DNA from: Chloroflexi bacterium HGW-Chloroflexi-2
GTDB lineage: Bacteria; Chloroflexota; Anaerolineae; Anaerolineales; Anaerolineaceae
Direction of reading: 5' to 3'
DNA: 64,000 nucleotides
Assembly (NCBI GenBank): GCA_002840735.1
Contig: PHBY01000007.1
Span: 62,001-126,000 of the forward strand
Shown one piece after another: positions 1 through 64,000 of this stretch; the stretch's first letter is position 1; every line of letters begins with the position of its first letter. The notes beneath the pieces are model-generated. The model was given only the letters and a program-made list of their open reading frames with translations. It was not told the DNA's origin and ran no database searches. A program made the translations under genes and the position numbers.

Positions 1-1
1 G

Positions 2-1117
2 CCGAATGGTCCATCCGCAGCAGGAGTGAGTGGACAGGTAACAACCTGCCATCTGACAAATAAAGAGATCTCTGTTCAAATTGATTCCTCTGGTCGTCCT
101 GGAATTTCCAATGATTTGAATTACACGCCTTTCGTCGTGGGATTGGTTGGTCAACCTGCTGCAGCAGTATTATCCAGTTTTACTGCCACGCCGGGTAATA
201 TGCAGGTGACCATAAATTGGTCTACCGCCAGCGAATTAAATACCAGCGGTTTTTATGTGCAAAGGAGGCAAACAGGACCTTTAGCATTTACTCGTGTAAG
301 TCCATTCATTGTGCACACGGGTACTGATTCCACAGGTGCAAATTATTCTTTTGTGGATAACAATGTAACCAACCTGACCAGTTATGACTACAGGCTGGAG
401 ATTATCGGGACCAATTTGCTCTCTGTGTATTCCAATATTATCAGTGCCACACCAATACCCCCTACCCTGACACCAACGATTACTTTAACTCCTACTACGA
501 CTTTAACCCCAACGATCACACTTACACCAACGACCACCATTTCGACAACACCAACAATCACATTTACACCTACCGTGACTGTAACGAGAACTGTAACGCT
601 TACGCCTACACGCACCAGGTTCCAGACTGCCACCAGAACTCGCACACCGTTTCTCATCCCTTATCGCAGCCCAACCAGAACACGAGTGGTTGTCAGCACA
701 AATCCCATCGGATACCCAGCTCCAACCAGTGCTAACCTCACTCCTGATAGCGGATATCCTGTACCGACCGGTGGCGCTACCCAACCCAGCGATGGTTACC
801 CCATACCTGGAGAAAGCACTCAAGTGGATGGAGGATACCCAGAATCAGGAACTGAAAGTAGTCAAACAACTGGAACTCCAGAAACTGGAAGTATTAATCG
901 GACTCCAAAACCTGGTTCGACAATCATTTCGAAACCAACCTTATCGACCAATCCATCAGATGGGGAGAAATCAACAAATTGGGTATATCCATTATTAGGT
1001 AGTATGATTGGACTTTCTTTGGTATTATTGGTCGGTTATTTTCTTTGGAAAAATGGGTACATGGCATTGCCATTCCTATCAAAACAAGGACAAAACGAGG
1101 ATCATTCACTGGAATAG
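2..1117 (+). CDS. Surface/secreted protein, 3' part (5' end outside window): fibronectin-like region, Thr/Pro-rich linker, GYP repeats, C-terminal TM helix
   Basis: Frame is open from base 2 (PNGPSAAGVSGQ...), so the called GTG start at 26 is probably internal. TPTITLTPTTT linker; hydrophobic segment WVYPLLGSMIGLSLVLLVGYFLW near the C-terminus. Confidence 0.7.
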   Translation, partial: PNGPSAAGVSGQVTTCHLTNKEISVQIDSSGRPGISNDLNYTPFVVGLVGQPAAAVLSSFTATPGNMQVTINWSTASELNTSGFYVQRRQTGPLAFTRVSPFIVHTGTDSTGANYSFVDNNVTNLTSYDYRLEIIGTNLLSVYSNIISATPIPPTLTPTITLTPTTTLTPTITLTPTTTISTTPTITFTPTVTVTRTVTLTPTRTRFQTATRTRTPFLIPYRSPTRTRVVVSTNPIGYPAPTSANLTPDSGYPVPTGGATQPSDGYPIPGESTQVDGGYPESGTESSQTTGTPETGSINRTPKPGSTIISKPTLSTNPSDGEKSTNWVYPLLGSMIGLSLVLLVGYFLWKNGYMALPFLSKQGQNEDHSLE

Positions 1118-1208
1118 GGTTGAGTGGTTTTTTTGACTTTTCATTTTGAATGTGCTATTCTTTTTAATTGTTAATTAATGTAAATAATTTTAAATTGGAG
1201 ATTAATAG

Positions 1209-2099
1209 ATGCAGCGAGAACGCGTATCTGAAAATGTATATTGGTTTCAAAGTGAAATTTACGCTCAAGTGACTGCCGGTGTTATCACTGGACCTAAGTG
1301 GGCTGTAGTTATTGATACATTACCAGTGCCTGAAGAAACGATTGCAATGAAAAATTACATTGAGGATCATCTTGAAGTACCGGTGCAATACATCATTAAC
1401 ACACATTTTCATGCTGATCATACCTGGGGAAATTGCTTTTTTCCCGGAGCGACAATAATCAGCCACGAAATGTGTAGAAAACTTCAATTAGAACAAGGCC
1501 AGAAGTCATTGGATCAGGCAATTCAGCAAAATCCAATTTTTAAATCCGTAAAATTAGTCTACCCACACCTTACTTTTAATAGTGGTAATATGTCTTTACG
1601 GGTAGGGAAAAAGAATTTAATTTTATTTCCTACACCTGGACATAGTGAGGACGGAATCTCTGTATTGATCGAAGAAGATCGAGTTCTTTTTGCAGCTGAC
1701 GCATTTTTACCAATCCCATATTTTGTCAAAGGGGACATCGATAAATTAATGGATTCTTTAAAATCCTTAACGAATCTTGGATTAGAGAATATTATCCAGG
1801 GTCATGGCGATATCATTCTACGTGGTGAAATTGAAGAAACAATCCAACAAAATATTAATTATCTAAAGACGCTCAAAAAGAAAGTAAAAGATGCTTTACA
1901 GCAAAAATATCCATTAAGAGCTGCCGCCTCTATCAATATTGAAAGTTGTGGTAAAAGTCGTGTCTTACTGGCGGGTTTAGGAAATTCTCTACATCAAAAC
2001 AATGTCAGGTACTTACTTAATCAGTATGCACTGGAAGAAGGTATTGACCTCATTGATTCGCCTTTTGATGATTTTGATGACGATATTGTTGATGAATAA
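1209..2099 (+). CDS. MBL-fold metallo-hydrolase
   Basis: Metal-binding motif THFHADHTWGN, downstream PTPGHSEDG and GHGD. Confidence 0.85.
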   Translation: MQRERVSENVYWFQSEIYAQVTAGVITGPKWAVVIDTLPVPEETIAMKNYIEDHLEVPVQYIINTHFHADHTWGNCFFPGATIISHEMCRKLQLEQGQKSLDQAIQQNPIFKSVKLVYPHLTFNSGNMSLRVGKKNLILFPTPGHSEDGISVLIEEDRVLFAADAFLPIPYFVKGDIDKLMDSLKSLTNLGLENIIQGHGDIILRGEIEETIQQNINYLKTLKKKVKDALQQKYPLRAAASINIESCGKSRVLLAGLGNSLHQNNVRYLLNQYALEEGIDLIDSPFDDFDDDIVDE

Positions 2100-2123
2100 A
2101 AAAAAGCCTTACGGCTTTTTTTT
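2098..2123. terminator. Bidirectional Rho-independent terminator between convergent genes
   Basis: AAAAAGCC-TTAC-GGCTTTTT flanked by A and T tracts. Confidence 0.8.
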
Positions 2124-2793
2124 ATTCATGAAAAACTTTCTTTTTTATCCATTTTGCACGTAAACCTACAATGCGTTCTGTCCCCTCTATCAGACGTTTG
2201 ATATTTGGACGTAGCGCCCAGATCAACACCAATAAGGCCAATGCACCGTAGATCACATATGCCCAGGGTGATAACCCCATCATTGCCCGTATGATAAAAA
2301 CAATCATCGCGATAAAGGCAATACTCATGGTTGTTACCGAAGCATATCCTATAAACAGGTAAATCAACAAAGCAACCGGGAGAATAATAAATGCGATCGG
2401 ATTCCATAGCGCGATTGCACCGCCTAAAGCTGTAGCTCCACCTGCCCCACCCCGTAGTGCCCATTTTCCATTTTTCCGATACACCAAAAATATCGAATAA
2501 TTATGACCAATGATGGCTAACAATGCTGCACCAACTTGAATCCAGGGTTGTTGTGGAACCAGCCAACTAACAACCCAGGCTGTGGCTGCACCTTTCAACA
2601 CATCTAGTGATACGGTCAACAGACCTGCACCTACGCCGGCAGCGCGCATAGCATTCGTGCCGCCTGTCCTTCCAGACTCCACCTGACACACATCACGTCC
2701 ATTGATCAATTTAACGACAACGAACCCAAATGGGATGGATCCCATTAAATACGCAATTATTAAAACAAGTAGAACATTTCCAATTTCGATCAT
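2122..2793 (-). CDS. plsY: Glycerol-3-phosphate acyltransferase PlsY
   Basis: GSIPFGFVV, SGRTGGTNAMRAAG, GHNYSIFL motifs and multi-TM topology. Confidence 0.9.
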   Translation of the reverse strand: MIEIGNVLLVLIIAYLMGSIPFGFVVVKLINGRDVCQVESGRTGGTNAMRAAGVGAGLLTVSLDVLKGAATAWVVSWLVPQQPWIQVGAALLAIIGHNYSIFLVYRKNGKWALRGGAGGATALGGAIALWNPIAFIILPVALLIYLFIGYASVTTMSIAFIAMIVFIIRAMMGLSPWAYVIYGALALLVLIWALRPNIKRLIEGTERIVGLRAKWIKKKVFHE

Positions 2794-2854
2794 TGATCCC
2801 TCATACTCATACGTTTAATGAATAAACACTTGATGTTGATATTCGTTACGGTAT

Positions 2855-3256
2855 CTATTCTATAACCAATTCCATCTCAGTGTAACAGTCATGTTCAATC
2901 AGGAAAGCTTTCATCTTCCAATTATTAGAGTCAGGATAACAGATAATTGTAGCAACTCCAGGATATAAGAATTCTTTAATGTCCGTTTCTGACGGTCTGG
3001 GCGGTCCTTTAGGGTGTGAATGAAAAATCCCAAGTAAATCTAATTTTAAAGTTTCAATCATTTCCAAAGCCTTGAACAATTCCATCGGGTCCATGAAATA
3101 CTTAATGGGAGAATGGAGTTGGTTGGTTATCGGTATTTCAATTGTAACTGTAATATCGCTTCCTGCCAATAAGCCACATGATTCTTCTGGTAATTTTTCT
3201 TTAACATAGTCAAGAACTTTAGTTGCAATGTCAATTGGAATGATTAATTTACCCAT
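2855..3256 (-). CDS. M67-family (JAMM/MPN) metallopeptidase
   Basis: EESCGLLAG ... GIFHSHPKGPPRPSETD JAMM motif. Confidence 0.85.
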   Translation of the reverse strand: MGKLIIPIDIATKVLDYVKEKLPEESCGLLAGSDITVTIEIPITNQLHSPIKYFMDPMELFKALEMIETLKLDLLGIFHSHPKGPPRPSETDIKEFLYPGVATIICYPDSNNWKMKAFLIEHDCYTEMELVIE

Positions 3257-4064
3257 TGGTCAATAATGCAAGTGAAAAAAGGAATACAAATAACACTGAA
3301 GGTTCAATAAATAAATTTATACCTTTCTTACCTTCCTTAAAAGCAGTAATCAACAAAGTCAGTGGATAGGCAACCCCTACCAAAACCAGACCAAATGATA
3401 GAGGTTGTATCGGGAGGTAATGCAATCCCAGAGCAATCTGACCAACAAAAAAGGCAACGCCTAATGACCAAAACCAGTTCCAATCACCAGACGTCCGTAA
3501 ATATAAACTTCTGGAAACCAGAAAAAATAAGGTGATTGAAATAGCAGGTAATAATAAAAATAACCGAATTCCGGAGGCTTGTAATGCAATCGCTAAGACG
3601 AGAAATAAGGCAAAGGAAATGGCGGTTAAACCCAAACTGGCAGGTAAATGGGATTCACTATTCGAATCCACTACCAGATATTCAGCAACCAGGATGAATG
3701 CTAACAGAATGCCACCAAACCCTACGACTACCCACCATTCAATCCCAACCTCGAGAAATGATAGAGGAACACCAATTACCCAGGCTGTCAAAGCAGGAAC
3801 CAGTCCATGTTGAATAAATGTTTGATTTCCTTTATTGGGGTGAGTCTGGATCAACCAATCAGCTCCAAATGCAGCCAATAAGGCTACTAATATAGAAACT
3901 AGAGTGCCAAAGTCTAAATCGTAATTAAAAACAACCCAGGGTAAACGGACTACGATGCTTTGCACGGGGATTTGAACAAATGTTACCAGACCGTATGCCA
4001 GAATAATAACCGCAGATATGATACTGAGGCGGCTGAAATCTGGTAATTGGTTGGATTTTTGCAT
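3249..4064 (-). CDS. Multi-pass membrane protein, unknown function
   Basis: 271 aa, many hydrophobic segments; overlaps the M67 gene. Confidence 0.6.
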   Translation of the reverse strand: MQKSNQLPDFSRLSIISAVIILAYGLVTFVQIPVQSIVVRLPWVVFNYDLDFGTLVSILVALLAAFGADWLIQTHPNKGNQTFIQHGLVPALTAWVIGVPLSFLEVGIEWWVVVGFGGILLAFILVAEYLVVDSNSESHLPASLGLTAISFALFLVLAIALQASGIRLFLLLPAISITLFFLVSRSLYLRTSGDWNWFWSLGVAFFVGQIALGLHYLPIQPLSFGLVLVGVAYPLTLLITAFKEGKKGINLFIEPSVLFVFLFSLALLTNG

Positions 4065-4156
4065 ACGAAGATTGTAACGATAAACGAGATTTAATACCAG
4101 TAATTTTAGAACAAATAACCGAGAATATGTAGATGTGTGGTAAAATAAATGGTTGA

Positions 4157-7118
<2,962 letters not shown>

Positions 7119-7136
7119 AGCCAGTTATTTCCAACC

Positions 7137-7168
7137 AAAAACCGTTGGTGCAGTATCAACGGTTTTTT
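7137..7168 (+). terminator. Rho-independent terminator after gyrB
   Basis: AAAACCGTTG...CAACGGTTTTTTAT. Confidence 0.75.
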
Positions 7169-7289
7169 ATTTCTGGAATTGGATAACAAAATTCAGCTCA
7201 CAAAAAAAAATGAGTTTATACAAATGTTCATCGATCCCGAATGTTAAAGTGCTACACTGTTCATGATTTCAAATATTTGCGAGGTAGAA

Positions 7290-8405
7290 ATGGCAAAAGC
7301 TTATGTTTATAATGCTCAGGATCTTTTTGACTTCATGGTTCATTTTTTTACAAAATTAGGCGTACCTAAAGATCGGGCGGAATTAACTGCTGAGATTTTA
7401 CAATCTGCAGATTTACGTGGCGTCAGTTCACATGGCATAATTCGTTTACAGACATACTATGGTAGCAGGCTACAAAAAGGGTTGATTGATCCATTTGCCA
7501 ATAATGAAATAGTCCACGAAACACCTGCTACTTTTGCGCTGGACGGAAAAAATGGTTTGGGTCAGGTTGCTGGGAAGGATGCGATGTTGCGCTGTATTGA
7601 AAAAGCAAAGACATCGGGTGTAGCCATGGTAACAGTCCGGAATAGTAACCATTACGGAATTGCCGGTTATTATGCCATGATGGCGCTGGAACATGACATG
7701 ATCGGAATCAGTTTCACCAATGCACAGCCATTAGTTGCTCCTACATTTGGAAAAAACCGATTACTGGGGACGAACCCCATCGCTGTTGCCGCTCCTGCTT
7801 TTTCTGAAAAGCCATTTGTTTTAGACATGGCCACCAGCATTGTTCCTATAGGCAAGGTGACCGTATTTGATAAAGCAGGGGATCAACTTCCGGAAGGTTG
7901 GGCAGTCGACTCTGATGGAAAAACAACAACCGATCCCAAATCTGTTCTGAATGGTGGCGCTTTATTTCCACTCGGAGGGCCTGAAATATTGCGGGGATAC
8001 AAAGGATATGGATTAGCTCTCTGGGTTGATATTTTCTCCGGAGTCCTTTCAGGTGCTGCATTTGGAAAAAATGTAGCCGATCCGAGTAAATCCGCTAATG
8101 CCAATGTTGGCCATTTTTTCGCTGCCATGCGCTTGGATGCATTTCGAGATCCGGATGAATTCAAAAAGGATATGGATGCTTTGTTCCAGCAATTAAAAAC
8201 AGCAGAAAAAGCTGTCGGTCAGGATAGAATATATATTCATGGTGAAAAAGAATTTGAATTATCCGATAGATACCAAAAAGAAGGCATTCCACTCTTAGAA
8301 GAAGTGGTTAAATCTTTGCAATCCGCAGGTGAAGCAGTTGGAGTTCCTTTTGATGTAGCTGCATCAGGAGAAAAAGATATCGATCCAGCCCATGCCGGGA
8401 ATTGA
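7290..8405 (+). CDS. Ldh family (malate/L-lactate dehydrogenase-type) oxidoreductase
   Basis: VRNSNHYGIAGYYAMMAL, GTNPIAVAAP, FVLDMATS, GYKGYGLAL motifs. ATG at 7290 preferred to the ORF start at 7263. Confidence 0.85.
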   Translation: MAKAYVYNAQDLFDFMVHFFTKLGVPKDRAELTAEILQSADLRGVSSHGIIRLQTYYGSRLQKGLIDPFANNEIVHETPATFALDGKNGLGQVAGKDAMLRCIEKAKTSGVAMVTVRNSNHYGIAGYYAMMALEHDMIGISFTNAQPLVAPTFGKNRLLGTNPIAVAAPAFSEKPFVLDMATSIVPIGKVTVFDKAGDQLPEGWAVDSDGKTTTDPKSVLNGGALFPLGGPEILRGYKGYGLALWVDIFSGVLSGAAFGKNVADPSKSANANVGHFFAAMRLDAFRDPDEFKKDMDALFQQLKTAEKAVGQDRIYIHGEKEFELSDRYQKEGIPLLEEVVKSLQSAGEAVGVPFDVAASGEKDIDPAHAGN

Positions 8406-8410
8406 TTCTT

Positions 8411-10012
8411 CTATCCCTGCAGGATTACGAGCGCTTCATTTCCTTCCAACATTATTTTTCTATCTCGTATGATCGGAAATGTCTCTCGTTTATTGCTGAT
8501 CAACAAATTCCAATCTCCGGATAATAATTGTGAACTCAATACCAGCCCAACATTTCTTTTACTGAAATTGAGAGCAATCAGGGCTGTTTGCTCTGATGTT
8601 TGCCTTATATAGGCTAAGATTTTCTGCGGATCATATGTAATCGGTAAATACATGCCTTTTTGCAGTACCGGCGTCGATTTTCGTATGTGCAACAATTTTT
8701 TGTAATAGTTCAGCAGGGAATCCGGATCACCTGATTGAGAATCAACATTCCTCCAGTGATGGTTGCTATCGACAGGCAACCAGGGTTTTGCATCTGAAAA
8801 CCCTGCATTTCGTTCAGCGTTCCATTGCATCGGTGATCGACAACCATCCCGACCTTTATAAAATGGCCAAAATTGTCTGCCCACAGGGTCAAGCACATCA
8901 GACTTTCTTTCGATGGGTATGTCTCGCATGCCGATTTCTTCCCCATAATATAAAAATGGTGTCCCCCGCAACGTCAGAATTAAAGTTGCCAACACTTTCA
9001 AGCGCTCGTCATCTTCGCTTTTTGTGTATCTGGATGCAGAACGGATCACATCATGATTGTTCAGAACATAGTTTGGCCAACCTATTTGATCCAACGTAAT
9101 TTCCCATTGTTGGATGGCTTTGTAAAATGATGATGGTTTGTAATGGCTGTTGAGAAAAGCAAATTCAAAGGCTGCATGCAATGCCTGATCACCCATATAT
9201 TTCACAGCAGTATGATGATCCCCCATAAAAGTCTCCCCAACTGCATAACGTTCAGGATAGGAATCTAATAATTGTCGAAACTCTCTTAAAAAAATGAACA
9301 TCTCTGGCTGGTCCAGGTCATGTATATGCTTTTGTTGATCAAACTTTGCCAAACCAATCTTATGTGGGTTATTTCGAAAATTTTCGTCCTTATAATACGC
9401 ATTAAAAACGTCTAATCGAAAGCCATCCACCCCTTTATCCAACCAGAATTTGATCATATCCAGGATTTCATTGAAAACTTTAGGATTGCGCCAATTCAAA
9501 TCTGGTTGCTTTTTGCTAAACATATGGAAAAAATATGCTTCGGTGTTGCTGTCCCATTCCCACCCACAGCCCCCAAATCTTGATTGCCAATTGTTTGGCA
9601 CCTTACCGCCAGATTTAGCTTCTTTCCATATATACCAATCCCGATACGGATTTTCCCTGGACGATTTTGATTGTTGAAACCACTCATGTTGATCAGAAGT
9701 GTGATTAAGAACCAGATCCATGATCACTCGGATATTGCGAAGATGAGATTCCCTCAAAAAAACATCAAAAGCTTCCATACCACCAAATTTCGGATCGATG
9801 TCACGATAATTTGCAATATCATATCCAAAATCGTCATCAGGACTGGGATAGATAGGGGACAACCAGATCGCATCAATGCCTAATTCCGTTAAATAATCCA
9901 ATTTTTGGATAATTCCAGGCAAATCACCTATACCATCTTGATTTGTATCCATAAACGAACGTGGATAAATCTGATATATAACTCCGTCCCGCCACCATAA
10001 AAAATCCGACAT
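8411..10012 (-). CDS. GH13 alpha-glucosidase / oligo-1,6-glucosidase-like
   Basis: WWRDGVIYQIYPRSFMDTNQDGIGDLPGI, DLVLNHTSDQHEWF, GFRLDVFNAYYK, VGETF, NNHD motifs. Confidence 0.9.
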   Translation of the reverse strand: MSDFLWWRDGVIYQIYPRSFMDTNQDGIGDLPGIIQKLDYLTELGIDAIWLSPIYPSPDDDFGYDIANYRDIDPKFGGMEAFDVFLRESHLRNIRVIMDLVLNHTSDQHEWFQQSKSSRENPYRDWYIWKEAKSGGKVPNNWQSRFGGCGWEWDSNTEAYFFHMFSKKQPDLNWRNPKVFNEILDMIKFWLDKGVDGFRLDVFNAYYKDENFRNNPHKIGLAKFDQQKHIHDLDQPEMFIFLREFRQLLDSYPERYAVGETFMGDHHTAVKYMGDQALHAAFEFAFLNSHYKPSSFYKAIQQWEITLDQIGWPNYVLNNHDVIRSASRYTKSEDDERLKVLATLILTLRGTPFLYYGEEIGMRDIPIERKSDVLDPVGRQFWPFYKGRDGCRSPMQWNAERNAGFSDAKPWLPVDSNHHWRNVDSQSGDPDSLLNYYKKLLHIRKSTPVLQKGMYLPITYDPQKILAYIRQTSEQTALIALNFSKRNVGLVLSSQLLSGDWNLLISNKRETFPIIRDRKIMLEGNEALVILQG

Positions 10013-10128
10013 TGCTCCTCCAACGAGTTCGAAAAAAAGAAAATTGACAAAATGATAAAGAAAATGAGTAATTAATACATTTTATAGTAAAAATTCATAC
10101 CCAAATTAGACAGGGCTATCAAAAAACC

Positions 10129-10157
10129 TTGATTTGAAAAAATGATTATGGTAAAAT
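10129..10157 (+). promoter_or_regulatory. Putative sigma-70-type promoter of the nusA operon
   Basis: TTGATT (10129-10134), 17-nt spacer, TAAAAT (10152-10157). Confidence 0.5.
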
Positions 10158-10192
10158 ACTTTTTGCATTACAGAATTTAGTAGACCTCAACG

Positions 10193-10220
10193 AAAAGTGG
10201 GCAACCCCCACTTTTCTTAT
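10193..10220 (+). promoter_or_regulatory. Leader hairpin upstream of nusA
   Basis: AAAAGTGGG-CAACC-CCCACTTTT, 9-bp perfect stem, upstream of the ATG at 10257. Confidence 0.6.
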
Positions 10221-10256
10221 TTAGTAAGTATTTTTTTGTGGGAGAAAAGCCAAGAA

Positions 10257-12227
10257 ATGAAAAACGAATTTACCCTTGCTTTCAATGAAGTGCTGGAAGA
10301 AAAAGGTCTTCCGCGTGAGATTATTATAAAAGCGCTTGAATCAGCCATGGTATCTGCCTATCGACGATCTGTGAATGCATCACAGGCACAAGTAATTGAT
10401 GCAAAAGTCGATATGGATACCGGTAAGGTGACAATATTCGCAGAAAAAGAAGTGGTTGAAGACGTTCAGGATGAACGAACAGAAGTAAATCTGGAAGAAG
10501 CCCGTCGCTTCGATGCAGAGGCTGAGTTAGGCATGATGGTCTCAGTGGAGAGCACACCCAAAAATTTTGGTCGTGTTGCTGCCCAAACTGCTCGTCAGGT
10601 AATTCAACAAAGAATCCGGGATGCTGAACGACAAGCCCAATTAGACCATTATGCGGATCAAATTGGTGAAATAATTTCAGGTGTTGTACAAGCCAGTAAC
10701 GCTCAAGGGCTGACCATCGGTCTGGAGATGAAAGCCGAAGGCACCATGTTACGCAAAGACACGATTCCTGGTGAACGATTCCATGTTCATGATCGTGTAC
10801 GGGCACTGGTTGCTGAAGTGAAAGATAGTAACCGAGGACCTCAAATCTTACTTTCCCGCACTCATCGCAATTTCCTGCGTCGTTTATTAGAAACCGAAGT
10901 ACCTGAAATTTATCACGGTATCGTAGAAATTCGATCTATCACCCGTGAACCTGGTCAAAGAGCAAAAGTCGCCGTATCCGCTACACAATCTGGTATCGAT
11001 CCGGTTGGAGCCTGTGTGGGATTACGTGGCGTTAGAATTCAAGCGATTGTACGCGAACTCCATGATGAGAAAATCGATGTCATCGAATGGCATCAGGATC
11101 CATCTCAATTCATCGCCCGCGCAGTAAGCCCAGCCAAAGTCAGTGGTGTGTATCTGAATGAATTTTCTGAAGGTGGAAAAACCGCTACTGTAGTTGTACC
11201 AGAAGATCAACTCAGTTTGGCGATTGGTCGAGATGGACAGAATGCACGTCTGGCAGCTAAATTAACCGGATGGAGAATTGACATTAAAAGTGTCCAGGAA
11301 GCATCCAGCGACGCTCTCTACCGCTTACAGAAAGACTCTGGTATGGTTGAGATGGCTGAAAACGAAAAAGACAATATGGTCAAAGTTGAAGAATTATTGG
11401 CTAAGAAGTCTGGTGGCGGAATTCTCAATGTTGAAAATTATGATTTCCTCAACAAATTTGTTGAAAGAGTTGAGACAAGGACATTCCTGCGCAGCAAATT
11501 GGATGAAGAAGCTGAAAGAAGTAGATTGCAAGCGATATATGCCCAAATTCCACCAAGTTACTTCGATACAACCATTCTGGACTCGTCTTTACCAGAACAT
11601 GTTAATTACATTTTACAGGAAGCTGGTTTTAATACCATCGCAGAATTAGTGACCAAAATGTTACAGGCACCGGATGATATTCTACGATTAAACGGTATTG
11701 GTCCAAAAGCAATGAAATCCATTCAAGACTTGATGGATTCTTTACCCGAAAAACTCGCAAGCGAATTATCCGAAAGCGCTGTTGTTTCTGAAGAACTAGA
11801 ACCTGAAACTGAACCACCTGTTGAAGAGGTAGAAACAGTTGAAACCATCGAAGAAGAACCATCAGTTGAAATGGAACCTGAAGTAATGGAAGAACCCTCA
11901 TTAGAGACTTTTACGAGTGAACCTGAAGTTGAACTGACAGAAGCACTCAGCGAAGAATTAGATGAGGAAACTTCAGAAGAAGAGGACATTCCTGTAACAA
12001 ATCAAGAAGAAGAACTTTCATTCGATGAACTTTTTGCCCTCCAATCTACCAATATTGAAATTCCGTTTGTGGAAGATGAAGAAGAAGACCTCTCAGATGA
12101 TAAGAAGGCAAAGAAGAAAAAGGATAAGAAAAAGAAGCGTCAGGTTAAGGTAGAATACAACGAAGAAGAAGATACGCTGATTTACAGAAAGATTCATAAA
12201 CGCAGTGATGAGTTTGATTGGGAATAA
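10257..12227 (+). CDS. nusA: Transcription termination/antitermination factor NusA with long acidic C-terminal tail
   Basis: S1/KH region [28 protein letters not shown] and [24 protein letters not shown]-terminal HhH-like [12 protein letters not shown]. Confidence 0.95.
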
Positions 12228-12251
12228 TTTTGAGGTGAAGAACGAGAGAAA

Positions 12252-12566
12252 ATGGTGAAAAAAGCTAAGGGTAAACGGCCAAAACATATATCACAACGAA
12301 CCTGTGTCGGTTGTCGAAAAATTCAAGCCAAACGAACGTTGACCAGAGTAGTTCGTACCGACACAGGAATCATTATTGATCCAACAAGCAAGATGCCAGG
12401 CCGTGGGGCATATATTCACAATCTTCAAGAATGTTGGCAAGACGCTTTAAAGGGAAAACTTGCCAATGCATTAAAAATAGAGTTAACTGACGTAGACCGG
12501 AAAATCCTTCTTGATTTTATGCAGAAATTGCCGGAAAGCGTAAATGAAGAAGAGCATGATGGATAA
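12252..12566 (+). CDS. ylxR: YlxR family (DUF448) protein
   Basis: QRTCVGCRKIQAKRTLTRVVR ... GRGAYIHNLQECW; position between nusA and infB. Confidence 0.9.
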   Translation: MVKKAKGKRPKHISQRTCVGCRKIQAKRTLTRVVRTDTGIIIDPTSKMPGRGAYIHNLQECWQDALKGKLANALKIELTDVDRKILLDFMQKLPESVNEEEHDG

Positions 12567-12680
12567 ACTTTGTTGTTGTTTTAGCTGATACGTTTCTAGG
12601 TAAGGCTCGAACAGCGCACATCAATCCTGAGCTCGAATAGAGTTAAGCACAAAAGTGCAAAATAGCGTTGGAGGTGCGAA

Positions 12681-14465
12681 ATGAGCGAAAAAATTAAAAC
12701 TATCGTTTTACCAAACAGTATTACTGTTCGCGACCTGGCTCAAGTTATGGAGACCAGTCCGATTCAAGTTATAAAAGTGTTAATGGCAAATGGTGTTATG
12801 GCAAACATCAACCAGCAAGTTGATTTTGACACAGCTGCAATTGTTGCCTCAGAACTAGGGTTTGAAGCCATTGCTGAATCTTACGAAGAAGAAGAGATCG
12901 CAGAAGTAGGCGAAATTCCAATGTGGCGCCGGATGATTATGGATGAAAACCCAAAAGAATTAGTCAATCGTCCTCCTGTTGTGACAATTCTCGGACACGT
13001 AGATCATGGAAAAACAACTCTGCTGGATGCCATTCGCCACACGGATGTGGCCGGGGGAGAAGCAGGTGGTATAACCCAGCACATTGGTGCATATCAGATT
13101 GAGCATAAAGGACAATTAATCACATTCTTAGACACACCTGGTCATGCAGCTTTTACCGCCATGAGATCACGTGGAGCACAGGGTGCTGATATTGTCATTC
13201 TTGTAGTTGCGGCTGACGATGGAGTTATGCCTCAAACCAAAGAAGCAATTGCGCATGCCAAAGCTGCCAGAGTTCCGATTATTGTAGCTCTCAATAAAAT
13301 TGATCGTCCTGATGCGAATCCTGAATTTGCAAAGCGACAATTATCCGAAAATGGACTGGTTCCAGAGGATTGGGATGGGGACACAATGATCATTCCTGTT
13401 TCTGCCAAGCAAAGAACTGGCATTGAAGACTTACTTGAAGCAATTCTATTAACTGCAGAAGGCATGAGCATTAAAGCTAATCCAAATGGTAAAAAGATTG
13501 GTACCATCATCGAAGCTGAAATTGACAAATCAAAAGGTGTCATGGCAACTTTATTAATCCAAAATGGGACAGTCAATGCCGGTGATATCGTTGTAGCGGG
13601 TAGTTCATATGGCCGAATTCGAGCTATGTTTGATTATAAAAACAAACCGATTCGGAAAGCAGGTCCTTCCACACCGATTTTGATTATGGGTATGAATGAT
13701 GTTCCGCAGGCTGGTGATATCTTCCAGGTCGTTGGATCAACGAAAGAAGCTATGTCAATTGTTACAAAAAGAAAAATTGCTGATAAAGATTCCCGCTTTG
13801 CATCTCCAAAGGCCACTTTGGAAGAATTGTTCAGTCGTGTACAATCAGGCGAAGAGAAAGAATTACGCCTTATCATCAAAGCTGATGTTCAGGGTTCTCT
13901 TGAACCCATCATGAACTCATTAAATGATTTGGCAAGCAAAGAAATCAGTATCAATATTCTGCATGCTGAAACTGGAAATATCAGTGAAAATGATGTGATG
14001 TTAGCCAGTGCTTCAACAGCAATTATTGTAGGATTTAACGTCACTGCAGATGCAGCCGCAAAACGAATGGCTGAGGGTGAAGGTGTTTCTATCAGATTGT
14101 ATAAAATCATTTATCGCTTAATTGAAGATGTCGAAAAAGCATTAAAAGGTATGCTGGAACCAGAGTTTGTTGAAGTGATCATCGGAAAAGCAGAAGTCCT
14201 GGCAATCTTTAAAATTCAGAAAATTGGTGCAATTGCTGGATGTAAAATTACGGCAGGTGAATTTAAAAGAAATGCCAAAGCGCGCATTGTTCGCAATGAG
14301 GAAGTAATCCATGAAGGTGAGATCAGTTCCTTAAAACACGAAAAGGATGATGTACGAGAGGTTCGCACTGGATTTGAGTGTGGTATCGGGCTAAAAGGAT
14401 TTTCTGATTTTGAAGTTGGTGATACGATTTTGTGCTTTACCAAAGAGCTTTCAACAGAAAGTTAG
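12681..14465 (+). CDS. infB: Translation initiation factor IF-2
   Basis: VVTILGHVDHGKTTLLDAIR, TPGHAAFTAMRSRGAQGADIVILVVAADDGVMPQT, NKID. Confidence 0.97.
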   Translation: MSEKIKTIVLPNSITVRDLAQVMETSPIQVIKVLMANGVMANINQQVDFDTAAIVASELGFEAIAESYEEEEIAEVGEIPMWRRMIMDENPKELVNRPPVVTILGHVDHGKTTLLDAIRHTDVAGGEAGGITQHIGAYQIEHKGQLITFLDTPGHAAFTAMRSRGAQGADIVILVVAADDGVMPQTKEAIAHAKAARVPIIVALNKIDRPDANPEFAKRQLSENGLVPEDWDGDTMIIPVSAKQRTGIEDLLEAILLTAEGMSIKANPNGKKIGTIIEAEIDKSKGVMATLLIQNGTVNAGDIVVAGSSYGRIRAMFDYKNKPIRKAGPSTPILIMGMNDVPQAGDIFQVVGSTKEAMSIVTKRKIADKDSRFASPKATLEELFSRVQSGEEKELRLIIKADVQGSLEPIMNSLNDLASKEISINILHAETGNISENDVMLASASTAIIVGFNVTADAAAKRMAEGEGVSIRLYKIIYRLIEDVEKALKGMLEPEFVEVIIGKAEVLAIFKIQKIGAIAGCKITAGEFKRNAKARIVRNEEVIHEGEISSLKHEKDDVREVRTGFECGIGLKGFSDFEVGDTILCFTKELSTES

Positions 14466-14480
14466 ATCGCGAGGAAAAAC

Positions 14481-14900
14481 ATGCCATCAAAATTACGATT
14501 GACAAAAATTGGTGATCGAATTCAACAGGAAATTTCCGAAATGTTAGTACGTCAGGAAATTTCAGACCCGAGACTATTGGGGGTAACAATAACGGATGTA
14601 AAAGTAGATCGTGAATTAGCCTTCGCGTCTGTTTATGTTTCGGCTTTAGAGGGTAGCGAGCGTTCCAAAGAAATTTTACAGGGTTTTGAGAGTGCCAGTA
14701 GTTATATACGAAAATTATTATCCATGCGGATTGAATTGCGCGCATTCCCAAGATTACGTTTTTTTTGGGATCCAACACCAGAACGAGCTGATCGGATCGA
14801 GCAAATCCTTTCCACAATTCGGGATGACGAAATTGTGAACTCTTCACCAACAGCGGAGGAAACAGATCTGGATGACAATTCCATCTCGAGAGACGATTAA
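14481..14900 (+). CDS. rbfA: Ribosome-binding factor A
   Basis: RLTKIGDRIQQEISEMLVRQEISDPRLLGVTITDVKVDRELAFASVYVS; operon position. Confidence 0.95.
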   Translation: MPSKLRLTKIGDRIQQEISEMLVRQEISDPRLLGVTITDVKVDRELAFASVYVSALEGSERSKEILQGFESASSYIRKLLSMRIELRAFPRLRFFWDPTPERADRIEQILSTIRDDEIVNSSPTAEETDLDDNSISRDD

Positions 14901-15834
14901 AGCTCTCTTTACAGAAGCACAATCCGTACTTCTGGCTTCCCATATCCGTCCGGATGGCGATGCTGTAGGATCTTTATTAGGACTGGGCAATGCATTAATC
15001 CTTTCTGGCAAAAAAGTATTCATGGCATTAAGTGATGGATTACCTTCGAATTTCCATTATTTACATGGTGCACACCTTGTTAAAAGGGTTGTACCTAAAG
15101 GTCTCAAATTTGATTTAACGATCAGCCTGGACACCTCCGATTTAGATCGTTCTGGTGGAATTTTCGGAAATCGAGAAATAATATTAAACATTGATCATCA
15201 CATTACCAACACTTTATTTGCCCAATATAATCTTAATGATCCAGAGTCTGTTGCCACCTGTGCATTAGTGGCTGAAAATTTAGAAGGTTGGGGACTATCA
15301 ATGACTGCAGAGACGGCCTCTTTATTAATGACCGGGTTAATTACCGACACAATTGGATTTCGCACCTCAAATATGTCTTCAAAAGCTATGAGAATTGCAG
15401 CAGATTTGATAGACAAAGGTGCTGATCTGCCAACAATATACCAACAAGCCTTGACAAATAAAAGTTTTGACCAGTTAATTTATTGGGGTTACGCATTAAA
15501 AAAATTGAAACGGAATGACCGATTAGCCTGGACAACTTTAACCCTTGATGATCGTAAAGATGCCGGATACAATGGGAATGATGATGCTGATTTAAATACA
15601 ATCTTATCCAGTATCCTTGATTGTGATATAACCATCCTCTTTGTTGAGCAAAATAATGGACATGTGAAAGTTTCGTGGCGTGGAAAATCAGGCTTCAATG
15701 TATCTAATCTTGCTCAATCTTTAGGTGGCGGTGGTCATCCTGCGGCCTCAGGGACAGATATTGAAGGTAGTTTGGAAGAAGTACAATTTACAGTTATAAA
15801 CAAAACTTTAGAATTGATGAAAGAAAATAAGTAA
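14872..15834 (+). CDS. nrnA: DHH-family phosphoesterase, NrnA-like
   Basis: ASHIRPDGDAVGSLLGLGNAL, SLDTSDLDR, NIDHHITN, GGGGHPAASG. Confidence 0.9.
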   Translation: MTIPSRETIKALFTEAQSVLLASHIRPDGDAVGSLLGLGNALILSGKKVFMALSDGLPSNFHYLHGAHLVKRVVPKGLKFDLTISLDTSDLDRSGGIFGNREIILNIDHHITNTLFAQYNLNDPESVATCALVAENLEGWGLSMTAETASLLMTGLITDTIGFRTSNMSSKAMRIAADLIDKGADLPTIYQQALTNKSFDQLIYWGYALKKLKRNDRLAWTTLTLDDRKDAGYNGNDDADLNTILSSILDCDITILFVEQNNGHVKVSWRGKSGFNVSNLAQSLGGGGHPAASGTDIEGSLEEVQFTVINKTLELMKENK

Positions 15835-15883
15835 ATGATTTATTCATTGAAAACTTATATAATCCATACCGGGGAGCAAACAA

Positions 15884-16783
15884 ATGGAAAAAGAAAATAA
15901 AAATTTAATTAGTGGTGTAATTGTTATTGACAAACCAATTGGCATGACTTCGCATGATGTTGTGCAAATTGTAAGAAAAGGGACAAATATTCGCAGAGCT
16001 GGCCATACCGGAACATTAGATCCCAGGGCTTCTGGTGTTCTGGTTGTATTGGTTGGTCCAGCTGTGCGATTGAGTGAATATGTTTCTGCATCAGACAAAC
16101 GCTATCAAGCTGTCATTCAATTAGGCACAACAACCGATACATATGATGCAGACGGACGAGTCTTGTCAACCACATCGGTAGATATTTCTGAAAAACAATT
16201 TGACGATGTTTTACAATCATTTGTTGGACAAATTGAACAGGTTCCACCCCCTTATTCCTCAGTAAAAGTCAAGGGACGTCATGCATACGATATGGCCCGT
16301 AATGGAGAAGAAGTAGATCTCGAACCCCGCACGATTAATGTCTACAATTTGGATTTGTTGGAATGGGCTCCCCCGGAGGCTGTAATTGATGTGTATTGCT
16401 CTTCAGGTACTTATGTGCGCTCGTTAGCTCATGATCTGGGTGAAAAATTAGGATGTGGGGCACACCTGATTGGTCTGCGGCGAACAAAATCCGGGCGCTT
16501 CACTTTGCGTGATGCAGTACCACTGCGCAAATTACGCGAAGCTTTTGAAAATGATACCTGGCAAAATTTAATTATCCCTGCAGCCGAAGCTTTAACTGAT
16601 TGGCCAGCGGTAGAACTAACGACTGAACAATTAGATATTGTCCGCCATGGTCGTAGAATTCCTGCGGAACCAGGCGCTGGAACGATGGCACGGGCAATCA
16701 GTGAAGAAGGTGAATTAATTGGTTTGCTGGAACTGGATCCTGAAACACAGGAATGGCAACCCAAAAAGGTTTTCACCTCCTGA
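15884..16783 (+). CDS. truB: tRNA pseudouridine(55) synthase TruB
   Basis: VIDKPIGMTSHDVV, RRAGHTGTLDPRASGVLVV, PPPYSSVKVKGRHAYDMAR. Confidence 0.96.
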   Translation: MEKENKNLISGVIVIDKPIGMTSHDVVQIVRKGTNIRRAGHTGTLDPRASGVLVVLVGPAVRLSEYVSASDKRYQAVIQLGTTTDTYDADGRVLSTTSVDISEKQFDDVLQSFVGQIEQVPPPYSSVKVKGRHAYDMARNGEEVDLEPRTINVYNLDLLEWAPPEAVIDVYCSSGTYVRSLAHDLGEKLGCGAHLIGLRRTKSGRFTLRDAVPLRKLREAFENDTWQNLIIPAAEALTDWPAVELTTEQLDIVRHGRRIPAEPGAGTMARAISEEGELIGLLELDPETQEWQPKKVFTS

Positions 16784-16811
16784 TATTACTCATAAGATTG
16801 TGACCAGGTTT

Positions 16812-17762
16812 ATGAATCACATCGAAGGTGTTAAAGCTGCTAAAAACCAGGTCGTTTACGCCACAATCGGAGCTTTTGATGGTGTTCATTTAGGACACCA
16901 ACATTTGATCCGGTCGATGGTTACCCAGTCCCAAAAAGACTCAGTCCAATCTTTGGTGATCACTTTTCACCCCCATCCAGCAGTATTATTAAGGTCATTA
17001 CCTCTACCTTTTTACATAACTACTCCTTCTGAAAAACTATCTATTTTTCATCAATTAGGAGTTGATTTTGTATTGGATCTGAATTTTACCAATAAGATGG
17101 CAGGAATGGAACCAGATCAATTCATAAATTTGCTTCTGGATCAATATTCCATTAAGCAAATTTGGTTAGGGAAAGATTTTGCTTTAGGTAAAAAAAGATC
17201 TGGAAATCTGACAGTACTGCGTGAAATTGGTAAAGAAAAGGGATTTTCAATCATAGATTGCCCCCACGTAGAAGATGCTAAAGGGAAAATATCATCCTCA
17301 GAAATAAGAAATTGGATAACTACTGGTAATTTTCCACAAACAACCAATGCCCTCAATCGATATTATTCTCTTGAAGGTAAAGTCATCTATGGAGATTCAC
17401 GGGGAAGGAAAATTGGATTTCCCACCGCGAATTTAGACGTATGGGAAGGGAAGCTTTTGCCAACACCCGGCGTATATGCTACCTGGATCACAATTGATGA
17501 TAAAACCCTACCTTCTGTAACAAATGTTGGAATTCGACCAACTTTTGAATCAACAGATTCAAACCCAAAAATCGAAGCACACATTCTTGACTTTGATCAG
17601 GATATTTATCAGAAACAAGTACAATTGCACTTTGTTGAGAATATTCGAATTGAGAAAAAGTTCAATTCTATTGATGAGCTTATTAATCAAATTCAAAAAG
17701 ATGCTAAACGAGCTGAGGAGATTTTGAAAAATGTCAAAAAACAGACAGGTCTATTTACTTGA
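16812..17762 (+). CDS. ribF: Bifunctional riboflavin kinase / FAD synthetase
   Basis: IGAFDGVHLGHQHLIRSM, ISSSEIRNWI, GRKIGFPTANL, GVYATWITI. ATG at 16812 preferred to 16719. Confidence 0.93.
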   Translation: MNHIEGVKAAKNQVVYATIGAFDGVHLGHQHLIRSMVTQSQKDSVQSLVITFHPHPAVLLRSLPLPFYITTPSEKLSIFHQLGVDFVLDLNFTNKMAGMEPDQFINLLLDQYSIKQIWLGKDFALGKKRSGNLTVLREIGKEKGFSIIDCPHVEDAKGKISSSEIRNWITTGNFPQTTNALNRYYSLEGKVIYGDSRGRKIGFPTANLDVWEGKLLPTPGVYATWITIDDKTLPSVTNVGIRPTFESTDSNPKIEAHILDFDQDIYQKQVQLHFVENIRIEKKFNSIDELINQIQKDAKRAEEILKNVKKQTGLFT

Positions 17763-19167
17763 TCCCCACGATTTAACTCCTGAAACAATTGCAGTTACGT
17801 TCGCAAAAACATCCCGCTCCCCGCAATCATTTCAGGAAATCGCCGATGAACTGACCGATGAAAAATCCGCTGAATTTCATGAAAAATGGGTCGTGGGATA
17901 TGGCCATGCATCTGTCGCTGAACATGCAGTTTTACACATTGCTGTTGAAAATGTTTCCAGATTAGCGGTTGAATGTCTGGAAAGCAATCGTCTCGCCTCG
18001 TATACAGAAAAATCAACTCGATATCAAAAATGGAATGAAAATAGCTTTTTTATCCCAGCAGAACTGGATGATAGACCAGATTTAAAAGAAAAATACATTC
18101 TTGCGAATCAAACCCTTTTCCGAACTTATCTGGCTTCATTACCGATCATCCGGGATGAGATTGGGAAAAATAATCCCAGACGAGCAGATGAAAGTGAAGC
18201 TGCCTGGGAACGCCGCATCCGCTCGGACTATGTGGATGTTTGTCGTTTTCTTTTACCAGCATCTTCGCTCGCAAATGTAGGCATGACGATCAATGCACGG
18301 GCTCTTGAGCATGCATTACAAAAAATGCTATCCCATCCATTGGCAGAGGTCCAGGCAATGGGCATGGAAATAAAACAAGTTTCACAAAAAAATGTACCTA
18401 CTTTGGTGAAATATGCCGATGCGGTACCTTATTGCGTAAAAGCAGCTCAATCTTTTGCAGAAACATCAAAATCGGTAAAGCAATCACGAACATCAAACAA
18501 CTGGTGCCAACTGGTCCATTATGATCAAAATGCAGAAAAACTTGTGCTTGCTGGATTATTGGTGAGAAACAGCCATCTCAGTTACCAGGATGCAATGGAC
18601 TTTCTCCAATCTCTTAATCAAAACCAATTGGATTTATTGAGTAATCAGGTATTGGCTGATATCGGGCCTTTCGATATTCCCGTAAGAGAATTGGAATATG
18701 CCACATTTTCTTTTGACCTGATCATGGATCAGGGTGCTTATTTTGAGATCAAACGTCATCGTATGATGACCCAAACACCACAGGCCTTATCCACATTATT
18801 AGGGTATTCAGTTCCGAAAACATTCGTAGATGCGGGATTTGAAAGTGATTACCATCATGCAATGAAATTAGCACATAAAACATTTCTGGATATTGCTGAT
18901 TGGAAACCGAATGTAGCAAGTTATATCGTCCCGAATGGATATAATCGCAGGCTCATCTTACGCGCAAATATGCGTAGTCTGGATCATCTCATTAATCTAC
19001 GCAGCGCTCAAAACGCGCATTTCTCTATCAGAAGGATTACTCAGAGAATGGCTGAGGAAATTATGAACATAAATCCCCAACTTGGACAATTGATTCGGAA
19101 AAATCAAAATGAAACGTGGCAATCTATCGAAAATCAGTATTTTAGTGAAATTGCTCACAAGCCATAG
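17731..19167 (+). CDS. FAD-dependent thymidylate synthase (ThyX)-like protein, two tandem ThyX-like halves
   Basis: Half 1: GHASVAEHAVLHIAVENVSRLAVECLESNRLASYTEKSTRY. Half 2: FEIKRHRMMTQTPQALS ... RRLILRANMRSLDHLINLRSAQNAHFSIRRI. Confidence 0.8.
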   Translation: MSKNRQVYLLDPHDLTPETIAVTFAKTSRSPQSFQEIADELTDEKSAEFHEKWVVGYGHASVAEHAVLHIAVENVSRLAVECLESNRLASYTEKSTRYQKWNENSFFIPAELDDRPDLKEKYILANQTLFRTYLASLPIIRDEIGKNNPRRADESEAAWERRIRSDYVDVCRFLLPASSLANVGMTINARALEHALQKMLSHPLAEVQAMGMEIKQVSQKNVPTLVKYADAVPYCVKAAQSFAETSKSVKQSRTSNNWCQLVHYDQNAEKLVLAGLLVRNSHLSYQDAMDFLQSLNQNQLDLLSNQVLADIGPFDIPVRELEYATFSFDLIMDQGAYFEIKRHRMMTQTPQALSTLLGYSVPKTFVDAGFESDYHHAMKLAHKTFLDIADWKPNVASYIVPNGYNRRLILRANMRSLDHLINLRSAQNAHFSIRRITQRMAEEIMNINPQLGQLIRKNQNETWQSIENQYFSEIAHKP

Positions 19168-19192
19168 ATAAAATATCAAAAAGAAATTTGGT

Positions 19193-19783
19193 TCAACAAT
19201 TCAGGATGTTTTGAAATTCTCTGCTGGTATCTGATTGTAATCCTGTGTCATACCAGTTCCACATTTCATCCAACAACAAATCCAAAAGTGGCTTTATTTT
19301 AATTTTCTTCTGCTCATCGGATAGAGTGTTGTCATTCAGAATTTCTGAATAATCAGGATGGTTATTTTTCCACGCTTCCAACATGCGATAAGCTGATTGT
19401 GGTCGTTCTACCCATGCCCCACAAAACGAAAAGTCTGCTTTCATAACCCAACAAAGTGGAATGTTGTTATATCCATGTTGGGAAAAAAATTGGGTTAATT
19501 CTGGATTTTCATGTCTGATGAAAATTTTCATTTCGGTATAAGGGGAAGCTTCCACAATTTTCGCTATGATAGGTAAATTCATAAGACTATCTTTACACCA
19601 GGCTTCTGTAAGCAACAGAATTTTACGAACCTGGTTGAATTCCCTCAGTTTTTGGAATTCAGCAGATGTGATCCGAAGGTCATTTACTCTTTGTTGCATT
19701 TCCTTTTGTAGTGTATCCATTTGTCCAATATATTCTTTGAGAGACAGCCCACTATTCCAAATTTCTTTAGTAATCATTCTCAT
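19193..19783 (-). CDS. Thioredoxin-family protein with single-Cys site (WCKDS)
   Basis: ILLLTEAWCKDSLMNLPIIAKI resembles thioredoxin-family EDWCGD-type proteins; cis-Pro-like NIPLCWVM. Confidence 0.65.
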   Translation of the reverse strand: MRMITKEIWNSGLSLKEYIGQMDTLQKEMQQRVNDLRITSAEFQKLREFNQVRKILLLTEAWCKDSLMNLPIIAKIVEASPYTEMKIFIRHENPELTQFFSQHGYNNIPLCWVMKADFSFCGAWVERPQSAYRMLEAWKNNHPDYSEILNDNTLSDEQKKIKIKPLLDLLLDEMWNWYDTGLQSDTSREFQNILNC

Positions 19784-19935
19784 TTCCTTAAGCTAATATC
19801 ATGAATCCATTCAATAATAATACGAATGTACCGGAATTACTAACAATCAGGATTAAGTTTCTTCGGTTGATATTTTTCCTGAAGTGGCGATGATGTCAAA
19901 TTCCCGGAACAATCATATCCAAAAAATTGGATCGG

Positions 19936-19963
19936 TTGACAAAAAAATATTTCGATATATAAT
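19936..19963 (+). promoter_or_regulatory. Consensus sigma-70-type promoter of trpB leader
   Basis: TTGACA (19936-19941), 16-nt spacer, TATAAT (19958-19963). Confidence 0.75.
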
Positions 19964-19979
19964 TTGGCAATAATTAAAT

Positions 19980-20281
19980 ACAAAAGACGTTGAAGAGGAC
20001 GAGTACATAATGCCTCGACGGTACAGAGAGCAATGATTGGTGAGAAATTGCCCGAACAGTATTATCGAATGGACCTCAGAGTCGCAGGGTGAAAGGATAC
20101 GATTAGCCCGTGCCGGAGTTGCCACCGTTATCAAGGTAAAGGGTATCGCAATAGGCTGTACCCGAAAGAGTGAGGCTGGCTTTATTCCCTTTGTTTCACA
20201 AAGGGATTTTTAATTAAAGCTTTCCTAAATGAGGTGGCACCACGGACTCAGCGTTCGTCCTCGAGCGAACGCTGTTTTTTT
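19980..20281 (+). promoter_or_regulatory. T-box riboswitch, probable tRNA-Trp (UGG specifier), upstream of trpB2
   Basis: T-box core GAGGTGGCACCACGG (20231-20245); intrinsic terminator CAGCGTTCG-N8-CGAACGCTG-TTTTTTT (20249-20281); candidate specifier CGAA-TGG-ACC with TGG at 20070-20072. Confidence 0.85.
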
Positions 20282-20332
20282 GTTAAAAGACATGCGTTCG
20301 CACACACAATCATTTTATTTTTGGAGGAATTC

Positions 20333-21712
20333 ATGTCTACCACAACCCGTTTTATGCTGAGTGAAAATGATGTACCAAAACATTTTTACAACATTGCAGC
20401 CGATAGTCCCGTCAAACCAACACCAGTACTGCATCCTCAATCGAAAGAACCAGTCACCCCCGATTTTCTAAGTGCCATATTTCCGACGCCAATTATAGAG
20501 CAGGAAATGAGTATGGATCGATTTATAGAGATACCGGAAGAAGTACGCGAGATCTATAAGTTATGGCGGCCAACCCCATTGATTCGTGCGATGAGATTGG
20601 AAAAAGCGCTGAACACCCCTGCGCACATTTACTTCAAATATGAAGGTGTGTCGCCTTCTGGAAGTCACAAATCAAATTCCGCTGTCGCACAGGCATATTA
20701 CAACAAGATAGCCGGCACAAAATCAATAACTACGGAGACAGGTGCTGGTCAATGGGGTACCGCGCTCAGTATGGCGTGTAATTTCTTTGGAATGGAACTG
20801 GAAGTTTACATGGTCAAAGTTTCATACCATCAAAAACCAGCCAGAAGATATGTTATGGAGACTTATGGAGCAACAGTTTTTTCCAGCCCCAGTGATAACA
20901 CACAAACTGGAAGGACCATCATAGCAAAAGATCCTGATAATCAGGGTTCATTAGGCATTGCTATTTCCGAAGCTGTTGAAATCGCAGCCTTATCAGGAGG
21001 TCAGAAGAAATATAGCCTCGGTTCTGTGTTGAATCATGTTCTCTTGCACCAGACGGTTATCGGAGAAGAAGCACTTAAACAAATGGACATGGCAAATGAA
21101 TATCCGGATGTGGTAATCGGCTGCGTGGGTGGTGGTTCCAATTTCTCAGGAATCGCATTCCCCTTCTTGCGCGAAAACCTGAAAAATGGTCAGCGAACCA
21201 GGTTATTAGCAGTCGAACCCACAACTACACCATCCTTAACCCGCGGGATTTATGGCTATGATTATGGTGACACAGCTCAAATAGCTCCTATTTTAAAAAT
21301 GTTCACCTTAGGACATGATTTTATGCCACCGGTCATTCACGCAGGTGGGCTACGTTACCATGGTGTAGCTCCTCAACTGAGTGCGCTATACGATGCTGGA
21401 TTAATTGAAGCAATAGCGCTTGGTCAATTAGAAGTCTTTCAAGCCGCGACATTATTTGCTCAAACTGAAGGAATCTTACCAGCACCTGAATCTTCCCATG
21501 CTATTCGAGCAGCTATCAACGAAGCGATTGAAGCAAAAAAATTAGGTGAGAAACGTGTAATATTATTCAACTTATCCGGTCATGGCCACTTTGATTTAAC
21601 AGCATACAACGCTTATAATTCTGGTGAATTAACGAATAATGAATATCCAGAACATGCCATCAGTGATATTGAATCACACTTACCAAAAGTGAACATTCCT
21701 GTAATGGGATAA
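20333..21712 (+). CDS. trpB: TrpB-like pyridoxal-phosphate enzyme, TrpB2 type (tryptophan synthase beta)
   Basis: [61 protein letters not shown] at 20333 follows GGAGG; the called start at 20234 lies inside the T-box. Confidence 0.92.
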
Positions 21713-21725
21713 ATATTATGGATTT

Positions 21726-21770
21726 ACACAGAGAAGCTACAATTGAGCGCTTCTCTGTGTTTATTTTTTT
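21726..21770 (+). terminator. Rho-independent terminator after trpB
   Basis: ACACAGAGAAGC...GCTTCTCTGTGT followed by T-rich tract. Confidence 0.8.
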
Positions 21771-24700
21771 TATTCTGCCATGGGAAGCGTAAGGTGGAAA
21801 GTAGTGCCTTTTTTATACTCACTTTCAAACCAGATTCTTCCCCCTTGCATTTCCACCAAACTGCGGGTGATATTTAGCCCCAATCCCGTACCGGATGAAG
21901 CTCTGATTTCTGCATCTTCAGAGCGGAAGAATTTCTGAAAGATCATTTTTTGATCCTCTACCGAAATCCCCAGCCCATTATCCTTAACCATAATATGAGT
22001 AACCCAAATGGACGGGTCTGTTCCCCAATAATCCTTTGATTTTTCTGCGATTAAGGAGATTTCTCCATTCTTTTGTGTATATTTATGGGCGTTGCTAATT
22101 AGATTTGTCAGAATCTGCAACAACCGGTTCGGATCAGCCCAAACCTCTGATAACTCCTTATCTATTTCTATGTGAAGGGTCTGTTGTTTTTCTTCCAATT
22201 GTCTCTTCGTCGATCGTACCAATTCATTGATTATTTCTTTCAAATCGAGCGCTTCAGGCTCCATTCTCATACTACCAGCTTCAATTTTCGTCAGATCGTT
22301 TAAATCCGAAACCAGGGTATTCATACGATCTGTATTATTCCGAATGGTAGATAAGAAATTAGCCTGGGCTGGGGTGATGGAACCTACTGCACCCGTTGCT
22401 AATAATTCAGTGTATCCTTTAATGGATGTCATAGGATTTTTCAATTCGTGAGCTACCAAAGAAACAAACTCGCTTTTTGCCTGGTTTGCCTCCTGAACCT
22501 CTGCGTAAAGCTGGCTATTGACGATTGCTATCGAAGAGTGGTCACATAACCGCACCAGGAAATTCAATTCATTTTCATCTAAGAAGTGATCTTCGAAATT
22601 TTCCATCATCATCATCGCGATTATTTTCTCATCACGACGAATTGGTAGAAGAATTTGTGTGATTGCTTTTGGATGCAATTGAGTGGTTTCATTAACCATC
22701 ACCTGAATTGGACGAAAATTCTTGCTTTCTGTTTCTGTCCCCCAAAAATCTGAAGAGGATATTTGATTCTCTATTTGGATCATCACCTCTGGATTGTATC
22801 CAGAAGATGCCATGAGCTGAATTTTTGACTCAAAAACCAGACCAATCCATCCAACGTTAAAACCCGATTGCCGTATTGCCCAGGTTAAAGTGATTTCCAT
22901 TGCTTTTTTCATATCCAGACTGGTATTCAACTCACGATCGATGCGCTGCATAACTGATAATTCTTCAACACGTTTAGCCAATTCCTGATCTGTACGGCGA
23001 TACAATCGTGCATTTTCCAATGCAATTGCAGCCTGAGCAGCCAGAGCCGATATAAGCTCCTGATCATTGTTCGTAAAAGTTATTCCATCCTGGTGATTAA
23101 CCAACTCAATCAAACCCAAAACCTGATTCTTCAATATCATTGGGATGATCATCAAAGAATTAATCGATGTCTCGTAAAATGCATTGAGTTCCTCATGAGA
23201 TTTATTCTCAGAATCAAAGTTATTCATTAAAATTGGGGTTTTCGAAAGAAAAGATTTTCCAATCAAACCATAATCAAGCGGAACGCTGCTCGACAGTAAT
23301 TTATCCGAATTGATTCCAATAACAGCCTGATAAACAAGTTCCTGGTTCCTATCATCCAGGATGATTAATCGTGCTACCTCGCATTTGACCATGTCCATTG
23401 AATTTTGAAGGATGGTTCCATATAACTCTTCAATTTCTAATGTTGATGTGAGCTTTCGGGTTAAGTCGTTTAATATCGACAATTGCCTGGCATACTGCTC
23501 AGTTTCTTCCAGTAATCGAGCTTTTTCAATTGCACCAGCAACAAGATCTGCAATAGATTGTGCCAATGATAATTGGTTTTCAGTAAATTTCTGATCTTTC
23601 TCTCGTTCACCAATGATAATACATCCATTCGTGATTGCCCCTGTATTCAATGGAACAATAATGACGTCCTTGAGGTCTGAATAAAAAATTGGATAGTGTC
23701 GTGATATGCAATATTCTACGTAATTGTTAATGATCAGACCACGACCACTTTCTATAACGTGGGTTTCCATTGATTGACTTTGTGTTATCAGATCGTTCTC
23801 TTTTTCTGAAATACGCTCATCCATCTCAACAAAAAACACAGTTCGCAATGATTGTGTTTGGTGGTCTTTTAAGATGATATAAAAATCACTTGCAGGAATG
23901 ACCTGAGTTGTTTGGGCATAGATCAATTCGTAAATATCATCCAACGCTAAAGTATAGTTCACACCCTGCACAATTCTATTTAGTATATTCATATCACTGA
24001 TACGTTGCTCTAATTCCAGTTGATGATGAATATGCTTCTTAACATTTGAAAATTGATCAATCAGTGGTTTGATCTTTGATATTATTTGATCAATTTCATC
24101 TGGATTTTGATTATCTGTCGAGAAAGCCAGCCATCCAGCCAGTTCATTTTCGATATGAATTGGAATGATTACATTGGTTGCTAATAATTCCAATTTCTCT
24201 TTTTCATAACTTATCTCAGTGGGCAAATGATTAAAATCAGAAATATTTATCGCTGATCTATTCTTAACAAAATACTGAACAAAATCAGAACCAGAAGAAA
24301 ACCGCAAATCACTTGTTTTTCCAGATAAGAATGGATATGCATAATATTCATTATTTGATGAATCAAAAACAAAATGATGGTACGGATTAACATTGGTAAG
24401 TTTGTTAATTTTTTGTCTTAGTCCATCATAAATGTCTTCATTCTCTCCAAGACGATTAATGTTAATTTTTTCATCCAAAGATCTGAAGTTTCCTTTGTCT
24501 TCGACAAAAGAAGTTGTTTTATCAGGTAATTTATGGTTTTTCATCAACAATAATGAAATAATATTGGGTAATAGAAACATGATTAAACCGATGAACAAAG
24601 GTGGTTGTAAAAAGTCCGAAGGTCGCGATCTATCAAAAATATTTGCTCCTAAGACAATTAACCCGAGTAGACTGAAAATGATCAAAACAACTGTTAATTG

Positions 24701-25513
24701 GCTTGAATCTGAAAATCCTGATTTAGCTTCATTTTTACCTTCATCAAATTTAATTAATCCAGCAATAAAAATTGGATAAAGTGCAATAGGTAATAGAATC
24801 CACGGTGTTATTGGAGACATCGACTTATTTAACATTTGAAATAGCAGAACACAAAAAGGAGTCCAACCGAGGATAAAACCAATTGCTGAAATTCCTTCCA
24901 TTTGTAATTGGTTAGATTTTTCTATTCTCATGATATGGGTAAAGCCATAGATAAGAGCCAATCCCAGGAGTATCCCTGACCATAAAATAATGACGCTCTC
25001 AGGAATTATTTGGGCAAATTGTTGGTAGTTAAACCTTAATAATAAAGAACCAAAAACCGCCAAAACAGACAGGAGAATAACAAACATTTTTATTTTTTTA
25101 TAGATATTTTTATTGGTTATTCCAGGTAACATTTGAAAAAGAAATGTGGTTGACAACAACAAAACCGAAACCAGCCAAATTGATTGAATTAATTCAGATG
25201 GATATATTGAATAATAAGAAGTGCTCACCAGACACGCACTCAGACCCAGGATCATCGGAAATTTAGTCGGTAATTTTCTTTTTTGATCAAACACAAAAAA
25301 TGCAATAGCAGAAATAAAAAACACCCATCCTAGAATATATGGTGTAATGAAATAAAAGAATCGAGCATATATTCCAAAATCATGACTAAAATTTGAATTT
25401 TCAGTAATACTCAAAAATTCTATTATAGATATCATTAAAACTAAAAGCACCATAAATAAAAAGATAATCCATAACCCCAATTCTCGTTGTTTACTTGGCA
25501 ATTTTACATTCAT
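21770..25513 (-). CDS. Large membrane sensor histidine kinase with multiple GAF-like domains
   Basis: N-terminal multi-TM; repeated GAF-like segments (e.g. LAQSIADLVAGAIEKARLLEETEQYARQL, LISALAAQAAIALENARLYRRTDQEL); H-box LVAHELKNPMTSIKGYTELL; ATPase motifs LISNAHKYT, VKDNGLGIS, GTGLGLNITRSLVEMQGG. Confidence 0.93.
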   Translation of the reverse strand: MNVKLPSKQRELGLWIIFLFMVLLVLMISIIEFLSITENSNFSHDFGIYARFFYFITPYILGWVFFISAIAFFVFDQKRKLPTKFPMILGLSACLVSTSYYSIYPSELIQSIWLVSVLLLSTTFLFQMLPGITNKNIYKKIKMFVILLSVLAVFGSLLLRFNYQQFAQIIPESVIILWSGILLGLALIYGFTHIMRIEKSNQLQMEGISAIGFILGWTPFCVLLFQMLNKSMSPITPWILLPIALYPIFIAGLIKFDEGKNEAKSGFSDSSQLTVVLIIFSLLGLIVLGANIFDRSRPSDFLQPPLFIGLIMFLLPNIISLLLMKNHKLPDKTTSFVEDKGNFRSLDEKININRLGENEDIYDGLRQKINKLTNVNPYHHFVFDSSNNEYYAYPFLSGKTSDLRFSSGSDFVQYFVKNRSAINISDFNHLPTEISYEKEKLELLATNVIIPIHIENELAGWLAFSTDNQNPDEIDQIISKIKPLIDQFSNVKKHIHHQLELEQRISDMNILNRIVQGVNYTLALDDIYELIYAQTTQVIPASDFYIILKDHQTQSLRTVFFVEMDERISEKENDLITQSQSMETHVIESGRGLIINNYVEYCISRHYPIFYSDLKDVIIVPLNTGAITNGCIIIGEREKDQKFTENQLSLAQSIADLVAGAIEKARLLEETEQYARQLSILNDLTRKLTSTLEIEELYGTILQNSMDMVKCEVARLIILDDRNQELVYQAVIGINSDKLLSSSVPLDYGLIGKSFLSKTPILMNNFDSENKSHEELNAFYETSINSLMIIPMILKNQVLGLIELVNHQDGITFTNNDQELISALAAQAAIALENARLYRRTDQELAKRVEELSVMQRIDRELNTSLDMKKAMEITLTWAIRQSGFNVGWIGLVFESKIQLMASSGYNPEVMIQIENQISSSDFWGTETESKNFRPIQVMVNETTQLHPKAITQILLPIRRDEKIIAMMMMENFEDHFLDENELNFLVRLCDHSSIAIVNSQLYAEVQEANQAKSEFVSLVAHELKNPMTSIKGYTELLATGAVGSITPAQANFLSTIRNNTDRMNTLVSDLNDLTKIEAGSMRMEPEALDLKEIINELVRSTKRQLEEKQQTLHIEIDKELSEVWADPNRLLQILTNLISNAHKYTQKNGEISLIAEKSKDYWGTDPSIWVTHIMVKDNGLGISVEDQKMIFQKFFRSEDAEIRASSGTGLGLNITRSLVEMQGGRIWFESEYKKGTTFHLTLPMAE

Positions 25514-25528
25514 GGAAACTAACCTTAA

Positions 25529-26053
25529 TTAAGGATTTTTTGACTTTGTTTTCAATTGTTTAATATGAGAAATTTCAAGTTCTACAGGTACATATTGATT
25601 AATGAGCATTTTCAATAAAATTCGAACACGATCAGAACCTTCCAATTTGGTATCAAAAATACCTTCATATCCTTCAAATGGACCAAATTCAATAGAAATA
25701 GGCGTACCGCGATTAAACTCATCCTTAATCTCAATCACAGAGTCCTCAGAATCCCCTACTTTTTGTTTCAGTGCATGAATTAAAGACTCAGGAACGATCG
25801 AAGGTTCACCTCCAAAAGCGACAATTCCTTTTGAGTGTGGCATCCATTTAATGGTGGAAGTTCCTATCATCTCAGGCTCAGTTCTAATGAACAGGTAACC
25901 TGGAAAATAGGGACGAATTTTCTGGGAGCGAGGATTAACCGGCTTAACCTTAATTTTTGGATAGAAAACTTCAAATCCCAACAATTCGATTTGTTTGAAT
26001 AAAAGTTGTTCCTTGTTTGGATGGCTTTGAATTACATACCAGCTAAATGACAT
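25529..26053 (-). CDS. NusG-paralogue transcription antitermination protein (RfaH/UpxY/LoaP-like)
   Basis: NGN-like SWYVIQSHPNKEQLLFKQIELLGFEVFYPK...RPYFPGYLFIRT; KOW-like GTPISIEFGPFEGYEGIF. Confidence 0.85.
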   Translation of the reverse strand: MSFSWYVIQSHPNKEQLLFKQIELLGFEVFYPKIKVKPVNPRSQKIRPYFPGYLFIRTEPEMIGTSTIKWMPHSKGIVAFGGEPSIVPESLIHALKQKVGDSEDSVIEIKDEFNRGTPISIEFGPFEGYEGIFDTKLEGSDRVRILLKMLINQYVPVELEISHIKQLKTKSKNP

Positions 26054-26157
26054 TTCGGTTGAACCACCATTTTAAAATTTTCTTCCAAATTAAATTATAC
26101 ATGAACATAGCACCCCTTCTCTGTAACTTTGCATGTGGATCAATTATGCACAAATTA

Positions 26158-27057
26158 TTAATTGCTTCTCGAAATTATCACCGCAAATAGTAGTGCCATA
26201 ATAACAAACGAAACTAATCCAATTTCAGGATGGTAATCGGCAATCGTAAAAATTGCTGGGGAAGAAATCGCTGATTCTGAAAAGGTAACCATGGATGTCG
26301 CATATAAATTATTTGCAAAATGCAATCCAAGAGCAATTTCCAATCCTTTTGATCTGAATGAAAGCCACCCCAATAGTAATCCGATGCCAATATAGAACGG
26401 CATGGTAGTTAAAAGTCCATATGAGGTTACTTCAGGATTTGCACCGTGTAAAATTCCGAATAAAATTGCCTGTAATGTAATTCCTAGCCAACGATATCGA
26501 AGTAGGCGGGTCAATCCATGTAACAGGTAACTCCGGAAAAGAACTTCTTCTGCTGTGATTTGAAAGGCGATTAGTAATATTGCAATCAACATGTATGGTA
26601 AAAAGGAAAATAATGAAAATGAAAACACATAATTTCCTGGCTGCAGTATCGAAATGATAATATCAGCCAGCCCCGACAAAACAAACCAAATGATAGCTGA
26701 CTTAATGAGCAACTTCCAGTTGAAAATAGTTTTCTGAGTAAAAACCGATTTGATTGATTGTTTGTGGAATACACGTATACCAGGCAGTAGAAAAATCAGC
26801 AACGCAGCAAAAGGCAACATAGTAACCCATAATAACGTCATGGGGGGAAAATTATTGAAATCCATCGTACCTTCTAATAAAGAAGCAAGAACCAAAAATA
26901 TTGCCTGAGCAATGAGAGTTACCCCAACAATAATTATTATTAATAACAAATATCTCCAAAATTCAAACTTCCCTTCTGGGAGTAGTTCATCACTGTTTTT
27001 TGCCTTGTTAAATTCCATATATCCTCTAAAAATCGATAAATTTATCACATTTTCCAC
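26158..27057 (-). CDS. CPBP-family intramembrane metalloprotease
   Basis: EEVLFRSYLLHGL, ILFGILHG, LGLHFANN motifs in a multi-TM protein. Confidence 0.85.
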   Translation of the reverse strand: MENVINLSIFRGYMEFNKAKNSDELLPEGKFEFWRYLLLIIIIVGVTLIAQAIFLVLASLLEGTMDFNNFPPMTLLWVTMLPFAALLIFLLPGIRVFHKQSIKSVFTQKTIFNWKLLIKSAIIWFVLSGLADIIISILQPGNYVFSFSLFSFLPYMLIAILLIAFQITAEEVLFRSYLLHGLTRLLRYRWLGITLQAILFGILHGANPEVTSYGLLTTMPFYIGIGLLLGWLSFRSKGLEIALGLHFANNLYATSMVTFSESAISSPAIFTIADYHPEIGLVSFVIMALLFAVIISRSN

Positions 27058-27199
27058 GTAGAACTGTGTTCTCAGATCCCAATATTACCATGATAAAAAT
27101 AAGAGCATCTCCTTATAAGCTAAAGCATTGTTGATAAGCAAGGGTAATTCAAATATTTAAAACATATAGACAATTTCCAGTAAGTTACTATACTTTAAA

Positions 27200-29416
27200 T
27201 TGATGAATTTTGGAAAACCAGCTTATTTTTCTGATAAAAAATCTCTTCCACCTTTGATTTTGGATAGATTCCTTCCTCCTTATCCATATGGTGCATTATC
27301 CGATATGCTGCGATATTGTGGGATCGAAAAAGGGTGGGTCTTAGATCCTGTGGGAAACCAGCCACTTAGTGCAATTGAATTGGCACAAGCGGGTTACCAG
27401 GTTTTTGTTGCCTGCAATAATCCAATTCTAGGGAAAATTCTACAGGTTATCTGCGCATCTCACCCATTAAGCCTATATCAGGCTGCAATCGCTGATTTTG
27501 GTGCTTTAAAGCGTGGTGATGATCGACTCGAAAACCAGATTAAGGCATTATATGCCTCTCCCTGTCCAGATTGTCTCTCAGATCAAACAGAAGTCAGATA
27601 TCTTTGGAAAAGAAATCAAACAACTCCATTCGCAAGAGAATTAAGTTGTAAAAATTGTGGTCTGACTGGTATTTATAAGATATCTGATATCGAACAAGAA
27701 AATCTTAATCAAGTCGGAAATATCCAATTACATCGCACAAAGGTATTGCAAAGAATATTTCCAGGGATCAATGAACCCCCCATAGCCGTGAAAGAAGTCA
27801 TCGATTCATATCTACCTAGATCTTTGGCTGTTATTTCATCCATTATCAACAAATTGGACAGTTTGCAAACCACAAGCGAAAGAAAAGACATTCTTGAGGT
27901 TTTATTGGTTCATGTATTTGATTATGGAAATATGCTTTGGGGAGTAACATCCAGCAGAAACCGACCAAAACAAATATCAATTCCAGCAGAATTCTACGAA
28001 TTTAATTTATGGAAAATTCTGGAGGAAGCCGTCTCAAGAGTTCGAATTATTGATCGACCAATTCCGTTTACCTTTTACCCCGAACTTCCACCTGAATCTG
28101 GAGGTATCTGTTTTTATCCGTTCAGAATCGGTTCATTTAAAGACATTGAGAAATTACCGCCATTTCAAGGGGTAGCCACTGTACTTCCACGTCCGAATCA
28201 GGCATTGTGGACATATAATGCAGTTTGGAGTGGCTGGATCTGGGGCTATGAGGCTGCTCAAAAATTAAAAGGCGCATTGGAAAGACGCCGGTATGATTGG
28301 ATCTGGCACACACAGGCCATTCGAACTGTGTTTACTTTTACCTCAAAATTAAATGTGCCTTTTTTTGCCATCGCGCCTGAGTTGTCCAATAGTTATATAT
28401 TGGCGTATTTATCTGCCGCATCGTCTTCGAATTACCATTTGAAAAATGCTGCTTACCATCCAGAACAGAAATCTGGTCAATTCTATTGGTATCCAAAACA
28501 ATCAAACATAGATGAAGCATCACATCAATCTTTATCAGCAAATATTAAAAAATACCTGGAATTAAAATGTGAATCAGCAGATTATCAGGAGTTATTGTCG
28601 ATATTTTTGATTTCTGAGACGATCGAAAAAAGAGATTCATTACAGCTCGAAAAGTCTGATAATACGCTTTTTGTACAAACACAAAAATTATTTGAAAAAA
28701 CCATTTTGGACAAAGAAAATTTTATCCAGGTGGATGAAGATCAAATGGAAAATGCGGAATTTTGGTTAAAAGATCCACCGGGTATTTACCAGCCTGTGAG
28801 TGACCAGGTTGAAGGATATTTCATCCGTTTCGTCCAGAATAAACCTTCCTTTACCTTTGAGGAAGTTGCCTATTTCATCAATCAAAATTTACCGGGGTTG
28901 TTGCCGGTTTCTAGTTTTTTCCTTCAACGGCTGATCAGTTCCTATTGCGAACCTCATCCTGATAGTCAACATCAGTATAAATTAAATGCTCAGGAATATA
29001 TTCAGGCAAGAAAATACGACATTCAACAAATGAAACATCTGATCCATTCTATGGGACTAAAACTTGGTTTTAATGTTCAAGGTGATAATCCCATTACCTG
29101 GGTATCAAACCAGATTAATCCGAATTATAAATTTTTTATCACCGCCTCCAGTATCATTTCACAATTTAAATCCAAATCAGAACCTGATGATTTTGAAACG
29201 GTGATAGTCTTCCCGGGTAGTCGTGCAGAACTACTCAGCTATAAATTAAAAAATGACCCTGTTTACCAACAGAATTTCGAAAAATATCATTTTGTAAAAT
29301 ATCGTCATTTACGCACAATAAGTGAAACCCCAGGTATGAATTTCAAAACCTGGGTTCAAATATTGGATTCTGATCCGGCTGTCTGGCAGGAAGCCAACCA
29401 ACCTGTACTGTTTTAG
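27200..29416 (+). CDS. Uncharacterised 738-aa protein resembling a degenerate DNA methylase, with zinc-ribbon-like insert
   Basis: VLDPVGNQPLSAIELAQAGYQVFVACNNP resembles a DPFxGxG SAM site; CPDC-x(27)-CKNCG; LPRPNQALWTYNAVWSGWIWGYEAAQKL resembles a motif-IV region lacking D/N-PP-Y. Confidence 0.55.
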   Translation: MMNFGKPAYFSDKKSLPPLILDRFLPPYPYGALSDMLRYCGIEKGWVLDPVGNQPLSAIELAQAGYQVFVACNNPILGKILQVICASHPLSLYQAAIADFGALKRGDDRLENQIKALYASPCPDCLSDQTEVRYLWKRNQTTPFARELSCKNCGLTGIYKISDIEQENLNQVGNIQLHRTKVLQRIFPGINEPPIAVKEVIDSYLPRSLAVISSIINKLDSLQTTSERKDILEVLLVHVFDYGNMLWGVTSSRNRPKQISIPAEFYEFNLWKILEEAVSRVRIIDRPIPFTFYPELPPESGGICFYPFRIGSFKDIEKLPPFQGVATVLPRPNQALWTYNAVWSGWIWGYEAAQKLKGALERRRYDWIWHTQAIRTVFTFTSKLNVPFFAIAPELSNSYILAYLSAASSSNYHLKNAAYHPEQKSGQFYWYPKQSNIDEASHQSLSANIKKYLELKCESADYQELLSIFLISETIEKRDSLQLEKSDNTLFVQTQKLFEKTILDKENFIQVDEDQMENAEFWLKDPPGIYQPVSDQVEGYFIRFVQNKPSFTFEEVAYFINQNLPGLLPVSSFFLQRLISSYCEPHPDSQHQYKLNAQEYIQARKYDIQQMKHLIHSMGLKLGFNVQGDNPITWVSNQINPNYKFFITASSIISQFKSKSEPDDFETVIVFPGSRAELLSYKLKNDPVYQQNFEKYHFVKYRHLRTISETPGMNFKTWVQILDSDPAVWQEANQPVLF

Positions 29417-29425
29417 ACATTCTCG

Positions 29426-32400
29426 CTAAGGATTTGGTGTATTTGTTGGCATTGGTGTCACTACAGTCGGTACAAGTGATTGCTGTGTAGCCGTCGACGT
29501 AACCGTTGGAGGAAGGGAGGTGTTTGTCGGTGTGGGTGTTTCCGTAGCAGTAGGTGTAACGGTTAATGTTGGTGTAATCGTTAGAGTAGGAGTGACTGTA
29601 GGTGTAGGTGTGGCAACCTGAATTCTAATGGTCACCTTTTTCTCAGCATATCGACCATCTTCAGAGGATTCAATTCTAATTCTCAAAGTGTAATCTCCGG
29701 GTTCAATTTCATCCTCAAATAAATCCCATGTGTAAATGAGATCAACATCCTGGAAGTTCCTATCAAATTCAACCAGATTTTCCCAGGAGTTTGGATCCGA
29801 TCCGCGTCCATAATCAAGCCGCATCCTTCTGTAATTATGGGTTGCATCAACCAGTGCGTAGATGTCCAATGGATTTGTTGTTATCATCTGTCCTTCAGAA
29901 ATACCAGCGAATATTATTTTTGCTTTGGGATCATCAGCTTTACATTCCCGTTCGGGAACAAACAAAACCGGGCTTTCAAAACCTAAATTATTCGCCCAAT
30001 TCCTCCCATCGGAATTGTCTTCAATCCATTTAACTGCCCATTTCTCTTTGACATTCAGAACAAATTCTTCTTTTGTAAACTCATTGCAGGCGGAAGATGC
30101 TCGTAATCCTGTCCAGGTATCAATATTAATTTTTTGCCACAAGTCTTCTGATTTTGGCAATGGTAGTTGATCGAATGCAAAAATTTCGGTTCTTTGATTG
30201 GGACACCACTCTGATGGCTCGGTTCCTGAAATCGTACAAATGATTTTATCCACTATTCCCGTAGGTCGCACAAAACTGGCAGAATTATTACCTACCAGTC
30301 TGTTGACAGCAAATTGCATCGTCTCGGCCCAGATAGGCGCGGCACCAGTTAATCCACTGGTATCGATCATTGGCGTATAGTCAGCGTTACCAACCCAGAT
30401 TCCAACAGCGACATCCGGTGTGAATCCTAATGTCCAGTTATCGCGAAAATCATTGGTCGTCCCTGTTTTGACAGCTACCTGGAATGGAAGATTAAGAACT
30501 GAATTGGCACCAAACATGGGTGTTCTGGCTTGATTATCAGACATGATTGAGCTGATCAAATAAGCGTGTTCCTCTCGTATTACGCGATTTGGTGTTGGAT
30601 TCTGATATTCATACACAATGTTGCCTAGATGGTCAACGATTTTTGTAATGGCCACAGGCGGAATCTGGTTTCCTGTATTGGCAATTGTCGCAAAAACGTT
30701 TGTCAATTCCAGTAAAGTGACATCTCCTCCACCCAATGATAATGACATGCCATAATCTTCTCTTGTCAACGTTGAAATTCCCATCCTTTTAGCAAAGTCA
30801 ACGAAACCATCCGGATGAGATGTAGCGGGATTATCATAAATTCCCACAAATTCCAGAGCTTTGACAGCTGGAACATTGAATGAATTTGCCAATGCCGATC
30901 GTAATGTCACTGGTCCATGAAAGCGATTGTCATAATTAACAGGCTTATAAGGTTCACGAGGGTCGTTCGGATCTCCAGATGGTGGAAATTCGCTTGGAAC
31001 ATCCCAAATTAATGTGGCAGGCGTCCAACCTTTTTCGAAAGCAGCCAGATAAACCAAAGGTTTGATGGATGAACCTGGTTGACGAGGAGCTAATGCCATA
31101 TTGACCTGACCGGAAATACTCTCTTTATAAAAATCAGCTGATCCTACCATTGCTAAAATTTCACCAGTCGAAGGGCGAATAACAACTGCTGCCCCACTGG
31201 TTGCATTTTTATCAGCTAACCCGGCAATTTGAGTTTGTATAACAGATTGCGCCTTATTCTGAATGACAGGATCAAGAGTAGTATAAACAGTAAAACCAGA
31301 GCGATAAATCGTTTGGGGATCAAACTGGCTTTCCAGCTGAGTGCGAATGTAATTTACCCAGTGTGGATGGACCATACTATAGTCATGAGGTTTAAATTCA
31401 TAATTTTCAATTTCCTGGGCGGCACTGGCAATTTCGTTAACGCAAACTCTTTCCAGATTCGTACTAACGAAAATACAATTCTTTTCCTGAGAAAGTTCGT
31501 ACATCAATATTAAAACTTGCTTTTGTCTGGTTAAAGTCGCTTCTCTATTTGTGTAAATATCATACACTGCCGGTGCTTGTGGTAAACCTGCCAGGAATGA
31601 AGCCTGCGATAAAGTTAACTTTTCCGCTGATGTATTAAAATATGTTTCTGCAGCAGCCTGGACACCATATGCCAGGTTACCATAATTGTTTTCATTCAGA
31701 AAAATCTCAAGAATTTCTTCTTTGGAATACTTACGCGTAATTTCAGCAGCCAGAACGATTTCTCTGCTTTTTCGCTCATAAGTACGTGTGTATCGCTCTG
31801 TATCGTCCAAAAGAAGCATTCGAGCTAGTTGTTGGGTGATTGTCGAAGCCCCTGAAACAATATCACCGGCAGTATAATTTTGCCAGAATGCCCGTGCAAC
31901 AGCCACCGGATCAAATCCAGGATGGTTGTAATATTCTTTATCTTCCGTTGCGATCGTTGCTGCAATTAAATAAGGTGAAATTTTTTCTAATGGCACGTAT
32001 GTTCGCCGGCCAGCATTAGGATCAATAATTTCGTAAATTATATTTCCATCGCGGTCAAGAATGCGTGTTGTCTCAAATTTTGCCGCTTTCTCTCGTAATT
32101 CCTCTACTGGCGGTAGTGCCTGAGCTATTTTATAGTATTGGTAAACACCAAATGAACCTGCTGCTATCACAATAAACACAAGGATAAATAATCCAATCAG
32201 TACCACCCGAATAAAACACCCCCAGGCTTGTTGGAAATCGCTTCCATTTGAAGATTTTGGTGGCTTTGGTGGTTTTGTTTTTTTGGTTATTGTCGGTTTC
32301 TTTGGAGCGGTTTGAAAACTGGAAGATTGCTGGATTGACTGGTTTTGTTGTGAATTTCGAAAAGCTGCTGGAGAAACCCTTGTTGCCTGAGTATCATTGA

Positions 32401-33091
32401 CGTTCGTTTTATTCGGAAGAATGGGTTGGGTTGCACCAGGAGGTGGTGGTATCACCGGTGTGTGATTTAATGGAGGTGCATATGACCTGATAGGGCGTGG
32501 AGGTGTTTTTTCTATTTCTTCTTCGAGTGGTGTAATTTGATAATCGATGGCTTTTGGGGTCTCTTTTATGGATGTCACCGGAGTCGTTTTTGAATCATCC
32601 ATTGGAATTGTCACAGAATCATTCTCCAGATTATTCACCTTTTCTGGATCACCCATTGCAGTTAGATTTTCGTTTTGCTCCAGATTTGTGAATAGGTGGT
32701 TTCGACCTTGGGAACCATCTACATTCTCTGTTCCTTTTTCTGATAAATTGTCTGGTGAAATCGAATGGTCATTTTCTAATTCTGATAATTCTTCTGAATA
32801 CCAACCTGCCGTGGACTCAGGATCACCTGTTGGATGCCGATCGTTAATCTCGGCATGATCACCATTTTTTATCTGGTCTGGCACATCTGGATTACTGTCG
32901 AAGCTGGATTTGCGTTTAGGCGCTGTTTCTTCCAAAGATGCGTCATAATCTTTTTGTGATGCAATCAATTTCTTCAATCGATCTGCAGAATCGGCTTTAT
33001 TTGAACTATTTTGATTTGATTTGTCATTTTCCATAATATTTTCCAAAGCTATCTCTAAACTTAATTCTTTTGATATTCTAGCATATTTCAT
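29426..33091 (-). CDS. Class A penicillin-binding protein (PBP1A-type) with long disordered N- and C-terminal regions
   Basis: ATIATEDKEYYNHPGFD, GASTITQQLARMLLL (transglycosylase); PGSSIKPLVYLAAFE, SLGGGDVTLLE, VKTGTTNDFRDNW (transpeptidase); TPTPTVTPTLT tail. Real start may be the internal ATG of MENDKSN. Confidence 0.92.
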   Translation of the reverse strand: MKYARISKELSLEIALENIMENDKSNQNSSNKADSADRLKKLIASQKDYDASLEETAPKRKSSFDSNPDVPDQIKNGDHAEINDRHPTGDPESTAGWYSEELSELENDHSISPDNLSEKGTENVDGSQGRNHLFTNLEQNENLTAMGDPEKVNNLENDSVTIPMDDSKTTPVTSIKETPKAIDYQITPLEEEIEKTPPRPIRSYAPPLNHTPVIPPPPGATQPILPNKTNVNDTQATRVSPAAFRNSQQNQSIQQSSSFQTAPKKPTITKKTKPPKPPKSSNGSDFQQAWGCFIRVVLIGLFILVFIVIAAGSFGVYQYYKIAQALPPVEELREKAAKFETTRILDRDGNIIYEIIDPNAGRRTYVPLEKISPYLIAATIATEDKEYYNHPGFDPVAVARAFWQNYTAGDIVSGASTITQQLARMLLLDDTERYTRTYERKSREIVLAAEITRKYSKEEILEIFLNENNYGNLAYGVQAAAETYFNTSAEKLTLSQASFLAGLPQAPAVYDIYTNREATLTRQKQVLILMYELSQEKNCIFVSTNLERVCVNEIASAAQEIENYEFKPHDYSMVHPHWVNYIRTQLESQFDPQTIYRSGFTVYTTLDPVIQNKAQSVIQTQIAGLADKNATSGAAVVIRPSTGEILAMVGSADFYKESISGQVNMALAPRQPGSSIKPLVYLAAFEKGWTPATLIWDVPSEFPPSGDPNDPREPYKPVNYDNRFHGPVTLRSALANSFNVPAVKALEFVGIYDNPATSHPDGFVDFAKRMGISTLTREDYGMSLSLGGGDVTLLELTNVFATIANTGNQIPPVAITKIVDHLGNIVYEYQNPTPNRVIREEHAYLISSIMSDNQARTPMFGANSVLNLPFQVAVKTGTTNDFRDNWTLGFTPDVAVGIWVGNADYTPMIDTSGLTGAAPIWAETMQFAVNRLVGNNSASFVRPTGIVDKIICTISGTEPSEWCPNQRTEIFAFDQLPLPKSEDLWQKINIDTWTGLRASSACNEFTKEEFVLNVKEKWAVKWIEDNSDGRNWANNLGFESPVLFVPERECKADDPKAKIIFAGISEGQMITTNPLDIYALVDATHNYRRMRLDYGRGSDPNSWENLVEFDRNFQDVDLIYTWDLFEDEIEPGDYTLRIRIESSEDGRYAEKKVTIRIQVATPTPTVTPTLTITPTLTVTPTATETPTPTNTSLPPTVTSTATQQSLVPTVVTPMPTNTPNP

Positions 33092-33126
33092 TTGACCTCG
33101 AATAACTCTCCCTTTACAATCAGGCT

Positions 33127-35490
33127 ATGTATCCAATGAACATAGATCCACAAGACCCTTTCAGTTTGATTCTTGTAAATGATTCTCAACGCTCGGAAGA
33201 GGATAAATCATTTGATAATACCTGGGAAATCCAATATGAAGGAGGTGAATTAGGTGGAATTTCTCTTTACAGTACACTTGGGTTACAGGCATTAAGTATG
33301 AGAATCACACCTATTTTTTCAAACCCCAATGAAAGTAGAATCCACCTCAGACAATTCGAAAAAAAACCAAACATTAATGAAATTTTGCCTAATTACACGA
33401 ATATATGTGTTGAAGTTTTCGCAGGCATTCATTTCAGCTTAGAATATTTCATCTCAAATTCATACTCCATTTATGGAAAGGTTTCCATTCAAAACCAGTC
33501 TTCGCAGAAATTCTCTGGCAACCTTCAATATCTTGTCTCCTTAAAACCTTTATCCGGTGGGGAGCAGATGAAAGGAATGCAATTTGATTCACTTTTTGTT
33601 TTAGAAGGAAAAACAAAGGATTTGTTCCCGGTGTTTTACCTCAGTGGGTCTTCACAAACTGGTAAACTAGGGCAAACTTCCATCGCAACCAATTTTGAAA
33701 TTGATACAGATTCGTTTCAGCACTTGAAGTGGTGTCTTGCATTCGAGCACGAAAAATTCCAATCCCAGGAGCAAGTTATAAATTTTCAAAGCTTAGATTT
33801 TGAAAAAGAGACAACACGAAATAAATTATTTCATCAAAGAGATTTCTTCTTTTTTGACACTGGAAATCCCGATTGGGATAATGCATTGCTTTCTAGCCAG
33901 AATTCTGCCAAACAACTAATCGTCAGAGGAACAGAATCACAACAAAAATTATCGCTGGTTCAGAATCGACATCCAGAAAAAACGATATATCAATCAGAAA
34001 CAGCTAAGAATCATAAAAAAGAAGGAATTTCCCCAATACAACTATGGTACTTCCTGCAAGTTTTACCAAAACAACATTATTTAATTCAAAATGTATTTGA
34101 TGAATTTTTGAGTTTTCAAAGAGAAGATGGCTTCATTCCAAATCATTCAGACCCTTCAAATTTCTTAGCTCGTTTCCATGCTTTTCCTATCTTAGCAACG
34201 ATCGGTCAAGAAATTCTTGATGCTCAAAGATCCCAGGATTCAGCCATTGCATATCTGCAAAAGTTAATCTCCTACTTACATTATTGGCTAACCATTTCTA
34301 CAGAAAAAACCTCCTATCATTGGGAAAATGCATTGCAATCTTTATACGAGGATTTACCGATTCACAATCTATGGGATAAAGAAGGTTATGGAATAAATAC
34401 CAGGTGGATTGAATCACCATTCCTCAACAGTCTATTAGCTATAGAATGCGAAAAATGTTTACAAATTGCTGATCAATTTGCGATTGAATTTCCAGAAAGA
34501 AACTGGCTGGAAAGCCAAAAAACAAATTTATTAAAGACTATTAACGATTCATGGAACCCTAAACAAAAATATTTTGCTTATCGTGATATTCATACCAAAA
34601 GATCACCAGGTAAAGTCTCCATCCTGAAAAAAAACGGTTCAGGTATTTATACGTTGGAGAAAAGACTGCGATCACCTCAAAGATTAACTGCAAAGGTCGT
34701 TACTCACCCGGAACTTTCCAATAAAATCACAATAGAGATAAGAGGAATGTTTGAAAATCAGGAGGTACTCGAAATTATTAAACCAAGAGATTTTTTTTGG
34801 AGCACCACAACAGGCTTGAGTACTACCGAAAATGTGTATGAGAGTATATCCTCCATAAAAATTCTTGGGCTTCCAGATGATAACTCAGTTGAGGTCAGTA
34901 CATCGCAATATTCCATGCTGGATTTGAGTTTATTTCTCTCTATATTAATAAAGGAGAATAATAAAAAAAACATCCAACAAATGGTAGACCAGTGGTTAGA
35001 AAAGGAATTTTTGAGTAATTTTGGGTTATCATTGATTCCGAAGAAATATCAGACAACCGGTAAATCTAACATGAATTCAGTGGATTTACCTTTGAATTCA
35101 CTCATATTGGAAGGTCTGATTGATAAACAACAATTAGATCTGGCAAAGAAAGTCTTTATTAACTTGATGAAAGTAGTTATAAAAAATTTGCGATTATCAA
35201 AAAAATTCTATAAACTATATGATGCACATGATGGAACTTGCAAAGGCGAATATAATATAATTAATGGAATGATTCCATTAAAAATCTTTTTTAGATTAAT
35301 TGGTATTCAGCGTTGGACAGATAATGAAATTGAATTTATGGGTTCGAGTGTTTTTAAAGAAGAGATTAAAATTTTTCATCGAGGACTTAAGGTAATTTGC
35401 TCACAAAAAGGACATACGATCATTAATTCTGACGGAAAAATTATTGAACTTAATACCACGAATTTACGAAAAATTAAGATCCCATCCTAG
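33127..35490 (+). CDS. Large protein, possibly an (alpha/alpha)6-barrel glycoside-hydrolase-like enzyme
   Basis: 787 aa. Region PIQLWYFLQVLPKQHYLIQNVFDEFLSFQREDGFIPNHSDPSNFLARFHAFPILA resembles inverting (alpha/alpha)6 glycosidases; weak. Confidence 0.4.
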   Translation: MYPMNIDPQDPFSLILVNDSQRSEEDKSFDNTWEIQYEGGELGGISLYSTLGLQALSMRITPIFSNPNESRIHLRQFEKKPNINEILPNYTNICVEVFAGIHFSLEYFISNSYSIYGKVSIQNQSSQKFSGNLQYLVSLKPLSGGEQMKGMQFDSLFVLEGKTKDLFPVFYLSGSSQTGKLGQTSIATNFEIDTDSFQHLKWCLAFEHEKFQSQEQVINFQSLDFEKETTRNKLFHQRDFFFFDTGNPDWDNALLSSQNSAKQLIVRGTESQQKLSLVQNRHPEKTIYQSETAKNHKKEGISPIQLWYFLQVLPKQHYLIQNVFDEFLSFQREDGFIPNHSDPSNFLARFHAFPILATIGQEILDAQRSQDSAIAYLQKLISYLHYWLTISTEKTSYHWENALQSLYEDLPIHNLWDKEGYGINTRWIESPFLNSLLAIECEKCLQIADQFAIEFPERNWLESQKTNLLKTINDSWNPKQKYFAYRDIHTKRSPGKVSILKKNGSGIYTLEKRLRSPQRLTAKVVTHPELSNKITIEIRGMFENQEVLEIIKPRDFFWSTTTGLSTTENVYESISSIKILGLPDDNSVEVSTSQYSMLDLSLFLSILIKENNKKNIQQMVDQWLEKEFLSNFGLSLIPKKYQTTGKSNMNSVDLPLNSLILEGLIDKQQLDLAKKVFINLMKVVIKNLRLSKKFYKLYDAHDGTCKGEYNIINGMIPLKIFFRLIGIQRWTDNEIEFMGSSVFKEEIKIFHRGLKVICSQKGHTIINSDGKIIELNTTNLRKIKIPS

Positions 35491-35507
35491 ATAAGAAAGG
35501 ATCAAGA

Positions 35508-35852
35508 ATGAATTCTCAAACAAAAGCCCCAGATACACTACTTATGGCTGTTATTCAGTCGCAGGATGTTGACCATGCTGAAAGTGCATTGGAAAAATTG
35601 AATATTCATATAACGCGCTTAGCCAGCACCGGGGGGTTTTTAGGAAGACGAAATGCAACTTTATTCTTAGGCCTCCCAGCCGAAAAGGAAGAAGTTATAT
35701 TGCAGACTTTAAAGAAAACCTGTCGCCAACGTGTGGAATATATTGCTGTACCACTTGAAAGCGCACCACTTCCTCTACCAGCACCAACACCCATCACGAT
35801 TGGTGGAGCAAATATTTTTGCATTAGATGTTGAACACTTTGAGGAGATATAA
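35508..35852 (+). CDS. Cyclic-di-AMP receptor (DarA/PstA, PII-like), copy 1
   Basis: LMAVIQSQDVDHAESALEKLNIHITRLASTGGFLGRRNATLFLGLPAEK. Confidence 0.8.
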   Translation: MNSQTKAPDTLLMAVIQSQDVDHAESALEKLNIHITRLASTGGFLGRRNATLFLGLPAEKEEVILQTLKKTCRQRVEYIAVPLESAPLPLPAPTPITIGGANIFALDVEHFEEI

Positions 35853-35854
35853 CC

Positions 35855-36121
35855 ATGAAAATGATTATTGCTATCGTTCGTGATCGAGATACAAATCCTG
35901 TTTCAACTGCCTTAACCTCAGCAGAATTCCGAGTAACGCACATCGCTTCCACAGGTGGCTTCCTCAGACGTGGAAATTCCACTTTATTTATTGGATTAGA
36001 AGACGAAAAAGTGGATCAGGCGATGGAGATCATTCGAACAAACTTAGAACCTGCCGATGATCCTGCCCAAAAACGAGCAACTTTATTCGTTCTAAATGTG
36101 AATCATTTTACACATTTTTAA
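35855..36121 (+). CDS. Cyclic-di-AMP receptor (DarA/PstA, PII-like), copy 2
   Basis: MKMIIAIVRDRDTNPVSTALTSAEFRVTHIASTGGFLRRGNSTLFIGLEDEKVDQAMEII. Confidence 0.82.
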   Translation: MKMIIAIVRDRDTNPVSTALTSAEFRVTHIASTGGFLRRGNSTLFIGLEDEKVDQAMEIIRTNLEPADDPAQKRATLFVLNVNHFTHF

Positions 36122-36242
36122 TAATGTTTTTACAATCGAAAAAATTGAAAATTGATTCTTCATCAATCTTCGGTGCATTGGCACAAAAATTGTATGATTA
36201 AGATTAATTAATTCATTCAATCATAAATAAGGAGTAGGGAAT

Positions 36243-36896
36243 ATGAAATTTACAGATGCGTTTACTTTTGTTTTTCAGGATCCAGAATGGTTCAAGAAAA
36301 TTATCATCCCTGGATTAATTGGGTTACTCATTCCTATTGTTGGCTAGATTTTTTTGTTGGGATGGGCATTAAAAGTTACTTTGAACGTTATTAGAAATAA
36401 TCCAAGTCCATTACCAAACATGGAATTTGGGGCAGATTTAGGTCGTGGGTTCAAAGCATGGGTGGTTGGCCTTGTCTATGCCTTTCCAATGATACTTTTT
36501 TATTTGCCAATCCTCATTTTGGGTTTAGTTGCATCAGATAGTGGAGAACAATCTATGGCAGTTGTTGTTGCAATTGCTGGCATTTGTTTTGGTTTCTTAA
36601 TACTTTTATATGGAATCGTCATGGGATTAATGCTTCCAGCTGCTTATGCTAGAGTTGCTGTAGAAGATTCTATCGGAGCTGGTCTTGCCTTCGCAGAGGT
36701 CTTTAGAATGGTGAAAAACAATTTTGTCACCTATTTACTAATTCTCGGAGGTACACTGGCAGCCAGTTTTGTTGCTTCATTGGGATCGATAGCCTGTGGT
36801 ATTGGAATTTTAGTAACTGTCCCTTATTCATTCGCAATCATGGGACATTTCTATGGCCAGGGTTACTTAGAAGCAAAAGGCTTAAAAACACTCTAA
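36243..36896 (+). pseudogene. DUF4013-like membrane protein interrupted by an in-frame TAG
   Basis: ATG at 36243 encodes MKFTDAFTFVFQDPEWFKKIIIPGLIGLLIPIVG, then TAG at 36345-36347, then IFLLGWALKVTLNVIRNNPSPLPNM in the same frame to 36896. Confidence 0.75.
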
Positions 36897-36910
36897 TATC
36901 TCATTCGCGT

Positions 36911-36951
36911 TAAAAATCCCTCAAAAAATTATTATTGAGGGATTTTTTATT
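36911..36951. terminator. Rho-independent terminator in convergent gap
   Basis: AAAAATCCCTCAA...TTGAGGGATTTTTTAT. Confidence 0.8.
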
Positions 36952-37510
36952 CATGGAATTCTTCGACCTGATAGGTAGATACTTCAAGAAGTTTCATTTT
37001 CCATCGATCTGGACGGTCCCCCATTTTTCGACAAAGATGTGCCAGGAATTCTTCTGGATCTGGAAGCTGTTCCCAAACCTGTGGTAAAAATGTGGCTTTT
37101 CGAAATCCATCTTTTAATATCACCCCATCAAGTCCAGGTTTTAACATCCCAGGAAGTTCCAGTGGATTATCATATTTTAAATTGACCGGAGCAGATAATC
37201 GGGATATTTCAATGTTAAGATTATTAATTTCATTGAATGTCACTGGTGGGAACCGATAATCTTCCAACGCTGCGGCGACAGCATGATGTTGAACATCCTG
37301 CACCAATGGTTGATAGGCTTCTAAAGCTCCGATACAACCACGCAATTGTCCATCGCTTTTTCTGTGCAGTGTGACAAAAGAAGCACCGTGTTCCCGAAGT
37401 ATCTTTGAATAATTAGCCAAATCCAGATCATCAATTCTTTTGTTCTGGATAGCATTAACAATTGCTTCCCGTGCTACAAGCAAAAGGGTCTTCTTATCTT
37501 TATCGCTCAA
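36947..37510 (-). CDS. amrA: AMMECR1 / AmmeMemoRadiSam system protein A
   Basis: GASFVTLHRKSDGQLRGCIGALEAYQPLVQDVQHHAVAAALEDYRFPPVT. Confidence 0.88.
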   Translation of the reverse strand: MSDKDKKTLLLVAREAIVNAIQNKRIDDLDLANYSKILREHGASFVTLHRKSDGQLRGCIGALEAYQPLVQDVQHHAVAAALEDYRFPPVTFNEINNLNIEISRLSAPVNLKYDNPLELPGMLKPGLDGVILKDGFRKATFLPQVWEQLPDPEEFLAHLCRKMGDRPDRWKMKLLEVSTYQVEEFHE

Positions 37511-37514
37511 ATTC

Positions 37515-38012
37515 TTATCTATTCTTCTCTCCTAATCGATAATATTCTCGATCGTGATACAACAATGGATCGCCTTGATCTGTCTTTGATGCAACCACTT
37601 CTGCAATAAATAATGTTGATATTCCCAGGTTGATTTCATTAATAACAACACAATCCACCCATGCCAATCCACCTGTAATCAAGAAAGAATGACTTTTAAG
37701 AAAAAAAGTTTTGAGACCTGCAAAACGATCTTCATTATCTCCCACTTTTCCTGCAAAACGATCACTGATTTCTTTTTGTAGAGAAGAAAGTATTGTCACC
37801 CCAAATTCATGTGATTTCTTAACCAAATCACAGGTACGAGTATTATTAGCTAAAGATATTACAATTATTGGCGGTTCAATTGTTACGGAAGTAAAAGAAT
37901 TAACCGTCATCCCATGATAAAAACCTTGAAACTGGCTTGAAACAATGGCAACTCCACTTGTCCAATTTCTCATAACTTGTTTTAATTCCTCACCTGTAAT
38001 GCTCATTTTCAT
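37515..38012 (-). CDS. Flavin reductase family protein
   Basis: MRNWTSGVAIVSSQFQGFYHGMTVNSFTSVTIEPPIIVISLANNTRT; start at 38012 preferred to 38105. Confidence 0.88.
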   Translation of the reverse strand: MKMSITGEELKQVMRNWTSGVAIVSSQFQGFYHGMTVNSFTSVTIEPPIIVISLANNTRTCDLVKKSHEFGVTILSSLQKEISDRFAGKVGDNEDRFAGLKTFFLKSHSFLITGGLAWVDCVVINEINLGISTLFIAEVVASKTDQGDPLLYHDREYYRLGEKNR

Positions 38013-38160
38013 CCTCTTTATTGATAAGTAATTGTTAAAATTGATTATACTTTTTTTGTGTATATTTATAATTGATATTATATGCTTTTGAGTGAATTCA
38101 TTCATTTTGACTCTATTTCATTTACTTGCAATCGAAAAATAAGAATGGTACTATCTAAAA

Positions 38161-38949
38161 ATGTTCAAAAGCAATCGGATTGATACGAAATCTCCCCCAA
38201 AAGGAAAAAACAATTTTCATGCTGGAAATGCAATTCTAAGTATTACAGGAATTGCTATATTGGCTGCCACCATTTTCACCATGTGGACGCCATCCAACTT
38301 GTTTTCCAATCAGATGCAAAATATTTATGACATCTGGCAGTCTCAATCCAATGAAGCCTACCCCACACCAACTCAACTCCCTCCAGCGCGAATAGGAATT
38401 GTGGCTGGGCATTATGGAAATGACTCCGGCTCAGTTTGTTCAGATGGCTTTACAGAAATGGAAGCAAATCTAAAAATTGCTACACTGGTAGTCCAAAAAT
38501 TAAAAGCGCTTGGTTACACAGTTGATCTATTAGAAGAATTTGATTCTCGGTTGAATCAATATGCAGGATTAGCTCTCGTTTCCATTCATAATGATTCCTG
38601 CGAATATATCAATGATGCAGCAACTGGTTTCAAAGTAGCTGCTCCCGCCGAAAGTCAATATCTGGATCGATCTGAAAGATTAGAAAAATGTTTAATCCAT
38701 CGCTACCATGAAATCACAGGCCTAAAATTCCATGTCAATACCATCACACCTGACATGACCAGTTATCACACCTTTAGTGAAATTAGCAGTGAGACGACAT
38801 CAGCCATTATTGAGACAGGATTTTTGAACCTGGATGAAGAAATCATTCGTTATCAACCAGAATTGGTTGCGGATGGTATCGTTGCCGGTATAGAATGTTT
38901 TATTGGCAAAGAAAACGTCCCGGATAATTATTTATCTGAGATGCCATAA
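38161..38949 (+). CDS. N-acetylmuramoyl-L-alanine amidase
   Basis: IGIVAGHYGNDSGSVCSDGFTEMEANLKIATLVVQKLKALGYTVDLLEE; LVSIHNDSC; AIIETGFLNLDEE; N-terminal TM. Confidence 0.85.
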   Translation: MFKSNRIDTKSPPKGKNNFHAGNAILSITGIAILAATIFTMWTPSNLFSNQMQNIYDIWQSQSNEAYPTPTQLPPARIGIVAGHYGNDSGSVCSDGFTEMEANLKIATLVVQKLKALGYTVDLLEEFDSRLNQYAGLALVSIHNDSCEYINDAATGFKVAAPAESQYLDRSERLEKCLIHRYHEITGLKFHVNTITPDMTSYHTFSEISSETTSAIIETGFLNLDEEIIRYQPELVADGIVAGIECFIGKENVPDNYLSEMP

Positions 38950-39989
38950 TGGAAAATTCACCATTTTCAGCTTCACAGGCACTTTCAAAAGCCCGTGATC
39001 ATTTACGCACCAAAAACATTCCAGAAGCGCTGCATTGGGCAAAGCTTCTCATCGATATTTCCCCAGATCAGGAAGAAGGTTGGCTGATTCTGGCAGCTTG
39101 TTCACAACCTGAAGATAGTGTCAGGTATCTTATCAAAGCATTGGAAATCAATCCAGGTTCCCATCGCGCCCGTCAAGGAATGGATTGGGCAATTAAACGA
39201 CTAAGAAAACTTAAGCAAGAGAAACAAAGCCCGGTTATAAATCCTCCTTTTGAGCAAGTAAAAGTCCCTCAACCAACGAAAACCCCTTCCGGGAACACAC
39301 CTTGGATAAAAGTAGCTGGTCTGATCGTTTTATTAACCCTGATAATCTTTGGTACCTGGTTCGTATTCCCAACAATAAAAACAGTATTTGCCAGGCAACC
39401 TGTCTCCCAACGGCCGGTAGGTGTTATTCAAAAGCTGACGATCACACCTACAGCTACAGCCACAGCCACCTCCACAGCCACACCAACAGCAACAGCAACA
39501 GCCACTGCTACTCCAACCAATACACCCACTTCAACTCCTACATCAACATCCACACCTACTTTCACCCCAACTTTTACTCCGAGACCGACCATGCCTACAA
39601 ATTATGGGGTTGAAATCCCTGCAGAAGTGGATGAAAATACCCGCTGGATCGATATTGACTTAAGTGATCAAATGTTATACGCCTATATCGGCGAAAATGT
39701 GGTGAATTCATTCCTTGTTTCCACAGGTACCTGGAGAACACCAACAGTCATTGGTGAATTTCACATCTGGGTGAAATATCGGTACGCTGATATGCGTGGT
39801 CCTGGTTATTACTTACCTGATGTTCCCTTCACAATGTATTTTTTTAAGGGTTATGGAATCCATGGTACTTATTGGCATGATAATTTTGGCACCCCGATGA
39901 GTCACGGATGTGTAAACATGCGAACATCTGAAGCTGGCTGGCTATTTGATTTTGCTTCTGTCGGAACTTTGGTGAATGTACATCCATAG
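38949..39989 (+). CDS. L,D-transpeptidase (YkuD) with N-terminal TPR-like region, TM and Thr/Pro/Ala-rich linker
   Basis: GYGIHGTYWHDNFGTPMSHGCVNMRTSEAGWLFDF catalytic motif. Confidence 0.9.
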   Translation: MENSPFSASQALSKARDHLRTKNIPEALHWAKLLIDISPDQEEGWLILAACSQPEDSVRYLIKALEINPGSHRARQGMDWAIKRLRKLKQEKQSPVINPPFEQVKVPQPTKTPSGNTPWIKVAGLIVLLTLIIFGTWFVFPTIKTVFARQPVSQRPVGVIQKLTITPTATATATSTATPTATATATATPTNTPTSTPTSTSTPTFTPTFTPRPTMPTNYGVEIPAEVDENTRWIDIDLSDQMLYAYIGENVVNSFLVSTGTWRTPTVIGEFHIWVKYRYADMRGPGYYLPDVPFTMYFFKGYGIHGTYWHDNFGTPMSHGCVNMRTSEAGWLFDFASVGTLVNVHP

Positions 39990-40004
39990 CAAAGGTACGA
40001 ATCG

Positions 40005-41066
40005 GTGAAATTATTTTCTGAAAATCAGCCATTAACCAGACGAGATTTTTTAATTAGATCCTCTTATGGGCTTATGGGTTTGATGGTGCTTCCAAACCTG
40101 GATCATCATTTCATTGCAAGAAATCAGTCTATTCCCTCTGAATTGATCCCATCCCATGGTAGAGTAATTTCGTCCACCGTCGATGTCTACCAATCACCAA
40201 CAACGGCTTCAAAATTGATCAGTACCCTCTGGCAGGATCATGTGCATCCCATTAATTCAGTCACAGTTGGTGACGAAGAACCCGCTTACAATCGTATCTG
40301 GTATGAAATGGGAAATGAAGGTTTTGTTCATTCTGGCGCAATTCAACCTGTTTGTATTCGTACCAATCCCGAAGTAGAAGAAATTATTTCCAGTGGACGA
40401 TTAGGAGAAGTGACCGTTCCTTTTACGAATGCAGTCTGGCATCCCAAATCATTACATCTGGTTACCTATCGTTTATATTATGGAACAGTATTTTGGGTTA
40501 AGAGTGCTGTCCGGGATAATAACCAGAAACTCTGGTATAAGATAGCGGATGACAAATGGAAAATTCATTATTATGTAGAAGCAACCCATATGCATCTTTT
40601 TGAACCCGAGGAAATCACACCAATCTCTCCTGAAATTCCTACCGATCAAAAATTAATTGAGGTTCGATTACAGGAACAAGCAGTAATTGCCTACGAAAAA
40701 GGTGTTCCTGTATTTTTTGCGAAAACGGCTACCGGAGCAAGGTTTATTGATGGCGATTATCGCACGCAACCCGGTATCTACATTACCAATCGGAAACGTC
40801 CTTCTCGCCATATGGCAGCGGGTGATCCTGCTGCGCCAAACAGCTATGATTTGCCAGGAATTCCCTGGGTAACCTATCTTACGGAGAGTGGAGTCTCCTT
40901 CCATGGTACTTACTGGCATAATGATTATGGTAAACCAAGAAGTCATGGTTGTATCAATTTAATCCCGTCTGATGCACAATGGATTTATCGCTGGTCATCT
41001 CCCTCTGTGCCGTTTGGAGAAGAAACCTTCATGGAAAAAACCGGGACAAGGGTAGATATTTTTTAA
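40005..41066 (+). CDS. L,D-transpeptidase (YkuD), Tat-type N-terminus
   Basis: TRRDFLIRSSYGLMG; VSFHGTYWHNDYGKPRSHGCINLIPSDAQWIYRW. Confidence 0.9.
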   Translation: MKLFSENQPLTRRDFLIRSSYGLMGLMVLPNLDHHFIARNQSIPSELIPSHGRVISSTVDVYQSPTTASKLISTLWQDHVHPINSVTVGDEEPAYNRIWYEMGNEGFVHSGAIQPVCIRTNPEVEEIISSGRLGEVTVPFTNAVWHPKSLHLVTYRLYYGTVFWVKSAVRDNNQKLWYKIADDKWKIHYYVEATHMHLFEPEEITPISPEIPTDQKLIEVRLQEQAVIAYEKGVPVFFAKTATGARFIDGDYRTQPGIYITNRKRPSRHMAAGDPAAPNSYDLPGIPWVTYLTESGVSFHGTYWHNDYGKPRSHGCINLIPSDAQWIYRWSSPSVPFGEETFMEKTGTRVDIF

Positions 41067-41156
41067 TAAATTTGATTGAAAACTAATAAGAATTTGATCT
41101 GATTCTTTTAGAATGTTAATACTATTATGTTATTCTTAATGTAAGGAAAATAATTA

Positions 41157-41585
41157 ATGTTAAAACACGCTTTATTTGCTGGATTAGTCTTTGATGAAGA
41201 CGACAATCAAGTTGAGAATGTTTATATTGGTCAGGATCCCTGTTATGTTGTCAAAGATCATGGATTTAAGCACCATATATTATCTGAAACAATCGATCGC
41301 CAGGTACTCGATCAAATGAGAGAAATGATCGAAGGGAAAGAAGATTTCATCAGTCAACAAGCAGCGAAAATGCTTGGTCAGGAAGATATTTTCACCTATG
41401 CTATGATCGCAACTCAATTAAAAAATATGGGTGATCAATTTGATAAATTATTTGAAACGGGAATCCCGCAGGAAACCAGATCTTACCTTGGTATGATGGG
41501 GTTTAAAATTGTGGTAAATGTGCATGGAGATGTCATTTCTGTGAATCAACCAGGAAGTGAATCGGGTGAAGAAGAAGGAGAATAA
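41157..41585 (+). CDS. Hypothetical protein
   Basis: 142-aa ORF with plausible spacing in a same-strand run; no motif recognised. Confidence 0.6.
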   Translation: MLKHALFAGLVFDEDDNQVENVYIGQDPCYVVKDHGFKHHILSETIDRQVLDQMREMIEGKEDFISQQAAKMLGQEDIFTYAMIATQLKNMGDQFDKLFETGIPQETRSYLGMMGFKIVVNVHGDVISVNQPGSESGEEEGE

Positions 41586-41660
41586 TCATCTCGATCATCA
41601 AAGATTTGATACAATTAAATCAGAAACGATCAACTTATCAAGGTCTGGAGCAAAAAACAG

Positions 41661-42494
41661 ATGCCTTCTGAATTTATTATTGATGTAAATGAATCAGATT
41701 TTGAATACGAAGTACTTGCTTATTCACAAAATACCCCGGTTGTAGTGGATTTCTGGGCTACCTGGTGCCGCCCATGCAAAACACTCAGTCCATTGTTAGA
41801 AGCATTAGCTTATGAAGCAATGGGTAGTTTTAGATTGGCAAAAGTTGATGTTGATTCAAATCCGAATCTGGCTCTTCAATTTGGCGTCAGGACCGTTCCA
41901 ACCGTCAAGGCATTCAGTGGTGGGCAAGTTGTTGGAGATTTTGTTGGAGATCAACCAGAGGATCGGGTGAGAACTTTCATCACCAACATTACACCCCCCA
42001 GCAAAGATAGTTTAGCCCTGGAAAAGGGATTAAGTCTTCTGGCAAATCATGAATGGGCAGAAGCGGAAGAAAATTTCCTTGAATTAATTGAACAATATCC
42101 AGACCGGCCAGAAATATTGTTAGGTTTGGCAAAAGCACAATTAGGTTTAGGAGACCCTTTCGAACCTTTGTTAATTTTGAGAAATTTTCCATCCAGTAAA
42201 CAATATGCTGCTGCTGAAAAATTATTGCCTTACGCTGAAGCGCTCGGCTATCTGAAACAAAATAATTTGCCCCAGGAAAATGATCTCGATTTTGCTTTTT
42301 CCAATAGTATTCGTTTGGCATCAAGAAATAATATTCCATCTGCACTGGATGGGTTATTGGAAATCCTCAGACAAAATAAAAGATATCGTGGTGGCCTGGC
42401 ACAAAAAATCATCCTCGCCATATTTGAATTATTAGGCGAGGATGATGAGCTTACCAGATCTTATCGAGCAGAATTAGCTTCGATATTATTTTGA
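41661..42494 (+). CDS. Thioredoxin-TPR fusion (CnoX/YbbN-like)
   Basis: VVVDFWATWCRPCKTLSPLLE; VRTVPTVKAFSGGQ; C-terminal helical repeats. Confidence 0.88.
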   Translation: MPSEFIIDVNESDFEYEVLAYSQNTPVVVDFWATWCRPCKTLSPLLEALAYEAMGSFRLAKVDVDSNPNLALQFGVRTVPTVKAFSGGQVVGDFVGDQPEDRVRTFITNITPPSKDSLALEKGLSLLANHEWAEAEENFLELIEQYPDRPEILLGLAKAQLGLGDPFEPLLILRNFPSSKQYAAAEKLLPYAEALGYLKQNNLPQENDLDFAFSNSIRLASRNNIPSALDGLLEILRQNKRYRGGLAQKIILAIFELLGEDDELTRSYRAELASILF

Positions 42495-42561
42495 GCTGGA
42501 CCGAAAATTTGATCTTACCTTGATCAATATTATTTGGGATCCTTTCAATAATTAGCGGTCA

Positions 42562-42599
42562 GGGTGTTTTTGGCGTGCGTCCGCACGCCAAAAACACCC
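42562..42599. repeat. Perfect 18-bp inverted repeat with 2-nt centre
   Basis: GGGTGTTTTTGGCGTGCG-TC-CGCACGCCAAAAACACCC. Confidence 0.9.
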
Positions 42600-42627
42600 G
42601 CTTGCCCCGATTTATTGAGATGATATA

Positions 42628-43611
42628 TTATTTGGATAGTGTCAAAACTGTCCAGGTGGTTGGATCCACCAATTTACGGTTGCGCAAATTCGAAACCATG
42701 CTTTGCTGAACATTCTCGCTTGAATCATCATTATCAGACACCGATAATCCGAAACCATACTGTTGACCACTGGCAGGTGTGATATTGAAAACTTTCCAGG
42801 GAATCGCTACTTCGACACGATAGATTCCATCGTTCTTCGACGAAGCAACGATTGCATCATTGATTCTGCCCGCTTTTCCGGATGGGTACCAGAGGTACAC
42901 TTCTTTTTCATCATCAACTCCACCTTTCCCTGGTGAAATCCCAATCTGAAAATCATCTGAACTCAAACTGATTACACTTAAGTCACCGTACAGGTTTGTG
43001 TCAAACAGAATTTCAATGCTGTCACCTTTGTAAATGTCCTCACCTGTCGCATTTTGTACATACTTTTCATCCAGAACTTTTACTGCCAGATACAAGTATG
43101 TCTCATTCCAACTTACTGCAAAGGATCCTTCCAAATCATCTGAATCTTCCCATTGACTGGTACCATAAACAACATATTTTGCAGGATATTTGGTCGCATC
43201 CCATTCATCCCAAATAGAATCAATAACAGGTGGTGTTTTCATATATTTTCCTGTTACCCAGGTTCCTCCCCTTACAGTTACTGCTGTATTGGTTGCAATT
43301 GGTGGCAGTGAAGTTTTTGTAGGAGGAATTACAGTCGAATATACAGTTATTGTCGGTAAAGCTTGCGTAGGCGCTTCTGTTACAGCACTCGTTGGTTGAA
43401 CTGTTGGCAATAATGGTTCTTCTGTATTGAATGGAAATTCCAGTGGAGGGTTTGTAGCTTGAATTTCGTCGACCGAAAACAAAGCAGTCATGGTGTAATT
43501 AGGTGTAGGAAAAAAAGGAGTTGGATTTAGATTGAGAAAGGATAAATTACATCCTGAGAAACTTACAACAATTAAGAGAGCAATAATAGCTGTAATCATT
43601 GTTTTTCGCAT
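42628..43611 (-). CDS. Lipoprotein with CBM9-like sugar-binding domain
   Basis: Lipobox VVSFSGC; TPPVIDSIWDEWDATKYP...FAVSWNETYLYLAVKVLDE...GDSIEILFDTN. Confidence 0.75.
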   Translation of the reverse strand: MRKTMITAIIALLIVVSFSGCNLSFLNLNPTPFFPTPNYTMTALFSVDEIQATNPPLEFPFNTEEPLLPTVQPTSAVTEAPTQALPTITVYSTVIPPTKTSLPPIATNTAVTVRGGTWVTGKYMKTPPVIDSIWDEWDATKYPAKYVVYGTSQWEDSDDLEGSFAVSWNETYLYLAVKVLDEKYVQNATGEDIYKGDSIEILFDTNLYGDLSVISLSSDDFQIGISPGKGGVDDEKEVYLWYPSGKAGRINDAIVASSKNDGIYRVEVAIPWKVFNITPASGQQYGFGLSVSDNDDSSENVQQSMVSNLRNRKLVDPTTWTVLTLSK

Positions 43612-43672
43612 ATAGACCTCCTGGCTTCAATTTGATTATAGAACATTGAAATGAAAAAAATACCCCTCAGTT

Positions 43673-44212
43673 TTATGACGAATAAGGCGTTATATATGTT
43701 CCATCATTCGGTCTCTGATTTTCCCAATCTTCTCTTGTTATTTCCAGGTATGTATCCCATTGCTCTAAATGCTCAGGTCTTGCTTTGCTGGTGAACCCCA
43801 ATTTTCTGTATAAATTCCACGCCTTTATGTTGTCTGGATGTGGATCCACATAGACTCTTTTTGCTTTCCCCTGAAAAAAAGCTTGTTCAATGGCAAAACG
43901 AAGTGCAAATTCTGCTATTCCCTTTCCTTGTGCTTCAGGAAGTAATTTGATGTCTAAAGCAGCCGTTTGATATATCTCATCCACATGGTAGAAAGTCTCT
44001 CCACAATAACCAATCTCATCCTGATAGATTGAATAATGACAACGGTTTGGTTTGGAAATTACCCAGGGTAACCAATCAATTAGTTTTGGCAAGGTCATTC
44101 CAAGCCCTTGTGGGTAGCCAACAAATGACATGACCTCACCATTATTCCATAAAGACATGATATTTAATAAATCTTCTTTGGAAGTCTCTTTAATGATTAT
44201 CCTGGGTTCCAT
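43673..44212 (-). CDS. GNAT family N-acetyltransferase
   Basis: IKLLPEAQGKGIAEFALRFAIEQAF...PHPDNIKAWNLYRKLGF. Confidence 0.85.
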   Translation of the reverse strand: MEPRIIIKETSKEDLLNIMSLWNNGEVMSFVGYPQGLGMTLPKLIDWLPWVISKPNRCHYSIYQDEIGYCGETFYHVDEIYQTAALDIKLLPEAQGKGIAEFALRFAIEQAFFQGKAKRVYVDPHPDNIKAWNLYRKLGFTSKARPEHLEQWDTYLEITREDWENQRPNDGTYITPYSS

Positions 44213-44337
44213 ATTGGACCTTTTTGATATGTTCTTCTTAAATGCGAAGAAAATCCTGAAAAAAGGCTATCAATAAAAATTCAAATTCTTGTTAGAAAAA
44301 TAATCCGTGAAACCAATAAATTTTATAAAATAACGGT

Positions 44338-44703
44338 TTAATCTTCTAAGACCTTAACCTCATCATCTTCAGTCGAAGAAATTTCAAATGATGCATCCAA
44401 TTCTTCCTCTTCTTCGATGAATGAAAAATATAATACAATTCTTCCTAAAACGAAAAGAGTGATAGCGAATACCACATATTGTGCAACATTTGACATGTAG
44501 AAGCTAACAATTTCAAATTCGTTTCCACTAAACACCAATTGACCCTGTTTCATCATTGTAGAAATATAGTTGGCGGAATAAACTGCTGCCCAAATTGAAT
44601 AAACTACGAGCAATCCTGCAATAACATAAAGAACTGTGCTTAATATTGGTAATTTCTTTTTATCCATAATAAAAACCTTCCTAAATTTTTCATACGGTAT
44701 CAA
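44338..44703 (-). CDS. Small membrane protein, unknown function
   Basis: Two hydrophobic helices and an acidic C-terminus. Confidence 0.55.
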   Translation of the reverse strand: MIPYEKFRKVFIMDKKKLPILSTVLYVIAGLLVVYSIWAAVYSANYISTMMKQGQLVFSGNEFEIVSFYMSNVAQYVVFAITLFVLGRIVLYFSFIEEEEELDASFEISSTEDDEVKVLED

Positions 44704-44948
44704 AAACCCCGGATTTTATTTCCTCCCTCTTAGAAAATAATGAATGAACGATTATTTATTCTTTTTATCATTGTAAAGAAAATAAGATGTTCATTTTCGA
44801 TCTTTGAAGAAAGATGAGTTATTGTATCACTTGACGAGCCTCAATACCAATGGTTCAGGTCTATTTTGAGGTTTTTTTGTATCAACCTGTTTTATTCAAT
44901 TGGTTGATTATTTCTGAGATCTTTTAGCTAAAATGGTGATTAAAACTT

Positions 44949-46205
44949 TCAAATATTATTCTGGACTAACAATGCAATGCATTCAATATGAAATGTCTGA
45001 GGGAACATATCAAATGGGGTTATTTCAACCAGATGATAACCACCATCAAATAATCTTTTTAGATCCCGAGATAAAGTCGAAACATCACAGGATATATAAA
45101 CAATTTTTTGTACTTTATAGGCCAAAATTGATTCCAGGGTTCTGGGATCTAAACCTGCTCTGGGTGGGTCTAAGAGAATTGTTTCAGGATGAATATCCAA
45201 TTGAGGAACAATTTCTTTTACAGAGCCTACATACAAATTAATGTGATCAAACATATCGAGATTAATAGCAAAATCATCACAGGCGGAGGATGATTCTTCA
45301 ACTGCATAAACCAGCTCATACCGATCGGCCAAAAATCGAGTGAATAGTCCTACACCAGCATAAAGCTCAAGAAGCGTATTGCCTCTGGTTGGCAAATAAT
45401 CACAGACAAGATCAATCATTTTCTCAGCTTGAGCAGTATTTACCTGAAAAAACGATTCTGCAGAAACATGAAAAAATTGGTCTTTAACCTGATAAATCAG
45501 GTGATCCTCCCCTGCCATCACAATATTTCCAACATCACTCAAATGAACAACTGAAACAGGTACATCTAATTCCAATGAAGGGATTTCTACAAAATTGTCG
45601 CTTTCCAAAATCAGCATAATCTCTTCCTGCAAACCTTCCCGAATGTGAATTCTTTTCAAACCGGGGAATTGTTCCAGATCTAACATTTTCCATGTTTGCA
45701 GGATTTGCTCACCGGGAAGAAGACAATCATCAACTGGAATAATCTGGTTTGAGCCAAAAGCTTGAAACCCTAACTTTCCGTTTCCATTGACTGAAAATTG
45801 GACATTATTTCGGTAGTGAAATTCATTCAGAGATGGAACAATATCCCTTAATATTTGTTCACTGAAGCCAGGTACTCTGGAGAACTGTTCCAGAACGACC
45901 TCTTGTTTTAGTTTCAATTGTTCGGCATATTCCATATGCTGGTAATGACAACCGCCACATTCTGAAAAGTACTTGCAGGGTGGATTTAACCTTTTTTTAC
46001 TGTTTTCTACCACACGAATTAAGGAAGCCCTGGCATATCCTTTCTTGTTTTGAGTAACCTGAATATCAACTATTTCCTCTGGTAATACAAATGGCACAAA
46101 AACAGGTCGATGATCCGGCAATCTTGCCAAAAATTCTCCCCCATAAATTGGTTTTTCGATTTTTACTGAAATTTGACCTGATTTAATATCCATTTCTTTT
46201 CTCAA
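44949..46205 (-). CDS. Class I SAM-dependent RNA methyltransferase (RlmD/TrmA family, m5U)
   Basis: TRAM-like N-terminus; CGGCHYQHMEYAEQLKLKQ; LLELYAGVGLFTRFLA; LDPPRAGLDP; KIVYISCDVSTLSRDL. Confidence 0.93.
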   Translation of the reverse strand: MRKEMDIKSGQISVKIEKPIYGGEFLARLPDHRPVFVPFVLPEEIVDIQVTQNKKGYARASLIRVVENSKKRLNPPCKYFSECGGCHYQHMEYAEQLKLKQEVVLEQFSRVPGFSEQILRDIVPSLNEFHYRNNVQFSVNGNGKLGFQAFGSNQIIPVDDCLLPGEQILQTWKMLDLEQFPGLKRIHIREGLQEEIMLILESDNFVEIPSLELDVPVSVVHLSDVGNIVMAGEDHLIYQVKDQFFHVSAESFFQVNTAQAEKMIDLVCDYLPTRGNTLLELYAGVGLFTRFLADRYELVYAVEESSSACDDFAINLDMFDHINLYVGSVKEIVPQLDIHPETILLDPPRAGLDPRTLESILAYKVQKIVYISCDVSTLSRDLKRLFDGGYHLVEITPFDMFPQTFHIECIALLVQNNI

Positions 46206-46479
46206 TTCATGTACAATACTGATAGTTGATTTTATTAATCCATGTTGCTTACACTAATGATTATTATAACAAATAGGGTTTCAAGGGAAATTTTTATACG
46301 ATCATTTTTTTATTGGTTTTGTAGTGGTTTAATACAGACAAATATCATAAATTTGGTATATAATCCTTAACGTAATTTAATGTAATAATCAATATAAATT
46401 TTTTGATAATGAAGTCCTTAATGGTTGTAATTCGTTAATAAATTAGTTCTCACACCCAATCTATTAGAGGAGCGAACAG

Positions 46480-47454
46480 ATGAACAAGTTAAAACCAATA
46501 TATAGTTTCATCGTTATCTTGATTCTGATGGTCATTATTGGCAGTATTTCCTTTGCGAATGTCTCAGCTAGGGATAATCCCCAGGAAATCAGCCCCGTTT
46601 CGCGTGGCGCCCAAATTTATGATGATTGGACAAGTGTCGTTTCTGACGCAGCAATTCCAGTTGGTAACCACCCCATCTGGTCACGACAATCAAACAATAC
46701 GATTTCTGGCATAGATACATGGCGTTGCGTTGTTTGTCATGGTTGGGATTATCAGGGAATTGATGGCGCATTTCGATCTGGCTCGTACAGTACCGGTTTC
46801 CCCGGCCTGCTGGAAGCATCTACAAAAGATCAATCCACCCTGGTGCAAGCACTGGATGGATCATCCGACGCCCAACACAATTTCACATCCATGTTGAGTG
46901 ACGACGAAATTGAAAGTGTTACTGCATTTATTCAAACCGGATTGATTGATGATAATGAGTATATTGACATTGTCACCCGAAAAGTTACCGGGGGAAATTT
47001 CGCGAATGGCAAAGAAAAGTACGAACAAGTCTGTTCCAGTTGCCACGGTGATGATGGCACACTAGCGACTTTCCGGTATGAAGGCACTGAAGTATCACTG
47101 GGGACTTTAGCTGTTCAGGATCCCTGGCGATTCTTACATCGCACACGCTTCGGGACTGCTCGCGCTCCAGAAATGCCTCTGGGATATGAATTAGGTTGGA
47201 CGGCAGAAGATGGTCGCGATGTGGTTTACTATGTCCAATCCTCCCTGCCCACTGGTTTTGAAGTCCCCACGAACGAACCGATGGAAATTGAACCGGTTGA
47301 TAATCTTGGCGGACCTGCCCAAAATTGGTTCTCCGGGATCGTCACCGCCTTTGGCGCTATGGCAACAAGTCTTGGTTTTGCAATCCTTCTAGGGGCATTG
47401 TTTGTTGGAATCATTCTGGTGCTGGTGTGGTTATTGCGCAGCCGGCGAGCGTAG
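46480..47454 (+). CDS. Membrane-anchored diheme cytochrome c
   Basis: CXXCH motifs CVVCH and CSSCH; C-terminal TM helix. Confidence 0.88.
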   Translation: MNKLKPIYSFIVILILMVIIGSISFANVSARDNPQEISPVSRGAQIYDDWTSVVSDAAIPVGNHPIWSRQSNNTISGIDTWRCVVCHGWDYQGIDGAFRSGSYSTGFPGLLEASTKDQSTLVQALDGSSDAQHNFTSMLSDDEIESVTAFIQTGLIDDNEYIDIVTRKVTGGNFANGKEKYEQVCSSCHGDDGTLATFRYEGTEVSLGTLAVQDPWRFLHRTRFGTARAPEMPLGYELGWTAEDGRDVVYYVQSSLPTGFEVPTNEPMEIEPVDNLGGPAQNWFSGIVTAFGAMATSLGFAILLGALFVGIILVLVWLLRSRRA

Positions 47455-47478
47455 TAATATTAATAAAAGGAGTCTTTT

Positions 47479-48018
47479 ATGAAATCTTCAATACCCTTAT
47501 GGCAGCGCTCAAGTGTTCGGATAGTCGGTGCATTGGTGCTGCTGATTATTATGGGAGGAGCAGTAGGTGGCATTTATTACACACAAATTCCACCTGAACA
47601 GCCTATTCCTTTTCCTCATAATTTTCATATTGGAGTGGGGGCACAATGTTCTTACTGCCACACTGGTGCCGCGACTGGTCCAAATGCAGGTTTGCCAACC
47701 ACAGATAAATGCTGGGGTTGTCATCAACAAATAGAACCTCGTAATGACAACCTGAAATTGGTTGCCAGTTATGGAGCTGAAGGGAAACAAATTCCCTGGG
47801 TTCCTGTCGCCATTCAACCTGATTTTGTTGTCTTTTCACATCAACCACATATCAATGCAGAATTGACCTGTGAAACCTGTCATGGAGATTTAACACAAAT
47901 GACAGTCGCTGAACCACAGAAGGGTCAGAATATGGGTTGGTGTCTCGATTGCCATCAGAAAATGTCCACTCCGGAAGAATTCGTTTTGCTTTCGGATTGC
48001 GCCACGTGTCATTACTAA
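47479..48018 (+). CDS. actA: Pentaheme cytochrome c, ActA-like
   Basis: Five CXXCH motifs (CSYCH, CWGCH, CETCH, CLDCH, CATCH) after an N-terminal TM. Confidence 0.85.
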   Translation: MKSSIPLWQRSSVRIVGALVLLIIMGGAVGGIYYTQIPPEQPIPFPHNFHIGVGAQCSYCHTGAATGPNAGLPTTDKCWGCHQQIEPRNDNLKLVASYGAEGKQIPWVPVAIQPDFVVFSHQPHINAELTCETCHGDLTQMTVAEPQKGQNMGWCLDCHQKMSTPEEFVLLSDCATCHY

Positions 48019-48033
48019 TCAAGGAGGATATCA

Positions 48034-50187
48034 ATGACTGAAAAAATCTCAAGGCGCGATTTTCTAAAAATATCCGGAATTGGTTTAACCTCAGCGACAG
48101 TAATTACTGGTTGTGGACCATCATCACGGTATGTAACCAGACAGGCTTATGCCAACATGCCCGAATATAACCAGACAGGTGTGAGTACTTATTACGCGAC
48201 AACCTGTAAGGAATGCCCGGCCGGTTGTGGATTGATTGTGAGAACTCAGGAAGGTCGCGCCATCAAAGTAGAAGGAAATCCTGAACACCCGGTTAATAAA
48301 GGAAAAGTCTGTTCACGAGGATTAACCACTGTTCAAGGAGTCTATAATCCTGATCGCATAACCGGGCCACAAAAAAGGACCCGAGGTAGCCGTACAACAA
48401 CCGCGATGGAATGGCAAGGTGCTATTAATACAGTAGCAGAAGAATTGAAAAACCCACAAAAAACCGCTTTTCTTCTGGGTTTACAGTCCGATCATTTATA
48501 TGATCTTGTTCGAGAGATCACAGAAAAGGGAGGTTTTGGCAAACCTGTTCGTTACGGCACCTTAGGAACGCTGGAAGGCAGATCTACATTATTGAGAGCC
48601 ACCCAGGAACTTTATGGTTTTGATCAAATCCCATTTTTTGATATGGGCAATGCCGATGTAGTATTTTCCTTTGGCGCTCACTTTCTCGAAACCTGGCTTT
48701 CACCATTGGCCTACAGTCGAGGTTTTCGTCAGCTACGCAAACAGCCATTTGGAAAACGTGGATATATTGTTTCCTTTGAAGCACGACAATCTTTATCAAG
48801 TGCTAACGCTGATGAATGGATCCCTATCAAACCTGGTAGTGAAGGTCAGGTAGCATTAGCCATTGGCAAAATTGCTGCAACGAAAGCTGGAGTGCCAGCC
48901 CCTGCTATATTCGCTGAAGTTAACCTGAATGAAGTATCCCAAATTTCAGGTATTAGCATGGAAAAATTACTTCAACTGGGCGAATTATTTGGATCAGATA
49001 ACAAGGCAATTGCTTTACCAGGAGGATCTGCATTGACAACCAGAAATGGTCTGGATGCAGCCAAAGCTATTCTGGCTTTGAATGTTCTGGTTGAGAACAT
49101 GTCACAACCTGGAGGTGTCTTCCCCACGTTTGGGGAAAATCATACATCTGATTTTGCCGCCGTAAAAGCATTGATAGCTAAGATGAATGCAGGAGAAGTA
49201 GATACGCTTTTTATCCATGGCACCAATCCTGTTTTTGAGTTACCTGCATCTGCAGGTTTTCAAGCAGCTTTGAAAAAAGTAAAAACAGTGATTTCATTCA
49301 GCACTTTTGAAGATGAGACTGCTATTGAAAGCGATTATGTTTTTCCGGATCATGCCGCATTGGAATCCTTTGGTTATCAGAGAGTTCTATTGGGGAGTGA
49401 TCGTGAAACTTATTCATCGATTCAACCCGTTGTTGCCCCTATTCATGATACCAGAGCCACTGCTGATGTTCTCCTGGCAGCTATTTTAGCCACAGGTGGA
49501 AATCTGGCTTCTGACATTCAATACACCGATGAAGTCGATTACCTTCAAAAAACAATAACACCTTTGATCGAAAAAGCAGGCTCCTATTCAGCTGGAGAGC
49601 TTCCCACCTTCTGGAGTAAATGGCTGCAGTTTGGTGGTTGGTGGAAGACGACCTCAGAATTAAATTCTTCGGAGATAGAAATTAATCTTAATCAAAAATT
49701 ATCATTTTCCGCTCCTCAAAGTGCGAAAGTAGGCGAGACTTTCCATCTGGTTACATTTCCCACACAAATGGGTGACGGCAGCGGAGCAAATCGTCCCTGG
49801 TTGCAGGAGACTCCTGATCCCATGACGACAGTCACCTGGAATTCATGGATAGAAATTCACCCAAAGACGGCTGAACTACTTGGAATTCATGATGATGATA
49901 TCGTTGAAGTCAAATCTTCTACCAGTGATTTCTCTGTAGAAGCCATTGTATATCTTTACCCGGCCATTCGCCCGGACACAGTTGCCATTCCATTTGGTCA
50001 AGGGCATACCGCTTTAGGTAGATTTGCAGAAGGAAGAGGTTGTAATCCAGCGATTGTTTGGTCGGCCAGTGTTAATCAAGCTGGCGATCTTGCCTTATCG
50101 GATACAACAGTCACAATCAAACCCACAGGAAAACGACGCCCATTAGCACGTCAGGAAAGTAAAGAAGGTGTCTATGGTGAGCATTAG
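48034..50187 (+). CDS. Molybdopterin-oxidoreductase-family protein (ActB1-like), Tat/lipoprotein N-terminus
   Basis: SRRDFLKISGIGLTSATVITGCG; CKECPAGCGLIVRTQEGRAIKVEGNPEHPVNKGKVCSRG. Confidence 0.88.
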   Translation: MTEKISRRDFLKISGIGLTSATVITGCGPSSRYVTRQAYANMPEYNQTGVSTYYATTCKECPAGCGLIVRTQEGRAIKVEGNPEHPVNKGKVCSRGLTTVQGVYNPDRITGPQKRTRGSRTTTAMEWQGAINTVAEELKNPQKTAFLLGLQSDHLYDLVREITEKGGFGKPVRYGTLGTLEGRSTLLRATQELYGFDQIPFFDMGNADVVFSFGAHFLETWLSPLAYSRGFRQLRKQPFGKRGYIVSFEARQSLSSANADEWIPIKPGSEGQVALAIGKIAATKAGVPAPAIFAEVNLNEVSQISGISMEKLLQLGELFGSDNKAIALPGGSALTTRNGLDAAKAILALNVLVENMSQPGGVFPTFGENHTSDFAAVKALIAKMNAGEVDTLFIHGTNPVFELPASAGFQAALKKVKTVISFSTFEDETAIESDYVFPDHAALESFGYQRVLLGSDRETYSSIQPVVAPIHDTRATADVLLAAILATGGNLASDIQYTDEVDYLQKTITPLIEKAGSYSAGELPTFWSKWLQFGGWWKTTSELNSSEIEINLNQKLSFSAPQSAKVGETFHLVTFPTQMGDGSGANRPWLQETPDPMTTVTWNSWIEIHPKTAELLGIHDDDIVEVKSSTSDFSVEAIVYLYPAIRPDTVAIPFGQGHTALGRFAEGRGCNPAIVWSASVNQAGDLALSDTTVTIKPTGKRRPLARQESKEGVYGEH

Positions 50188-50213
50188 AGGTAGAGACAAA
50201 AAGGAGAACCATT

Positions 50214-50942
50214 ATGACTGAATTACTTGCAAAAGAAGCACATGATGAAAAATGGGGTATGGTCATCGATCTTGATATTTGTAGTGGTTGCCAGGCATGT
50301 GTCACCGCCTGTTCGATGGAAAACAACATTCCATTTGTAGGCGAAGATGAAATGGCCTACGGGCGTGGAATGCAATGGATGCGAATTCGAAGATACTGGG
50401 AAGGTGAATATCCAGAAGTAACTCCGGACTATCAACCAATGTTATGCCAACAATGTGGCAGCGCACCTTGCGAACCAGTATGTCCGGTTTTTGCAACACT
50501 CCATTCGGAAGTCGAAAAAATCAATCTACAGGTTTACAACCGCTGTATTGGTACACGCTATTGTGCCAACAACTGCCCCTACCATGCCCGTACCTTCAAC
50601 TGGTTTGATTATGAAATTCCAGCCCCCATGAATTCATATCTCAATCCAGATGTCACCGTGCGCAGACGAGGTGTGATGGAAAAATGCACTTTCTGTGTTC
50701 AAAGGATTGTCAAAGGCAGACAGCAAGCTTCTGCGGAAGGCAGAGAGATTGAAGATGGCGATATAACCCCGGCATGCGCTCAAGCCTGCCCAACCGATGC
50801 GATCACTTTTGGAAACCTCAGTGATCCCGAAAGCAGGGTGAGTAAAATGGTGCGCAGTGATCGGGCTTATAAAGAATTAGAAAATCTTGGAACAGAACCC
50901 AGGGTAACATATTTGAAGGGAGGGAAATCATATGGCGGCTGA
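50214..50942 (+). CDS. Four-cluster Fe-S protein (ActB2-like)
   Basis: CSGCQACVTACSMEN, CQQCGSAPCEPVCP, CIGTRYCANNCPYHART, CTFCVQRI...CAQACPTDAI. Confidence 0.92.
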   Translation: MTELLAKEAHDEKWGMVIDLDICSGCQACVTACSMENNIPFVGEDEMAYGRGMQWMRIRRYWEGEYPEVTPDYQPMLCQQCGSAPCEPVCPVFATLHSEVEKINLQVYNRCIGTRYCANNCPYHARTFNWFDYEIPAPMNSYLNPDVTVRRRGVMEKCTFCVQRIVKGRQQASAEGREIEDGDITPACAQACPTDAITFGNLSDPESRVSKMVRSDRAYKELENLGTEPRVTYLKGGKSYGG

Positions 50943-52383
50943 TGTAAAACCGTTTATTGGTTCAAAAGCAAGTCCCCATCAAGAATCTGAAGCTGAAGAA
51001 TTACGCAAAGAACATCTGATGCTGGATCCCATGCCACGCGATGAAATGAATCAAATGGTCATGGAAGCTATGACCACCACCACACGTAAATGGTGGGCTT
51101 GGGTGATTGGTCTGGGATTGGCAGTTGCTGTCTTATTATTTGGCGCCTGGGGATATATGATTGCTACCGGAATGGGTGTTGCTGGTATTCGCCGCCCAGT
51201 TTTCTGGGGCATTTTCATCGTCACCTTTGTCTTCTGGATCGGTATTTCACATGCTGGAACATTTGTGTCTGCCATTCTGAGAGTCTTCAAAGCTGAATTT
51301 CGACGTCCATTTACCAGAGCTGCTGAGTTGATGACCACTTTTGGTCTGGCAGCCGGTGCACTCTATCCCCTCATCCACCTGGGTCGAGTGTGGGTCTTCT
51401 ATTGGATGGTTCCATACCCTAATGCTCGCTGGTTGTGGCCGAATTTCCGGTCAGCGCTCGTTTGGGACTTCCTGGCAATCACGACGTATCTACTGAGCAG
51501 TACCATTTATTTATTCTTGCCACTCATTCCAGACATGGCAATGGCCCGTGATCGCTCTTCCGGCTGGCGTCATTTCATTTACAAACTTCTCGCCCTGGGG
51601 TGGCGTGGAACAGAAGCCGAATGGTTCCGATTACGCAAAGCGATTTCCATCTTTGCATACGCCATCATCCCGGTAATGTTCTCAGTTCATACAATTGTTT
51701 CCTGGGACTTTGCAGTCAGCACAGTATCTGGATGGCAATCCTCAATCTTTGGACCATACTTCATCATCGGTGCAATTCTTTCAGGAGTTTCTGCGGTAGT
51801 AACCATTCTTTACATATTACGATCTACTATGAAAAATATGGATTATTTCATTCGCAAGGAACACTTCGATGCCCTTGGTAAACTTATTCTGGTCTTCTCG
51901 ATGGCCTGGGCCTATTTCTTCTTCAATGAATACATTCTTTCCTGGTATGGTGGTGATGCAGCCGTGAAACAAGTGCTCACCTTACACGCAACCGGTCCTT
52001 CAGCTTGGGTCTGGTATACCATGCTGATCTGCAATGTTGCCATTCCATGGTTATTCCTATGGAACAAGAAAGTTCGGCGCACACCCTGGTTGATGTTCAT
52101 CATCACCTTATTGGTAAATGTGGGCATGTATGCCGAACGGTACACCATCATCCCGCTGACATTAGGTCATCAGCGCAATCCATTTGACTGGGGAATTTAT
52201 AATCCCACCATCATCGAAGTCAGTATTGCCCTGGGCACTCTATGTTTGTTCATTTTCCTATATTTGATCGCTTCCAGATTCATTCCTCTGGTGCCCGTTT
52301 GGGAAGTGCAGGAAGGTCAAATGAGCCATACGCTACGAAAAGTCGGAAAAACCGAAATTCCTTCGGTTACGGAATTGGAATAG
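50932..52383 (+). CDS. actC: NrfD/PsrC-type quinone-interacting membrane subunit (ActC-like)
   Basis: 483 aa multi-TM; WIGISHAGTFVSAILRVFKAEFRRPFTRAAELMT; LVNVGMYAERYTII. Confidence 0.9.
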   Translation: MAADVKPFIGSKASPHQESEAEELRKEHLMLDPMPRDEMNQMVMEAMTTTTRKWWAWVIGLGLAVAVLLFGAWGYMIATGMGVAGIRRPVFWGIFIVTFVFWIGISHAGTFVSAILRVFKAEFRRPFTRAAELMTTFGLAAGALYPLIHLGRVWVFYWMVPYPNARWLWPNFRSALVWDFLAITTYLLSSTIYLFLPLIPDMAMARDRSSGWRHFIYKLLALGWRGTEAEWFRLRKAISIFAYAIIPVMFSVHTIVSWDFAVSTVSGWQSSIFGPYFIIGAILSGVSAVVTILYILRSTMKNMDYFIRKEHFDALGKLILVFSMAWAYFFFNEYILSWYGGDAAVKQVLTLHATGPSAWVWYTMLICNVAIPWLFLWNKKVRRTPWLMFIITLLVNVGMYAERYTIIPLTLGHQRNPFDWGIYNPTIIEVSIALGTLCLFIFLYLIASRFIPLVPVWEVQEGQMSHTLRKVGKTEIPSVTELE

Positions 52384-52392
52384 GAGGAGAAA

Positions 52393-52920
52393 ATGGAAAC
52401 CAATGTTCGTATGATCCTCTTTAAGGAAGACCAGATTGACCAGGCTTCAGACGCCATCGAGACACTCCACCATCATGGAATATCTGATAAAGATATATCT
52501 GTGATCTCGGGGGTACCATTCTCTGAAAAAATATTGGGAAGACCGATGTCCTGGACGCGTGTACCTCAAATTGCTGTTGCAGGCGCCCTGTTTGGTTTCA
52601 TCATTGCTATGCTGCTTAACTTTCTGGTTCCAAACCTGTATAAACTATCGGTTGGAGGTATGCCGCTTACACCCATTCCGACTTCCATTGTCGTCACATT
52701 CGAATTAACCATGTTGGGACTATTAATCAGCACATTCCTGGGTGTGTTCATTGAAATGCTGTCACCCTCATTTGGCCCGAAAGGATACCATCCCAAAATA
52801 AGCGATGGTTATATCGGCATACTATTCAATTGTCCGACCCATGCAGATGAAGACACCTGTTTTGAATTGCAGGATTTAGGGGCAGAAATTGTTGATCTCG
52901 CGGAGGTAAAACAACCATGA
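52393..52920 (+). CDS. actD: DUF3341 family protein (ActD-like)
   Basis: Two TM helices; between NrfD-like and cytochrome c genes; HADEDTCFELQDLGAEIVD C-terminus. Confidence 0.85.
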   Translation: METNVRMILFKEDQIDQASDAIETLHHHGISDKDISVISGVPFSEKILGRPMSWTRVPQIAVAGALFGFIIAMLLNFLVPNLYKLSVGGMPLTPIPTSIVVTFELTMLGLLISTFLGVFIEMLSPSFGPKGYHPKISDGYIGILFNCPTHADEDTCFELQDLGAEIVDLAEVKQP

Positions 52921-53432
52921 TAAAAAAATTAATTCTTGTAATGGGTGTTTTGGTCACCCCCCTGATCATCGGTTTATTGTTTACATATGATGTCATCAAA
53001 ATCGATTGGGTTAGCTTGATGGAAATTCAGGCCAGCTATCGCCCCATGGAAGATCCCCAGCCGTTGCCTGCCCGCTCCATACCAGTACAGGGTGCAGCCT
53101 ACATTCCTGAGTTGGGTGTCCCTTCTAATCCTGTTAAAGCTGATGATGCTTCTATTTTAAGAGGTAAGGGTTATTATGACTCTGCTTGTGCCTTATGCCA
53201 TGGCGCTACAGGTGAAGGAAATGGTGGTTTTAGCGGTTTTCTCAGGAAATTTCCACCTATCAGCCTGGTTGATGCAGACCGATCAGCTTTAAGTGATGGA
53301 GCGATTTTTGTCACAATTACTGAAGGTGTGCCCGGAAAAATGCCGCATCTACGAGAGAACCTTCCCACTTCCGAAATGCGTTGGGATGTGGTTAATTACG
53401 TTCGCTTTCTCCAGAGTCAAGCTAATCAATAA
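52917..53432 (+). CDS. actE: Monoheme cytochrome c (ActE-like)
   Basis: CALCHG; GKMPHLRENLPTSEMRWDVVNYVRFLQ. Confidence 0.88.
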   Translation: MIKKLILVMGVLVTPLIIGLLFTYDVIKIDWVSLMEIQASYRPMEDPQPLPARSIPVQGAAYIPELGVPSNPVKADDASILRGKGYYDSACALCHGATGEGNGGFSGFLRKFPPISLVDADRSALSDGAIFVTITEGVPGKMPHLRENLPTSEMRWDVVNYVRFLQSQANQ

Positions 53433-53453
53433 TTAACTTCATGTTTTTGATCA

Positions 53454-53483
53454 AAAAGCTCTCTTATGAGGGCTTTTGTTTTA
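53454..53483 (+). terminator. Terminator after the cytochrome/Fe-S operon
   Basis: AAAAGCTCTC-TTAT-GAGGGCTTTT followed by GTTTT. Confidence 0.65.
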
Positions 53484-53628
53484 ATCATCATTATTTCAAT
53501 ATTTATGGTCAGGGAGATTTCTTGCCATGATATCCAAAATCAATTGAAAAACGTAATTCGGTGTGGAAATTGGATAGAGAAGTACGGTTATAATTATTAT
53601 TAAATAAAAAAATGGCAGGGTTAGCCTA

Positions 53629-54204
53629 ATGGCACACACAACAATTTATCTTATCCGACATGGAGAAACTGATTGGAACCTGGAACAAAGATATCAGGGA
53701 CAGCAGGATATTCCCCTGAATTCAACCGGAATCAAACAGGCTCAACTCATTGCAGAAAATTTGAATGGCCATCATTATTCGGCTTTGTACAGCAGTGATC
53801 TCACTCGAGCTTTTCAGACTGCCCAGGAGATAGCAAAAAAAGTAAAATTATCCATTACCACCCACCCTGCCTTAAGGGAAATCAACCAAGGTGAGTGGGA
53901 AGGCAAATTTATCAAAGATGTATTTGCAACCAGTGGAGATGAAGTGCAGGCAATATATCAAAATCCTTATACGGCCCGCAAGCCTGGTGGAGAAAGCATT
54001 GGAGAAGTGGCAGACCGCATGTATGCATATCTGGATCATCTGGCTGAAAAACACGATCAACAAACCATCATTGTCGTTTCTCATGGATTGGCAGTTGCAA
54101 CCGTTTTGTGTAAGATAAGACAATTGCCATTAGAGATGGCTATCCGAAATATTCCTGAAAACACAGGTGTTGAAGTAGTAAAGTGGTCAAATGAATCATA
54201 TTAA
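53629..54204 (+). CDS. Histidine phosphatase family protein
   Basis: IYLIRHGETDWNLEQRYQGQQDIPLNSTG; IIVVSHGLAVATVL. Confidence 0.93.
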   Translation: MAHTTIYLIRHGETDWNLEQRYQGQQDIPLNSTGIKQAQLIAENLNGHHYSALYSSDLTRAFQTAQEIAKKVKLSITTHPALREINQGEWEGKFIKDVFATSGDEVQAIYQNPYTARKPGGESIGEVADRMYAYLDHLAEKHDQQTIIVVSHGLAVATVLCKIRQLPLEMAIRNIPENTGVEVVKWSNESY

Positions 54205-54217
54205 AAGACCGAATAAT

Positions 54218-54250
54218 TAAAAACCACCTTGTTTTTTAAGGTGGTTTTTA
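54218..54250. terminator. Rho-independent terminator
   Basis: AAAAACCACCTT...AAGGTGGTTTTT. Confidence 0.8.
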
Positions 54251-54252
54251 CA

Positions 54253-54342
54253 TGGCGGAGAGAAAGGGATTCGAACCCTTGATACCTTTCGGTATACGCG
54301 CTTTCCAGGCGCGCGCGTTAGGCCAGACTACGCTACCTCTCC
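54253..54342 (-). tRNA. tRNA-Ser(GGA)
   Basis: Minus strand GGAGAGGTAGCGTAGTCTGGCCTAACGCGCGCGCCTGGAAAGCGCG...GGTTCGAATCCCTTTCTCTCCGCCA; anticodon GGA, long variable arm, encoded CCA. Confidence 0.93.
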
Positions 54343-54505
54343 ATTTGGTCCTTTTGGACGCGACGAAAATTTTACCATTAACAAGCTTGATAGGGAAGGA
54401 AAAGAAAGTCAATCAAATGGAAATGGATCCGCAAAGCACAAACAGTAAAATTTTCAATTTTTCCTATTGCATTATCCCCTCAAGTAAATTATAATATCGC
54501 CACGC

Positions 54506-54579
54506 GGGCGGTTAGCTCAGTTGGTTAGAGCGTCGCGTTGACATCGCGGAGGCCGTAGGTTCGAGCCCTATACCGCCCA
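54506..54579 (+). tRNA. tRNA-Val(GAC)
   Basis: GGGCGGTTAGCTCAGTTGGTTAGAGCGTCGCGTTGACATCGCGGAGGCCGTAGGTTCGAGCCCTATACCGCCCA; anticodon GAC; CCA not encoded. Confidence 0.93.
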
Positions 54580-54597
54580 CTACAAATGAATACACAA

Positions 54598-54826
54598 AAG
54601 CTACGATCAGGACGATTAAGTGTTCTGAAACTCCAGAGAGAAAAAGTCATTGGCTGAAAGCTTTTTCAGAAGCATGAACACCGAAAACCACCTGTGAGCT
54701 GAACCCTGAAACGTGAGGAGTAAGGCAACCGGCGCAACCGTTAAAAGCATAGACAAGATGCTCATAATTTGAGTAATCTGGGTGGAACCGCGAGAAGTTC
54801 TCTTGCCCCAGTGGCAAGAGTTTTTT
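54598..54826 (+). promoter_or_regulatory. T-box riboswitch, probable tRNA-Thr specifier, upstream of thrS
   Basis: T-box core TGGGTGGAACCGCG (54779-54792); terminator CTCTTGCC-CCAGT-GGCAAGAG-TTTTTT (54800-54826); candidate specifier GAAC-ACC-G (ACC at 54680-54682; the overlapping ACA is also Thr). Confidence 0.88.
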
Positions 54827-54860
54827 GTTTAAATACTGAATTTATGGAAAGAGGTGAAAA

Positions 54861-56651
54861 ATGGCAAAAAAAGTTGATGTAATTTATGAAGGATCACAAT
54901 TATTCAAAGTGAGACACTCAACTGCACATGTAATGGCACAGGCTGTTCTGGAAAAATTTCCGGATGCCAAATATGCCATTGGACCTGCAATTGATGATGG
55001 CTTTTATTATGATTTCGATCTTCCACGACCTCTAACCCCAGAAGACCTGGAAGAGATTGAAAAACGAATGAAACATATCGTTAAAGGAAATCATAAATTT
55101 GAAAAACAAGTTTTGAGCTCTGAGGAAGCATTGAACATTTTTAATGATCAACCTTATAAAATCGAGTTAATAAAAGGGCTTGAAGAAGGTGGAACTGATG
55201 AGCACGGTGACTCATTGGATGAAAAACCAGAGATTTCTATCTATAAACATGATAAATTTGTAGATTTATGCCGTGGTCCACATGTGGAGAGTACCAAAGA
55301 GATCAATCCCAAAGCGCTTAAACTTCTATCGGTTGCTGGTGCTTATTGGCGTGGCGATGAAAAACGCCCTATGTTACAGAGAATTTATGGTACTGTATTT
55401 GAGAATCCAGAAGATTTAAAGGATTATTTATGGAGAATCGAAGAAGCCAAAAAGCGTGATCATCGTAAAGTTGGCAAAGAATTGGATTTATTCTCCATCA
55501 ATCAGGAAGTTGGTCCCGGCTTGATCCTTTGGCATCCCAACGGAGGACTTATTCGTCATCTGGTCGAAGATTATTGTAAACAGGAACACCTGGCGAATGG
55601 CTACGATATTGTTTATACTCCTCACATCGGAAGAGCACATTTATGGGAAACCTCAGGTCATCTGGGTTTTTACAAGGAAAATATGTTTTCATCCATGGAA
55701 ATTGAAGAGGATGAATATTATGCCAAACCGATGAACTGCCCATTCCACATTATGATTTACAAAAACAAATTACATTCCTATCGGGATTTTCCAATGCGAA
55801 TGGCTGAATGGGGCACAGTTTACCGATACGAACGTTCCGGTGTTTTACATGGCTTGTTACGGGTTCGTGGTTTCACCCAGGATGATGCGCATATATTCTG
55901 TCGCGAAGATCAGATGCCAGGCGAAATTGATCGCACACTGAATTTCTGCTTACATATTTTGCGTCATTTTGGAATGAATGAATTTCATGCTTATCTGTCA
56001 ACCCGAAATCCTGAGAAATCAGTCGGGGAAGAGCCGGAATGGTTAAGAGCACAGGACGCGCTTAAAGAAGCACTCGAACGAGCAAACTTGAACTATGATA
56101 TTGACGAAGGTGGTGCTGCTTTTTATGGTCCTAAAATCGATCTGAAAATGATTGATGCGTTGGGACGTGAATGGCAACTCAGTACCATTCAATTCGATTT
56201 CAATTTGCCTGAACGTTTTGATATGACCTATATCGGTGAGGATGGACAGCAACACAGACCTCTCATGATCCATCGGGCGTTATTGGGTTCGGTCGAGCGC
56301 TTTATGGGTGTCTTAATTGAGCATTATGGTGGTGCCTTCCCAGTGTGGTTGATGCCTGTTCAGGCTTCCATCATACCAATTGCTGACCGCCACATTGATT
56401 TTGCTCATGAAGTCGCCCAGCAATTAAAAGCCAATGGTATGCGAGTGGAAGTGGATGACAGCAATGAACGCATGAATGCTAAAATTCGAAATGCTCAATT
56501 GCAAAAAATACCCTACATGTTGGTGATTGGTGATAAAGAAGTTGAAACTGGTCAGGTAGCCTTACGAATGCGCAATGGAGAAAATCCCGGTGCTATGGTA
56601 GTGGATGATTTCATTCAATTTGCCCAAAAACAGATAAAAGAATTAGCATAA
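54861..56651 (+). CDS. thrS: Threonyl-tRNA synthetase
   Basis: RHSTAHVMAQAV, DGFYYDFDLPRPLTPEDL, KPMNCPFHIMIYKN, RYERSGVLHGLLRVRGFTQDDAHIFC. The ORF starts at the editing-like domain; no N-terminal TGS domain is apparent. Confidence 0.95.
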   Translation: MAKKVDVIYEGSQLFKVRHSTAHVMAQAVLEKFPDAKYAIGPAIDDGFYYDFDLPRPLTPEDLEEIEKRMKHIVKGNHKFEKQVLSSEEALNIFNDQPYKIELIKGLEEGGTDEHGDSLDEKPEISIYKHDKFVDLCRGPHVESTKEINPKALKLLSVAGAYWRGDEKRPMLQRIYGTVFENPEDLKDYLWRIEEAKKRDHRKVGKELDLFSINQEVGPGLILWHPNGGLIRHLVEDYCKQEHLANGYDIVYTPHIGRAHLWETSGHLGFYKENMFSSMEIEEDEYYAKPMNCPFHIMIYKNKLHSYRDFPMRMAEWGTVYRYERSGVLHGLLRVRGFTQDDAHIFCREDQMPGEIDRTLNFCLHILRHFGMNEFHAYLSTRNPEKSVGEEPEWLRAQDALKEALERANLNYDIDEGGAAFYGPKIDLKMIDALGREWQLSTIQFDFNLPERFDMTYIGEDGQQHRPLMIHRALLGSVERFMGVLIEHYGGAFPVWLMPVQASIIPIADRHIDFAHEVAQQLKANGMRVEVDDSNERMNAKIRNAQLQKIPYMLVIGDKEVETGQVALRMRNGENPGAMVVDDFIQFAQKQIKELA

Positions 56652-56660
56652 TGCTTATTC

Positions 56661-56698
56661 AAACAGAGGGTTTCGAATCAAGAAACCCTCTGTTTTTA
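56661..56698 (+). terminator. Terminator between thrS and infC
   Basis: AAACAGAGGGTTTC...GAAACCCTCTGTTTTTA. Confidence 0.85.
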
Positions 56699-56830
56699 CA
56701 TAGGATTAGTAATGAAAATCTCAAATCAAGCGTGTTTTATTGACGATCATATTTAAGATATGGTATATTATACAAGTTCAATTTTTTAAAGGAATCATAT
56801 ATTTGTTCAACTTTTGAAAGGAGTTAGACC

Positions 56831-57448
56831 ATTAGTACATCAAATTTTCGGATAAATGAAGAAATCAAAGTAAAAGAAGTTCGCTTGATTGGAGCTGGAG
56901 GAGAAAACGTAGGATTAATTACTGTTCAAAAAGCACTGGAAATGGCTCGCGAGGCCGAATTGGATCTCGTTGAAGTCGCTCCAGGAGCCAATCCCCCAGT
57001 CTGTCGTATCATGAATTACGGGAAATTCCTGTATGAAAGAACTAAAAAAGAACGAGAAGCTAGAAAAGCGCAAACAAAAATAGAAACGAAAGAAATTCGA
57101 TTGCGCCCAAAAACGAATGAACACCATCGCGGTTTTAAAACACGGGATGCAAGACGATGGCTCGAAGAGGGAATGAAAGTCAAAGTTACGGTTCGCTTCC
57201 GCGGTCGTGAAATCACTTACCCTGAAATTGCATTGGAAGACCTCAAAGAAATCGCTGAGGAATTATCAGATGTTGCCACGGTAGAACAGAAACCAGACCT
57301 GGAAGGCCGTAATATGTTTATGTTATTATCACCAACCAAAGGTGTGGGGAAAAAAGCAAAAGCCTCCAGTCCTAAACCATCTAAAATTAAAGAAAAAGTT
57401 ACCCAAACTGAAAACGTAACTGAGGACCTGGAAGATACAGAAGAATAA
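56831..57448 (+). CDS. infC: Translation initiation factor IF-3, probable AUU start
   Basis: Reading frame from ATT 56831: ISTSNFRINEEIKVKEVRLIGAGGENVG...; AAAGGAG 7 nt upstream; in-frame TAG at 56825-56827. ORF track begins late at 56885. Confidence 0.93.
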   Translation: MSTSNFRINEEIKVKEVRLIGAGGENVGLITVQKALEMAREAELDLVEVAPGANPPVCRIMNYGKFLYERTKKEREARKAQTKIETKEIRLRPKTNEHHRGFKTRDARRWLEEGMKVKVTVRFRGREITYPEIALEDLKEIAEELSDVATVEQKPDLEGRNMFMLLSPTKGVGKKAKASSPKPSKIKEKVTQTENVTEDLEDTEE

Positions 57449-57565
57449 TTTCCAGCAATTAATCGTTTTCACCTGTCCAAATCATTAAACCTATAGTATA
57501 ATTTGCGGTCGCGTGTCGTAAACGACCATAAATTTTATGAATTTTTTTAGAAGAGGAGATTAAAA

Positions 57566-57790
57566 GTGCCTCGTAAAGCAAGTACTGGCAAATTTAAGAT
57601 GAAGACCCATAAAGCAACATCGAAACGATTTCGCTTAACTGGGTCGGGCATGTTGGTTCGAACAAAAGGTGGCAAAAGCCATTTGCGCCGTCGCACCTCG
57701 AAACGCACCAAACGCTTGCTATCTGAAATGATTGAAGTAAAAGGTACCAAGATTGCCCAGCGTGTTCGTCGCCTTGCCCCTTATCTCTAG
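57566..57790 (+). CDS. rpmI: 50S ribosomal protein L35
   Basis: MPRKASTGKFKMKTHKATSKRFRLTGSGMLVRTKGGKSHLRRRTSKRTKRL; infC-rpmI-rplT order. Confidence 0.95.
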   Translation: MPRKASTGKFKMKTHKATSKRFRLTGSGMLVRTKGGKSHLRRRTSKRTKRLLSEMIEVKGTKIAQRVRRLAPYL

Positions 57791-57879
57791 GGATAGGCTG
57801 TTCGTATTCATGATTAGTGCAACTGTTGGGTGTTTAACTGGTTAATCCCGGCGCCCAGGGGTATGCAAAGGAGTAAAAA

Positions 57880-58230
57880 ATGGCACGTGTGAAAGGTGGC
57901 CCTCGTGGTTATCAACGTCACAAAAAAGTTCTGAAAATGACCAAAGGCCAATACGGAACCAGAAGTAAATTGTTCCGTCGCGCAAATGAAGCGATGTTAA
58001 AAAGCCTCTGGTATGCTTATCGCGATCGCCGCAATCGAAAACGCGATTTGAGAAGATTATGGATAACTCGTATCAATGCTGGCGCACGTTTGAATGGCGT
58101 CTCATACAGTCAATTGATCCACCTGATGCGTAAAGCAAATATCACCATCAACCGAAAAATGATGGCTGATCTGGCTGTGCGTGATCCTCAAACTTTCAGC
58201 GCAATCATTGCAAAAGCAAAAGCTGCTTAA
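57880..58230 (+). CDS. rplT: 50S ribosomal protein L20
   Basis: [67 protein letters not shown]. Confidence 0.97.
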
Positions 58231-58252
58231 TACAATCCGATTAAAAACTTAT

Positions 58253-58284
58253 CCGGCAGGTTAATCACCTGCCGGTTTTATTTT
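58253..58284 (+). terminator. Terminator after rplT
   Basis: CCGGCAGGT-TAATC-ACCTGCCGG-TTTTATTTT. Confidence 0.8.
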
Positions 58285-58301
58285 CCGGTAAAATTAGGAA
58301 G

Positions 58302-59084
58302 ATGATTAAATCCAACCAAAATCCAAAAATCCAGAAAACTCGAGCACTCTTGCAGCAATCCAAAGAACGGAAAATTTCTGATTTATTTGTTGTAGAAGGT
58401 GTTCGGCTTTTCGAAGAAGCCATGCGGGCAAACTGGGAAATGGATTTTATTTTGTACAGTGACAATCTTTCGACTCGCGGGTTGGAATTGCTGAATCAGG
58501 CAGAGGAACGAAAGATTGCCATTGATGAGATTCCATTCTCATTGATGAGAAAGGTTGCCGATACAGAGCATCCGCAAGGGATCATTGCAGTTGTTCATCA
58601 AAAAAAAGCCCCAATTCCCCGACCCCTAAATTTCGTTCTGATCTGTGACTCGATCAGTGATCCAGGTAATTTGGGAACCATTTTGCGGTCTGCAGATGCT
58701 GCTCATGTTCAGGCTGTGTTAATTTCGCCCAATAGCACAGACCCTTATTCACCTAAAGTGGTCAGAGCTGGTATGGGAGCACACTTTCACATACCAATCA
58801 ATCAAACTGATTGGCAGGAAATATATGGAATCTGCAGGAATTCTAAACAACCATTACATACGTACCTTGCCGCAGCTGAGGCAGACTTGAGTTGCTGGGA
58901 TGCTGATCTGAGAATTCCCTGTGCGATTATTGTTGGAAGTGAAGCTTCAGGGGCAGGAAATGAAGCTCATGATATGGCGGACACTAAATTCAAAATCCCT
59001 ATGCCGGGTGAAAGTGAATCTTTAAATGCTGCAGTAGCAGCCAGTATCTTATTATTTGAAACCTTAAGACAGAGGTCTACATGA
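58302..59084 (+). CDS. TrmH/SpoU family RNA 2'-O-methyltransferase
   Basis: LICDSISDPGNLGTILRSADAA, IIVGSEASGAGNEA, IPMPGESESLNAAVAASILLFE. Confidence 0.92.
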   Translation: MIKSNQNPKIQKTRALLQQSKERKISDLFVVEGVRLFEEAMRANWEMDFILYSDNLSTRGLELLNQAEERKIAIDEIPFSLMRKVADTEHPQGIIAVVHQKKAPIPRPLNFVLICDSISDPGNLGTILRSADAAHVQAVLISPNSTDPYSPKVVRAGMGAHFHIPINQTDWQEIYGICRNSKQPLHTYLAAAEADLSCWDADLRIPCAIIVGSEASGAGNEAHDMADTKFKIPMPGESESLNAAVAASILLFETLRQRST

Positions 59085-60316
59085 AAATTCGCTCAATTAC
59101 CAGTTTTTATGATCCAGGAACATTAAAAGCCGATTACACCCTGGAAGTTTTATCTACTCTGGCAAAAGAATGTAAACAAACCTGTATTGCGAATGGATAT
59201 GAAGTTCAAACTCTACGATTGGCAACCATTCCTTTTTCCCTGATAAAACCCGATGAAAATGCCGATCAACTGATTACCCTGACAAAGGCAATGGAAACCA
59301 AAGCCAAAATAAATGGCTTTGATTATCTCTCCCTGGGACCAGCATTAATCGGTCATCCTGAAAGTTATGATGTAATTCCTGATCTTCTTTCGGAGACAGA
59401 TATCACTTTTTTCAGTGGAGCTATTGCCGATCAGAGAACCGGTGTAAGCGTAAAAGCGATCCAACAATGTGCAAAAATAATATCTCTAAATGCTGAATTG
59501 GAAGAAAATGGTTTTGCGAATTTACGGTTCAGTGCCTTAGCCAACGTAAAACCTTTTGGCCCATTTTTTCCTGGATCCTATCACCAACCAGGTCAACCAC
59601 CGGCAATCAGCATTGCGATCGAAGGTGCAGATGAGGTTCTCCATGCATTTAGCAACGCAAAGAACCTGTCAGAAGCCAGGAAAATACTCTTAGAAAACCT
59701 TGAGCATCATGCCAATCAATTAGGTCTTATTTTCTCGGAATTATTAGCGGACCAGAAAGTTGTTTTCCAGGGATTCGATTTCTCAGTTGCACCTTTTCCT
59801 GAGGATAATTGTTCGCTGGGGGTAGCCATGGAGAGTTTGGGTGTTTCATCTTTAGGAAAACATGGATCACTGGCTGCAGCTGCATTTCTCACCGACACGC
59901 TGGATCGCGGAAATTGGGCTCGAAGTGGATTTAATGGTCTCATGTTGCCATTATTAGAAGATTCGCGGTTGTCACAAAGGTCTATCGATCAGACCTTGAC
60001 CATAAAAGATTTATTGATGTACTCCGCTGTCTGTGGAACAGGTTTGGACACAATTCCTATTCCAGGATCAACATCCCGTGAGCAAATTGAAGCTCTATTG
60101 CTTGACATTGCAGCTCTTTCTTCGCGTTTGAAAAAACCTCTGACAGCCAGATTGATGCCTATTCCTGGCAAAGAAGCAGGAGATTTGACTAATTTTGAAT
60201 TTGAATTTTTCTCGAATGGAAGAGTCCTGGCAATTGATGCAAATGCTTTATCAGGTTTTTTCAACAATATCAACGAAGAATTTACTTTAAGACCAAGGCA
60301 GGTCGAATCAATTTAA
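59081..60316 (+). CDS. DUF711 family protein
   Basis: MKIRSITSF, YLSLGPALIG, RFSALANVKPFGPFFPGSYHQPGQPPAISIAIEGADEV, LEDSRLSQRS. Confidence 0.75.
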   Translation: MKIRSITSFYDPGTLKADYTLEVLSTLAKECKQTCIANGYEVQTLRLATIPFSLIKPDENADQLITLTKAMETKAKINGFDYLSLGPALIGHPESYDVIPDLLSETDITFFSGAIADQRTGVSVKAIQQCAKIISLNAELEENGFANLRFSALANVKPFGPFFPGSYHQPGQPPAISIAIEGADEVLHAFSNAKNLSEARKILLENLEHHANQLGLIFSELLADQKVVFQGFDFSVAPFPEDNCSLGVAMESLGVSSLGKHGSLAAAAFLTDTLDRGNWARSGFNGLMLPLLEDSRLSQRSIDQTLTIKDLLMYSAVCGTGLDTIPIPGSTSREQIEALLLDIAALSSRLKKPLTARLMPIPGKEAGDLTNFEFEFFSNGRVLAIDANALSGFFNNINEEFTLRPRQVESI

Positions 60317-60319
60317 CTG

Positions 60320-61051
60320 TTATCGGATTTGTTTAAAATTAATGAGAATCAGGTTTTTCTGACAATCCTCAAATGTATCGAAGTACACACGGTCAGAAAT
60401 TGGAATATTTGCCTGATCCAATAATTGAATAGAGAGTTGACCGGTGCTATTCAACGGTGTATCCCCCAGCGTAAACTCAAACCCTGATGGTCCATACGGA
60501 GACGATTCAAGTGTCAGACTGAGTAAGTCAACGCGTTTTCCATTATAAGTTCCGCGTAACCAGACTCGAACACCCATCACTGGTCGTGCTTGTAAATCAA
60601 ACACCTGACCAGCAACTCCTATCCAATTACAGCCATAATTCGGCTTGAATAACGTGCTTTCAATGGCATTGATATCATTCTGTAAAACAAATGCGTAATA
60701 TCCGCTAAAAGGTGTTTCTGTGGGTGGTAATGACGTTATTTCAGGTACAGGCGTGCCATTGCTATATGTTCCCTGTTCTGTGGCAGTAGGCATACGGGTT
60801 TCAGTCGACGTTAACACTAATTCAGAAGTGGCAGTTGGTAGTAACTCCAGAGTCGCACTGGGTTGTGTTGGGTTTTCAAGCACCAATGCTTCAGGCAGAT
60901 CATAGGGAGGCAATGGGTTAAAAACCACTTTTGGATTTAAATAAATGGTAACCTGAAGGGCAATGATCACTACGATTAACACCACAATCAATCCAGTGAA
61001 AATATTCAAGATCAGATCCAGAATTTTTGTTTTTGATGTTTCTTGTAGCAA
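60320..61051 (-). CDS. Membrane-anchored extracellular protein with Thr-rich linker, unknown function
   Basis: N-terminal TM (IFTGLIVVLIVVIIALQVTIYL), Pro/Thr/Ser-rich linker, C-terminal GCNWIGVAGQVFDLQARPVMGVRVWLRGTYNG (beta-sandwich-like). Confidence 0.65.
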   Translation of the reverse strand: MLQETSKTKILDLILNIFTGLIVVLIVVIIALQVTIYLNPKVVFNPLPPYDLPEALVLENPTQPSATLELLPTATSELVLTSTETRMPTATEQGTYSNGTPVPEITSLPPTETPFSGYYAFVLQNDINAIESTLFKPNYGCNWIGVAGQVFDLQARPVMGVRVWLRGTYNGKRVDLLSLTLESSPYGPSGFEFTLGDTPLNSTGQLSIQLLDQANIPISDRVYFDTFEDCQKNLILINFKQIR

Positions 61052-61077
61052 TTCATACCTCCCAATGATTCTGAATC

Positions 61078-62010
61078 TTAATTTTGACTCAAAATAACTG
61101 AGCTATTTGCTTTCTGATCCACTAACCAGGCCATTAAAGTAAGTCTTTGTTTCTTAAGAAGTGCATCCTGGGTAAGTTCACGATCAAATTCACGTTCCAT
61201 GACCTCAACAATATGATATCCATAGGTTGATTCAATTACGTGTGAATATTCACCAGGTTGTAAGTTAAATACCACCTCTTCAATTTGAGGGAGCACCAGG
61301 TAATCTCTTGGGAACCAACCTAACTCCCCCCCTGCGAGCTGGTCATATCCCCAGGCATAATAAGTGAAATCAGCTCCATTCTGCAGTTGATTGTAAATGT
61401 CATCTGCCAGAGACTTGCTGGAGACTAATATTTGCCTGGCGCGTATTTGTTCTGCCCGTGGGGAAACCCGACTGATGAGATAATCTCTCATCCAGGCTGC
61501 TTCAATTTGCAGTTTATAAAGACGCTCGAAACTTTCTGGTGAATACTGATAATCCAGTAACCATTGTTGAAATTGATTCTCCCCACCAGATTCAATGACC
61601 AGGTTTTCGAATTTTTTGACGTAGGAATCTTGATCCAAAATAAATCCGGTTTCTCTGGCTCCCTGTGCTAATAACAGTGTTTCAATCATTGTCTCGAGAA
61701 CAATTTCCCGAACCTGATTCTCTTCGAATTCTTTTCCAAGCTTTGTCGCAGCTGCTACATAACGCGTAACTTCATCTTCAAAGTCACTTAACCGGATTCC
61801 TTCATCGTTTACCGTCGCTTTCATCGGTGCGGATGGCGTCGGAACAAGCGTAGCTGACTCCTCAGGAACAACATTAGTTGCAGTACTGATTGATGTACCG
61901 GGTTCTGGAGTTAGGTTTTCAGAAGGTAGTGGAGTCTGGGTTGTGGTGCAGCCAGTAATAACCAAAAATGAAATTATGATAAAAAATAATTGCTGAATTG
62001 TGATTTTCAT
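61078..62010 (-). CDS. Parvulin-type peptidyl-prolyl isomerase lipoprotein (PrsA/SurA-like)
   Basis: Lipobox FLVITGC; RARQILVSSKSLADDIYNQLQNGADFTYYAWGYDQLAGGELGWFPRDYL. ATG at 62010 preferred because 62064 falls in the groEL terminator. Confidence 0.85.
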   Translation of the reverse strand: MKITIQQLFFIIISFLVITGCTTTQTPLPSENLTPEPGTSISTATNVVPEESATLVPTPSAPMKATVNDEGIRLSDFEDEVTRYVAAATKLGKEFEENQVREIVLETMIETLLLAQGARETGFILDQDSYVKKFENLVIESGGENQFQQWLLDYQYSPESFERLYKLQIEAAWMRDYLISRVSPRAEQIRARQILVSSKSLADDIYNQLQNGADFTYYAWGYDQLAGGELGWFPRDYLVLPQIEEVVFNLQPGEYSHVIESTYGYHIVEVMEREFDRELTQDALLKKQRLTLMAWLVDQKANSSVILSQN

Positions 62011-62027
62011 CTGGTTGATTATAATCC

Positions 62028-62062
62028 AAAAAAAAGCAGGTCGTGGAAAACCCACAACCTGC
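62028..62062 (-). terminator. Rho-independent terminator after groEL
   Basis: Minus strand GCAGGTTGTGG...CCACGACCTGC followed by T8. Confidence 0.75.
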
Positions 62063-62082
62063 AATTTGGTAATTAATTTGGT

Positions 62083-63717
62083 TTAGTATTCCGGCATTGG
62101 TGGACCAGCAGGAGCAGGGTTCTCTTCTGGAACATCGGTGATCAAAGCTTCGGTTGTCAGGATCATGGCTGCGATGGAAGCAGCATTTTCCAGTGCACCG
62201 CGGGTCACTTTGGCGGGATCAATTACACCACATTTGACCATGTCGCCATATTCACTTGTGAGGACATCATAACCAATCTGCATATTATTGCCATCTCTTT
62301 GTGCTTTACGAACATTTTCGATGATGACTGAACCTTCTTTGCCAGCATTTTCGGTGATTTTACGCATCGGAACTTCCAACGCTTTTCGAACAATATTCAC
62401 ACCAATTTGCTCGTCATCATATTGCATCTTCAAATTTTCCAGGACATGGATTGCATTGATCAATGCAACACCACCACCAGGGACGATACCTTCTTCTACG
62501 GCAGCACGTGTTGCTGAAAGAGCATCTTCAACACGATGTTTCTTTTCTTTTAATTCTGTCTCTGTTGCAGCGCCAACACGGATGATGGCTACGCCACCAG
62601 CTAATTTAGCCAGACGTTCCTGCAATTTTTCGCGGTCATAATCACTGGTAGTTTTGTCAATCTCAACTTTGATCTGATCAATACGACCTTTGATCGCAGC
62701 CTCGTCGCCTTTGCCACCTACGATTGTGGTGTTGTCTTTGTCAGCAACCACTTTTTCAGCACGACCAAGGTCAGATACTGTTGTGGTTTCTAATTTGCGG
62801 CCAGTTTCTTCTGAAATTACCTGGGCACCTGTGAGGGTTGCAATATCCTGCAGCATCGCTTTGCGGCGATCGCCAAATCCAGGGGCTTTTACAGCCAGGA
62901 CATTGATCATGCCACGGATTTTATTGAGTACCAGGGTAGCCAGTGCTTCGCCATCAATATCTTCTGAGATGATTACCAGATCACGTTTGCCAACCTGTAC
63001 CATTTTCTCAAGAACGGGGACGATATCAGCTGCTGCAGAAATCTTCTTGTCGTGGATCAGAATATAAGGCTCGCTGATGACCGCTTCCATGTGTTCAGCA
63101 TCGGTTACGAAATAAGGTGAAATGTAACCACGATCGAACTGCATACCTTCAACATAGTCCTGTTCGAATTCCAAACCTTTGGATTCTTCAACTGTAATAA
63201 CGCCATCTTTTCCAACTTTATCCATGACATCAGCGATTAATTCACCGATGGAACGATCCTGAGCGGAAATTGTTGCAACATTGGCGATTTCATTCTTTTC
63301 TCGAATTTCGATTGCCTGTGATTTGATTTCGTCAGCAACCATTTTAGCTGCAGCTTCAATACCACGTTTGAGTAACATTGGGTTGGCGCCTGCTGCCAGG
63401 GTTTTTAAACCTTCGGTTACGATCGCGTGTGCAAGAACTGTTGAGGTGGTTGTGCCATCTCCGGCAATATCATTTGTTTTTGTGGCTGCTTCTTTGAGCA
63501 GTTGGGCACCCATATTCTCAAATGGGTCTTCTAATTCGATTTCTTTTGCTACGGTCACACCATCATGCGTGATGGTTGGTGATCCAAATTTGCGGTCCAA
63601 GGCCACATTACGCCCTTTTGGACCCAAGGTGGTTGCAACAGCATTTGCTACTACATCAATACCATTGCGTAATTTGCGTCGTGCTTCTTCTCCAAAAACC
63701 AATTGTTTTGCTGCCAT
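62083..63717 (-). CDS. groEL: Chaperonin GroEL
   Basis: [70 protein letters not shown]. Confidence 0.98.
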
Positions 63718-63744
63718 ATTTTTATACTCCTGTTATTATTTCAA

Positions 63745-64000
63745 TTACTCTTCAACAATTGCTAAAAGATCGCTTTCCCGTAAGATGAGCAATTTTTTGC
63801 CATCCACTTTAATCTCGGTTCCAGCATATTTTGCAAATAAAACGACGTCACCTTCAACAACATCCATTTTAATGCGATCGCCATCTTCATCACGGTCACC
63901 AGGACCTACAGACAAAACTTTCCCCTTCTGGGGTTTTTCTTTTGCGGTTTCCGGTAGAACGATGCCACCAGCGGTAACTTCTTCTGCTTCTATCGGTTCG
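63745..64000 (-). CDS. groES: Co-chaperonin GroES, 5' end outside window
   Basis: Minus-strand translation ...[84 protein letters not shown]. Confidence 0.95.

Follow-up and report, generated by a model that had tools for sequence, protein, structure and literature searches.

The PglX of type-3 BREX (PglXI) and the zinc-ribbon N6-adenine methylases of the DUF1156 type have been described as carrying an insert after strand 2 (PMC12839542). The bacterial clamp-binding peptide is C-terminal and has the consensus QL(S/D)LF (PMC9690074), and species lacking both NucS and MutS-MutL exist, leaving room for further mismatch-repair pathways (PMC5290159).

The gene analysed here lies in a stretch of 64,000 nucleotides (the window) from Chloroflexi bacterium HGW-Chloroflexi-2. 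Its family shares with PglXI/DUF1156 methylases the core, the insert after strand 2, the place of the zinc ribbon and the motif order (I, then IV). However, it has lost the SAM loop and DPPY, has no BREX partner genes, and is fused to a putative winged helix, a nuclease-like domain and a clamp-like tail. With the FEVEHST/FEVEHTTS proteins (WP_008652084 of pMOL30 and Chloroflexota fusions with an EVE/PUA-like N-terminus) it shares a C-terminal D..W...FEVE domain followed by the same pattern of strands and helices; those proteins keep the acids and have an EVE/PUA-like or other N-terminus, whereas in the window protein the domain is degenerate and sits on a dead methylase. The clamp-dependent mismatch-repair nucleases EndoMS/NucS and MutL may be compared through a nuclease-type domain (in distant members only) and a clamp-type peptide, and replication-coupled nicking serves as a working analogy, but the family has no NucS_C or MutL_C match and its N-terminus is unrelated.

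The gene and its inheritance

The open reading frame at positions 27200-29416 (+) was confirmed, and VLDPVGNQPLSAIELAQAGYQVFVACNNP, CPDC...CKNC, LPRPNQALWTYNAVWSGWIWG and the C-terminal stretch, on which the initial annotation had based its description of a degenerate methylase-like protein, were all present as quoted there. The frame opens with the codons TTG ATG. Translation probably starts at the ATG at 27203, directly after the TTG at 27200, which gives a CDS at 27203..29416 (+), supported by homologues, and a protein of 737 aa (coding stretch in the window, 27203-29413). A sigma-70-like promoter, TAGACA-16-TATACT (27167..27194, +), with 10 of 12 consensus matches, stops eight bases 5' of the ATG; it is suggestive only, such sites being no commoner in the region than in shuffled sequence, and might yield a leaderless or very short-leader mRNA.

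The frame is a real gene under selection, because 111 of the 147 genomes in the window's taxonomic family (and 54 of the 64 good ones) carry an open-frame homologue, nearly always in one copy, and dN/dS for the whole protein is 0.15 against a relative at 90% protein identity and 0.13 against one at 88%. With the same relatives the ratio falls to 0.08-0.09 when the methylase-like half is compared, and to 0.02-0.08 for the segment of the former motif IV. In the whole class, matches occur in 138 of 395 genomes, a count that includes ten weak ones, which are ordinary methylases and not members. Within the window's family, genus g10 lacks the gene in all 12 listed genomes, one of which (G038) is 99% complete; it is also missing in at least one genome of the sister family f2, so some lineages can do without it. 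Almost every other genus of the window's family carries it, so that g10 offers a natural knock-out for comparison.

Judged by sequence, this is a large, vertically inherited family of Chloroflexota that neither Pfam nor NCBIfam contains. Scanned by itself, the window protein matches nothing in Pfam, NCBIfam, PADLOC or PHROGs, and no description of the family was found in the full text of open-access papers, in line with the initial proposal of an undescribed protein family. Beyond Chloroflexota, the search covered plasmids, phages and viral contigs, and bacterial genomes in a single narrow scan, a scope that does not establish the family as Chloroflexota-specific; the viral contigs gave 54 pattern matches and zero relatives.

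A methylase fold without methylase sites

The weak matches at class level turned out to be intact zinc-ribbon DNA methylases with DP(F/M)xGxG and DPP(Y/H/F), and they link the N-terminal half to its ancestry. Using hhalign, the degenerate N-half (A3) aligned with six short intact zinc-ribbon methylases (A4) over 384 columns with a probability of 99.4 and an E-value of 1.9e-21, and the former motif IV, VLPRPNQALWTYNAVWSGWIWG, landed on FTDPPHGNRLPYLELSLMWNSWLG. Longer COG1743-like methylases (A5) aligned with the degenerate N-half at 1.5e-12. Moreover, a distant member (L156) matches Pfam N6_N4_Mtase at 30.0 bits (cut-off 26.7), and a phylum-level profile matches the RsrI methylase in PDB (E 1.2e-5). 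These results support a degenerate zinc-ribbon DNA methylase fold with a homologous Rossmann-type core in the N-half, in line with the repurposed methylase fold that had been suggested from the window alone. An AlphaFold2 run on four sequences was unusable (pLDDT 39, pTM 0.25).

In PADLOC, the models matched by intact relatives include, besides other methylases, PglXI of type-3 BREX; L156 and another distant member (L163) match PglXI more weakly (E 7e-10 and 1e-8), and the window protein does not match it. BrxA and PglZ adjoin one relative, which is haloarchaeal and lies on a plasmid. Plasmid pASPHE301 (L199, 6923-10536) and similar Arthrobacter-type plasmids carry two adjacent genes for related zinc-ribbon methylases and, behind them, genes for an AAA ATPase and for large hypothetical proteins, an arrangement that looks like a defence operon.

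The zinc ribbon is a C4 type (C121, C124, C149, C152; 27563..27658, +), with all four cysteines invariant in the 27 aligned members (A1) and CxxC..CxxC present in 105 of 106 members, and it lies at the same place in the intact methylases. The predicted helical insert (about aa 166-300; 27698..28102, +) is homologous by hhalign to their target-recognition-type insert. Both occupy the position after strand 2, matching the insert described for PglXI (PMC12839542). Matches to zinc fingers in PDB stem from CxxC spacing only and were rejected as an identity, as were the weak and inconsistent Pfam matches of single members to GpA_ATPase, Storkhead and RecO_C.

The methylase sites themselves are degenerate. 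Motif I, LDPVGNQPLSAIE (aa 47-59; 27341..27379, +), as placed by alignment A1 and hhalign, has the same length as DPFxGxG...E and reads DPVGNQP in the window protein. G51 is nearly invariant, giving a loop DPxG-x-x-P with both glycines of GxG replaced. At the end of strand 2, CNNP (aa 71-74; 27413..27424, +) retains the NP and has lost the SAM-ribose-binding acid of DxNP. The former motif IV, TVLPRPNQALWTYNAVWSGWIWG...RRRYDWIW (aa 326-368; 28178..28306, +), is the most conserved segment and lacks (D/N)PP(Y/F); nine of the 25 residues in its block at aa 326-350 are invariant, the highest density in the protein. Since this segment is both the most conserved and under strong purifying selection, the former catalytic site was put to new use and did not simply decay.

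The initial annotation had noted the replaced glycine-rich signature and the missing catalytic motif IV in one sequence, and both extend through the family. The catalytic motif (D/N/S)PP(Y/F/W/H) occurs in none of 106 members, and five have (D/N)PP followed by Arg or Gln (DPPRP, NPPQP), while PRP(N/S) stands at this place in 54. A D...GxG loop is kept by five of the 106, all from one lineage. Homologues with an intact DPFxGxG plus D/N-PP-Y, as expected of an ordinary methylase, were thus not found among the members, and the motif states rule out that identity. We also considered an active enzyme with altered motifs, where methylation or another base-modifying activity would take place in the remodelled pocket. 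The conservation of the former motif IV would suit such an enzyme, as would the five members that keep (D/N)PP and the five others with D...GxG, but the window protein lacks both glycines of GxG, the ribose-binding acid and the entire (D/N)PP(Y/F), and no member among the 106 has both sites intact, which makes an active enzyme very improbable.

In the tree of the N-half, a branch with support 100/100 separates 40 degenerate sequences from 14 intact methylases, and the inner order of the degenerate ones follows taxonomy. A single ancient loss of the methylase sites followed by vertical descent is the likely history.

The C-terminal half and the clamp-like tail

The last 250 residues or so had been proposed as a possible separate domain, and this part of the protein now appears to comprise a winged-helix region and a degenerate nuclease-like domain. 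The former is predicted at about aa 528-620 (28784..29062, +) from weak evidence, namely its conservation in A2 and A8 and weak matches of three members to Pfam winged-helix models.

Behind it lies a degenerate restriction-endonuclease-like domain (29075..29338, +), where PITW...YKFFITASS in the window protein corresponds to D..W...FEVEWTA in distant members. A profile of the last 210 residues finds proteins of 780-1130 aa in other Chloroflexota families, which have the entire architecture in common, with an invariant D..W and, in most, FEVEWTA after it. We read D..W...FEVE as typical of restriction nucleases of the PD-(D/E)XK type, with the ExE variant that BamHI has; the domain is matched by no Pfam model. 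It also occurs in proteins otherwise unrelated to the family. The hypothetical protein WP_008652084 of pMOL30 carries IDAVWLD...AAFEVEHSTSI, and hhalign of A8 against this protein gave a probability of 96.5 and an E-value of 7.7e-10. The catalytic-type pattern D..W...(E/D)x(E/D) is present in 15 of 106 members and absent from the window protein and all Anaerolineales examined. Stand-alone Chloroflexota proteins of about 380 aa (L203-L208, from G609, G696, G164, G449, G555 and G711) also end in a FEVEHTTS nuclease-like C-terminus; their N-terminus reads as EVE/PUA-like, and they are candidate modification-dependent restriction enzymes.

The protein ends in QPVLF (29399..29413, +), at the position of a clamp-binding-like peptide. 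Most members finish with Q-hydrophobic-x-hydrophobic-hydrophobic, for example QLTMFGE, QMMMF, QIAMF, QLALF, QLPLF and QPVLF. Of 105 members, 63 have the strict pattern Q(L/M/I)x(L/M/I/F)F within their final 14 residues, as do 2 among 532 other ORFs of these loci, although the members are related and not independent, which inflates the count; in the bodies of the family proteins the pattern occurs a single time in 81,263 aa. A relaxed pattern is present in 82 of 105, and about a fifth fail. The window's QPVLF is among the weaker versions, failing the strict pattern and deviating from the consensus. On these patterns, the family tail resembles a beta-clamp (DnaN)-binding peptide, and it rather likely binds the clamp.

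The initial annotation had suggested a DNA-binding or regulatory role, and the nuclease-like domain and clamp-like tail, which it had not recognised, would point to replication or repair rather than regulation. The dead methylase could instead have become a DNA-binding regulator or a nucleoid protein, with the hydrophobic tail as an internal packing or dimerisation element; we consider this unlikely, though it is the alternative to which we give most weight. In its favour, the window protein has kept the zinc ribbon, the winged helix and the Trp-rich helix while its two catalytic sites have degenerated, and many regulators are likewise encoded alone, behind a promoter-like site of their own. 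On the other hand, the tail holds a clamp-type consensus after a variable linker, across members that are about 25-35% identical elsewhere, and there is neither a conserved neighbour nor a divergent target gene. A role in replication or repair follows from the clamp binding that the tail suggests, and we regard the chances of this role as even.

Neighbourhood, mismatch repair and proposed role

The absence of a visible partner, pointed out from the window, is general: in about 60 loci, conservation of the neighbours stops at close relatives. In Anaerolineaceae a PBP1a gene runs convergently towards the gene, which is read on its own. PBP1a, a sensor kinase, a NusG-like protein and CPBP were rejected as operon partners, being conserved only within the window's family and mostly on the opposite strand. 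The NusG paralogue (window 25529-26053, -), whose best match is RfaH below the cut-off, is similar to UpxY and LoaP and looks like a specialised antiterminator adjoining the CPBP protease gene.

By neighbour comparison, no BREX partners (PglZ, BrxA and others) are common to the roughly 60 loci, whose neighbours vary between lineages, and no defence or mobile neighbourhood was seen there. These observations bear on a further alternative, a settled chromosomal defence factor, in which a relative of BREX methylases would detect DNA that is unmodified or invading but would not methylate it. The nearest methylases are indeed defence enzymes, distant members match PglXI and the haloarchaeal relative stands beside BrxA and PglZ; in addition, the C-terminal domain is related to the EVE-type plus FEVEHTTS proteins that resemble modification-dependent restriction enzymes. 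However, defence genes are usually patchy and transferred, whereas this gene is single-copy, near-core and vertically inherited, has no defence neighbours, gives no PADLOC match in the window protein and is kept in genomes of 1.0-1.2 Mb. We consider a defence role quite improbable.

A different aspect of the family is seen in a class that contains f65, f77, f86, f88 and f100 (around G577), which we suspect, from its small and streamlined members, to be Limnocylindria. A long form, with a nuclease-like D..W...FEVE in several families and a QLxLF tail, exists in 110 of its 117 genomes (51 of 53 good ones), including 10 of 11 in f86 with genomes of 1.0-1.2 Mb. Families f88 and f100 have Gln or Lys in place of the first acid of FEVE. 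Two streamlined f86 genomes of 1.1-1.2 Mb (L201, L202) have an extremely eroded version of 784 aa, with motif I barely recognisable and AAQLDLGS near the C-terminus. In this class MutS_I was found in none of 24 genomes tested and MutL_C in none of nine, while each is present in 31 of 31 tested elsewhere, a post hoc comparison that may well reflect one ancestral event and is not a statistical association. NucS_C (PF01939) was not found above the cut-off in the tested genomes of the class or in the window's genome, and the family proteins scanned against Pfam gave no NucS match.

The window's genome carries MutS and MutL, and hence its member is not a simple replacement of mismatch repair; a substitute for MutL or NucS was ruled out there. 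For the class lacking MutS, MutL and recognisable NucS, it is conceivable, though more doubtful still than a defence role, that the long form, derived from a methylase-nuclease fusion, sits on the clamp at the core of an additional pathway for mismatch repair or replication errors, and that the form in the window arose later, is non-catalytic and works beside MutS-MutL.

For the window protein, we favour a non-catalytic factor that is tethered to the clamp and binds DNA or acts as a scaffold in replication-coupled genome maintenance, a reading just on the likely side of even; the anatomy and the loss of the motifs, read from the alignments, are very likely correct. In such a mechanism, a relic of restriction-modification would have been domesticated, with a zinc-ribbon methylase fold that lost its SAM loop and motif IV. 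The tail would tether the protein to DnaN behind the replication fork, and the methylase fold, zinc ribbon, winged helix and nuclease-like fold would together form an extended DNA-reading surface, in which the remodelled base pocket (PRPNQAxW...WSGWxWG) may read DNA instead of methylating it. In the window's lineage the protein would be a chemistry-free scaffold or sensor for repair or replication.

If this is true, a defence enzyme has turned into a housekeeping factor, its chemistry lost, and become a near-core, vertically inherited gene of a phylum. What the protein docks on can be tested at once through its clamp-like tail. Since the long form is near-universal in a class where MutS, MutL and detectable NucS are missing, the possibility of additional mismatch-repair pathways (PMC5290159) would become testable.
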